Part shown: positions 1 through 64,000 of the stretch, piece after piece
How positions within the stretch are numbered: the first letter of the stretch is position 1
How the letters are laid out: each line of letters begins with the position of its first letter
Assembly: GCA_012295275.1 (NCBI GenBank)
Contig: CM022668.1
Span: 16,085,891-16,149,890, forward strand
From: Chrysomallon squamiferum
Taxonomy: Eukaryota > Mollusca > Gastropoda > Neomphalida > Peltospiridae
Direction: 5' to 3'
Length of the DNA stretch: 64,000 nucleotides
The notes under the pieces: model-generated
What the model saw: the letters and a program-made list of their open reading frames with translations, nothing else
Database searches by the model: none
Told to the model about the DNA's origin: nothing
Position numbers and translations under genes: made by a program

Positions 1-766
1 ATAAATACCATTCTTCATATTTTTGTTACTGCTTTGTAATCGGCAGTATAAATAAACTCTTAAATAGTCTCAGCTGTCAGAGAAGTCTATAGGACTTATT
101 CTTTCTGTGGCGATTCGTTAATTTCATCTGATAATCAAATTTATACGTAACGTAATAAAACAATTTTCGCATTTAGCCTATTTTGCTTAAGACAATATAT
201 TATTATTATTATATTAACAATGGATTTTCTACAATCCAAAATCACATTTATTTCAGCAATTATATTGTCATGATTAGATTAACTTGGTTTGAAGATAAAT
301 AGATAATCAGTTTAGGCAACAAAAATCTAGTCGAATATTGATTATTGATAATTTTCTTTTAAAAACAAAAACACGGTGAATAGCATAGAAAGAAGACAGA
401 AATTTAGTTTAGAATTGTCTACCTTCGTTCTACCAGGTGTCGCTGTACAGACAAGAGCAAAGGTCAGGTTGCCGAGGAAAAGTCAACAAGTGCTCTCTGT
501 TTTTTATTATTAACACGTGTTCGTAATTAGTAACGACTTGCTAATTGGAAAAAACTCTCGTTTTATCTGATCATTCAGTTGTTTTATTTATTTGTACCAG
601 GTTATAAACGGACCTCCTTGGTCGCTCCCCATCTTTGTCAGTTGTTCTACGTCAAGCATTGGGCTGCTATTTCTACAACAGTCGTCGCATACCTTTCTTC
701 TGCTGGATAAATAACTGATCATGTTTGCTAGTAATGGGCACGATATCTAACAAAGCTAGACAGTTC

Positions 767-800
<34 letters not shown>

Positions 801-1220
801 TTACCTCATTCTCAAAAGGGTCTGGTGTCATTTCTGATTTTCACCGCACTGTTTAGACAAATGTTGAATGACAACAATATATTAATTTTTGTTCACTTGC
901 TACCTTTGATTTGTACCTGGTACACAAACGTCTCAGTTTAGAATCATTAGTGAGCCAGACACCGTGCAAATTAATGAGGTGGACGGGCGATTTTGTTACT
1001 GTGTCTGTTGTGAATATGTGTTCTTTTACGTTTACGGAAAGACAAAAATATTTTTCTTCATCTTATGTAAGTCGATATATTCATAAATATACATACCCAG
1101 GGGTTAGTATTATGTAGCCTTTAATGATCAAAGAACTCCATAATTTGATCGTTTGATCATCTCATCTTTTAAAAAAAAATAATTAACAGTGAAAAATAGG
1201 AACGTTTGTTCCCCCTCTCT

Positions 1221-1222
<2 letters not shown>

Positions 1223-1276
<54 letters not shown>
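1223..1276. repeat. (CT)n microsatellite
   Basis: An almost pure CT dinucleotide tract of about 54 bp. Confidence 0.97.
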
Positions 1277-1281
<5 letters not shown>

Positions 1282-1873
1282 CTTTATATTACCAAGATGT
1301 AGACATAAACGAGAAAGAAAAGAAAGAATGAAAGCAACAGAAAGAGAGACAGACAGATTAACTTAGAATATTTTTATATCAGAAGACAGTGTGTAAACTC
1401 ACGTTATGGAATTCGTTCGTTAATAGAGATATGACAAGAAGCTGTTAATCCTGGAACCGTGTCTTTCATGCGATCGCTATGGTAATCTTGGAAACGGTTC
1501 ATGGTAAAGATCAAAGCACCATCAGATGCACTGATAAGTCTGTTGGTAAACCATCTGGTTTCTATTTCGACTCCGTTTTCTTATTTTGTTTTCCTTTCTG
1601 AACAAAGTTGCTAATCACATTCACGCTGCAGGTTAGGCTGGTACATCTACGTCTACATCTCTCGATCAAATCATTTCTCTATTTCTGTTTTTTTTCTTCA
1701 TTTTTGTTGTTAGAACATGTGACTTAACTTGTCTTTGTTGTCGTACATATATAAAAATGAGGATATGTTACCAATGTACATGAGAAATAGGCAGAGATTA
1801 AAAATAATGATGATGTCAACGATGACGTAAAAGCCTTAAGGAAATCCTCTCTGTTAAATATTTATCTCACTCG

Positions 1874-2085
<212 letters not shown>

Positions 2086-2930
2086 ATCATGTCCGATGTC
2101 TGCAAAACTCGTACAGTTTTAACACGTACGCTGAAAGGACCAGTGATTTATCGTTACTTTCCGTATTCACTCACGTACATCAGCCAGTTATGACGTCATC
2201 AACAGTGAGGCGTTTATGTGATTCAGTGAAAGGTGATACTGTTTAAGGCCGGTTATGTTATTTCAGAAAGGTGTGCCCTAACCGTTATGGATTACATAAC
2301 TTTCAAACTTTCAAAATATTATTTGTTTCTGCTATTTGTAAATAAATTAGAAATAAAGAAACAAGCATATAAATAAATTAACAAAGAATTATAGAAAGAA
2401 AGAAAAACAATTTCATTATTAATCTCGTTTCTTGTTTTTCTGTAATATTAACTTTCAAAAATTTCCCTTCCTCATCTTTACTTTTCTATTCTTGTTTTAT
2501 TATTCGTCAGTTTATTTTTATTTCTTACTTTTTTTCTTTATTTTATATTATTTTTCAGTTTATTTTATTGTCTCACTTAAATCTTTCTTTATTTGTTAAT
2601 TTTATTTTGCGGCTGTGTTAACGTCTCTGCTCTGACGATGATGCTATTATCTACTGCTACACGCGGCAATATCGTAAATGTTTAATACCCTAGACATTCT
2701 GATTTAAACTGACGTCATAACCCTGTGACAAATTCTGGACCACTCCCTAGTTCTAAAGCCTAGTTTTGGTAAAAGAAAAACCGCGGTGTTGAAGAAAATC
2801 AAGTGCATCTGTTTAATGCCACGTAAGTAATTTTTTTATTTACTGCGTGATACTGTGGTGACTTATTGCAAACATAGTCGTCGCTGAAGTAGTATGACTG
2901 TCAGCTTTAAGTTTATCCAGTAGGTCCAAT

Positions 2931-2968
<38 letters not shown>
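2931..2968. repeat. (GATA)n microsatellite
   Basis: About nine GATA units in a row. A related (GATA)n tract lies at about 8237-8310. Confidence 0.97.
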
Positions 2969-3198
2969 TATTTTGTCTAATAAAGCTCACACATATGTAC
3001 ACATTCATACACAAACATATGCAAACACATTGTAGACATTTTTTATTTTGTTTTATTATTATTATTTTTTTGTGTGTGTGTGGGTGGGACCATAACTACG
3101 CCCTCTAGTGACACAATCTGCAAAAACTTTGCAAAAACGTTGCGAAAAGAACTGACAGTGAATTCTGAAAAAAACGTTAGACTGCTGCCCACGAACGT

Positions 3199-3276
3199 CA
3201 TTTTAAATAATCATTTAAATAATCATTTTAGATAATCATTTAAATAATCATTTTAAGTAAACATTTTAAAAGTCAT
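3199..3276. repeat. Short-unit tandem repeat with TAATCATTT core
   Basis: About five imperfect units of 15-17 bp built on AAATAATCATTTT. Each unit holds a TAAT core. The repeat is seen directly; any binding role is unknown. Confidence 0.8.
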
Positions 3277-4732
3277 TCATGCTAATCAATGTAAGTTTTA
3301 TCACTGATCAGGAAGTTCTCGTGTTTTGTTTTTTGTCTGACATTTTTCTTGTTTTGTTTTTTTTAAATTTTTAATCTTTTTCTTTATCTCTGTTTTAAAA
3401 CTATAGCTGTAGGCTTCAGGAAGATATATCTCTTATTCTTAAGTTCTTCCTAATAATCTTTCATAATTATAAAGTATAAAAAAAATAATGTAAAAGATAT
3501 AAGTCTGACATTTCCGCTTTTTAAAAGTGATTTTATTTTGTGCAAATAAATATATATATTATAAAATAAATGCTTGCTAGATCTATAATTTTTGTGTTTG
3601 TTTTTCTTTTTTAGAGGATTTATGAAATAAAGGCAAAAAAAAAAAAAAAAAATATATAAAAAAAAGAATTATAATACTAATACTAATATAACCTCCTTTT
3701 TATGATGTCATTTCCGGTAAGGATTTGACTGGCTAAGTCATTGAGATAGTCATAAATTGGCAGTTATTAAAATATATCTCTTTTACGTTGTATAATTTGT
3801 TTTTAATTCTAAAATTACTTTATTTACGTAATATGAATTTTTCTAATAAAAAAAAGTTCAAATTACGCATGTTTACAGCTCGGTAGAAATGTAAAACGAT
3901 CTGAAAATATTTCCATGCGGAGAATAAATAAATATCTTTCATACACCCACGGATGAAAAATGCAGTGACGTCACCGCATGCGTAATACACAATAAATAAT
4001 ATAATTCATTATAACATTTATATACAGATATATACCTGATACATAAAATGTTAATGTTAATACTAGACAAATTCCAAACCGTGTTTTTCTGTCTGTAACT
4101 TTTAATTCGTTTTAATATGCGTGAACAGTTTGTGAATGCTTAAAGTTTAAAAAGATTATTATATTGAATATTTCAAATTATTGCAGTTGCTCTGTAACCT
4201 CGAAGAATATTTGTAATTAAAATAAATATTAAATAAAATCAACAACAGCAACAGCAACAGCAACAACAACACTAATGCTAAGAAACAGTAAATTTAGTCC
4301 GTTATCGTATAACACATATGAACATCCTTTTTCCATTTTTTTTTTTTTAGTTATGATTTTTGTTCAGTTTTAGTTTTTAACTTCATTTTTCGGTGGGGGT
4401 TTTTCTACAATTTTGAGAATAACCTGATGTCAAATATATATATATATATATATATTTATGTTAACTAATTTGTCGCTAGTTACATATTGTGTATTTCTAA
4501 ACGTTATTTTTAAACGTCGTACAAAAATGAGGGAAAAAAAGAAAAATTCAAAAGTGTACATAGCATAATTACACTTTTCTTTAACAATTCTGTTGATTGA
4601 AGATCTTCTAAAACATGTCTACGCAATTTTGATAATTTCGTCGAGTTTGTGTTTCATTTACGCGGCAAATCACGGGAAATAGCTTCTTTGCATGTGCAGC
4701 GTTTGACGTAATTGATACAGTACTGGTTTCAC

Positions 4733-4734
<2 letters not shown>

Positions 4735-4778
<44 letters not shown>
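4735..4778. repeat. (CA)n microsatellite
   Basis: Pure CA dinucleotide tract of about 44 bp. Confidence 0.97.
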
Positions 4779-4779
<1 letters not shown>

Positions 4780-5466
4780 TCATCTACCAGTAAACAGCAT
4801 CGTACTTGGTAGACAGAAAAACGCGCGAGTCTGTTTTCTAAAGTGATGTATTGACAAACAAGTAACTCGTTCTAGTCGCGTCTAGGTTTGAAAAATTCCC
4901 TGTTGTGGCTGAAGAATGTTGTTAAAACTAAATCACTAGAAAAAGGAAAGTTGAGTTTTAAAAATAAATTAAAATTTATTAATGTCACATTTTAGTTGCA
5001 TGAATATCAGTTATACTACAGCTGGTTCGCGAAAGGCTGTTATATTATAGTTGTAGGAAAATCATGGATATTAGATGTTTTAAGTAAATGAATAGCCAAA
5101 AGATGAGCAAGATAAAAAATAAAAAGAATAATAAAAAAAAAATAATGAAAAATAAGATAAAATAAAATAAAATAAATTAGTGTTAGTGATGCTATTGATT
5201 TGTAGAATGTGTGTGTGTGTGTGTGTATGCATGTATATGTAAGTTTATCTATGTATGTATGTATAGTATGTATATATATATTCATTAACTATATGTGTGT
5301 GTTTTGTCTGTCTGTCTGTGTGTATATGATACCTAATAATAAAAAACACAATTATTGTACAGCATATATTCATTAACTCGTTCTGTTATTCATAACTGAA
5401 AGAAACTAAACAGAAACAGACCAGTGATGAGTTATTGAAGCTGACAAAAAAGAAACTGATACACAG

Positions 5467-5577
<111 letters not shown>

Positions 5578-6534
5578 TACCGATACAGAAAAAGAATACA
5601 TTTGACGGTCATACAAGAGAATCCAGTTGTTCATAGACAGGCAAAGATTTTTCCACTTGTAAGTAATGTTATAAAATTACGAGGCAAGCAGAATATTTTG
5701 ACACAACTAAAGAAAGAAACAGTGGTTTAAAATCATGAGACAGAGCAGATATTTTGACTTGAACGAAATGAACAAACAATCTTTTAAAATCAGGTAATTT
5801 TTAATTTTTTTTTTTTTAATTTTTGTTATTCGTTTTTGAAGAAAAATAAATGTACTGGCTTCTTTCCGTATTGATAAAAAAAAAAAAAATGTGATTTTTT
5901 TTTTCTTCTTCTTTTTCTTAATCTATTTTTTTTTATTTTTTATCCAACAGAGAAAATATTGACGGCGGAGTTATAAAAGCAAAACTGATGAAATTTTATC
6001 ACAACATTAAACGTTGAAATAAATGGTTTTAACTTCATCAACATTTAAGATTTGATGTTGTAAGAGGTTGTTTCAGTCTGTGACGTGTAAATGTAGATGT
6101 TTTCTTCTGCTTTTTCTTCTGTTTGTTTTTTCTTTTATTTTTTTTTCTTCTGTGATATGTTTTTTAGATTCGTTTTAGATGATGGATTTGTTATCTAACT
6201 GACAGAACTATCTCAATACACGAATGGAACTCGTTTTAAAGAAGATTTATCTCCGTCTTTTTTATGTTTTGATTTCACTCATGACTGCCGATACGTTAAC
6301 AGAAAAAATAAAAAAGTGAAAAAACAGAAAGAAGATGTTTAAACATACGTACACAAAATAATAATAATAATAATAATAATATAAAAATAATAATAATAAT
6401 AATAATTCTGGGCATTTGTTACTTTATTTATCAACGTGTATAAAGAAATATATATTTGTATTTTGTGTTAGTGTCCGTATGTTTGACTGTGTATATACAT
6501 ATCTATATCTATATCTATATGGACATACATATAC

Positions 6535-6583
<49 letters not shown>

Positions 6584-6750
6584 CATACATACGTGTGTGT
6601 GTCTAGATAAACACATGTAAAGTTTATACATATACAAACCATGCACAATGAAAACAAAAATATATATATTAACATTCTTTAACCTACCTTACCTTTTTTC
6701 TTCTTTCCTTTCTTTCCTTTTTTTTTTTTTTTATCCCGTCTTAACCACAG

Positions 6751-6901
6751 AACTTTTAAAAACGAATTTCCCGTTTTGCGAAAACAGTTTGACGAGTTCT
6801 GTACTCGCTACGAGACGACGTGCACTCCGTCCAAGACGAGAGAAAACTGTGAACGCGAGCTTCAGATCAATGCGCGCTACAAACCACTGAGCGAGCTCTG
6901 A
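6751..6901 (+). CDS. Possible terminal coding exon of an unidentified gene
   Basis: A long pyrimidine tract ends in a good acceptor (ACCACAG, 6744-6750). It is followed by a 49-codon open stretch ending in TGA at 6899-6901, with one leading base completing a split codon. The frame begins TFKNEFPVLRKQF and ends ARYKPLSEL. It is rich in charged residues and has three spaced cysteines (FCTRY, TTCTP, ENCER), which looks more like protein than translated repeat. GC and CpG are locally high. I do not recognise the family, and I found no partner exon upstream in the window. A CpG-rich regulatory island with a chance open frame is the main alternative. Confidence 0.35.
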
Positions 6902-7075
6902 GCGAGCACTGAGTGCCTCCCAGCCTGCCTGCACGACGTGATCAACGACGTCACGCTGCTAAGAGTGACTCGGGAACAACCGCCTGCTCAACGTGAGCAG
7001 CTCCGCACTACGCCAATCCAGAACTAGCTACGACGGCAGCGAACACTCCCCCGCCTTTTACTGACCTGTCATGTT

Positions 7076-7129
7076 ACTCGACTATTACTGCTACTGCTAC
7101 TACTACTGTTGCTACTGTTGCAACTACTG

Positions 7130-7168
<39 letters not shown>

Positions 7169-7190
7169 GTTATCGGTACTTTTAGTATCT

Positions 7191-7229
<39 letters not shown>

Positions 7230-7436
7230 TTACTGCTACTGCTACTACTACTACTATTACTGCTACTACTATACTAGTACTATTACGACTACTACTACTA
7301 TTATTACTTCATTATTGCTTCTACTACTACTTCTTCTGCCACTACTGCTATTACAACAACTACTACTACTACTGCTACTTCTACTACTATTGTTGTTGCA
7401 ACTATTGTTGCTGCTATTAATACTACTATAACTACT
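7076..7436. repeat. (TAC/ATT/TGC)n trinucleotide-rich tract
   Basis: About 360 bp of mixed ACT, ATT and GCT trinucleotide units. All three forward frames stay partly open only because the sequence is repetitive. Confidence 0.95.
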
Positions 7437-8236
7437 ACGATTACAATGATGTCAGTACTAAAATTCTTACTACTATCTCTAATGCAAATCTTAGTACTGT
7501 TATTAGTGTTGCTCTACTATATATATATTTATCTCGTTTATAACTAGATAGTTTCATCTTGTAAGGTATAACTATAACCCTCATGGTTCTCTACAATAAT
7601 CATATTCCTATCTTTCTTGAATCTAGATCTACAGTTGTTTTTTCTTCTTGTTTATTCTTGTTTTTTCTTTCGTGTTATTCACGCAACTGACTTTTTCGCT
7701 CTGTAAATAACATTCATACAAGTCACTTATTCTACGTTAACAATATTCTCATTTTCGAAATCCACGCATGTCTTTTTTTTCCTGTTTTAGAGAAGGTGCA
7801 TATCAAAGACAACTTTCTGCTAATGTGCAGCTATTAATACCACGGGCACCACTTTAACGTCGCCAGACGACTTTATCACAGACGTGTTAGCCATAAACAG
7901 CGAGAGTTATTTTACTGCACGATTCACGAGAGGTAATTATGATTAATTTTAAGTCCTGGCTAGCTCTGCGCTAGGACAGAAAACCGCGTCTTAATGAAAT
8001 CATTGCAGTGGGGCGGCTCCAAATCTTTCTGAAAAAAAAGGGTCGTAACATATTTTTTTTTTTTTACAAATATTGGTTTTATTGATGATCTGAGTATTAG
8101 TAAAAAGAAAAATTAAATTAATAAATAGAAAAGACGCCAAATGTCATAAAATAGAATAAAATAAAATAAACAAATAAATAAAGAAATAAAGAAGGAAAAT
8201 ATACACAAACAAACAAGTAAATAAACAAAGAAACAA

Positions 8237-8269
<33 letters not shown>

Positions 8270-10183
8270 AAGACAGATAGATAGATAGATAAATAGATAG
8301 ATAGACAGATATATTAATAGATAGATGGACAGATAGATAAATAAAGAAATGAATTCTTATTGCCTAATAAGTGCAAACTGTATTTTTAGCAAAACAAGAT
8401 ATTTTTATAAATACATTTCAAAATCGCTTAAACATAAAAAATAAATTTAAGAAAAAGACAGTGAAATAATCTGCATTATTATTTTATTTTTTTGATTTTA
8501 AACTAAAAAAAGAAAAGAAAGAAGAATGAAAAAAGAAAGATGTTTAGAATAGTTGAATTTTAAAACGTGTGGCCTGTAATAAAATTTTGTATGTGGACAG
8601 AAAATGTATATTAAATAAGTGAATATAAAACGTGATTTTTCCATTTTCGCCTTTTTGTAAACTGCATGAATTTTTAACTTTCGTTTTTATTTTTAATTTT
8701 TTAATTTGAGGTTTGTGTTTGGGTGCAGTATGTAATGGAATCCGGTTTAAATTTAATAAAACAAATGGATAAAATGTTCAGTGTTATATCATTGTTTTTC
8801 ATTTGTTTATGTAATTTATTTGTTTGTTTGTTTATTTATTAATGTATTTATGTATTTATTTATTCATAGTTTGTTTATTAAATAATTAATTAGATTGTTT
8901 ATTTGTTTAAATTAAATTAATTTTTCTTTTCTTAATTATTATTTTATTTTTTTTTTTTTTATTTACTGATTTATTTATTGATTTACTTTTTCTTTCTTTG
9001 TTTACTGAATAATTAATTAGTTAATTTGTTTGTTTAATTTAATTTAATTTTTATTTTCGTAATTATATTTTTTTATTATTATGCTTCAAATATCACAACT
9101 ACTTTTTTCTTAATTAACGAAACAACATAAAAATTATAAGAATTTTTACAGAGGAGTAATGCGTTCTATAAACTGCCAGACTACGGGATCTGAATAAATA
9201 ACATAATTAAAATAATAATTACGTCAGATATGAATTTGACATTATCGAAATAATATTTCTGTCTGGCACAAACCCATAGTAAAACGAAAAATAACCAAGA
9301 CCTAATATCGATAAATGGGAGTAGTAATAATAATATCTGAATCTTGGATCTGTGAAGAAACAGAATTTTCTTCATACTCCCAAATTATGTTTTATTTGAT
9401 TTTTGCTCAGATTTAATAAAGAGGTATAATAACAAAAGAATATACTGGAAAAAAAAAATAATAATAAAGAAAGAAAAATAAAGAAAATGAAGAAAGAAAC
9501 AAAAAGGAAAAGAAAAGAAACAAAAAAACGTCCTTTTTTGCAATAATGACGTCATATCATATTGTGATGATCGATTTGTTCTGCATTCTTCCTTTTATCA
9601 CAAAAATACAGCAGTCAGTCAGTAAATGATGACGTCACAACTCTACATACGACGTGACAAAATGACGGCCATTCAAAAGTTTTACGACTGTTGTCTTCAT
9701 ACATGAAAAGAAAAATAATTTAAAAACTGCAAACCTACTGACCTTTAACTAAAATTAAAATTTGTAATTTTAGAACTAATTAAAAACTCAAGATACTTTT
9801 TTTATTATTATTTTTCTTCACATCACGCAGTCTCAGACTTTATAGGCAGACATTTTTTGTTCTGGTGGCGAACTGCGCCCACTAAAACCTTCAGGAAATG
9901 ACATCATAACCGGAATGTTGTTTGTAGCTAACATTATTAATGTACATCTGAGCAAGTCTAAATGTAAAAAAAAAAAAAAAAAAAAAAGTTAATAGGAGTA
10001 TTCTCTTTTACCATCAACGTTTCATTTTAGAATTAATGGGGGTGGGGGGAGAGTGAAGTATTATTTTAATGCATACATTATTTTTGTGTTGTTTTCCGCA
10101 CAGTAAACCCTGTTTCAATAACGTCACAACAGGTATGGTATCTTTGCGTTTTCATATTAATAAAATAATAATTATAGTTATTA

Positions 10184-10187
<4 letters not shown>

Positions 10188-10237
<50 letters not shown>

Positions 10238-10401
10238 TAAATCAATAAATAAATAAATAAAATAACAACAACAACAACAATAATAATAATAAATAAATAA
10301 TAATATTAATTAAAATAAAAACAACAAATTCAGTATAAACAAAAGCAAGCAAACAAACAAATAAATAAACAAACAAGAAAATAAATAAGTTGATAAATTG
10401 A

Positions 10402-10444
<43 letters not shown>
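10188..10444. repeat. Compound (AAT)n-(AAC)n-(AAAT)n tract
   Basis: Successive tri- and tetranucleotide runs. The minus-strand open frames here are poly(Leu/Tyr/Ile/Phe) translations of the repeat. Confidence 0.95.
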
Positions 10445-10909
10445 AGCACTGACGAACATACAGCCACAACCGCATACAGAAAATTATATTCGTCAAATAT
10501 AATAAACTGAAAAATAAAAATTAATAACAGCTGCATTCGACAACGCATGTTTATTAATAATTCTCGTGCAATCTCTACTGCCCCAAGTAACCTTCGACTG
10601 CACGCTCACTAGAAGACTGTTAACAAAAATGTCTGTGTGCAGTTTTTAAAATATACTTTCTGTTTTTTCATTTTTCATAATGAAATATAACACTACACAT
10701 CTCCATATTAAACAACAGTGCGCTGGTTACATTGTTTTATGTTCATAGAGGGTCTGATATTTACACTGAGTGTTTCCCACGTGTGTTTAGGTGAATATAC
10801 TGACGATGCTAATAAGATAAAATAACTGATAAATGTCTCTTTGAGGATAAACGTTATGACAAAGGTTCGGTTTTCAGTATTGAAGATTAACTGGAAAAAA
10901 TATCATTCG

Positions 10910-11370
10910 ACTGAACTGAACTTTATTTACACTTAGGCACGCGTGGTTACATTCATACAAAATTTAACACAGTTGTAACAGTTGTAAAAGTTGTAACAAG
11001 TATGAAAAGATGGCGGATTTACAACAATGTACACAATAATAAAATATATACAATATATCAGGCAAAGGGTTTGAAAAAAATTCATGATTAGATTAGAGAA
11101 AATAGAAATTTTTCTAAGGACACCAACTTTTTTACAGTTAAATAATTTATAAAAATTTTTAATGCTTTGTTTAGATTGACAGGAAAATGGTAAAGAACGG
11201 TTTCTTTGATTCTTAAAAAAAAAAAAAAAAACACAAAAAAAACATGCATGTTAATACATAATGAAACTCATCTCCGATGTCATAGTTATTACACAGTGCA
11301 TATATTCTATTTTCTAATGGAATATTTTTCCATCTTCCCGTTTCATGGCAATCCCTGGAGCCGCACCTTA
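10910..11370 (-). mobile_element. Decayed 3' end of a non-LTR (LINE) retrotransposon
   Basis: Read on the minus strand, 11365 down to about 11240 translates as CGSRDCHETGRWKNIPLENR followed by a Cys-x-x-Asn and GDEFHYVLTC. This matches the Cys/His-rich C-terminal tail common after the reverse transcriptase in CR1/L2/Jockey-type LINEs. After an A-rich interruption the frame resumes (RNRSLPFSCQSKQSIKNFY). The element ends with a short 3' tail of AATAAAGTTCAGTTCAG type near 10910-10930. The reverse transcriptase core and 5' end are absent, as expected for a 5'-truncated copy. The clade is inferred from memory of the motif, not a search. Confidence 0.7.
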
Positions 11371-11540
11371 ATTTCTCATTAATTAAAAAAAAAAAAAAAC
11401 ACAGAGTGTTTAAGTATCATCCGACACCTCCCAGAACTGCACCTTACTTGGTGCTTAATTCAAACAAACAGCGATTAAAGACTTTCTCAGTACCTTTCCC
11501 TTGATCTGCACCTTAATCTGCTGTTAATTAAAATAAACAG
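11363..11540. repeat. Degenerate 70-76 bp tandem motif
   Basis: GCACCTTA recurs at 11363, 11439 and 11508. Two of the copies (11363 and 11508) are followed by a TTAATTAA-like stretch; the middle copy is followed by a related CTTAATTCAAACAAACAG. The first copy overlaps the LINE remnant, so this may be an old internal duplication of element sequence. Confidence 0.4.
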
Positions 11541-11551
11541 CATGAACAACA

Positions 11552-11570
11552 AAACAACAACAACAACAAC

Positions 11571-11612
<42 letters not shown>
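11552..11612. repeat. (AAC)n-(CA)n microsatellite
   Basis: A short AAC run passes into about 40 bp of CA dinucleotide. Confidence 0.95.
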
Positions 11613-11616
<4 letters not shown>

Positions 11617-12006
11617 GACACACAATACACACACACTCATGTAAGGAAATACTATAAGTTGGATGTTGGTGATTTCTAACCTGCAAACCATCGCTTCCAT
11701 GTTTGTCCTTCAGTTTAATTAGTTTAGCTTGGCTGGCTCTGACTCTGTTGTCTGTAGGGAAATAAATAAAGTAAAAATATTTCAGTGTTTATTAATATTT
11801 AATTACTTATTAATTCCATCATTTTCACTACTACCAAATTTCTGCGCTGTCTTTGTGTCCGTATTAAACCTAATCGTCTCTATGTAACACTAATGAATAT
11901 TAATAAGTAAACAGTGTTTATAAATACATTTGTGTACTTAGTTTTTGTTTTATGTTAATGTCAAATATTCTGTTTAGCCGTTTATGTTTTTTCTGTTTCT
12001 TTCCCC

Positions 12007-12114
<108 letters not shown>

Positions 12115-13328
12115 TTTCTCATCCTTTTTTTCTTCGTACTATTTGACTTCACGGAATATCTGTATATTTAATATAATTATCGTGAAAGATTTATCAAATA
12201 TAATTAGAGATTTTATCAAATATAATTAGAGATTTTTATGTAATGTTACACGTACTGGAATCCCAGAAGAACAAATACAAATTGTTTGTAGGAAACTTCT
12301 AATATATCTTGTTTTGGAGTATTTATAAATAGGTAGGATGTTCTGTACAAAATCAAATAAGGGTTTGGTTTTTGTTCTCTTTTTTTTATAGCTTTTAACT
12401 CGACAGTTGAAATTCAAGTAGGTTTTTGCAAATAAAGCTGATTTGTGTTGATGTATTTGTCGAAAATAAACTTTGTCTCGTCTTGTCATGCTTACGTTCC
12501 CATGGGCAAAGAAAAAAAAAAAAAAAAAAAAAAAATGAAAAAAAGAAAAACAGGACGAAGAAAAAGACTAGAAAGTTGAGACTAATATTAAATTTTTGAG
12601 TTAATCCTTAACTCACCGCTGTAACCATGGCAACTTCATTGGTATTGTCTGACTGTCTGTGTAGTTAATCTTAGCGAAATGTATGAATGTACGAGTAAAG
12701 GAATATTTAAAAGAATGTGTGAAGAATGAATGAAGGAATAAGTAAAGAATAAAAGTAGGAATGAATAAAGCATTGAGAAAAGAATAAATGAACGAATGAA
12801 TAAATCAATCAGTAAAGGATGAAAGTCTGACGGATGAAATAATAAACAAATGAATAAAAGATGAAAGAATGAATAAATGAATGAAGAATGAATGTATTAT
12901 AGAAGGATGAATGATCGAAAGAATGAAAAATAAAGGAATATATAATTTTTTTATTTTTTTTAGTTAAATGATTATTAGGTGAAACTTTTCTTTTTATATG
13001 AGGAAATGAAAAGAAATCCTCTATTACCAATTCACTATAATCGATGACTGATTTGAGACACTAGTTGGAACGAGAAAAAAAACAAACAACGGAAACATAA
13101 ACAAACTTGTGTAGGCGAGCCATTTCGCTTTAAATAACAACCGTAACCGCTCCTTACATTTAGCAGCAACAGCTTAAACACTAATCTGAGAAATTTCTCA
13201 AAAATTTTTCTCATAAGGCCATTGACCCGTTTTCTGTAATAAATGACCAAGAAGCAAAGATTCGATTTTAAATTTCTGTTCAGAGCTTCTACGACTTTCC
13301 GCTGAAACTGTGATTTGTAAATTTATAG

Positions 13329-13359
<31 letters not shown>

Positions 13360-14327
13360 TCCGAGTCAGAATAAGATTCAGCAGTCACCCTAAATGTCGT
13401 GTTATCTGTCAACTTCTTTATTCGGTCAGTTTTAGAAAACAATTAATCGTGACTAGTTGAATTCGGCGATTGTCGTCTGCTTTTCGAAACGACCGCTTGA
13501 AGGGATAGGTGGACAGACAGACCAGTGAATGTGCGTGTGTCTTTTCTGACTGTCTGTGCGTGTGTGTATGTTTATGTGGACAGAAAGGTGGACGGACGAA
13601 CGTACGGAGAGACAGGCACTGATTAACTAATTGAGAAATACACACAGAAAAACGGATTATGAAAATAGCAATTAAGTATCTTATAACTGTTTTGTTATTG
13701 TAAAATACGGTTAGAAGTATGTATCTTTAATATAAATTTTCGCATGTGCGATAACTCCATTTAGATATTAATTATTTAGATGTGAATATGTTTCGTGATG
13801 TTTTGCGGGACATAATTAAACTGGTAGTGGTATGTTCTGGGTGTAATTTGAAATCAGACATATTGTATTTTATTATTTAAAAAAAATAAAAACAAATAAA
13901 AAATAATTATGAGCAATAATAATTAAAAAATAAATAAAATAATTTTGAAACAACAATAAGAAGAAGAAGAAAACGAAAGAAACGTGTTTTTAAATTGCTT
14001 GTTTCATTCGATTACGGGATAAAATCAAAATCTTTCTCTCCTGTTCTGAATACAAATTATTGTCATAGGTTTCTCGTACACGAGTTTTTCCTGTGATGAC
14101 TGTACGAGAAAAAGAGATTCAGTTTTTCCGAGTAAAGAAAATTTTCCTATCACTTCAAGACTCTGTAACCATCCTGGCCGCATCAGTTCATGATTAGACT
14201 CTGTGTCGTATTATTACAAAGCTTCTCGATTCTTTTATTACTGTTTCTCTTTTTCATCTGAGCCGAATCCCAAATTATTACTGTTGTAGTTGCCGTCGTC
14301 GTCATCGTTCATGTTATAACTAGTATA

Positions 14328-14405
14328 ATGATGATGATGATGATGATGATTATATTACTAATACAAATAGGACTATTATTATTATTATTATTATTATTAT
14401 TCTGG

Positions 14406-14458
<53 letters not shown>

Positions 14459-14460
14459 AT
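14328..14460. repeat. (ATG)n-(ATT)n-(GTT)n compound tract
   Basis: Three trinucleotide arrays almost adjoin. On the minus strand the GTT part reads as poly-Asn, which I regard as non-coding. Confidence 0.95.
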
Positions 14461-14817
14461 TGTAGCTGTTGTTTAGTTTTATCGGTAGCAGTTTACTATT
14501 TGTACAGCTATCATGATTATAATCATAAAAAAACACAACAACAACGTCAGTATCATCGTCGTTGTTATTTTCTGACTATTATTATTGTCGCTGAAATACT
14601 GGGTTAATGTTTTCAATGTGACGATAATTTCAAGGTCGAGGTCATTTGAAATGTTCACAGTGATTATTACCGAAACTGAGGCCCAAAAAGATAAAAATCA
14701 TTAAACACTTTGCTTTAGCAGTTCATTAACAAGTCTTTGTCTCCTAAATCAACGGATTAGCTTATCATCATTATTTCGTTCTCCGTTTACAGATTGTGTG
14801 TGTGGTAGCATGGGTTT

Positions 14818-15080
14818 AGGAGAGCAAGTGTATAATGTGTGTGTGCGTATGTGTGTGTGTTTGTGTGTGTAGGTATGTTTAGATGTATATTCATATGTAT
14901 GTATGTATGTATTTTGTTTTCACCTATATTTGTTTGAATATTTACATGTGTACGTATATTGTTGTGTGTGTATCTGTGTGTTTATGTATGTATGTGTATG
15001 AATGTGTACATACATACAAACATACATACATGCATATGTAATTTTTATTTTTTTATTTTTTTTTAAATTTAGGTATGTAG
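14818..15080. repeat. GT/ATGT-rich low-complexity tract
   Basis: Interrupted TGTG and TATG runs, with an internal ACAT run that could fold back on them. Confidence 0.85.
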
Positions 15081-15984
15081 GTAGGTATGTGTTTCCGTGC
15101 ATGTCGTATGAGAGCATAGCTTATTTCATGTGGAAAGTTTTATGTTCTCTATAATAACATCATTTCTAAAATGTTTGATCCAGCCTTAGTGACATTTGCA
15201 GTTTTCCCGCAGTTGCGTAAAATTACTTTGAAACCCGTCTGACATTTTACATCAGAGTTTAATAAAAACTGTAGACCTGTCTTTACGAGTAGTTATATTT
15301 CTTACATCATAATGGAATAGCGTGGACATAACGTGAGAGAGGTTCCGGGATCAATTCTCCCAGGATCTGTTCTTGGAGTTTGGTTTATTAAAGGCCATGG
15401 TATTATGCTGTTCTGTTTAGGGGAAGGTACATATATTTAAAAAATCGACTGCTGTTAATTGGTAAGATTAGAAAACTGACTGACGATTACGGCTTTCCTC
15501 TCTAATTTATTATTACCAAGCAGCGAGTCAGTGTGAAACTTAGAATAGACAGAGATGTCGAAAGTTTTCGTCCATACATTACAAGTAAAACGTAAATGAA
15601 AACGTTTTAGTGAAGGAATACAGAGTTATAATAATAACGGAAGAAAGAAAAGAAATGTTTTAGAGTTATCTTGATAACTGAGAAATAAATAGATATTAAG
15701 TTTGTACTCCTTTTGCAGATACACACAGCACACTGACAAACCGTAGAAGAGATCATAAATTCAATTATGTATTCTTTAGAAGAAGAAGAAGAAGAAGAAA
15801 GAAGAAGAAAAGGAACAAAATCATGTTCATCCCATGTCACTTCATTTTCAAAGTGTTTAATGTTCCAGTAAAATGTTTGCTCTCTGATACGCACCCCTGA
15901 CCATTACCGACAATAGCTGACTCTCGACAATACATAAATTTACGTAACTAAATAAAAGTGACCGACATTGTTTGACTTTAATAC

Positions 15985-16138
15985 CATCTGTCAGACTGCC
16001 GCCGAGACGCGCTGAAGTGAGAAGAGCTTTCCAATCGCCAGGAAAACCTGTGTACACATACATTGAAACAGATCGCAGTCTCTTAGCCATCTCGCGCTTG
16101 CCAAAAACCGTCACAATTTCCGGTCCGTGTTTACCCAT
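15985..16138 (-). CDS. Weak candidate first coding exon
   Basis: On the minus strand an ATG at 16138 opens 51 codons (MGKHGPEIVTVFGKREMAKR and onward, ending GGSLTD). These run to a possible donor (CAGATG|GTATTA) at the low-coordinate end. GC and CpG are locally high, like the island at 6.75-7.06 kb. The product is unknown, no downstream partner exon was found, and a forward-strand open frame overlaps. This may be only a CpG-rich island. Confidence 0.2.
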
Positions 16139-17557
16139 CGCGAACAGTTCCGTGGCGGAACGTTTCCAGTAATTGTAACGGTACCGTCCGATTTGTGACT
16201 CGTCCTTTTCCTTTTACAGGCGTTGCACCGACGTAAGTGCACTTGCCAGTCCTGTTCAGTCTACTTATTTTGCAGTGATGGAGCGCTGCTGCATCTAGAA
16301 AGAAACATGATTGTATTATTCGTATTGCTGTTACTGGTAACTGATACCCGTTATTTATATGACATGTAGTAACTGAGTTAAAGTGGGTTGAACAGAATTT
16401 TAGTAGATGATCAGTTCCAGTCGTTTTACGTCAAAGTTATTTCTTTGTCAAGATTGATCACAGTAGATTTAATACACAAAATTGTTTAAATATTTTATTA
16501 ATAAAGCTAGTATTCTATCTTTTTTTTTCTTTTCTTTTTTTTATATATCTCTAGATTCGACTGTTGCATCAAAACCTGTTAGAATTTGCTGATAATGTGG
16601 ATGTATAACAAATGGGGAAATTGTAGGTGTAAAACAGACAAGAAATAAAAATGTGTTCCAAACGGAAATAACAGAATGAAAACGATCAGAGAAACAGCAC
16701 GTGTTTTCAACATGACTGAAACATTTTAACTTGCCTCCACTAAAACTGTCACGCGAATAATAATAACACTTTCAATAATGTGGATTTCTGTGTGAAAATG
16801 AAACCTCGAAAACTCACGTTTTCAAAGCAGCACGGGTCATAACGTCAAAAGATTTAGGGGCCCTGACACTTAAGCTTTATTAGTTCCATAATAGATCCGC
16901 CCCTACTGCTTGTAACCCAGATGTATTCATCAGTAGCTGTACGTTCCTGCGGTCTCTGATTAAGGCCATATTGTGTTGCTATGAGACAACACTGTTCCTT
17001 TATCAAACAATTTACGAGTTATAACCAGGAGTACGTTTCACACTTTGTCGTTACACTTAGAGCTTAAAACATCATTTGTCTCTAGTTATAGTTTCCTTGG
17101 GGCAATGATTGTTCCGAAAAGCAGTTAAGACCTTCAGAATTGTCTTCGGATTGTCCCCAAATTGACGTCATATTGTGTTGAAGAAAAAAAAAAAAAATGA
17201 CAGAGTAATTTACACTGGTAATGGAACGAAGCTGACAACAGGAGAGCGCACACGTGACGATAGCTCATTAGGTCATCCCCAAAGTCCGTGGAATATGCTG
17301 TCTTGTTTTGAAAAAAAGTAAAATTTATGAAGATTGTTACAAAAGTTTCGTTGCTGCTAAATGATTAAGAATACTTTATTAGTTGATATTCTTCATTTTT
17401 GTTGTAGCTGTTGGCAACAAAATCTAAACAGACGTCAGCATATTAAATATTTATATTTTTATACTAATAATTCTATATATTATTTTTGATAACAAAGAAT
17501 GTGTCTTAATACAGAAAGGCTTTACTTCGTTGCTTTTTTTTTTTTTTTTTTTTTGGG

Positions 17558-17593
<36 letters not shown>

Positions 17594-18176
17594 ATTGATT
17601 TAAGGTAATATATTTTAATCACATAATTATTAACCAAATTACATCAGAACATACAACTTACAGAACTGAACAAAATTATCAATATTTTATTACCAACAAT
17701 TTAAAATATATTTAAAAGCACAACCATAATTTCAATCCAACGAACATTCAGATTTCAGTTAAACACCCTAATTCCGATCACATTAGATATTCCAGATAAA
17801 GACTGATGCGCTATTCAATATGACAGCATAACCGATATGACTAAAACCCAAGATGCCAGTAATAGTTACACGTCATAATAATTCGTCAAAATGTGGCGCC
17901 ATCGGTGATCGGAGGAATACGCCAAAAACAAAAGATTACGGATTACGTTTGGTCGTACCTTCTCGACGACCAATCGATAAAGGGAACGAAGTGTTGTTTG
18001 GCGAGATAGTGCAGTAGATAAATAAAGCAGGCGAAGCTTAGTTTGTCAGTGTAACATCAGCTGTGAGTTTTTAACAGTCTCTCATCAGTCGACATCTTGT
18101 AATTATTGACTCTCGATTCGTTAAACTCTCGCTGCTGTTGATGCTTCTGTTATTACAAATCCCGCTGCCACAATTA

Positions 18177-19190
18177 CTATGCTGCTACCACTATGCTACT
18201 ACTACTATTATTACAATTATTATTACTATAACTAACATTTTCTGCTTCTACTACTACAACTGCTACTGCATCTACTACTACGATTACTACTGATACTACT
18301 ATTATTATCGATACTACTATTGTTGCTGCTGCTGCTACTGTTACTATTACAATACTACTAGTAGTTACTACTCCTACTACTACTTCTATCACGACCACCA
18401 CTACTATTGATACTATAAATTACTAATGACAACAACTATTAATTAGCACTCCTTCGCTACCTCAGCTACTACAGCGACTGTGCTACTGCTGCTACCATAC
18501 ACTATCATTGTAACTATCACCACCAACACTTGCACTACATAATTATGTACTACCAGTATTAACGATGCTCCTTTTTCTTCAGCTACAGTTGCTGTTGTTA
18601 TTGTTGCTACGCCTACTATAACAACTATTACTACTACTACTACTACTACTAGTACTACTACTATTATTATTCTACTACTACTATTCTAATGCTACTAATG
18701 CTATGTTGTTAGAAGTATTGTACTGTTAACGTATACGAAATCCTAAATCTAAAGTTATGTTAAAGAGCTAGGCTGTACTTTGTAATTTATTATTGTTGTT
18801 GTTGCTGTTGTTGTTGTTACTGTACTAATACTATTATCACCACTATTTACTAATATTCTCACCATTATTATACCACTGTTGCTATTACTACTACAATACT
18901 TACCACCATTATTATTACGATATTTAATACTGTTACTGCTATATACAATATTTTCTACTACTATTATGCCTATATATATATTTACTATTGCTATTACTGT
19001 TATATATTTACTTTATATATACAATATGTACATCTAATACATTGTTTCTAGCTTCGCTACTTCTATTAATACTACAACTACTGTTACAACAACCAATACT
19101 ATTGCTGATAATACTACAACAACAACTACTGCAACAAGAACAACAAAGTCTGCAGCAATACTTTACAACTACGGCTACGGCTACTGCTAA
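18177..19190. repeat. Degenerate (TAC/ATT/TGC)n tract, about 1 kb
   Basis: Mixed TAC, ATT, ACA and TGC trinucleotide units with many interruptions. Open frames (poly Val/Ile/Ala on minus, Leu/Gln-rich on plus) come from the repeat. Confidence 0.9.
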
Positions 19191-19431
19191 TGTTGTCGTT
19201 AACTGGCAACTACAACTGGCGGGACGTGTGGACGTTCTGACGTGTTCTGCAATTTAGATGATTTCTCTCTGGACTGTGGCAGTTCTTACACCTTTTAGCG
19301 TTACGTGATTGCCTCACATTTACTGCAGATCAAACGAGGTAGACAGACGAACAGCCAGACAGACGTATATTTTATTAATGCATCTCTCTCTAGTGAAAAA
19401 TTACAGACAGCGAGAAAGAGAATGGTATAGG

Positions 19432-19546
<115 letters not shown>

Positions 19547-19910
19547 TATTGCAAGTTAAAAACATTATATTCAATACAAAAACAAAGCATTACGGGTTAG
19601 TAGATTTTAAAACTAAATTTCAAGAATAAATTATGGAAGCATAGTCATGTATGTATGTGTGTGTGACTGTGTGTGTGTGAGTGTGTGTGTGTGTGTGTGT
19701 GTGTAATTAATATGTTTGTACGTATCTATGATTTGTATATTGACACACACAATGTATACTTATTATGCAATAAGTAAGTGAACTAAGGAAGACAATAAAA
19801 CGATGTATAAATTATACTAATTTATGTCTTTTTCTAACACAATAACCCATTTTCTTTCATACCTAACAATTGCGATTCCCTGATAGAAAACAAGAACCAG
19901 TACTATTTGT

Positions 19911-19974
<64 letters not shown>

Positions 19975-20132
19975 AACTACTGCTAATAATAAAATAACAA
20001 TATGATGATGTTGACAGTGACGATGACGACGGTGATGATGATGACAACTATTAAAATGATTAAAGTAAGGTTTAATAAAAATGTAAAATAATTAATGACA
20101 CATTACTCAATATCTGCGCGGAATTATCACTA

Positions 20133-20234
20133 AAATGCTACTACTACTACTACTAATATTATTATTAAGGTTATTATTATTATTACTACTATTACAGTTA
20201 CTACTACTGCCTACTATTACCATTATTATTACTA
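20133..20234. repeat. (TAC/ATT)n tract, left half
   Basis: Trinucleotide tract that continues at 20575-20662. The MITE at 20235-20574 is inserted within it. Confidence 0.85.
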
Positions 20235-20574
20235 CAGGTACCAGACCAATTATCCGGCATCCTGAAATCCGGAAAGGCCAGAAAACCGGAAGTTTTTTTT
20301 TCCCGACGCTATTTTCATAGATCGCGCGCGCGGTTGTTGTCCTCGCCAGACCGGAACTATTGTTTCAAGCCGCGTGGCTTTCATTCACTCGCCGCATTGT
20401 TTACGTGTCGAGTCGCCACAGTTGTGTATCGTCAATTTTTTTTATATTTTTAATTTTAAAATGTTTATGCCTAAATATTTACGTATTTAGATGCCCTAGG
20501 TACCAGAAACCGGAATATCAAGAAATCCGGAAGCCTCAGGCCCCAAGGAGCCCGGATAATTGGTCCGGTACCTG
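20235..20574. mobile_element. pogo/Tigger-like MITE, 340 bp
   Basis: The left end starts CAGGTACCAGACCAATTATC. The right end, read as its complement, starts CAGGTACCGGACCAATTATC: 19 of 20 bases agree. TA flanks both ends (20233-20234 and 20575-20576), the target duplication of Tc1/mariner-pogo elements. The interior is GC-rich, repeats CCGGAA motifs and has no transposase, so it is non-autonomous. The host site is a (TAC/ATT)n tract. The superfamily call follows from the TA target, the CAG terminus and the repeat length, and is inferred. Confidence 0.85.
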
Positions 20575-21975
20575 TATTACTATTACTACTACAGCTGCTA
20601 CTATTATTATTACTATTATTATTATTTCTAGTATTACTATTATACTATTACTTCTATTTTTTATGGATAAGTAGTGGGAAAAAAAAAAAAAAAATGACTA
20701 GACTAAGAGTACAAATTAAAATACATTATCGTCACAAAAGAAAAGAGCAAAAATCTCTTTTATTTATAATCACTGCTCTTTTGCCAACAGCACGAACGTA
20801 ATTTCCGTCCCATTTGCCACAGACACTTTTCAGGTTAATTATAGGCAGATGAAAATTCCTTAACTGTAACAGGGTTACCAATGTGAGGCAAGCTTTTATC
20901 ATAGACATGACTTTAAATGGCTTAGCTTTTGACACACTAAACATATTAGCCCCGTTGTCTCTAATTTGGCGACTGAAGGCGCAACATCGTTCCAATAAAC
21001 TGCTGCATGTTGTTTCGTCGCCAGACATCGATTTCCCATTTAGGCTCTCCGCCTTAAAGATGGTGCGCGGACAGGAAGGAGAGATTAACGACATACATCT
21101 TATTGATCAGCGAGACGTTATCGTTTATGCATTGATGTTGCGTAATAAAAAAAACACACCCAAACACAACCCATAAACACACAACCAAAAAACAACAATA
21201 AAACAAAACAAAACAACAACATCAAACAAACAAACAAACACATACGCACAACAACAACAACAACAACAAAAAAAAGAAAACAAAAAAAGAAGAAGAAAAA
21301 AAACACATATATACAAATCTCGTTCGTTTTATGTTTTAATCTTTTAACTATTCATTTTGATTTTCTTGAGCAAACAATGTTAATAATCATTTATTATTAT
21401 CATTTAATGGAATTGCAAACTAAATTATTAATAGACTCGATTCAATGCAAATTTTCAAAAGGGAAATAACTAGTAAACAAATTATATTTTCACTACAAAT
21501 GAATATAATTATTGGCATTCAAATCCGTGAAATGAATTCAGAATGTGAATTCGTTGCCATGCCTACGTGTTTCATAACAGACTTTTCAGTAAACAAAAGC
21601 CACTGCTGGCAAAATGTAAAATTAATTACATCTTGTTATTCCTCGAGCACCAAGTAATATACTAATTCGTTGAAAGTAATTTTCATTCAAATCGAAGTTT
21701 AGAACACACAGTGCTTTTCCGTGTCATGTTAATTTGTTTACGCTAGCATTTGTTTAATTAAGGCAAGATATTTCAGTTATCTTTCAGAAATTGTATACGT
21801 GCTTGTAATAAAGGATAAAATAATTTTTTTAAACAATAAAAAATTACTTTTAGTAAGTGTAATATTTACATTTAACCTCTACGAAGATATACAGGAAAAA
21901 TTACATTGTTAATCAGTCAAATTATAAATGAAATAGTTCTATATTAAAAAATTAAATAAACAATAAATAAATGAT

Positions 21976-22014
<39 letters not shown>

Positions 22015-22245
22015 AATAATAATAATAAAAATTACAAAGTACAGTTGGTAGCTCTTTAACAGAACTTTAGTTTTGATTTAGGACATCGCATAGGTTAACA
22101 GTAGACTACTTCTAAATGAAAACATTACTTCAGATTTACCATTAATTGCTGTAGTTTCTGGACATAATAAAGTGAACACCAGTGCTTCAATACTTCATCA
22201 TACACATACGCATTGTCAGACTAGTAACAACAACAAAATAACTGA

Positions 22246-22310
<65 letters not shown>

Positions 22311-22786
22311 CACATTGCTTTTTACAGATAAAAATAATTACTTAGAAAACAAATTTGTAACGTCGTTTCTTCGCTTTTGGGATTTATTCAGGGGAAAGAA
22401 TTCATTGCCGTTTATATACTAATGATATGAAGAGTTATTGACCTTCGTTAATATTTGTGTCGTCTACAGAATGTATTGATTAGATGTGTGCGATCGTGTA
22501 TGTACACACTTGTTAAACACACCAACAAACACATATATACACATACAAACACGAATATACCCAAACAACAACACAATAAAATAAATACAAATATACTGAG
22601 ATTAATTATGTATTTAAAGACTTTAATAAATAAATAAATAAAAATAAAAATAAAAAAGATTGGGAGAGATAAATTAAAATGAGTAAAATTTACTTAAAAA
22701 TGTACGAATATAAAAAAATTTTGAAGATATATTCATGTTTTAAATAAGCTGTATTTTACATTCACTAAATGTATTCTACATTGCAT
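20575..22786. other. Gene-free region upstream of PLEKHA8
   Basis: Starts with the right half of the (TAC/ATT) tract. 20730-21130 and 21400-21830 are complex, repeat-free sequence with homeodomain-type and forkhead-type words; see findings. (AAC)n-(AAT)n lies at 21975-22028 and (AAT)n at 22246-22308. Overlapping open frames on both strands at 20732-21176 show no splice or protein-family support. Confidence 0.6.
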
Positions 22787-22795
22787 ACCGGAAGT
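22787..22795 (+). promoter_or_regulatory. ETS-type site in the PLEKHA8 promoter
   Basis: ACCGGAAGT, a full ETS consensus, lies about 100 bp before the start codon. ETS sites near the start are typical of TATA-less housekeeping promoters. Function here is inferred. Confidence 0.5.
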
Positions 22796-22891
22796 TGGGA
22801 CGATTTTAATGGAAACATATTTCGTTTGGGTTCTACTAAGACGTAACACTAAAAAGAAAACGGTCTTCTGTCGACGTTTGACAACAAAAAT

Positions 22892-23777
22892 ATGGAAGGT
22901 GTGTTATGGAAGTGGACCAACTATCTTTCTGGTAATTATCAGGCTATGAATTCTAATACATTAGTGCAATTGCTATATGTCAGGATGGAGATGAGCCAAT
23001 ACCAGAAATAATTTTTAAGAAAAATTTCTTATTAACAGCAATTTTTGTTGTTATAGCTCTCCCAAAGAACATTATAATGATTATTTTAATATATATTATT
23101 AAGATACTTGAATTTACTTCTAAGTAAACTCGACCGTATGTCACATATACCAGTCCTTTCTTCAGCAGACACTTAAACTAATTAGTAAGTGACAGGTAGA
23201 AGGTACGTGTTTAGTAATTTCATCACATTAAATGATTAATTACACTGTTATAAATTTAATGTTTCGTCCTTAAAATAAAATATTTAATCATTCAAATAAT
23301 GGGACATAGTATTAACTGTATTTTAGATCGAACTCAAAATTAAGTGGTTTTTCATTAATATTTTTTTCTTCTTAAATCATTATTCATTATATTGTCGGTC
23401 AAACAAATTTATTATTTGAGTCATATATTTTTATAACTGTGTAACGTAATTGTCAAGCATTACTGTATTTTTTAAGTATTTGCATTCAGAATTTTTTTAT
23501 AATTTTTGAGACATGTGAAAAAAACATCAAACTGAATCTACATCTTTCTCAGTAGAATATTTAATTTTTGTTATTATTTTAAAATATATTTTTTGCACAG
23601 GTTGGCAGCCACGTTGGTTTGTGTTGGACAATGGTGTTTTGTCATATTACAAATCACAAGAAGATGTTGACAATGGATGTAAAGGATCTATAAAGATGAA
23701 TGTTTGTGATATTGTTGGTAATTATAAATATTACTTAAAATTAAAAATGCATAATTGTTCTTGGAAATATCAGATTC

Positions 23778-23835
<58 letters not shown>

Positions 23836-26800
23836 TAATCTCTCTGTCTAAAATGCACACACAGATACACATATTATCTTCTCTGTGAGTTTCTCTCTCA
23901 GTATATAAACACACATATATAGACAAACACCACAAAAAAATATCATAAATTTAACGTCATACAAACAACATTAAAAAAAAAAAAAAAACCCCAAAAACCC
24001 AGATCAGCAGTAAAATTATAAAATATATTTACTTACATTATTTAACATATCAATTAAAATATTTCTGTTAATTGTTTATTTTTATTTTCCAGTGCACCCG
24101 ACAGACCACGCGCGACTGGACCTGATAATCCCAGGAGAGCAGCACTACTATGTGAAAGCTGCGACAGCGAAGGAGAGGCAGGAGTGGCTGGTGGCGTTGG
24201 GCAGCGCAAAGGCAACGTCAGTCAGCCTCGGCAGACAAGGCTCGGATTCGGGTCATTTTCTAGTTTTTAAATTTTCATAGAGTTTAAAATTATTTTCTTC
24301 TTTTTCTCGTCTTTGTTTCTTTATTTGTTCTATTTCTTTTCGTAAATTTAATTATTTTTTATATTTAAGTTTATTTTTTTTTAATAATTACTTAATATAT
24401 TCTGAATTGCTTGTTAATTTATTTATTTATTTATTTATTTTTTTTTATTTATTTATTTTCTTTTTGTTTTAATCATTACTTAATATTTTTGGAGTGATTT
24501 TAATTTTATATGTCATATATTTTTATTTATTATTATTTTGTTTTTATCTTTTTGTTTATATATTCGATCTATAATGCAGTTAATGCTATGATCCATTATT
24601 TGAAAACTCTGATTTGAAAATTTCAAATTGTTTCTTACAAAAAATACAGTATCCATTTGAAAGGTGAATAAAAAGTGAAGAACAACAACAAACAAATAAT
24701 AACATTTTTTATAAAAAAAACATTCCTCAACAAAACAAACAACATTTTTGTCTTTTTCTATAAAAAAAATGGGCGAGACTCTGAAACATTCTATTTTGTA
24801 TTTATTACTGACTGTGAATTAGAATTCACTACCCTGAAAGATTATTTTATTTTATTTTATTTTTTGTTTATTTTTGACAGGTGATATTCTAGCAGACAGT
24901 GTACGATCAAAGAAATCCGAACTTCGACTTTACTGTGATCTTCTTATGCAGCAGGTTCATTCAGTGAAAATGGCCATCAGCAAAGACCAGCAACCAGATG
25001 TTAAGGTTTTCTTGAAAACTATTTTACTTTCTGTATCCATCAGTCTGTACACGTACCTCTCTACATATCTGTCTGTCTGTCCATCTCTCAGAAATAAGAG
25101 AACAGTAGACATGTTTTCATTAAAAAAAAAATCTCACTTACTCAAAAATGTTGACAGATGTCACAGGCAACTCCAGGGGATATGTCTATCTTTCTCTGTT
25201 TCTGTTTGTGTTTTGTCTCTGACTCTCAGACTGTCTGTCTCTCTGTCTGTCTGTCTGTTTATCGTGATGTTATTTTTGACAGAGTTTAGATGAAGCGACG
25301 TCACTGCTGAGTGCCACGTGCGACACGTTTATCCAGACGCTGGAGGAGTGCATGAAGATAGCGCAGACTGTGAATGTGTACGAGACTCATCACGTCATAG
25401 ACTCCCCCATTCCTCCCTCCCCCACCAGCATCACCAGACGTGTTAGTAGTCTTTTCTTGATGGTCTTTAATTTATATGTGTTTTATTATTATTATTTTTT
25501 TCTCGGTATGAAACCAGCATTGATACATTTTTTTTTTTATATTATTCTCTTAGTAAATGATGAAAATATTGCAGTGAATAAATATTTTTAAAACATTGTT
25601 TATTTTAGAAATAGTGTATGATAATGATAAGATCATCATCTTTTCTATTAATAATATCCTTGAATGAGTTTTGTTTAGGTTTGAAGTGATTGCCTATTTT
25701 AAATTTTATTTATTTATTTATTTTTGTATGTATTTTGGATATCTAATGAGATATTTGTAAATATAAATACGTTAAGAATGTTTTATTTATTAACTGTTTT
25801 CAGGGATCAAGAAATGTACCCTGGTTAAATTCCTCAGAAAAGTAAGTGCTTTTTTTTTTTTCTATATATTTAAAAATTATTTTTTATGCACATAATAACT
25901 TAATTACATGATGTCTCAGATATTTAAATATGATATCTTTTATAGAAATCTATCACTTTGTATGTCATTTAACATATTAAAATACATTATTTTGAATTCA
26001 AATATTTTTGTTTACTTTAGCTCAGGTTTGATCACAGTATTTACCATAACAGTACTGCATCCTGAAATGTTATTAATTGCTGTTAACTAATTTTTGTAAT
26101 TGAACTTGAACCACATCCTGGTTAAGATATAAAAAAAAAAAAAATCCCAATCATTTAAATCTGTGTCAAAAAGTGTCTAAAATTAAAATGATTTTCTCTG
26201 TTGTTTCAAACTTTACACAGACCTCGATCAGCACGTCAGAGTCATTCCAGTCTTTCAGAAAACATCTCCAGACACAGAGCCAGGACAGTGTCTGAGAGTG
26301 CTTACACTGACCACTCAGTGCTGGAGATGACCAACGGAGCAGTCCAGCCAAAGCCCCACTCAGTGAGCTCAGTAAAGGAAGATAACTCCAAGCTGTCGCT
26401 GCGCAGTCTGTCAGACAGTGGGCTAGAGTTGTCTGCCAGTCAGCCTGTTGCTAAGGAAGTGGATGGTGGGTCAGATGAATTCAAAGATGCAATTGACAGC
26501 AAACTGCCTACTTTCTTCTCAGAAATGTCTCCCAGGTATCTCAGTACTGGTTCATCAGCTCATATTTACGTATCAGTAACTGATGTTACGTAGTCATTAC
26601 ATTTTAATTAATCAGTCTGATTCTTTATTCATTAATATTGTAGCACAGTAGCGCCCCCTTGTGACATTATTGCAACACAAGGTGGTGGTAAAAGCAAATA
26701 TAACATTATAAGTGTTTAAAACTACACTACACAGTCTGTCATAGTTCTATCATAGTGTAAATTCAACATTACAAATTATTTATAACGTAAACACTTATAA

Positions 26801-29800
26801 CTACACAACAGAATCAGTCGTATTTCTGTTTTAATATAAAATTTTATTTGAAATTGGGCATTGAAAAAAATAAAAGGTTAAGAATCATTGTTTTAAATGA
26901 TGTTAATTGTTAATTATTTATCCTGAATATTTTAATTCTTGTAGTAAATCTTTTTCTTTACTGATCAGTATTTGAAATCATGTCCTTGAATTCTAAATGA
27001 CGTTATGTGGTCTATTCTGCTCTATCTATTGGCCAAACTATATATAAAATCATTTGATGCTAATGAAAATATCTAGTTTTGATCAAAATCCAGATATCCT
27101 GTAACAGCCTACATTAAAATTTAAATATTGTGCCACTTGATGTTTTTTTAATTACAACACACATTTGGACAGTAATGATATCTTTAATTGTAACAGATAT
27201 TTTCATCAGTTTGTTGAATTTTAATATTAATTTTTAATTTAAAAGTTTTACAGATCTCATGATGAAAGAAGATAACAGTATTCCTGTTGAACCCTTTTTA
27301 GATGCCTGCAGATCTTTGCTTCCATTGTTTGGTGAGGCTTTTTTTTTATTTAGAAAAAGAAATTACACAGCTCTAATAATATCCAAGGTAGTTTTCATAA
27401 CTTTTAACTTAAGAACATCTCAAATATTTTCAAATGCCAAGAAATAGAAAAGTGGATATTTTTTATATGTTAATATGTTAACACATTTTGTTTCTGTCTA
27501 TTTCAACAAGAGCTGATCTGTCATTTGTAAATACTTCTATTTTTAAATATTTGTATATATTTTGGAATCACTTGGTTAATAAAACATCTTGTGTGACACA
27601 GAGTAGACTGCATGATTGTGTAGACACTTCACAAATCAGTTAAGTTATTTTAGCTAAGGTTTAATAATCTGATGTTTTCATTCAAATCATTGGTTTTGCC
27701 GCCTTACAATTTACAGATAAACTACACAGTACAGCGTTTGCTCCTGTGAAAATGGATTTTGCAGGAAATGTTAAAGTGAGTGAGTTGTTTTCATAAACAG
27801 ACACATACTTCTAGAGTGATAGAGTGAATCCAGGATGTCAGACTGAATGGACGTTATTGTTTTACAGTAATATACAAAATTAAATTAATTTCATTATTAA
27901 CCAAAAAAAAAGCTTGTTAGCCAGAAAGTTACAACTGTATTTTTTTGTTTGTTTCTCCACATCTACAGATTACTGATAAATGATTGTGCGTACACATTTT
28001 AATATTAACTAATATTGGTTATATGAAAAAAAAGAATCTTGTTGCATCCATTCCAGGGCTTTTCTTGTTGAATTTTACATTGTTGAATGTTACATTCGGT
28101 TAGTTGAATGTTATGTAGATCTTTCAATTTTATTATTTTTTCAGAAAATCGAACACAAACACTCTACAAATAAGGAGGTGTTTGAAACACTGCAGAAGAT
28201 GGTGTTGTATGAAGTAGACCACAGACAATACACAGACTCAAACTCTGCCACAGTCGCAATTCTGTGGTTGAAGAGGTGAGCAGTTTAATATTTCTCTTTA
28301 AATATATTTTAATACAAATGTATATTTTTAATTTTTGTTTTTTTTTAATCAAATGTTCTAATGATTTCTTGTTATCTTTTTAATTTTTATTTTTATTTTT
28401 TGATGTTAGAAATGAAAAAAAAAAAAATTTGAATAGTATTTTAATAATACATATTATTTAATATATTGTAATACATAGTTCTCTTTTAATATATTTTAAT
28501 ATATATTTTAATATAATTTTAACAAATATTTATGCTTATTAAGTTTTAATGTTCTTTTTTTTAATAATTTTTTTTTTTTTTTAATACATATTTATTATAT
28601 TCTAATGCATATTTCAGTTTTAATGTAATATATAATTTTAATATAATTTTATAATACACCTTGCAGTTTTACTGTTTCTGGTTTTAACATATATTTTTAC
28701 ATAATTTAGTTTGAATATTGTTTTAGTACAAAGTTAACTTTTAATGTTGTTGTTTTTTTATTACATAATTTAGTTTTAATATTCGTTTTAATACATATTT
28801 CAGTTTTGTTTTGTTTTCAGGGGACTAGAGTTTATTCTGGAGTTTCTACGAGAGTTTTGTTTTGTTTTCAGGGGACTAGAGTTTATTCTGGAGTTTCTAC
28901 GAGAGTTTTGTTTTGTTTTGTTTTCAGGGGACTTGAGTTTATTCTGGAGTTTCTACGAGAGTTTTGTTTTGTTTTCAGGGGACTAGAGTTTATTCTGGAG
29001 TTTCTACGAGAGTTTTGTTTTGTTTTCAGGGGACTAGAGTTTATTCTGGAGTTTCTACGAGAGTTTTGTTCTGTTTTCAGGGGACTAGAGTTTCTATGAG
29101 AGTTTTGTTTTGTTTTCAGGGGACTAGAGTTTATTCTGGAGTTTCTACGAGAGTTTTGTTCTGTTTTCAGGGGACTAGAGTTTATTCTGGAGTTTCAACA
29201 AGAGTTTTTTCTGTTTTCATTTATTCATACTCAGTTTCTCTACAGACATAACTTGTTTTGTTTTCAGGGGACTAGAGTTTATTCTGGATCACTTCTCCTC
29301 AGTTTTGTTTGAGATATTTTCTCTACTAATGTAATATCTTGTTTCTGGTTTATTAAGTACAAGATGTATTGTATATGGGTAGGCGTGTATAAAATGCTTA
29401 CTTACAACACTAAAAGTTATAGTGTATTTGTTTTTACATACCATTATACAAAATGTTCTTCCATATTATATGCTTAATATTTTTGACGACATCTTTAATA
29501 TAATTTTTATTTGGACATACGTGGCAAATCTTTCATGTCTTTAATAATATATATAAAAGATTTTTGTCTTTGACATCTTTAATATAATTTATATTTTGAC
29601 ATAACAAATCTTTCATGTCTTTAATTATATATAAAAGATTTTTGAGTTTGACATCTTTAATATAATTTGCATTTGGACACATGTAACAATTTTTTCGTAT
29701 CTTTCTGTTAAAAAATAAAAATTAATTTTGTGTTTTCAGGTGACAATTCTTTTGTATCTTTCTGTTAAAAAATAAAAATTAATTTTGTGTTTTCAGGTGA

Positions 29801-30114
29801 TAATTCTTTTGTATCTTTCTGTTAAAAAATAATATAAAAATTAATTTTGTGTTTACAGGTGACAATTCTTTCGTATCTTTCTGTTAAAAAATAAAAATTA
29901 ATTTTGTGTTTTCAGGTGGCTGTGAAAGGCTCTTCCATATCGTGAGTCGTTCGTGTCCCATCTTGCAGTGGGTGAGTGTGACTCGCAGAGTGTCGTGTTC
30001 CACCACTCCCTGATGGAGGACATTGAAAACTTCACTCGTTCCCTTAGCAACGTCGTTCAGATCATAACAAACTTTTACACCCTTCACGACCTTGACTCAC
30101 AGGAGCAGATTTGA
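22892..30114 (+). CDS. PLEKHA8: FAPP-type PH-GLTP lipid-transfer protein; 3' end disrupted
   Basis: Coding exons: 22892-22931, 23601-23717, 24093-24251, 24881-25005, 25283-25441, 25804-25841, 26221-26535, 27246-27331, 27717-27775, 28145-28275, an exon starting in the array at 28821, and a last exon at about 29916/29929-30114. Phases agree through exon 10. The PH domain (residues 1-95) begins [19 protein letters not shown] and keeps Arg18 and the IIPGEQ loop used by FAPPs for Golgi PtdIns4P. The middle ([18 protein letters not shown], Ser-rich [20 protein letters not shown]) resembles FAPP1. PTFFSEMSP near residue 310 lies where FAPP2 has its FFAT-like VAP-binding motif. The GLTP domain starts near 327 and keeps Asp360, Asn364, Lys367 and Trp407 of the glycolipid head-group site. 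The helix with the conserved His-Gly-Trp is missing and the last exon seems frameshifted. Family role: PtdIns4P-directed glucosylceramide transfer at the trans-Golgi. Identity is firm; integrity is not. Confidence 0.88.
23780..23834. repeat. (AAT)n microsatellite in PLEKHA8 intron 2
   Basis: About 18 AAT units within 70 bp of the exon 2 donor. Confidence 0.95.
28276..28803. repeat. Degenerate AT-rich tandem sequence in PLEKHA8 intron 10
   Basis: TTTTAATATA and TTTTAATACATATTTCAG phrases recur with variable spacing across the intron. Several copies carry TTTCAG, so extra acceptor-like sites precede the exon 11 array. Confidence 0.6.
28803..29290 (+). repeat. Ninefold tandem copy of the PLEKHA8 exon 11 acceptor and exon start
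   Basis: TTTTCAG|GGGACTAGAG (one copy ACTTGAG) occurs with the AG ending at 28820, 28871, 28927, 28978, 29029, 29080, 29119, 29170 and 29267. Spacing is mostly 51 bp, with 39, 56 and 97. Each full unit carries the pyrimidine tract, the acceptor and the first exon codons, [12 protein letters not shown]. This continues ILWLKR of exon 10 in phase and matches the GLTP family (WLKRGLxF). 51 is a multiple of three, so runs of units stay open as a 17-residue repeat [17 protein letters not shown]. The exon body that should follow is not found. Confidence 0.9.
29488..29690. repeat. 80-bp tandem repeat in the last PLEKHA8 intron
   Basis: GACATCTTTAATATAATTT begins at 29488, 29572 and 29650 (spacing 84 and 78). 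It is followed by TTTCATGTCTTTAAT phrases in the first two copies. Confidence 0.85.
29700..29928 (+). repeat. Fourfold tandem copy of the last-exon acceptor of PLEKHA8
   Basis: A unit of 57-62 bp (CTTTCTGTTAAAAAATA, then AATTAATTTTGTGTTTTCAG) has its AG ending at 29739, 29796, 29858 and 29915. Each AG is followed by GT. Only the last copy leads into coding sequence. Confidence 0.9.
29916..30114 (+). CDS. PLEKHA8: Last coding exon of PLEKHA8, with apparent one-base insertion
   Basis: From 29929 the frame reads [16 protein letters not shown] and on to HDLDSQEQI and TGA at 30112-30114. This aligns with the end of the GLTP domain (human FAPP2 AAPSYEDFVAALTV, ending in a LDTLYEVHGLES-type tail). 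Directly after the best acceptor (TTTTCAG, 29909-29915) the bases read GTG GCT GTG AAA, which is VAVK and fits the residues before ALP. One extra G separates the two frames. Either the true acceptor is the weaker GTGAAAG ending at 29928, or there is a one-base insertion (sequencing or real). A poly(A) signal AATAAA lies at 30281. Confidence 0.7.
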
Positions 30115-30165
30115 CAGACAATATCTCTCAGGTTGTCACACCCAACCCACACCCAACCCACACAA

Positions 30166-30202
<37 letters not shown>

Positions 30203-31322
30203 CTATATAAAACTATATATATATATATATATATATAGCTGTATTACATTCCAGATAAAAAAAACAATGTGGTTGTATTAAATAAATTATTTACCTCAGT
30301 TCAGATACAGTAAAATACTTCATTTTCATGGATGGTTTATTTAGTAAGACTTTTAAAACTGTATTAAATATAAACTATCTACCAAAAATAATAAGTTATT
30401 TTTTATAGGGTTGTAGTGTTAACATAACTGTACTAAGCAAAACATAAAATGAGGTGTTTAAAATTTTTTTATTTTCATGGAGTTTAACATAACTGTCTTT
30501 AGTAAAATTAACAAAATAACTAGTTAACGTAAATTGTTTTGAAGCGCACCTAGTTTTCAAATTTTATTTAGCAAGAGTTTTAACAAAAAGTCGCTAAAAG
30601 ATTTTCGATGTTACATTATCAGTTCTTTTTCAACAGTATGAGTTAGTCAAGTGTCAGATAAACACATTTTATTTACTACAGATTGTGCAATAATAATAAT
30701 AAGAAGAAATATCAAAATCCATTACATGTGTAATGTGTGAAAAGAAAAATCTGCGAGTTTTCTTACTGCACTGCTTAGCGAAGAATCGGCAGACCATGAA
30801 AATAAAAGTATTTTACAATTAACCCAAAGACTGTTTTAACAGAGAAACAAATTCTACTTAAATCTGCGTGTTATCTTTTGTTAAGAAATTTTATTGTAGT
30901 ATGTTTATTGTTATACACATGTGTGTAAGATGAAGTGATGGAACAAATGCTTGGTGACTGTCATTGTATTGTTTATAATGTTAGAGTGGCAATGGTGGAT
31001 CAATGGGGATTGATTTTAAATTGTTTATTTAAGTTTAATACAGACTGAAAATGATGAACAGTCTTTATGGGGAACATTTTATGCTGTTAATTAAAGTGTA
31101 ATATAGAGTAAAAATGGTCGAAAAAATAAAAGGATATTTATTCTAAATTGTTTATTTAAGTAAAATACAGAGTAAAAAAAAATGGAAAAAAACAAATGCT
31201 AGGAGATTTGTTTTAAAATTATTTATTTAAGTGTAATATACAGTAAAAATGAATTTAAACAGTTTATTTAAATAAGATATTAGGTCAAAATGATGTTAAA
31301 ATGAATAGAGATTGATATTGAA

Positions 31323-31500
31323 TTGTCTAAGGATACAACAGGACATATTACATATTTAATTGATTTTGAGTTGTCTAAGGATACAACAGGACATTACATA
31401 TTTAATTGATTTTGAGTTGTCTAAGGATACAACAGGATATATTACATATTTAATTGATTTTGAGTTGTCTAAGGATACAACAGGATATATTAAATATTTA
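31323..31500. repeat. 48-bp tandem repeat, four copies
   Basis: TTGTCTAAGGATACAACAGG begins at 31323, 31371, 31417 and 31465. The frame stays open and gives a 16-residue repeat (ELSKDTTGYITYLIDF), but there is no other coding evidence. Confidence 0.95.
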
Positions 31501-31654
31501 ACTCATCAGGGTTGCTCTGGGTGTGTCAGACACAAGCAAAGTTTTTCTTTAAGTGTCTTACTGAAAGAATTATGTGATGATGATCCAAATACTTTAATAA
31601 TAATAAATGTTCTATGATATTGCTTATTTTTAGTTTTGAAGAAATAACCCATTA

Positions 31655-31655
31655 A

Positions 31656-31686
<31 letters not shown>

Positions 31687-31741
31687 GTTGTAACTAGTAG
31701 TAATAATAATAATAATAGTAGTAGTAGTAGTAGTAGTATAA

Positions 31742-31780
<39 letters not shown>

Positions 31781-31827
31781 GTAGTAGTAATAGTAGTAAT
31801 AATAGTAGTAGTAGTAGTAGTAATAAC

Positions 31828-31882
<55 letters not shown>

Positions 31883-31888
31883 ATAATT
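31655..31888. repeat. (AAT)n-(TAG)n compound tract
   Basis: About 230 bp of alternating AAT and TAG trinucleotide runs. Confidence 0.95.
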
Positions 31889-34209
31889 AATAAATGAATA
31901 AATTAAAATACTAATAAAATTAGTGCAAGCCCTGAATAGTTAAGTATAATATTGCAGTAAAAATGATGGAAATATGATTTTAACTTGTTTAATTTATGTA
32001 AAACAGCAAGAAACATAAACACTGTATTTATAACACATATAAATTAGAAGCAAAAATTATGTGAACTTGAATCTCTCTAAAGTTGTTAGTTTTTATCCCA
32101 GAGATATAAAATTCTGCATTTAACTAAAATAACTGACCATTTAATAATACAAAGTGCAATAAAATGTCTATAATTAACCATAGTCTTATTTTTACCCGTA
32201 ATATGACGTTAGTGTCATTAAGCATTTCTAAGTGCTTGAAAGATAAATTTAGTTTGACAAAGAAGAGTTGTTTTACAATATTTTAATGGTTGTTAAAGCA
32301 TTGTTATATGTGAGTGTACATATTGTTGTTACTTACATGTGTAATTATTGCAATAAATATGATTGTTTTTCCATGTCAAACAGGTTATAATTCACCAAAA
32401 TTGAGGAATCAAATTAATACGCAAAAATATATATATATGTGAAATAAAATATTTTGTACCATGAATAAAATATGCCATAAATATATCCTCAATATGCTAA
32501 CCAAACAACGAATTTTGATAATTTATATTAACCTGTTTACACTATTTGAGAAAAAGTATAAAATTATTGTAAACTGATATAGCTAAAAACTCCAGTTTAG
32601 CTAAAATAGTTTTGAATGAAAGATGGAAAAATATTCATTTATCATTGTACATACATAAGCACAATTATCAATAGGAACAAGACAATATAAAAATACTCTA
32701 AAAATCAGTAGTTTTTGCTAATGAGTTTTGTTTCAGTGCTAACAGATAACCATAAGCTAAAAAGATTTCCCTTGTATAAATAATTTGTTATTGTTGATTA
32801 ATTAAGAAAAGATTAATAAAAATAAAAAATAAAAAATGGTAAAAATCTCACTTATTGTAATGGAAACTGGGCAGGAGGTTGCATTTGTCACCAGTCATTC
32901 CAACCATTTTAGAGAAATTGTAGTGCAAGTAGATGATATCTCACAGTCATACTGACCAATGAAGACAAGACATAATACATAGAGATTCTACTGTGAACTC
33001 TGAAATGGTCACTATAGAAACGGGAGAGATGAAGGTCATTAAGTATATTTAAAAGTTAAAATGTCATTTGTTTATCTATAATTGTATATGACAAGGTCAT
33101 GAAAATTCATTATGAAAATATACAATGAAGCTTAAATGTGTGTTATTTTTAGCCTCAAATTTTATATATATAAACATTTAATAAAACCAAAACTATTCAG
33201 GCATAATCTACATTATATGTATATAGGAGTTTTTTGTGGGGTTTTTTTGTAAAATTTATTCTGGTCAGTTTAGTTTTGTTATTTGTTAATGTTATTTGAT
33301 TCTTTTTATATTTTTACTGCTGCATTCCGAAATATAAAAAAGAAAGAAAAATCTATTATATACATATATATATATATATATACATGTATGTATGTATTTT
33401 AACAATAAAATATTGATCTTTCATTTTATCTTTTCCTTAATGTAGAAATATTTTATCACTTGACAGATTATTATTATTATTAATATTTTTTAACTTAGAG
33501 TGAAATTAATTCAAAAAGTAATTTATGTGAATGTACTGAGTAATAAGTGTCTGTGTCTGTCTGAGTTTGTGGCTGGTTGATTGTTTGTATGTGTGTGAAG
33601 AAATATAATTTATCTTGTGTGTATATATATATATATATATATATGTATGCAGTATGGTACAGCATGTCTATGTGCAATTTATTTTATTTAATGTTAAAGA
33701 TGTAAGTATTCGTTTGTAAATTTTAAAAATAATTTCTTAATTTGAAAATACTTGTCTCATCTGATGAAACAAAAAATTTAGGGAAACATAAACATGGTCT
33801 GTTATCTCATTCATCCTTTTTCTTTCCAGTATTTCTTGCTTGTTTTCATTTTTTTCTTATTCTTTCTTTGTTGTTGATATAATTTTTTTTTTATTTATTA
33901 TAGTTATTATATTTATTTTATTTAATTTTTTTTTATTTTACTATAAAGAAAAACATTTTAATATTTCTAGTTATCTGTTATAAAGGTAATTCTGTGTTTG
34001 TTTTTATAGTTTATTTTTTTAATTTTTTTAAAAAATGTTCTACTATGAGACCAAAGATAAACAAATCTGTCTAAAAAACATTTTAGATTCATTTTATTTT
34101 ATTTTATTTTCCAGCAGTTTATGGTGTATTTTTTTCAACAGTTTTCAGTGATCTGCTACTCTTTGTTTCCATTAGCTCTGAAATGTTCAAATTTAATTAT
34201 TAAATATTA

Positions 34210-34535
34210 CAGGTTGAGAATTATTTTTATCCAATAAAAGCTAGAAATGGTTTAGATTTCCTAATTTTTCAGATTTTGGAATTTAAGGAAATAGCCTTTG
34301 AAAAGTGAGGAATATAACTGAGAATAGGATACAAGTCTGTTCACTAATTCCGTTTGTATTTCATATACAGTTTATAGTCGACAGGATTTCTTTATATATT
34401 ATATTTGTTATAATTTTTTGTATGCAAAATAAACCAAAGTGTTTACAATATGAAATATTTCTGCTGCTCAGAAACAAGTTTCAGATTTGTGACCTTTTTG
34501 GATGTTGAAATTTTTGATAAAAGATTCTCAACATG
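34210..34535 (+). mobile_element. Tigger7/MER44-like MITE
   Basis: Starts CAGGTTGAGAATTATTTTTA after a TA, and ends with TTCTCAACATG, an imperfect inverted copy. The interior follows the order I recall for Tigger7/MER44-type elements: an ATTTTGGAATTTAAGG phrase, then GATACAAGTCTGTTCACTAA, then TTTCATATACAG and ATGCAAAATAAACC. It has no transposase. A second copy of the family lies at about 44047-44306. The family name rests on remembered consensus. Confidence 0.7.
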
Positions 34536-35126
34536 CAGTAGAAAGAATGTCAGAAATGTGTCACAATCTTCATCTTCCAGTGCCAAGTACCAGCTTTAAA
34601 TCACTTCGTATCTCACTGATACACTTGTGTTGTCGAAGCATATGTTTTGTATTGTTTCAATGCTTAAACATAAATAAATAAATAAATAAATAAATACATT
34701 TTATTATTAAATTAATTAATTATTCAGAATACAAAAACAAAATTGGGCACATATTAGAAATTAACCTTTGGTGGTATTAACATATCTTTATATATCCAAG
34801 ACATATGGTTTGTCTCTTTATCTCGTTGCTAAGTGATAACAAACATTATTATGATACAAGGGAACTCTTAATATAAAATAACTTATGTTTACACTGAAAA
34901 CAGACAAGTTTTTGATGTTTGTTTATAGAGTTATGTCTGTGTTCTGATGGCAGAGACAACAAACAAGAGATCTTATTGGTCTAAACCTGTGTTGATTTAA
35001 AATTGAGTCTCTTATCAACATCTAGTGAAGAGAAATATTCAAGATATTTGCATGACTGGATTAACTTTGTAGTCTCATCTTTAGTTATGTAGAGGTGAAG
35101 AAAAATTTCTGTTGATGAAATCCAGA

Positions 35127-35305
35127 AAGGGTTTGGGGTTAGGGTCAAGGGTCAAAGGTTAGGGGTTAGAACTAGCCTTGGGGTTGGGGTTGGAGTTAGG
35201 GGCAGGGGTCAAGGTATAGAGGTTAGGGTTGGGATTAGGATTACAGGTAAGGGTTAGGGTTAAGGTCAAGGTTAGAGTTAAGGTCAGAGTTTGGTTAGGG
35301 TAAGA
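35127..35305. repeat. Degenerate TTAGGG-like tract
   Basis: About 180 bp rich in GGTTAGGGT, GGGGTTGGGGTTGG and AAGGTCAAGG words, with about six TTAGGG hexamers that are not in a regular array. It resembles an old interstitial telomere-like or minisatellite tract. It is not a chromosome end, since genes lie on both sides. Confidence 0.75.
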
Positions 35306-35919
35306 TTTAATTTCTGATTTATTTTAAAAGAGATTTAATAGTTTGGAATTCTGATTTTTCAGAATTTGAGCTGTTGCAACCATGACTGAAATTCATGATG
35401 ATATAAAAATAGTATAATTACTTCTTTATTCCATCTTTATTCAGTACTAATATTTTGTTTCTTAAAAACCACGTTTGTATTATTGTTGTTAATAGTTGGG
35501 AAATATTCTTGTTAATATCTGTTATTGTTGAGTTATTCATTACATGACAAATTAATCATGTACATATCAAATGTTTTAAATAGTTTAATTTGTGCGTGTG
35601 TTCAATATTTTAATGTATATGTGTTTGTATGTATAGACATACATGTGTTATATGTGAAAAAGAATTTATATTTAATTCATTGCCATTATTAATTAGAACA
35701 GAATATACAACATATTTGTTGTGAGCTAATTTAACCTACATTGTTATGTTTAGATGAGAGAAATATTTTTAATGAAGTTTTAAAAAAGTGTTGGACAAAT
35801 AAGTATTTTACAAACAGGACTAGTATTTGGTAATCAGAGAAAACAAAGCTATACAGTATGAATGATATTCTGTTTTTATTAATATTGTTATTGTTGTTGT
35901 TATTATTATTATTATTACA

Positions 35920-35970
<51 letters not shown>

Positions 35971-36034
35971 ACAAAAGGTAAGTGTACCTATGTCAATATT
36001 TTGTGAAAAAAAAAAAAAAAAAAAAAAAATAAAA

Positions 36035-36072
<38 letters not shown>

Positions 36073-36517
36073 ACAATGACAATAAACCTAATTAAGAAAT
36101 AATAAAATGGTGATATTTTTACAATTATTAGTAAGTTTTTATTTTGCATTTATTTTTATTTTTTTAATTTTAAATATTTATTTGCTTAGGGATTTTTATT
36201 TACTATTATATTTATTTACTTATTTATTTTTAATTTGGGGAACTGTTAATTATTTTGGTATATATTAAGTGGGCATTATTAAAATTACAAATCTTAATTC
36301 AGTACTTGATTTTACAGACATTTGTGGGGTTTTTTTATAAAATATTAGAAAAAAGCTTTAAAATAGATATGTATGGGTGAGAAAAAGGAATTATTTTATT
36401 AAACTGGTGATGGATAAATTGTATTAATTATTAGAGGTCACAGAGAGGTCACATTTTTAACTTGATGGTGAAATTTTTCTGTTTTGTTTCAACAACTGTT
36501 GTACAAATGTTTTGTTT

Positions 36518-36665
36518 TTCAAATGAAGTTGTTTTGTTTGTAATTGTCATATGAAATTGTTTTTTTTGTAATTGTCTTACAAAGTTTGTTTTGTTTGTAA
36601 TTGTCATATGAAGTTGTTTTGTTTGTAATTGTCATATGAAGTTGTTTTGTTTGTAATTGTCAGAA
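36518..36665. repeat. 30-bp tandem repeat, about five copies
   Basis: Unit TCATATGAAGTTGTTTTG followed by TTTGTAATTG, 30-33 bp, imperfect. Confidence 0.9.
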
Positions 36666-39600
36666 GATGTTTGTTTTATTTCTTTATCATATGTCAGTTT
36701 ACACATGTGCAGCAAAGTGTGTTAAATCTAGTTAATTTTAACATGTTAATATTTTGTTGACTCAATGTGGGAATCAGAGAAAGCCCAAATAAAGGTTTAA
36801 AGTTTAATTTGTTGTTGATTCTCTTACGTCATACATCACACTTTTAACCTTTCACTGTTGATATGGATACCAGTGTCTGTTGTCAAAAATGTGAGCTGTA
36901 ACAGAACAAGGAACTGTACTGGACTGGTGAAAACATGGTACATAATACACCAGATATTCTACTGCAACTGCAACAGTGGTCAGTATAGAATGGACATTAC
37001 CAACAAGTACCAAAGAAATTAACTTTGTTCCACGATGCTGAATACAGGTCTCTATTCTAAATACACATCACTCAAAAACATTCAGAACATGACAAAACTT
37101 TTTATTTGCATAAACCGAAAAATAAACAAAAAATGTAAAATGCATCAAATATGAAAAAGTGCAATAATTAGAAAATAAAACTAAAAATAATGTATAATTT
37201 GGTAGTAAACAGTAATCTTGCAAGGCACCTTTCTGATAATCCAGGACAACCACATGTTGCTAGGTAATCAACATAGTGTAACAACCCCTGCAATTAACAA
37301 AATAACCACAAACCACATAAATAAATAAATAAATAAATAAATAGTAAATACCATAGAGAAAAAAAAAAAAATAAAAAAATTAAGGGGGGGGCATTTTCTT
37401 GGACTGTTTTTCATTGTTTTACTTCAAAAATTAACAAAATAGCCTGGGAAAAAAATAAATAAATGGTAAAAAAAAAAAAAAAAGTTTTGGGAGGGCCTTT
37501 CATTGGACAGTTTTTCATGTTTTGTTTCCAATTTAATAAGTATAGTTGTAAACATTTAAGAAAACAAATTGCGTGGAAATCTCCAAAATGTTGCAGAAAG
37601 CTGATAGCAAATGCAGGGGTTGTACAGTACGTTGTATCACAATAAATAATTATATATATATATATATAGTTTTAAATTACAGTATTATGTTGAAACTATA
37701 TAAATACTTTCAATGAACTAATGTTTAACTTTGGTAAGGTACAAAAATCATGAAAAGGTACAAAAATATGTCAAAGAATTAACATGTTTAAAAAATACAC
37801 AATGCTAGATTTATCAATGAATTAAGTGACATCTGAAACAGATTTGAAAATTTCAAAAAAATAAATTATATTTCTTTTCATGAATCACCAAATCTTTTTT
37901 GGGAAAATGGCAGTATGTGAATCATGCTGTGTGATTTCACTGTTAAACTTACCAGTCATGCATGTGTCATTAATTAAATTTCATAACAGAAAAAGAAAAT
38001 CAAAAACTTAATAAATTTAAATAAAAGCACATTATATTCATTTTAGGATCACACAGAATGATGAATCATGCATTTTTCTGATAAAATGATGTTTTTAAAA
38101 AAAAATGAGATTCAGAATTCATAAAAAATTATTTTACTTAGCAAACTGTTTGCAGGCAAAAATAAAATGAAGCCACAATTATCAAAGAATATTAATTATG
38201 AAACTGGTTATTATTACATAAATATACATGAGAGGAAAAAAAAACATACTTTTTATTCCAAAATAATTAGAAATTAAAATAAAAAATCATTAATAAATAT
38301 ATATATATATATATTTTTTAAAGTCAAAACTGCAAAGCTGAATCATAAAAAATAGCAGTAAAATACTGTATTTACAGTATGACGGTCTATGTACATCAAA
38401 CTGTTCTGGTTATCACACTAAATACATAAAAATAATACTGACAACATTTTGGCACTGATTAGCTAATATAAAATTGTTATTTTTTCCAATAAATAAAATG
38501 AAACTAACAATAATTTAATTGCAAAATGCTGAGTTAATGAATATTTATTTTCAAAACATGAAATTGTTTTGTGTGAATAGGTAAGGTTGTCCAAAATAAA
38601 TTTTTATTTTCTTAAAAATAAGGATGATGTGAGAGAAAACTTATTGCTATAACCATATGGACTAGTCTTACCAATTTAGTAAGAATCACCAGAATACAGA
38701 TATATTAAAGATAAAAAAACAAAATTAATCTTTTAAATTAATATCATATTAGCGAACAGTTTCAATAATTGAGAGACAATGTTATTATTTATTTTTTTAA
38801 TTCCGCAAACAGCTAATTAACCAATTTCATTTTTATTTTGTTTTGTATAAAAATTAACAATTTAAAGTATTTTGAGTATTAAAAAAAAGAAGAGAATCGC
38901 TAATTCATGCAGCAAATATAAAATAAACAAAACAAATAAAAAAATTAAAATATATAGTGTTTTTAATTACTAAAATCCAATATAATTAACTGATCATAAG
39001 GTAACAGCAAAATTATTTAATAAATAAAAAATAAAATAGATTTAAAAAAGATCATATTATCTGTAAAAATTAAAAATTTATCTTGAATATAAATTTGAAA
39101 CTTTTTTTGCTAAATTTTCCAACAGTTAATATTTACTAAATTAAATATTCCTTATTTTAATAATAAAAAAATAATAATAAATAGATTTTTATTCAACAAC
39201 AACAAAGTAAATTTTTATTATTAAATATTATTAGGAACCAATGCTTCTGTAATAATTTTTTAAAATTTTTATTTGTTTTATGATAATGATTAACCCTCTT
39301 AGATACATTAGCACAACATTTGGGATCACAAGCAGTTATTATTTCTTCTCATGTGATGTCATCAGTTTATGTGTACTATCCCAGAATACAACACACCATG
39401 GGCTTCTCTAGTCCATAGTGGTTATGTAGTAAAAAATATAAACCTAAGACACAAATCTTTAAATTCTTTTTTCCTTACACCATAAATCAAATAATACTTG
39501 GCCAGTTAGTAAAACTATGTATATTATTGCTTGTACAACTTCCACACTGTCTGAATATTGATTCTCGAGGAAAACAAAATGGCAGGTATGTAACAAATAA

Positions 39601-42600
39601 AGTGATCAAAGTCATGTAAACTTGTGAAAAATAACAACACAAGAAAAACATCACAGCGAATATGTGAATAATTAAAATCTACTATATTGGGAAGACTGCA
39701 GAAAATTTATAATTCTGTGAAATTACCTCTCCACAAGAACAGGTATTTGAAATTAAATAATTTAACAATGCATACTACTGGACTGAAACGACCAAACATT
39801 TAGCACTAACATGTAACATGAATGTTTCTTTTAACTAGTAGATTTCTATGTAAACTATATACAGCTAAACAAAGGATATGTGTGTGTGTGTTTGTGTGTG
39901 TGTGTCCATGTGTGCATGTGTGTAGTGTGTGTTTATGTGTGGTGAGTTTGTGTGTGAGATTGTGTCAGTTAGTGTGTGTCTGTGTAAGTATTTGTATGCA
40001 TGTTTCTATCTATGTGTTTGTCTCCTTTTTGTATCAGTAGATTGATATTTAGAAAAAGGCCCAAGAAACTCTAACATAAATGATAAATTTGAAAGACAAA
40101 CAAACATGAAATACAAAAAAAATAAAATAAAATGAAAAAAATTAACAATAATGAAATAAAAGGAATGTTTTTTTTTTTTTTTTTTTGTTTGTTTGTTTTT
40201 TTTCTGTTCTAAAATGATGAACAATTTTAAAGTCAAACGTTGTGAAATACAATGAAAACAATGACTATCTCATAAAATGAGGTTATTAGAAAACTCTTAC
40301 ATGGAATCTCACTAAAGATACATTAAAAAAATAACAATAATAATAATAAATTTCTGAAAGACAATAAAAAATATTTGTTAACACAGGCAATTCTGTACCT
40401 GCCCATCATCAACATACATTTATTTACAAAATAAGTTTGTGTCATTAATTTAGCGAAACATTCTGAATGTAACATCATTAATGTAAAGAAATATAAAATA
40501 GATCAAGGTGTATAAAACATATTTCTTACAAACCCAGAATGAAAAACATCAACAGACATCCAAATGTTTATCAATTATTTTCTCTTCTTACATAAAGTTG
40601 TCATTTTTGGCTGCCATAAAAACGTTAAAGTACAACATATTTTGATTTGCTTCAGTTTAAATGAAAATTTAAAAATTATAACAAATGAATGAAAGTGACA
40701 ATTAAAAAAAGATGAATGTTATCATGAAACAATGTATGTTTGTACACAGCTGTATAAAATAAATAATAATCACAGTTATTTTTAAATATTCTCCTATATC
40801 ATAAATAAAAATGTAAAAAAAAATAATAATATAAAAAATGTTTTATTTTATCATTGCAATACTAAAGGTTTTAATTGCCAGTGCTATCTGAAGATTTAAA
40901 TCTGGGCTGCAATAAAAAAAATTCCTCATCTGGATTCCCCAAAGACAAAACAGAAAGGCATTTATAGGAGTATTTTTGGAAAAAATAAATAAAATTTGTA
41001 ATTTGTAAACACTGAACCGATTATGCATGTCAATAAAAATACCATCAAGTCTTTTTATTATTATTATTATTTGGTTTTTTCTTTATTTTATTTTTTTTAA
41101 ATATTTCTGTTTAAAATAACAGATTGTTAGCCAGTAAACATTGGTTGCTTTTTATTTTATTTAGTTAATAGCTGTAATTTATTAACAGAAATTATTTATT
41201 TATTTATTTTTTTTTTTTTTTTTTTTACCAGTTTAAAATAATGAGAAACTAAAGTGTTTGTATGTTATAGATTCCATAACATTATGTGGCAAGTCAAATA
41301 CAGTTCACTTTTCAGTAACTAATTTAAATAGCCTACTACAATAGAAAACATTCTTTATAAAAAAAAAATTAAAATGCTTTTTTTAAAATACCAATTTGTT
41401 ATTTACATCTGATTTCACACAAATCTTTTTACACATATTCTAAACAGCAAGAATTTTTTTTCTTTTTACTTTTTTTTTTTTTTTAGTCATGCAAATGCTG
41501 ATGTATTTAAAATAAAACACTGTAATTTTATAAGTTAAATACACCCACAGCTTCTGTCTGTATGTCCATTTGTCTGTTTGTCTGTTCACAAGTAAATATT
41601 AGTTTGAAAAAAAACCTACAAATTCAATATAAAAATAATATTCGTTGCACTTTTTTGAATAAAAATAATTATATGTAAATAAATCTAATACTAATGAAAC
41701 AGATACATCAAGATGTATATAAAAGATATGGTTAGGCTTTAAAGCTGCCATTTAACATTTTATATAGAGTATTTTGATTAAAACAGAATGCTTTTATTGT
41801 GACTGTACCTGCCAAAATCATTCTCACTGATAAATTTGTTGTTACATTTTTATTTTTTATAAAAACCTATTATTTTTATAAAAATCTCAAAAATTATTCC
41901 AACATACCTTTCTCTTCATTAAAAGCAAAAACATTTTTGAATATTTTCATTAAAATAATGATGATAATAATAATAATAATAGTAGTAGTAGTGTAGTATA
42001 TTAGTAATAATAATAAAATAAAATAAAATAAAATAATAATAATAATAATAATTATTATTATTATTAATGAAGCACCATATTAATAATTCAAGTTGATATT
42101 TCAAAGGATTAAGAATTTTTGTTTTTATATTTTGATAATCTAAATCTTATGATTAAGCAACAGAAAAAGAAGCATCTGAAAAGCATTCTGTAATATAATC
42201 AACATACATTAAAAACAAATATTTGGAATGTATCATTGTAACATCTGTAATGAGGAAAAGAAAACACATTGTAAAAAAAATATATATATATATTAATAAT
42301 AATAAATCTGGATAATGGATTAGTGGGTTATTCAAAATAATTGCATTTACAAATATGAATAAATAATATGCAATTCTTGTCAGCTATTTCAATTCAAATA
42401 TGAATATTTAATATCACCAAAAAACGATGAAATTGTATTAATGGTAACAATTAATCAAAACTAATTATTCATTAATCCACATACCAGACTTTAAAGTCAA
42501 ATTTAAAAAAAGAAGAAAAAATAAAGAATTATATAATAATAAAATAAAGTTAAATGTAAATATGTTTATAAATTTAGTTTTTTTTTTTATTATGCTTATA

Positions 42601-42726
42601 ATATCCAAATAAATACATTTATGGCTACACTGTTTTAAAAAGTTTAATATCACTGGAAGTTTCATATAAAATTTACTACATGGCAAAAATATTTTTATAT
42701 AAACCAGTGTGACATTTCAAAAAGGT

Positions 42727-42732
42727 TTTATT
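42727..42732 (-). terminator. Candidate CCDC14 poly(A) signal
   Basis: AATAAA on the minus strand, about 250 bases after the stop codon. Other AATAAA words are frequent in this AT-rich sequence, so the assignment is tentative. Confidence 0.3.
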
Positions 42733-42978
42733 TGTAAAGATATAACCTGATTAACTCCCATACTCGGTAGTTATAGCTGTGTAGAACTGGGTCTAATAGA
42801 TTCTAGGATTAACAGATTAAATGGATTAGGCTCAGCACTGGAACAAGCATTGAGAAAGCATACAGCACTTTCATAAAGATTCATAAAACTCAAAATAGTC
42901 AGATTATCAGAAACGTGACTTTCTGAACTGATGTGATGATTCAGTCCTGTGTATTCTAATAAGACATTGTTTGTTTTT

Positions 42979-45900
42979 TCACTCACTTGTCTGGAATTTG
43001 CTCTTTGTTCGTTGTAAAGCCAGCTGCACTTTGGCGATGTTAGCATCCAGTGCTGCTATCCCTTCACGGAAAGCACGATCATCTGCTGTCGTAGTTGAAG
43101 AGAACGACATCGCGCTGGATGTAGCGTCATCGTTGATGGTACTGAGAGACACATCCAGTTCTGTCCCCTTGTAGAGCTCTTCCTGATAAGCAGCAGAGAA
43201 ATCGGGGAGAGATCCGTGTTTGGTCAATGCAGCAGTTTTTCTGTTTTTATCCACAATGTCTCCGGGTTTTGAATCTGCTTTTCCCAAGACTGTTTCTGCT
43301 CTGTCTGCAGTCTCCTCAATGCAAACCAGTGGCTCGCCGAGCTGTGGGTACTTCCTGAAGTAGTCCGAGACACTGTAACACACATTGTCCTCCTGTTTGG
43401 CACAGCTCTCTTCAGCTTTAGGAAACAGCAAAGAAGAAGCATTGAAATTCTCATTAGCGCCAGATGCCGTCTGCTCGCCTTGACCTCTTGCAAGGTCATC
43501 TGCTGGTGTTTTTCCGTGATTCGGCGAGGAGCTGAACCTGGACTCGCTGATTTTGTTGGCTTTCTCGTTTGCTGGCTGTCCTTTTTTCTTGTTGCCGACA
43601 GGCTCCTTGGATTTCTCTGGCTCCTGCTTGTTCTTCAGGCCACCATATTTCTTATCCTCCTGACTGCTCTCTGTCGTTGCAGAGTTTAGAATGTGCTGCT
43701 CGTGTTTCTTCAGAGCAGCTTTTGTCAGCGGGGAAACAGATTTTTTCTTGTCCACAACTTTGTCGAAAAGCAGGGATTTCTTCACCCCACCTGCTGGTGA
43801 CTTCACTTCTGTTGGGTGGCCAGGGTCAGACATGACACTTTTAACTGGGCTGAGAGAAACACAACAAAAAAACAACAACCTCAGATGACAACAGGTATTT
43901 TTAAATTTGTACAACTTTTCATGTTGCTGATGTATCAATCATGATCCCATAGCCATTTCAAATATACGAGTAAATAATACAAGGAAATTATAAAAGAAAA
44001 TAATACAAAGAAATAATACAAAGAAATTATATAAGTAAATAAAATTAATTGCTGAAAATAATTTATCTGAAATGTCTTGGATGGGAAGTGTTTCAGATTT
44101 TTATAATTTGTGGGGTTTTGAAATAAAAGCATGAAACCAGAGAATAGGTTCTAAGTCTAATCACGAATTTTATTTACATTTCTTGTACAATATAGTCTGT
44201 AGAAACCATACATAAAATAAAATTCTAAAAGGTCTAAAACTGTAAGATATTACTATTTCTGCTGATCAGAAAACATTTGGAATTTTTGATATGGGATTTC
44301 AACCTGTATTTGATATGTTACCATTTCAGTGAGAAATCAGCACAAAGAAACTACATCAAACTTGAATGTGAAAATTATATTTTTATATTGTTTGGTTTGC
44401 CCTGTGTGTTGTTTTACATCCTGATAAAATATTTAAATGTTGTTTAATGCTGTTAATGAATAAAATGGTTTTTAGTCTTTTTATGTTAACTGGAAATTTA
44501 AAGCTTGCAAATATTTTTCTATTAATTTTAAATTAATTTTAAATTTTACCTTGAACCTCTGTCAAGTATCAGCAGCATTCTCTGTAGATTGAAACTGTTA
44601 CCAACAGAATTTGGTCCTTTAATGTTACAGTTAGCATCCAAACTACCAAGTATTCCTTCAACCCCATCCTTCAGAGTTCTGTTAATAGTAAAACATTTAC
44701 TGTCACAAATATCTGTGGTACTACTGTTAAAATAAACGAAATGTGAGCTATCTTTTAGGATAAGTCAAGTATCGTTTATTCAGTTCCAGAATCTTAAAAC
44801 ATTTCCCAAAAACACCACTAATTTTATTATTATTGTTTTTTTTAATTGTTTAATTTTTTATATGTTGTATTGTATTTTACTTACTGTAGAAGTGGTTTAG
44901 TATTTTACTTACTGTACTAGTTGTTCTAGTATTTTACTTACTGTACTAGTTGCTCTAGTCTGTGTATTTCGTGGTCTCTCTGTTTCAGAGCAATCTCTAA
45001 GATGCTGTTTTCTTGTAAAGCAGCTTTCAGCTTCAACAGGTTTCCTTCATTTTGTTTCTTCAACAAATCCAGCTGCCTTTCCAGCTTCGAGCTTTCCTGT
45101 TTGCACTCCTCTCGCAGTTTCACCTTCTCTTTATTCTGGAAACAAACCAACCCACATTTTAACAACTAAAACATTAAAACCACATCTCTTTCACACAAAT
45201 AGCACTGTACTGCAGTTCAACCACCATTTAAATGGAAAGACTTTATTAACCTTTGAAAAAAAAATTCAAATATAACCATTTTTTTTCTTCTCTAATTTGA
45301 GGATTGTTTTTGACAACAGTAATAATTTACTGGTTTATCTGATCCTAAGACTTTACTGAAAAAAGTCTTTCTATCATTCAAGTAGCACAAAAATTGCATT
45401 TCACAGATTGTAGGAAGCTAATATATACATCAAAAGGGTTTGTTAATAAATATATTAAACAAATATTTATGAACAAATGGATGTATTTTCTACCTTTTAT
45501 GATCAGACAAGTAGATTTTATACACAAAATGTATGTTTTTGGCTATTAAAAAGCCAGGTGTATGTAAAACAAATATATTTTTAGCTAAAACAAAGAAATG
45601 TACCTTTTCATCGAGAATTACAATCAACTGCTGACGTTCTTGTTTGACTTGGTCCTTCTCTTGCTGAAGTTCGTCCACCAGCGCCATGAACTTTGTGACA
45701 GCTTCCTGTTTTTCTCTCAACTGTCGATTCAGAGAAACATTGTCTGCCTGGAGATTCAACACTGGAAACAACAAAAACATATAAAATAATACACATTTTA
45801 AACTGTATTTATAACAATCCTTAATAAACCACTGTTAACTCAAGCTGGGAGTGTTGTGAATACACACCTAAATAACAGAGTCTTTTGCCACACTTCTCAA

Positions 45901-48900
45901 TGTTTATGCCTAAGGTTGTTTGTTTGTGTTATTTTTTTTGATTATTATTTTTTTTTTTTTAATTTATTATACAAATTAACTCATAATAATAACATTAACA
46001 TTTAGACTTCCAGTGAAACTGCCTTTCTGACCCCAAACCACTCCCTGAAGCTTTTATCTGGTGGGGTTTACATTTGTTATTCAAGTAACTTCCATATTTA
46101 AAAATATTAGTATTAATAACTTTTAGTCTGATCAGCTTTTTCAATCAAAAGATTCCATCTAATCCTGACATTCATTAGTATTTATTTTTTTATTATGTTT
46201 TTATTTTTTTATACATCCTGATCCTGTTATCCACTACTTTTTATTAATTTCTGTTTTTTAACTATCCCGTTTTTAATCTTTGGGTTTTAATTCATTTTTC
46301 TACAAGTATCTGGAAACTCAAGTTTTAATTATCTCACGTTCAAAGTTCACTCCAAGAGAATTGGATTCTCTCTCCAGTCGTTCTCTTTCTCGTAGCTGCT
46401 GGTTCAAAGTTTTGACTCGCCTGAAAAAATAATAATTAAAAACAAAACTTAGCCCTGGAAAACTTTTCTAAATTTATATCAGAGATGCTGTTAGGCATCT
46501 TTCTGTTATTACAAACATTTTCAAACTCAACAAATGACAGCTGGAAATGAAATGTCAGAATGTTTTTATACAAGACACATTCCTAACTTTCAAAATAAAG
46601 GTTGTGAATTTGTTCACTTTATCTTTAGCAACAAAACAAATCTAATTACTGTTTACTCTTGTCTCGATCTTTACAAATCTCTATCACAGCTAGAACTGAT
46701 TTTATTTCATATAAATCCCAATGACATTTTGAGTTTATTTAAAACTACAGATACTGGAGAAATAAATTTATATAAGCAGTTTTCATATAACAAAACTAAA
46801 CTAGTTATACTAGTTATGTGATTTTTAAATTAAAAAAAAATTTTTTTTACAGAACCATGACACTTTCAGTAAAGAGAGATAAAGATAAAAATAAAGATAT
46901 TATATGTAAATCGTTAAGGTGACAACAGGTGTAAATGTTTACCTGTTAAGTTGAATGTTTTCATTACGAAGTGGTTGCAGCAGCATTTCAACTTTACTCA
47001 ACAGGTCAAAGGTTGTCATTCTCTCCAAAGCTTCATGCAAATCTTGTACTAAACACAACATATCTCCACTTCCTAAATATCAACAAAAAATAAATAAAAT
47101 AAAAATTTACAATTAATTAAATTTAATTAAATGATAATTAAATGAAGATGTAACTTCAAGTATCCAGTACTTTTTTCCATCATAAGAAAACTGGCATCAT
47201 TTCAGCTTCAAACAAGCTTTTAAAATACACCTTCCCATAGACAGAAAACAAACTTGCAGCTGGATTTAGAGATAAATGAATGCAAATAGAGAAACAGACT
47301 GATAAATCAAATTTCTGGTCAAGAATTTATTATTTATATACATTTTTGATTAATTCCACTATACTGATGCAGTTACTGAAAATCAGCAACTTCTACTTCT
47401 AGTATAACTTTTTTATCTTTATAATTCCAAAGAATATAAAAATTATACCTATTTATTTTGAAAAATTAAAATTCTAGAAAATTAAAAGAATATAAAATAT
47501 GTGAAACAAAATCCTGTAAAAGAAACTCAATACTGTTATATTTGCTGTTTCAAGTATCAATAAATAATATTAAAGTGTTATCCAGACTCCACGTGTTATA
47601 AAAAAATAAAACTTTAATTTTCAGTGATGGAAGGTATATCAGAGCCTGAACAGCATTTGTGCTTATGATAGCTTAGTAAATTTACCGATTTTTTTTTAAT
47701 AATAAATAAATAAATAAATAAATAAATAAATGTGAAAATGACTCACCTGCCATTTTGGCCATTTTTTCAAGTTCTTTTAACAAGAAATTGACATGTTGTG
47801 GCCCCTGAGGTAACTCAGGTGCAACGTGCTGTGACGGTCTGGGGAAATCCTTCAGAATGTCAGGCTGAATTCACAAACATATATATATATATTTACATAT
47901 TTATATAAAAACATACATACACACTCACTACACACAGTATGAAGATTGAAAAAAAAAAAAAATAATAATAATTTAAAAAAAAAAAAATAATAATAAGCTT
48001 AATATCTTTACTTTAATGCAATTCTACTTTTCATCTAGCTGATTAATGATGATCATAAATTATTTTAAAATATGAATTAAATATCATAACTGTGATAATT
48101 TTAGTAACTTTTATGTATACTAGATCATTAAAAAAAAAAAAAAAAAAAGAATGAAAATTAAACTCATTGTTATGTTACCTCAAAAGTGGGGATAACTGCT
48201 TCCAAATTGACGGGACTTCTGTTGGGAGAATTCATTGGTGTGTCCATGGTGTTGCTTTCCAGCAGTGTCTGAAGGAAATTCAAGGGTTGTTTAGTCACAT
48301 TCTCCTGCTCCTTGCCGTAGTAAGACTCCAGCTTTTTGCCTGCAAGATTCCTCCCGTTTTGAGCAGATTTGGTTTTGAAGTCGTCTGCGTGGAACGTCTT
48401 CGCTGAAACATTAACAGGGGAATTAGCCGGAGTTTCCACAAAATCATGCAGAAAAGGAAATGGCTTTGAAATGCCAACGTTAGGAGTCAAACTACACTGA
48501 TTAATTAGTCTGTGAGGAACAGCGTAGTCATCTTCCCCCAGTCTGATGTGGACTGGATCCAGCTTTTCGGGACTTGGTGCTTTTTTCTCTGGAATACTTG
48601 TTCTGCACGGCTGTGGAGCTGATTTTCCAGAATTTGCAGATATTTTCTCTTCCTTAGTTTGTGTTCTTCCTGCGTGTCTGCCCAGAATTGGTCGAGGTTC
48701 GTGCTGGTGATTCTGTAAACCAGGCTTGGGTGAAGGGTGATGATGATCATTTTCACCTCTATTCACCTTTCTAAATCCGTCCTTGAACTCTGAGTGTTTT
48801 TTCGGAAGGTTTGGAGTTTGAAATTTTCCTGTCACACGTTTTGATTCGCTCAGACTTCGTTCAGCTGTGAGCTGCTCTGTGAAGGAAGCAGACTGTTGAG

Positions 48901-51900
48901 GCTCATCCTGCTGACAAGAGTTGTTTCTGTTCACTGCAACTTCAGCGTCTGCAACACCAGCATGACTAGATTTTTCACAGTTACCAACATCTCTTCCATT
49001 AGTTTTGTTACTACTGTTGGAACAGTCACTTTCTCTGCCAGTGATTTTACTGCCATCATTGTCCTCAGACTCAACAGTAGAATATGTGGTGGCAACATCA
49101 CAGAAATCTCTCTCATCTTTACTGGGAGGAGATTTAGTTTCCAACTCGTCAGAATTGTTTTGTTCTGTGTTTTCACAAACGATGTTGTTGTGATTGTCAT
49201 CCGCGGATGTCTGAGTGTTGTCACTGTGTTTTGTCTCACAGTCAGTGCCGTTGTCTCTGTACATCATCTCGCCTCTGACAGTCTCCGTGTGAAAGTGTTG
49301 TCTGTTCTGCGTCTGTCCTCTGCCTGCCAGACTGGGTCTGTCCTGTTCTTCCTTCTCGTCAACGGCTGCCACGTCACTGCGACCACCGTTTGAAAACGGG
49401 GGAGGTGAAAACCCTGTCGACTCGCGGTGCATGTAACACTGAAAGTCAGCAATGTCACTTCTTCTTCTAGACTCTTCACTTTTAACTGTGACACTGGATT
49501 CCTCATCCAAGCAATGCTCAAAGTGAACCACATCTGATTTCCTTCTCATGTCTTCTTTAACAAGTTCTGTTTTACAGTTTTCCTCTCTCTTTGTGGAACA
49601 CTGGAAATTGGTAATATTACTTTCTCTCCCGACATCCTCTGAGTTAGATGCTTTAGACCCTCTGTTCATGTACTGCTTGAAGTCAGCAGCATCATTTTCC
49701 CTTCTGGCATCTTGTTTAACCCGTTCTGTTTTAGATGGGTTCAAACCGGTCTCTCTTTTCGTAAAACGCTGCACACTGGCAACATCTTTCTCTCTTCTAG
49801 CATTCTCTTGTTCATAGCCGGTTTCATTGCTGTCCCTTCTGTCATCTTGCTTTGAGAAATCCTTTACAATGGGACTGGACACAAACTTGTCCTTCTGGAA
49901 GGTTTTTTTGCTAAATGCAGAGTTGGGACTGTGCGAGTAATTCTGAATGATCAGACTGCTGAGATCCATGGGGTCTGTGGTGTGACTAGGAGCAGGGTGC
50001 ATCACTGGGAACTCGGTTTCGAAATTACTTCTCTTCGACATCGTGTACTGTTTTAACGGGTCGTTTACGTCGACGTCCTTCTCGGGTATCAGCTGCTCGT
50101 CCTCGGTGATGATTTTTTCGGGGTCTGGTGTTGACGATGCGAGTCTGTGATTGAAAGGAGTCTTGATGTCGATGAGTGGAGCCCTGGTCCGCGGTGTGTT
50201 GCGCATGCCACTCATCAACGTTGCTATCATCGTGTCTGGGGCTGGAAGGATCAAAACAACAACCATTACAATACTGAAACGACGATACATTCAACCATGT
50301 TCTCTTTCTACTACACCAGAACGTCACTAACAGCTGAAAGTCAGAGTCAGCAATAAACTAAGAAAATGTTATTAACGTAATGTGATAGCTTCTAACAGTC
50401 AGTCACAGCAAAAACAGCATAAATGAATTATGCACATCCAAGTGAATATTTTGATAGTAGACATCCACCTTTACTACCAATAATGTATTGATGGAGGTTA
50501 ATATTTAATATTACAAAAATAAATATATAAATAATTGCATGGACATATGCACAATGCAACTGCTAACGCTTCTAAAGTTTTCTCAAAACAACACAAATAT
50601 TTAACTACACTAAAAGTATACTACTCTACAGCAGTACTTCATGTTGTTGTTCTAATATGAATCTAAATACATCACAGATCAGCTACTTACATTCAGGATC
50701 ATCCACTGGGAAGTTATTGCTTGATTTGAAACATGGAGTCTCTGTTTGGCAAACTTGTCCATAACAAGGAGATGATACGGATGATAATTTGCCTCGACCT
50801 CAAGTAAGGATAAGAGAAATTCTCATTGCAAAATAGTTTTTTTTTAATAATAAAATTGAGTTTTATTTGTGAGTATCTGAATTCTGTTTATTTGTCAGTA
50901 TCGTTTATTTGTCACTGTCAGAACTTTCTGTTCCTTTCAAAAATAAAAAACATTCATTTGAAATATTGAAACATTACTGACAGTGAAGTACCAACATCCT
51001 GAAAGAATTATTTTATTTTCATAACACTTTCAAGGAACTGTTTTATTTATTCTTCATGCCAACATTTGCTAATAATAAAGTATGACTGAAATATAACAAA
51101 ATGTATTTCTGTGAACAAAGTGGAATTAAAAAGAGAAGAAAATGGCAGACTCCTTTCTTCATTGTCTTCTTGTCATACTTTATTACAGGACCAAACAGGT
51201 GCAGGCAAATAAATAAAACAATTGTTTCAGAAATACACACCCTGATTTAATCTGTATGTAGGTACCACAAAAATAAAACTCAACTCAACAAAATTTAGCA
51301 TTATGTACTCTTCTTAAATTACAAAGACTAAAAAAATTACACAAACAGTTCATGAGCACTAACTGACCTTTCTTTCTGTCCAGCAAGTGATACAGGAGTT
51401 CTGAACACCGGTCAATCCCACGAGTCCCTGGCTGGTCAGTTTCAGATTCGGACGAGTACAGACTGTACGCTGGTTTCATCTTCGAAGACGCTTTAGAAGC
51501 TTTTCCATTCTTCTTTTCCTTCATGCTACCAATACTGCCACTTCTAGAAGTAAGATGACACAGCGTAGTTAATCATTATAGTATTAGTAGAGTATTAGTA
51601 GATGCAGATTTGTTTGTGTCTATGTATACATACAGATACACATACACTGATATGATAACAAATAAAGCAAAGAAGAAAAAACTTAAAATGTAGGATGCTT
51701 GAAAAATAACATCATCGTATGATTGTCAAATTTCCAGTGAAAGACTATTCTATTAAATGATGAAGTGTTAAAGAGAATGGACAGCATTATGAATGTCGTT
51801 TATAAATACAATGAATGCATTCAATATGTTGTAGAATTATATTAAATATTAAGAAGTGTTCTAAAAACTTCTTTTTTTTTAATTGAATACTGACTGGTTA

Positions 51901-52437
51901 TAGCAGATTTTCTAGCTCTTTCTTTGTTAAATCTAATCAGAAAATTTTGAAAGAAAATACCTTTTACTTATTTTTGGCTTTGCTGATGTTTTCATCACCA
52001 GCGACTTTGTTTTTGATAACTGCAGAAAAATGATATAACTTACAAAAATAATTAAAATATTCATGAATTATTAAATATAAAAATATTAGCAATTCTTTCT
52101 AAACCATGGAATGTTTCAAAATACAAACACAGCTAAAATGCTGTTAAAAGAAAGTAACTAAGTAAATAGTTAAAACCACCCATATATCAATTTTATTTAT
52201 TTTAATGTCATAATTATAACATGATACAAAATTTAATATTGTTTGTTACAGATAAGAAAGATTTTTGTTAAGCCCATTAATTCAATTCAGATGTGCAAAA
52301 TAAGAAACTACTATCTAAGATATAAAAAATTATAAAACAGACACATCTTAAATGTACACAATCTAAATTTCAAAAATATATTCCACCTTTGGTTTTCCAG
52401 TTGGTGCTGTTGTTCCTTTCTTAGGCTTTCCAGACAT
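42979..52437 (-). CDS. CCDC14: CCDC14, centriolar-satellite coiled-coil protein
   Basis: Minus-strand coding exons in order: 52437-52387, 52019-51961, 51543-51368, 50798-50691, 50241-48179, 47864-47747, 47072-46943, 46420-46338, 45761-45604, 45135-44942, 44678-44550, 43849-42979. All use GT-AG, phases agree, and the total is 4140 nt (1379 residues). The start MSGKPKKGTTAP is the first ATG of an exon whose acceptor is at 52508-52510, so a non-coding first exon lies upstream. Conserved blocks: YSLYSSESE to IDRCSELLYHLLDRKK (residues about 63-95); IPEKDV near 185; LLQPLRNENIQL and LNQQLRERE (about 890-920); ENSILEIALKQRDHEIHRLE (about 1020-1045); C-terminal FREGIAALDANIAKVQ, matching human FRNGLAALDANIARLQ. 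Residues about 820-1090 are coiled coil. In vertebrates CCDC14 sits at centriolar satellites with KIAA0753 and PCM1. It is longer than the human protein (about 950) because of the 2063-nt exon, which carries a tandem repeat. Confidence 0.9.
44047..44306 (+). mobile_element. Second Tigger7/MER44-like MITE copy, in CCDC14 intron
   Basis: Lies in the last intron of CCDC14. Ends GGGATTTCAACCTG before TA (44307-44308). It carries AAATGTCTTGG, AAGTGTTTCAGATTTT, AGGTTCTAAGTCTAATCACGA and TTTCTGCTGATCAGAAA in the same order as the copy at 34210. The left terminus is eroded. Confidence 0.65.
44879..44965 (-). repeat. Threefold tandem copy of a CCDC14 5' splice site
   Basis: On the minus strand CTAGAGCAACTAGTACA|GTAAG, then TAAAATA, is repeated with 29- and 28-bp spacing. 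Junctions lie at 44942|44941, 44913|44912 and 44885|44884. The first is the one whose phase fits the next exon (LEQLVQ joined to TLKDGVEG). Using the second or third would read into TAA within one codon after the first junction. Confidence 0.9.
49420..49850 (-). repeat. CCDC14: Tandem protein repeat inside CCDC14 exon 5
   Basis: Five units of about 25-31 residues follow the pattern xRRxxDxxxFxxxxxRExxxxKxExVKED: ARREKDVASVQRFTKRE, ARRENDAADFKQYMNRG, VGRESNITNFQCSTKRE, MRRKSDVVHFEHCLDEE and RRRSDIADFQCYMHRES. I do not recall such a repeat in vertebrate CCDC14. Confidence 0.8.
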
Positions 52438-53935
52438 TTTAAAATTTTATTTATGTCATCTAATATCCCAAAGTTCTTGAAATATACTGCATTGTTGATC
52501 AAATCCTCTGAAATAAACAAAGAAAAACAATATATATATTGCACAATGAATGCATAATGTCAGCTACTGTTTAATATAAACAAGTATAAAGGTACATTTA
52601 ATAACATAATAAAAATATGATAGATTTCTCAAAAACTGCCAAAATTACAAATACTAAAATGTTATTCTATAGTCTCCTGGTCAAATATGGGTCAAAATTT
52701 TTAAGGAACATTGACTACTGTTCTATATTTTTGAATTTATTTTTTTAGCAGCTGTTCATTATTAGTACAAATATTATATAAATATTTACTTATAATTTAT
52801 TACACAATGTCAAAGTGGGGTGAGGTGTTTGATAGGTTTGTACTACTATTTTTAATTATCACTGTAGGAAAGATTTATTTTGTCATACTGTTCCTACTGG
52901 GCTTTAGTAGAAATACTGACAGAAATATGTGCTATACAGTTAGATGTACTCTTACTTCTGAGGGGCTGTAAACATATTATCTCATAATTTAAGGTACACA
53001 AAAAGAGCTATAAATTATCTCTTGAGAACATGAGAATAGGAAAAAAAAAAAAAAAAGAGATAGGTCATTTAGTTAAATAAAAAATAAAATACAAATAAAA
53101 ATAAAAACGTTATTAATAGAAGTTAGTATGTGAAAGTATTTCATAATTTTGTAAAATCGTTTTCTGGACAGCCAATGTTTTGTTATTACTAATGTAATTA
53201 TCATGAAATGATTATATAAATTTCAGTTTTCACTATTAAATAATGAAGTATTCAACCATATGGTGTTTATTACTGTAAGATTAAAAGCCTAAAGGCTAAA
53301 AGCATCCTGTCATATGGGATTCATCATTTCATGTCAATGTCATGATACTCATACTCTGGCAACCGTTTTATTTATTTATCGTTAAAAATAAACATAACAT
53401 TCTAATTTAAGACTACAGTCTACTTGTAATCATTAATAGAGATCCAGTGATAGGTTCTGTAACTATTTACTTGTGCAATAGACAGCATACGTTTATTCCA
53501 GAAAGTGAACGCTTATGGTCTGTTAACATTCACAATAAACCAACAAACACTGTCGCTATTTTTAAGTCAACGCAAGTTTCCAACTGATCAATGATTCAAT
53601 CTCAAATATTGTCTTTACAACATTAGGAAAAACATTTAAGCATTGGCAATACAAAAACCTACAGAATGCTTACTTTATGTTGCAAATCTGTTTGATTTTA
53701 ACACATCACAAAGAGATGCATCAAAATATCACGAAAAGTTGCATTAATCGCCTCTTGACCAAACAAAATTGGAACATCTCAGTGGAATAAGGGAACTTAC
53801 TCTTGTCTTTTTTTTTTCTTCCGTTTTAAATTACTCCCTATTGAACGTTTCAGTTTAGTTTTGCCTTTTCATCCTAGGTTCTTGTTTCTATTAAAATTCA
53901 ATAATATAAACAAGATATGCTACATGGATATATAA

Positions 53936-53980
<45 letters not shown>

Positions 53981-54211
53981 CTTTTTGTAAAAAAAAAAAA
54001 ATATCTGAATAATTATCAATAATCTTTATGATAAACTTAAGCATTTATACAACAGAATTAATAGCAATATTATTACATATTTATTTTATAATTTGAATAA
54101 TTTCATATACTTTAAAAGTATTGAAAATTAAATTCATTTTTGAAATATGTTTTATTATTATTATTATTATTACTATTCAGTCTATTGTATAATTATATAA
54201 TAATAATAATA

Positions 54212-54268
<57 letters not shown>

Positions 54269-54480
54269 TATTTATTTATTTTTTTTTCTGAATTAAAAAA
54301 CCATGAATAAAATAAAACCTTTCAGGAAAATATAATCAAGTCTAGCTGTATTCGACCTATTTATTTCCGCTAGAAATACGGAACTTACCGAAACATAATT
54401 AGCGTTCACAGCAACGAAGAAAATAAACAATAGTCCTATGCAATTATAATTTTGTTTGAAGACGGCTGCGTTTATATGGC
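52388..54480 (-). other. CCDC14: CCDC14 5' UTR exon and first intron
   Basis: The start-codon exon extends to 52507, giving 70 nt of 5' UTR. The 1.9-kb intron upstream is AT-rich, with (TA)n at 53937-53979 and (ATT)n at 54150-54283, and no other exon seen. A strong donor on the minus strand (TTTCG|GTAAGT, junction 54389|54388) marks the probable non-coding first exon. That exon would carry a short upstream frame starting MRHINAAVFKQN that stops just after the splice. Confidence 0.55.
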
Positions 54481-54498
54481 GCATACATCACTACAGAT
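54389..54498. promoter_or_regulatory. Bidirectional CCDC14-ADAM17 promoter
   Basis: Only 110 bp separate the inferred first CCDC14 donor (minus) from the ADAM17 start codon (plus). Both transcription starts must therefore lie within or overlap this stretch, which has GACGGCTGCG and ATGGCGCAT words and no TATA box that I could assign. Inferred from gene positions. Confidence 0.55.
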
Positions 54499-56713
54499 AT
54501 GATTACGTTATTTTGTGTATCAGTAATTATAGGACAGGCATTTATAAACGTTGCATTAGGTAAATCTGTCTGTTGCATACGTAATTTATAGACTGTTTAT
54601 GTATCTGATTTCAATATGAACTTTATTTCGATTTAACTTTACGATTGTGTGTTTTGTTTTAAATTCAGATGAATTTTAAATCAATAAAAATTAATAACAA
54701 TATGAGGGAACCATGTAGGGACTACGGAACTGCTATGGATTTATTATATTGCTGTCGAAATTGTTAATACTTTGAAATAATGATGCTGATATATTTTGTT
54801 TTAAAAATACTGTCAATAAGTGTTTGTTTACTCAATGTTTATTATATAATTTATTTATTTTAATTTTTGTTCGTTAAATGTGTCATTTAAGTTTTCAGTA
54901 TAAGATCTCATTTAATAAAGTTACGGAGTAAGAGGCTATGTGTAGCCAAATTTGATAATTTAATTGGTGGATGTCAGAATATTATTGCAGTAGAACAGTA
55001 TACAATTCAAGATCTTATAGTGTATCTAATTATATATCATGATTGATGACCCTAACAAGACAATAATAATAATAAAAAATAATAACAGTAAACTTTTTTT
55101 TAATAAAATGGGAGAGGCAACTTTATTAAGAATCCCATTGATACAGAAACCCCATTTTGCTGGCTATTTATATATTTTTTTTTCTTAAAGCTCATCTTTA
55201 TTTTAGTTTATATTTAGCTAATATTTAGCCATACCTAAAGTCATAAGCAGAATTAGTTTTTATGGGATAAATATCCTATTCTTCTATGCATTTAATTATT
55301 TTAATTTATAATCCATTTTTTAAATATTCTACATGTGAGTTTAATTAGAGGAAAAGCCTGAGACACTGGATCAATAACAGAATAGTTAACTATTTCCCAT
55401 TCCACCTACTATCCCTCATCTGTTTTATAAATGACTGCTGCACAAGTATTCCTGTCTGTGGGATGGTATTATAAAACACCACTTTCTGCTAGAATAGTTC
55501 CCTTCATGGTAGCAGAGGCTTTCCTCTTTCATTTACATCATCATTATAACCATAATTGTTTACAGACACCTAACAATTGTTAATAATAAAATATATTAAA
55601 CAACTATGTATTTATTCATAGACACCTAATCATTGTTAATAATAAAGTTCATTAAAGAGCTGTTTATATATTTCAGCTGACCTCAGCAGCAAGTTACACT
55701 ACTATGAGTTGATAAATCCTATCAACATTTACACTCGATCCAAGCGAAGTGTTGATGAAACCTCGGATACAGAGATTTTGACTAAAGAGTTTGTGTTTGC
55801 TGCATTTAACAGGCAAGTCATTTGTATGGTATATCTGTTAATGAACGTTTAAATTTCAGATATGCACAGACCCATGTATTATTTAAACTTAAATATAATA
55901 TCAGAGAAAAACATTGTTCAAAAGATTCATAAAATATATTAAAAAAAAACCTTTGTATATTTGTGTGTTTATGTGTATGCATGTTTATATATTTGTATAT
56001 ATGTTTGTATGTATGATTGTCTAAATGTGTGCATGTCTGTGTGTGTTTGTGTAAGTATGTATGTATGTATGTATGTATATTTTGTAATGTATATATGAAT
56101 GTATTTTATGTATGCATGTTTATTCTGTGTGTTAGAAATGTATACATACATCATAAAAGTGTAAACACACACACAAACACACACACACACACTTTTACTC
56201 CTTTATAAAAATATGTTGTTCAGATGTTTTTAAACTGCATTCTTTTTCCATTAACCTTCTTAATTAATTTATATTATATACTGTTTAGACTGTTTCTTTG
56301 AGCAATGAATTTAAAATTGACTGATGTTTGTTTTATTTTTTCAGAACTTTTGTTTGTCACATGCGTACAAGAACTGAAATCTTCGCTCCTGGTTTTAATA
56401 TAACAGTTATAGAAAAAAATGGACAATCAACCATAGCTCATCTCCAAGAGGGAAATTTTTATTCTGGAAAAGTGGATGGTAAATAATACAGCTAATATAT
56501 GCTATAAAAAAAGAAATATATATATATATATATAAAAATAAAATGGCAGAAACAACAATAACAATAATAATAATAATGATAATAGGAAGAATGTTTTGTT
56601 TTCATGATTTACTGTTTTGTTTTGTTTTTGAATTTTTTTAAAAACATTTATTTACTTACTTGCTCTGTTTATTTATTTATTTATTGTTATTTTTATTATT
56701 ATTATTGCTATTA

Positions 56714-56769
<56 letters not shown>

Positions 56770-56926
56770 GCTATTGCTATTATTATTATTATTATTATTA
56801 TTAATATTATGATTATGATTATTGTTATTATTATTGTTATATTAGTATTATTTATATTATTATTGTTATATTATATTATTTATATTATTATTATTGCTAT
56901 TATTATTATTATTATTATTGTTATTA

Positions 56927-56988
<62 letters not shown>

Positions 56989-59900
56989 GTTATTATTATT
57001 ATTATTATTATTATTAATTAGCTCTGTGGTGTGTTACTGTTTCCTCTAGGTGAGGCTGTTTCTGAAATACATGGATATTTTGAAAATAATGTGTTCACTG
57101 GGACAGTATCAGTTGCAAGTGAAATGTTTGTTATTGAGGTAAGTTTATTTTATTTAAATCAGATTGAAAATGAAATAACGAAAGTGTTTCATGAATATTT
57201 CTTAGAGGCATGTCAATTATTTCTCACAAATTCATACTTCATATTGTATAGAATTATGTATTCATGTCTTAAGCATGCAGTATATATGAATAAACAATTA
57301 CCCTCAGACACTCAGACACATACTTCAAAGAACTGTGTCTAATGAACTGTAAGTCAAACATTCTGAAATAAAAGGTTTATTCTAGTCATAACATATGGCA
57401 TTTTATGATCAAATGTTAATTTTAAATATTTAAATATTATTTAAAGCCAGCTTGGCGACATTTTACAAAAGAGGAGCTCAGGGAACTGCCTGACGGAAAC
57501 ATGATTGTATACAGGGGAAGTGACATGAAAATCACATTCGACAAAAAACAGGGTCCAGAAAGGTATTTTACAGTTTAAATGCAAATTTATTTTTAATTTC
57601 CTTTTAAGAGACTTAAAAATATCACCTAGAAACGTTTTTGCATATTTCTGAGTGACTCTTTTGTTAGTTACTGGCAGTTATTCTTTGCTAATAATAAAGT
57701 GTGAACAAGCTGTATAAATACATTTTGTAAAAAATTTCAGCCAAAATTTACTAATGATAAAGTATGCAAGTGAAATTTAATAATATAAATATATATATTC
57801 ACAGAAATAAATCAATAATGTGAAGTTTGATTTTATTATTTAAAACATTTTCAATAGATAATGTGTTGTTTTAATGTTCCAGTGTAGTATGTTTACATTT
57901 ATGGTATTTTTGTGTTTATAAACCTCTCACTTTCTCTTTCTCTCACTCACTGAAACGTGCACACATCCTCATATCTAGATATATTACCCCAAAACCAGTT
58001 AAAAGCAGTTTGTTTTGAATAGAACCATTGTTTACAGAATAAATACAAGTATACATTAACTACAGAAATGTATGATAAACACACAATTTTTTTGTTTCAG
58101 AGCGACATTTTGCGGAGATCATGAAGGCCACAAAGTTGAAACTGACCAGAAAAAATCTTATCTTCTCAGTCACCATGGTAGCAGTTGTTTTAGTTTCACT
58201 GAAAAATTAGGATCATTTAATATCTGAAGTTTTGTTTCATTTTGAAATTTACAAGGGTTATTTAACCACAATGATGGATTCAAGCTAGGCTTAGAAAAAT
58301 AAGCCAAAGTGACATTTTGTGATGTTGAAACGAGACTGTGAGACATTTCCAACATCATGATAAATCTTTACTAACAATAAAGTATGAAAGAGAAATTGTA
58401 ATTCTGTTTTTGTAAATCAGTAGTGTTACAAAATGTCATCTCAGGTATATTTTGTGTATTTCTAAGTAATATTTTAATTAACACTAAACTTTGTTCATTT
58501 TAAAGTAAAGCTGAATAAGATTTATGCTGCTGGTTTTTTCTTAAAGCTTGATGTTATTTTGTTTACAGTATAGGTAAAAGAGGGAGAAAAACAATTTACC
58601 AAAAGATACAGATTCTTGAGTCACAAAAAACTACATCTTCTGAAAAAAAAAAATAATAATAATACAAACTGGTATAAAAAATGACTTGATAATCATATTT
58701 AGCTAATTTGTATTGCCAACAAAGTTTGACTTTATTATTTTCAAACACACTGCAACAAATCATACTTTATGTCATTTATTTAAATCCAGAAACCAATTTC
58801 ATCCTAAAAGATATTACCAATTAATAAATAATTCAGAACAAGCACAATTAAAATTAATGTTTGTTTGAATATTTTTAATTTTGGTTTTAAAATCAGGTTC
58901 ACGCCCAAAGAGACAGACCCCAACAGGAAACACATGTCGACTGATTGTCGTAGCAGACTACAAGTTTTACGAACAGATGGGAAACAGCAATATCTACACA
59001 ACAGCATCATACATGGTGAGTTTTCTTTATTTTTAAAAAAGTATTATTCTTTTACTCAAAACTTTTATGAACTGTACAATAAAAATTGATACTAGTTAGG
59101 CTGGGATTCTGTTTACATGATTCCAGCATGATCCAAACCTTGCCAACAAAATTCAGGGTTTTCTTGGAGCCATTTTTTTTCCACCATTTTTGTTTCTTGT
59201 GTCATTTTTTGGTTTTCCATCCTACACCCTCATAGGGCAGAGCAGAGGTAGGAAGGTTCATTGAAAGAGCCAAGAGCCAGTTTTTTCTCTGTGTGTAATA
59301 TTTATACAAGGATGTTCAGCTATCTTGTAAATTATAATCAAATCTTTCGTTACTTATATTGTATTAAATTATTTAAAAACAAAAATATAATGATGACACC
59401 AAAATATAATAATATTATACAGCTAAGATATTATTATCTTAGCAGTTTTTTTTTTTTTTTTTTTTTACTGTTGTTAAATAGATTATCATTGTAAAATATA
59501 AGATGTTGTAAGAATTTATTTCTGTGAATTTTGCAGGCAGGAATAATTGAACGGGTTGATGCTATTTATAGAAGAACTGTGTGGAACTCAGCTGGACTTA
59601 CTGGATTGGGATTTCAGATCCAGCAAGTACGTACACTGACCTAGGGATGGATCTATGGTGGTAAAGGGATGGATTTAGGGTTTATAGTAAAGGGTGGATC
59701 TAGGAGTGATGGTAAAGATATGGATCTAGGGGTTGGAGTAAAGTGATTATGTCTTTATAAAAGATTTGGGTGGAATTCTGCTGGTCTCACTGATTTTGGA
59801 TTTCAGATTCAACATGTAAGTTGATTAATACAGGCTGTATCTTCAGCATTTAAGTAACGAAAAACAAGTTTTAAATTTCCGTATGTGTTTGATTTAAGAA

Positions 59901-61601
59901 ATAAAGATATATTCATATTTTTTATTGTCCAAAGTTCAGCACCTCACTGTGTTAAATTATCAAAATTCAGCATATTCAGAATGAAACACACAAACAAGAC
60001 TGCAGTATAAATCAAAAGGAAATTTAAAAAATGCACCCATTCTTTTTTTCCTTCTGCAGTAAGTTTGTACAAAGATAATGGTTTTTTTTCTTCTGTTTTA
60101 GATGATTATCAACAAATTTCCTACAGTACCAGCCGGCAGTTCTGTTCATTACAACATGCAGCGAACCACTGCCTGGACTCCATCAGCACTTCTTCAGGTC
60201 TGTCTGTCTGTCTGTCTGTCTGCAGAATATTTCAAACTAACTGAATGTAGTATATTTTAAATATTCTTGTACTGGTCTTACACTGTTGTAAAAGTAATAT
60301 TTAAGATAAATGTTGAAATGTCACTGAAACTGTTATCTGGGATTATATACAGGTTTTCATTGAAGAAATTTATTATTTATATTTTATATATTTATATATT
60401 TATATATTTATTTACTTATTTACTTGTTTATTTATTTATTTATTTACCTATTTACTTATTTACTTGTTTATTTTTTTTATTATATTCAGGCATTTAGCAA
60501 GGAGTCCTATTTCCAGTCATTCTGTCTGGCTCACTTGTTCACACATCAGTCATTCACAAACAACATTCTGGGACTGGCGTACATCGCATCCAAGAACCTC
60601 AATGCAGCAGGAGGAATCTGCTCACCAAGTTTGTACAAATAAAAATAATTCTTATAAAACAAAAACTAACTTACAGATATTGTTTTTGAATTAAAATAGC
60701 ATTCCGTTATTTAAAAAAAAAAAAAAAAAAAATTAATTTATATAAACAAATTTTAAAATTTATATGTGGTATGAGATCCATAGAATAATTTATTATTATT
60801 AAAGTATTTGCAACATCACCTCAAGAAGAAATTTAAAGAAAAATTAATTTATAAAAAAAAATTAAAACTTTATATGTGGTATATGATCTATAGAATATTT
60901 ATTATTATTAAAGTATTTGCAACATCACCTCATGATTCTTTCAGTAAGAAATTTAAAGAAAATATGTCTTTGTATATCTGTCAGACCCATTGCTAGCCTT
61001 AAAATCTAAAAATAAACAATACATTATTATATTACACACTATGAACAGTAACTATGACGTTACCTGTTTAAAACACATTATTATGTAATAACAAAAACAA
61101 ATTTAACTGTTATTTATATACTTATAAAATATTTCTTACTTTACAGAAAATTTAAGAAAGTGTAGCAATCTTATATAAATTTTTTTACTGTACTGGAAAT
61201 TTAACAAACTGTTGTATTCTGCAGATTCAAATACAGGCTGGAGCAGTTCAATGAATTACGCTGGAGAAACAGTTTTAACTCAACAAGCTGACTTAGTCAC
61301 TGCTCACGGTTAGTCTCATTTCATTGGTTGATTAATTTGTTATTATTAAAGTAATAGTTTGTATTTGATTGTAGAATAATTAATTGAGAGTTATAAAATA
61401 TGATTTTAAAAATAAATTTATTGAACAAGCTCTTTTGTGGACTGAATATACCTCATTAGAAACATGTTAGAAATTGATTTAATAACTGATGAAATATTTG
61501 AAGTACCTATAATTCTTTGTTTGAATGAGATCAAAGATTTCTATTTCTCAGCCAGTTTGTTGTGTTGTTATGTTGGTTTGATTAAATGTAAATTGAAACA
61601 T

Positions 61602-61645
<44 letters not shown>

Positions 61646-63652
61646 CATTTGGACTGAACTGCAGAACTGGGTAAGCAAAATAACTTTTTTTAAATGCAAA
61701 TAGGCTTAATTAATGTTTATGTTGTTTGTATCAGTTATCTTAGTATGTCACTGAATGTGTATTTATATTTATATTTGTATTTTCAGGTGTGTATTTTGTT
61801 TTGATTTTTTTCTTAATATATTTAAAAAATTAATTTAAAAAATAGAAACTAGACGAAATGTTTGGTTTCTAAATCTATGACACACTTTTGACAGTAAACA
61901 TTGTGGAATGACTCAGATAGCAATTTTATTTTAATTTTTTTAAAATATATTTTCTGTTTTTAAATAATAAGTGTTAAATCAGACTTTTTGTGTTTTGCAG
62001 GACACAACTGGGGTAGTGAGCATGACCCCGCCTCAGGAGAGTGTGCCCCAGGCTCGATTGTGGGGAAAGGAAAATATCTGATGTATTCCTACTCTGTCAG
62101 TGGCTACGACTCAAATAATGACGTAAATATCTTTGTAAACTCAGTCAGTAGACTCAAATAATGACGTAAATATCTTTGTAAACTCAGTCAGTAGACTCGA
62201 ATAATGACGTAAATATCTTTGTAAACTCAGTCAGTAGACTCAAATAATGACGTAAATATCTTTATAAACTCAGTCAGTAGACTCAAATAATGATGTAAAT
62301 ATCTTTATAAACTGTCAGTGGCTATGACTCAAATAATGACATAAATATCTTTGTAAACTCAGTCAGTAGACTCAAATAATGACGTAAATATCTTTGTAAA
62401 CTCAGTCAGTAGACTCAAATAATGATGTAAATATCTTTGTAAACTGTCAGTGGCTATGACTCAAATAATGACGTAAATACCTTCGTAAACTCTGTTCGGA
62501 CCCATTTGTTTAAATTTAAACACATGTGGAGTATCATGTTATTTATGGTGTTTTAATTGTATGAATATTTTGGATTTAAGAATTGGAAGGTATAACTTAA
62601 GAATGGTATTTAGGTCTAAATTCAAAATCCCTCATATATGAATGTACACTGATGTTAGTTTTATATATTATTTTTGATAATTTGTGCACGAAAGTAAAAT
62701 TTGTTTTCTCTAAACCATCAAAAATGTGTTAATGTTCATTCACATAAGAATATGTTTAAGCTACATATATATATATATATATATGTTCATACATACACAA
62801 ACACACACACACATGAACATATATTCATTTATACATACATGTTGTTTATACAGATTAAAATTTTATAGTTTGATAGTTTAAAAAGAAATGTCCATTAATT
62901 GTTATTTTCCTTGTTTTTTTCAGAAATTCAGTTCTTGCAGCAAATTCCTGATCAATGAGGTTTTACAGAGCAAAGGTTTACAAGGATGTTTCAAAGGTTT
63001 GTTAATCATTAATTTTACAAACACTGTCTATTTGTCAGTTTAAATGATGCATTAATTTTGTGTTCTGTCATTGATATTATTAATTAGTTTAATGAATGCA
63101 CAGTGTTATAAGTAATAAATATTGAGTCATAAATGAGATTAACTAATTTTATTTTAACTTTGCTGATAAACATAACCTTTGATATATTAGTGATGTCAGA
63201 AAGAATTCCTTTTAACATGCAGTTGAATTATCTATGTACTTTTTTAATAAACACATGAACAAATAAATAATTTAATACATAAAACAAACAAACAAAAAAT
63301 CAAACAAACAAACACACAAATAAAAAACAAAGAAATAAAAACATAAATAAATTTTATTCAAAATCTCAGCTTTTCCTGAATGTTCTACTGATGTGGCTAA
63401 GAAGAAGAAAAAAAAAAACACAAAAAAACATATTAAAAAACATAAAAAATGTATTTCTAAATATGTTTAATATAAATTTAATATAAATTTAAATTAAAAT
63501 GTTTATTTTTGTACAGAGAGAGTGACAAGCAGTCTGTGTGGTAATGCAGTGATTGATAGCAATGAACAGTGTGACGCTGGTTATCTCGGGAAATTTGGTC
63601 TTGATCCATGTTGCAGTTCTACCTGTCAGCTGATTGGAAGTGCTGAATGCAG
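54499..63652 (+). CDS. ADAM17: ADAM17/TACE metalloprotease, 5' part
   Basis: Coding exons: 54499-54559, 55677-55812, 56345-56478, 57050-57138, 57447-57562, 58101-58177, 58897-59015, 59537-59626, 60102-60197, 60490-60628, 61225-61308, 61665-61670, 62001-62122, 62924-62996, 63517-63652 (1478 nt; the gene continues beyond 64000). All phases agree. Residues 1-21 are a signal peptide (MITLFCVSVIIGQAFINVALA). The prodomain has FCGDH as cysteine-switch candidate and ends at furin site RPKR (207-210; human 211-214). The catalytic domain starts NTCRLIVVADYKFY. The zinc motif HELGHNWGSEHD spans 380-391 only if the 6-nt exon is included. The Met-turn region reads GKYLMYSYSVSG. The disintegrin part (LCGNAVIDSNEQCDAG) is typical of ADAM17 rather than ADAM10. 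Intron 2 is GC-AG. ADAM17 sheds membrane proteins such as TNF and EGFR ligands in vertebrates. Confidence 0.93.
56689..57017. repeat. (ATT)n tract in ADAM17 intron 3
   Basis: About 330 bp of ATT units with GTT and GCT interruptions, ending 32 bases before the exon 4 acceptor. Confidence 0.95.
59642..59746. repeat. 26-bp tandem repeat in ADAM17 intron 8
   Basis: Four imperfect units of GGATGGATCTAGG followed by GTGATGGTAAAG-type sequence, starting 16 bases after the exon 8 donor. Confidence 0.85.
59764..59816 (+). pseudogene. ADAM17: Relic duplicate of the 3' half of ADAM17 exon 8
   Basis: Translates as GWNSAGLTDFGFQIQH and ends at a GTAAG donor, against VWNSAGLTGLGFQIQQ|GTACG in the real exon 8, 190 bp upstream. 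The donor is in the same phase. There is no acceptor that would enter in frame, so it looks like a non-functional partial duplicate. Confidence 0.8.
60733..60965. repeat. 109-bp direct duplication in ADAM17 intron 10
   Basis: Two copies share ATATGTGGTATGAGATCCAT-like sequence and GTATTTGCAACATCACCTCA, spaced about 109 bp. Confidence 0.85.
61604..61640. repeat. T37 run upstream of the ADAM17 microexon
   Basis: 37 T in a row, ending 24 bases before the microexon. It supplies an extreme pyrimidine tract. Such runs vary in length and are error-prone to sequence. Confidence 0.95.
61665..61670 (+). CDS. ADAM17: 6-nt ADAM17 microexon encoding the catalytic Glu
   Basis: The sequence is CTGCAG|AACTGG|GTAAGC, with a full acceptor and a strong donor around six bases. 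The exon before ends ...GCT CAC G (61308) and the exon after starts GA CAC AAC TGG (62001). Inserting AACTGG gives CAC GAA CTG GGA CAC AAC TGG = HELGHNW, exactly the zinc-binding motif. Direct joining gives HGHNW, lacking the catalytic Glu and the Leu. Phase 1 in and out. The exact fit of sequence, phase and splice signals makes chance unlikely. Confidence 0.9.
62109..62490 (+). repeat. ADAM17: Ninefold tandem copy of the ADAM17 exon 13 donor
   Basis: ACTCAAATAATGAC|GTAAAT, the end of exon 13 and its 5' splice site, recurs with GT at 62123, 62166, 62209, 62252, 62295, 62384, 62427 and 62473. A ninth copy at 62341 has AT in place of GT. Spacing is 43 or 46 bp. The 46-bp units also carry GTCAGTGGCTATGACTC, copied from the coding part. 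Reading past the first donor hits TAA in frame after 13 codons. Confidence 0.92.
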
Positions 63653-63689
63653 GTGAAAATCTTTCTTTTTATGAGGAACCATTCATGTA

Positions 63690-63960
63690 ATGTGACAGCC
63701 CAGTGATGGGGGTTTCATGTTTTAATCAAGGGAGTTCCAGGTTTTCTGGAGTGTTTGATCAGGCTGTTTATAGGGGATGATCATATTTTGTGGAGGGGAG
63801 GATCAGGTTTTGCAAAGGAGATGATCAGGTTTTATGAAGGAGATGATCAGAAGGGAATATTCAGGCTTTATGTAGGGAAGGTTTTATGATAAGAAGGTTG
63901 AGTTTTTAATGAGGATATGTTCATATGTTATTGAGGGAGGGATATTTCAAAAACATGTTT
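63690..63960. repeat. Degenerate GATGATCAGG minisatellite
   Basis: About 30-bp imperfect units rich in GATCAGGTTTT and GGAGATGATCAGG, directly after exon 15 in the following ADAM17 intron. The rest of the window to 64000 is intron. Confidence 0.7.
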
Positions 63961-64000
63961 TGGTGCATTTCTGTTTACTCTTCATCTCAGTAGACTAAAG

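What the first reader, a model, noticed from the sequence alone, without database searches (positions are those of the whole stretch)
61308..62003. Six-nucleotide microexon supplies the catalytic glutamate of ADAM17
Seen: exon 11 ends CAC G and exon 13 starts GA CAC AAC TGG. Between them, 24 bases after a T37 run, sits CTGCAG|AACTGG|GTAAGC. Including AACTGG restores HELGHNWGSEHD exactly. Skipping it keeps the frame but deletes Glu-Leu and should leave a protein that folds through the prodomain and disintegrin parts yet cannot hydrolyse peptide bonds. Known: the Glu of HExxH is the general base in metzincins, and inactive ADAMs lack it. Inference: inclusion or skipping of six bases could switch a sheddase between active and dominant-negative or pseudo-protease forms. 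Gene predictors will almost certainly miss this exon and report a dead enzyme.
Basis: partly seen in the sequence, partly recalled or inferred. Interest (0 to 1): 0.92.

Follow-up and report, generated by a model that had tools for sequence, protein, structure and literature searches.

The report
Six-base exon carries ADAM17 active site
In this snail gene the glutamate that lets the protease ADAM17 cut proteins sits on an exon only six bases long, and public gene models of many molluscs lack exactly the matching two residues, apparently because annotation misses the same tiny exon.

Summary
In an intact 23-exon ADAM17 gene (15 exons in the window, 8 beyond it), AACTGG at 61665-61670 lies between AG and GT, and only its inclusion gives HELGHNWGSEHD. 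Skipping keeps the frame but gives HGHNWGSEHD, losing the general base and the HxxxH zinc spacing.

Homologues point to an old, normally included microexon. Of 191 fetched relatives, 25 lack exactly the Glu-plus-one pair: 23 molluscs, one annelid, one tick. None of the 46 short-contig, transcript-like records is among them; all 46 carry HE. The 25 are scattered over a 98-row tree (20 changes) and all keep GHxxGxxHD and the Met-turn. Two Pomacea records agree through the catalytic domain except that one lacks EL.

The proposed on/off switch has no support here, but 90% clustering of the database could hide minor skipped isoforms. No RNA from this animal and no relative's genomic DNA could be read; the second ADAM17 gene of this genome stayed unexamined.

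The parts
61665..61670 (+). 6-nt microexon (exon 12) AACTGG; completes Glu (G|AA), gives Leu (CTG), starts Gly (G|GA) of HELGH; phase 1 on both sides
   Evidence: Direct sequence; restores HELGHNWGSEHD when spliced in; Gigantopelta ADAM17 residues 386-387 (EF) have no partner in the flanking exons 11 and 13
61225..61308 (+). exon 11, ends ...LVTAH + G
   Evidence: tblastn with Gigantopelta P0001, HSP 82% identity, matching up to TAH; donor GTTAGT
62001..62122 (+). exon 13, starts (G)GHNWGSEHD, carries 2nd and 3rd zinc His and the Met-turn
   Evidence: tblastn with P0001, 90% identity; acceptor TTTTGCAG
61309..61664 (+). intron 11, 356 nt, GT-AG
61671..62000 (+). intron 12, 330 nt, GTAAGC...GCAG
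61604..61640 (+). T37 run, 24 nt upstream of the microexon; a possible extended polypyrimidine tract (inferred role)
54499..63652 (+). ADAM17 gene in window: exons 54499-54559, 55677-55812, 56345-56478, 57050-57138, 57447-57562, 58101-58177, 58897-59015, 59537-59626, 60102-60197, 60490-60628, 61225-61308, 61665-61670, 62001-62122, 62924-62996, 63517-63652; eight more exons in L006 give a 724-aa uninterrupted protein
   Evidence: Pfam propeptide, Reprolysin, Disintegrin, ADAM17_MPD

Best explanation
61665-61670 is a real coding microexon of an intact ADAM17 gene, flanked by two phase-1 introns, and is normally included in the mRNA, so that the enzyme carries HELGHNWGSEHD and is active. The arrangement (exon ending in the first zinc His plus G, 6-nt exon, exon starting (G)GHNWG) is shared by many protostome ADAM17 genes in both mollusc paralogue groups, and is therefore old. 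Public models that read HGHNWG are mostly annotation errors that miss it. Shown: the sequence anatomy, the frame, the integrity of the gene, the pattern of missing residues in homologues, and the absence of skip forms among 46 transcript-like homologues. Inferred: inclusion in this animal, the genomic arrangement in the other species, and the catalytic consequence.
For: Anatomy and frame; uninterrupted 724-aa gene with the ADAM17 domains; collinear tblastn with Gigantopelta P0001, whose residues 386-387 (EF) lack a partner in flanking exons 11 and 13. Of 191 homologues, 25 lack exactly E plus one residue between H and GHxWG; 0 of 46 short-contig rows do, against 25 of 145 others (Fisher p 0.0008); alone, whose query was complete, 14 of 89 against 0 of 31 (p 0.02). 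Skip rows are concentrated in molluscs (23 of 60 genome-record rows), with 0 of 72 for the genome-record rows outside molluscs, annelids, brachiopods, nemerteans and chelicerates. They need 20 changes on the tree and all 25 keep GHxxGxxHD and the Met-turn. Close pairs differ the same way: Nucella P0161 skip vs transcript-like P0131 (85%), Ostrea P0177 vs P0182 (85%), Ixodes P0145 vs P0151 (82%). By splice rules, a lost AR-NNN-G starts with AA/AG (not a GT/GC donor) and, for Phe, ends TG/CG (not an AG acceptor), so an alternative donor or acceptor cannot make this loss; for a Leu or Ile codon ending in A an alternative acceptor would be possible, but here the codon is CTG.
Against: No RNA from this species was available, and no relative's genomic DNA could be read, so the shared 6-nt exon elsewhere is inferred from proteins. 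The microexon's splice sites are not strong. Two skip models are named as isoforms in RefSeq style (Ixodes P0145 isoform X4, Biomphalaria P0098 isoform X2) and could reflect real transcripts. The homologue sample is capped and biased: searches listed 120 of 283 and 120 of 420 hits; one search used an EL-less query and a skip-type protein as query; 4 of the 25 skip rows first appeared and 7. 'Transcript-like' is judged from source label and short contig length only; at least three probable transcriptome records (P0117, P0138, P0148; origin recalled) sit in the 145. The in-genome paralogue could not be checked.
Confidence: 0.9

Rival explanations
1. Regulated cassette microexon: inclusion or skipping switches ADAM17 between an active sheddase and a catalytically dead form.
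For: 6 nt keeps the frame; middling to weak splice sites; models named isoform X4 of Ixodes (P0145) and isoform X2 of Biomphalaria (P0098) are skip-type; 68.9% of 411 Drosophila microexons with exons on both sides were alternatively spliced in one survey (PMC8042270, passages read).
Against: 0 of 46 transcript-like homologues are skipped; skip models behave like annotation error (scattered on the tree). The skip product loses HxxxH geometry (inference). Caveat: 90% clustering would fold a minor skip isoform into the cluster of its inclusive form.
Confidence: 0.06
2. The gene really lacks the catalytic Glu (pseudo-protease) and AACTGG is a chance match in the intron.
For: Generic AG-N6-GT units are common here (3 found, shuffle mean 1.8) and 77 of 5000 shuffles carry some unit that would restore Glu plus Leu, Phe, Ile or Met.
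Against: The other zinc ligands and Met-turn are intact; the nearest relatives have HEFGHNW or HELGHNW; the same missing pair recurs in 25 models of widely separated species.
Confidence: 0.02
3. The skip-type relatives are real independent deletions or real pseudo-proteases, so the microexon is peculiar to this snail or to its near kin.
For: Genomic DNA of those species was not read here.
Against: Same gene with and without EL in Pomacea; 20 changes needed; all 25 keep the other zinc ligands and the Met-turn; in three cases a transcript-like relative 82-85% identical has HE.
Confidence: 0.05

Closest known systems
ADAM17/TACE (metzincin M12B sheddase)
   Same: Propeptide, reprolysin, disintegrin and ADAM17_MPD domains, HELGHNWGSEHD; best PDB hits are ADAM17; one transmembrane stretch, judged by eye
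   Different: The catalytic Glu is encoded by a separate 6-nt exon; I know of no such report for ADAM17 and found none
Very small animal exons: 6-bp exon of Drosophila invected, 6-bp exon of chicken cardiac troponin T, 3-bp exon of homothorax (6 bp in pea aphid)
   Same: In-frame exon of 3-6 nt between normal exons; the small homothorax exon is described as ancient and constitutive (PMC7392893, passages read)
   Different: Here the exon carries the general base of an enzyme active site, so its loss should abolish activity rather than tune it (inference)
Conserved, pervasively misannotated microexons of plants
   Same: Tiny conserved coding exons missed by annotation, giving wrong protein models (PMC8831610, start of abstract and passages read)
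   Different: An animal case, seen through protein models of molluscs, an annelid and a tick
Neuronal regulated microexon programme (e.g. the 6-nt exon of the adapter named Abpp1 in PMC8831610, passage)
   Same: Length and frame preservation
   Different: No evidence of regulated inclusion here; inclusion looks constitutive

Membership tests
ADAM17 | Propeptide + reprolysin + disintegrin + ADAM17-specific membrane-proximal domain | tested here: met
   PF01562, PF13688, PF13574, PF00200 (35.7 bits against a cut-off of 35.1) and PF16698 reach their cut-offs in the 724-aa protein
ADAM17 | Closest relatives by sequence are ADAM17, not ADAM10 | tested here: met
   PDB: best ADAM17 chain 285 bits against best ADAM10 chain 115 bits; tree places it as sister to the Gigantopelta ADAM 17-like protease
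ADAM17 | HExxHxxGxxH zinc motif | tested here: met
   HELGHNWGSEH only with the 6-nt exon; motif as stated in PMC7916773 (passage)
Coding microexon | Exon of 30 nt or less with canonical AG acceptor and GT donor, in frame | tested here: met
   6 nt, CTGCAG|AACTGG|GTAAGC, phase 1/phase 1
Coding microexon | Present in spliced mRNA | not testable with these tools
   No reads of this species; indirect support from 46 of 46 transcript-like homologues with HE
Regulated (alternatively spliced) microexon | Both inclusion and skipping isoforms in mRNA | tested here: inconclusive
   0 of 46 transcript-like representatives skipped; clustering at 90% could hide minor isoforms
Catalytically inactive ADAM | No catalytic Glu in the encoded protein | tested here: not met
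   Glu is encoded once the microexon is read; the other zinc ligands and Met-turn are intact

The most novel reading that the evidence does not exclude
The 6-nt exon is an ancient, conserved cassette in protostome ADAM17 genes whose regulated skipping, in some tissue or stage, produces a membrane-anchored catalytically dead ADAM17 that competes for partners or substrates; skip-type isoform models such as that of Ixodes would then be real.
Probability: 0.06. Interest if true: 0.88.

Novelty: new member of a known kind. Interest (0 to 1): 0.58.

Why it matters
It would be a clear animal case in which two residues indispensable to an enzyme are carried by a near-minimal exon kept over a very long time, which raises the question of how the spliceosome includes it reliably. 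Practically, a comparative study that takes public mollusc proteomes at face value would count many ADAM17 genes as dead proteases (23 of 60 genome-record models here, a capped sample biased towards skip-type); re-annotation should restore two residues in each. It also gives an exact, cheap test (one RT-PCR amplicon) of whether sheddase activity is set by splicing.

Tried and rejected
Rejected: alternative donor or acceptor instead of a microexon in this gene (the six bases neither begin with GT/GC nor end with AG). Rejected: read-through of the microexon into the following intron; the frame meets a stop six codons after the Gly. Rejected: a general split of HExxH in ADAM genes of this genome; the exons in L003 and L005 and the intronless L001 and L002 carry HExxH whole. 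Those are matches of one family search, not every ADAM gene.

Led nowhere: the second ADAM17 paralogue in the same genome (query P0034) could not be searched; 20 identical requests were answered 'busy'. Paper searches found no ADAM17 microexon: ADAM17+microexon gave 2 papers, both read by passages and unrelated; microexon+mollusc 15 papers, listing only, one read by passage; microexon+metalloprotease+catalytic+zinc-binding 0; spelling variants 1,294 papers, ten listed, none of the ten holding 'micro-exon' or 'mini-exon'. Other searches were seen as listings; from 16 and 39 some papers were then read by passages, and from 27 two. The search for the animal's genome paper was not followed up.

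Full report
What is there. The window lies in a 404.6-Mb, 22-contig animal genome. The gene on the + strand from 54499 encodes ADAM17; its best protein match is the ADAM 17-like protease of the snail Gigantopelta aegis, 76% identical over the whole 492-residue query. The animal is therefore most likely a gastropod close to Gigantopelta; that it may be the scaly-foot snail is recalled from genome size and kinship and was not tested. Fifteen exons lie in the window and eight more in the following contig stretch L006. Joined, they give an uninterrupted 724-residue protein with propeptide, reprolysin, disintegrin and ADAM17 membrane-proximal domains. The gene shows no sign of decay.

The observation. 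The stated coordinates hold. Exon 11 ends CAC G at 61308; T37 is 61604-61640; 24 bases later AACTGG occupies 61665-61670 between CTGCAG and GTAAGC; exon 13 starts at 62001. The introns are 356 and 330 nt and both are phase 1. With the six bases the protein reads TAHELGHNWGSEHD, without them TAHGHNWGSEHD, in the same frame. Residues 386-387 (EF) of the Gigantopelta protein have no partner in the two flanking exons. A 6-nt unit that both fits AG...GT/GC and restores Glu plus a Leu, Phe, Ile or Met appears in 77 of 5000 shuffles of the stretch; the bare AG-N6-GT pattern is common (3 found, mean 1.8). The microexon's donor ranks 14th of 15 and its acceptor 9th of 14 by a leave-one-out score within the gene, so strength of splice sites is not an argument for it.

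Homologues. Three protein searches gave 191 different homologues: 120 listed of 283 hits, 6 new ones of 18 and 65 new ones among 120 listed of 420. By the final pattern 161 carry HE plus one residue before GH, 25 lack exactly these two residues, and 5 fall outside the pattern. Of these five, three (P0143, P0170, P0171) do carry HE when read; P0023 (Mytilus) reads AHGKLRHNWG and P0129 (Solemya) runs into what looks like intron just before GHNWG, both damaged models at the same spot. Short-contig records (sources lgn, ena, jgi or eukprot only; judged by label and contig length) number 46; none is skip-type and all carry HE. The other 145 rows hold all 25 skip cases (Fisher p 0.0008). By taxon, assigned by hand from the names, genome-record rows are skip-type in 14 of 32 gastropods, 8 of 25 bivalves, 1 of 2 cephalopods, 0 of 1 chiton, 1 of 2 annelids, 0 of 1 brachiopod, 0 of 3 nemerteans and 1 of 7 chelicerates, and in 0 of the remaining 72. 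My reading of the zero in the remaining 72 is that in insects and similar groups the site is not split, but genomic DNA was not seen.

Bias in that sample. One search used a query without the two residues and added six rows, four of them skip-type; one search used a skip-type protein as query and added 65 rows, seven of them skip-type. One search, with the complete query, listed 120, of which 14 are skip-type: 14 of 89 genome-record rows and 0 of 31 short-contig rows (Fisher p 0.02). The fractions are therefore not population estimates.

Why these look like annotation errors. Second, skip rows sit at tips, often beside inclusive rows: 20 changes of state on a quick 98-row tree of 97 homologues (all 25 skip rows among them) and the window protein; the damaged P0023 and P0129 were labelled inclusive there, and some skip rows do group together, such as the freshwater-snail paralogues P0097, P0098 and P0127. 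Third, all 25 keep GHxxGxxHD and the Met-turn, where released constraint would be expected after a real loss of catalysis (of the other 166, 164 and 163 match the two patterns). Fourth, the lost unit begins with AA or AG and, for Phe-coding relatives, ends in TG or CG, so it can be neither an alternative-donor nor an alternative-acceptor difference; a separate exon is the simple reading. Both mollusc ADAM17 groups, a cephalopod, an annelid and a tick show it, so the arrangement seems older than the mollusc-annelid-arthropod splits. That last step is inference from proteins, and for the annelid and the tick it rests on one model each.

Mechanism. Most likely the exon is constitutively included and the protein is an active sheddase. 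If skipped, HELGH becomes HGH: the general base is gone and the first zinc ligand is no longer four residues from the second (inference from the motif HEXXHXXGXXH, stated in PMC7916773, passage read). Mice that express ADAM17 without zinc-binding ability die around birth (PMC2958126, passage read), so frequent skipping would be costly if snails depend on the enzyme in a similar way. A tissue-specific low level of skipping is not excluded: the database is clustered at 90%, so skip isoforms of an inclusive protein would be hidden, and Ixodes P0145 (named isoform X4) and Biomphalaria P0098 (named isoform X2) are skip-type.

Comparison with known cases. Exons of 3-6 nt are known in animals: 6 bp in Drosophila invected, 6 bp in chicken cardiac troponin T, 3 bp in homothorax with 6 bp in the pea aphid (PMC7392893, passages). 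In Drosophila 31.1% of 411 microexons with exons on both sides were constitutive (PMC8042270, passages). Plants have many conserved small microexons that annotation gets wrong (PMC8831610, start of abstract and passages). The present case is a member of that kind, notable because the exon carries the catalytic residue and because its misannotation shows up across a phylum. I found no paper on an ADAM17 microexon (open-licence PubMed Central only).

Other ADAM genes here. The exons seen in L003 and L005 and the intronless genes in L001 and L002 carry HExxH uninterrupted, so the split is not general to the ADAM genes seen in this genome. The second ADAM17 gene could not be examined because the genome search was unanswered 20 times.

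Verdict. Observation confirmed; a real microexon at about 0.9 confidence; apparently ancient and often misannotated; the proposed activity switch is unproven and unlikely on present evidence.

Noticed in passing
L006:334-746 (between exons 16 and 17 of the same gene): An intron with the marks of a U12-type AT-AC intron: 5' ATATCCTT, TTTTCCTTAAC near the end, ending GTCAC; this junction gives SHCLGDG with the conserved Cys (SYCLGDG in Gigantopelta), while the GT-AG junction tried gave SHFTGDG. The U12 consensus is recalled.
   Followed up: partly
window 62108-62492: From the end of exon 13 into intron 13 run 8.8 tandem copies of a 43-base unit that repeats the exon/intron border GACTCAAATAATGAC|GTAAATAT, i.e. 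an array of duplicated 5' splice-site sequences.
   Followed up: no
window 59753-59818: A partial, apparently decayed duplicate of exon 8 (LYKRFGWNSAGLTDFGFQIQHV) in intron 8, running into GTAAGT.
   Followed up: no
window 55812-55818: Exon 2 ends at a GC donor (CAG|GCAAGT).
   Followed up: no
L001 (G000:C1 about 34.48 Mb), L002 (34.50 Mb), L004 (34.48 Mb): Two open single-exon ADAM genes of 821 and 828 aa with THELGHSFG and THEMGHSFG, and a broken third copy between them; ADAM10-like by recall of resemblance.
   Followed up: no
P0145 (Ixodes scapularis, isoform X4): The only arthropod skip-type model among those fetched; two other tick models and a transcript-like relative have HEFGH. The best lead for a real skipped isoform or for the microexon in chelicerates.
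   Followed up: no
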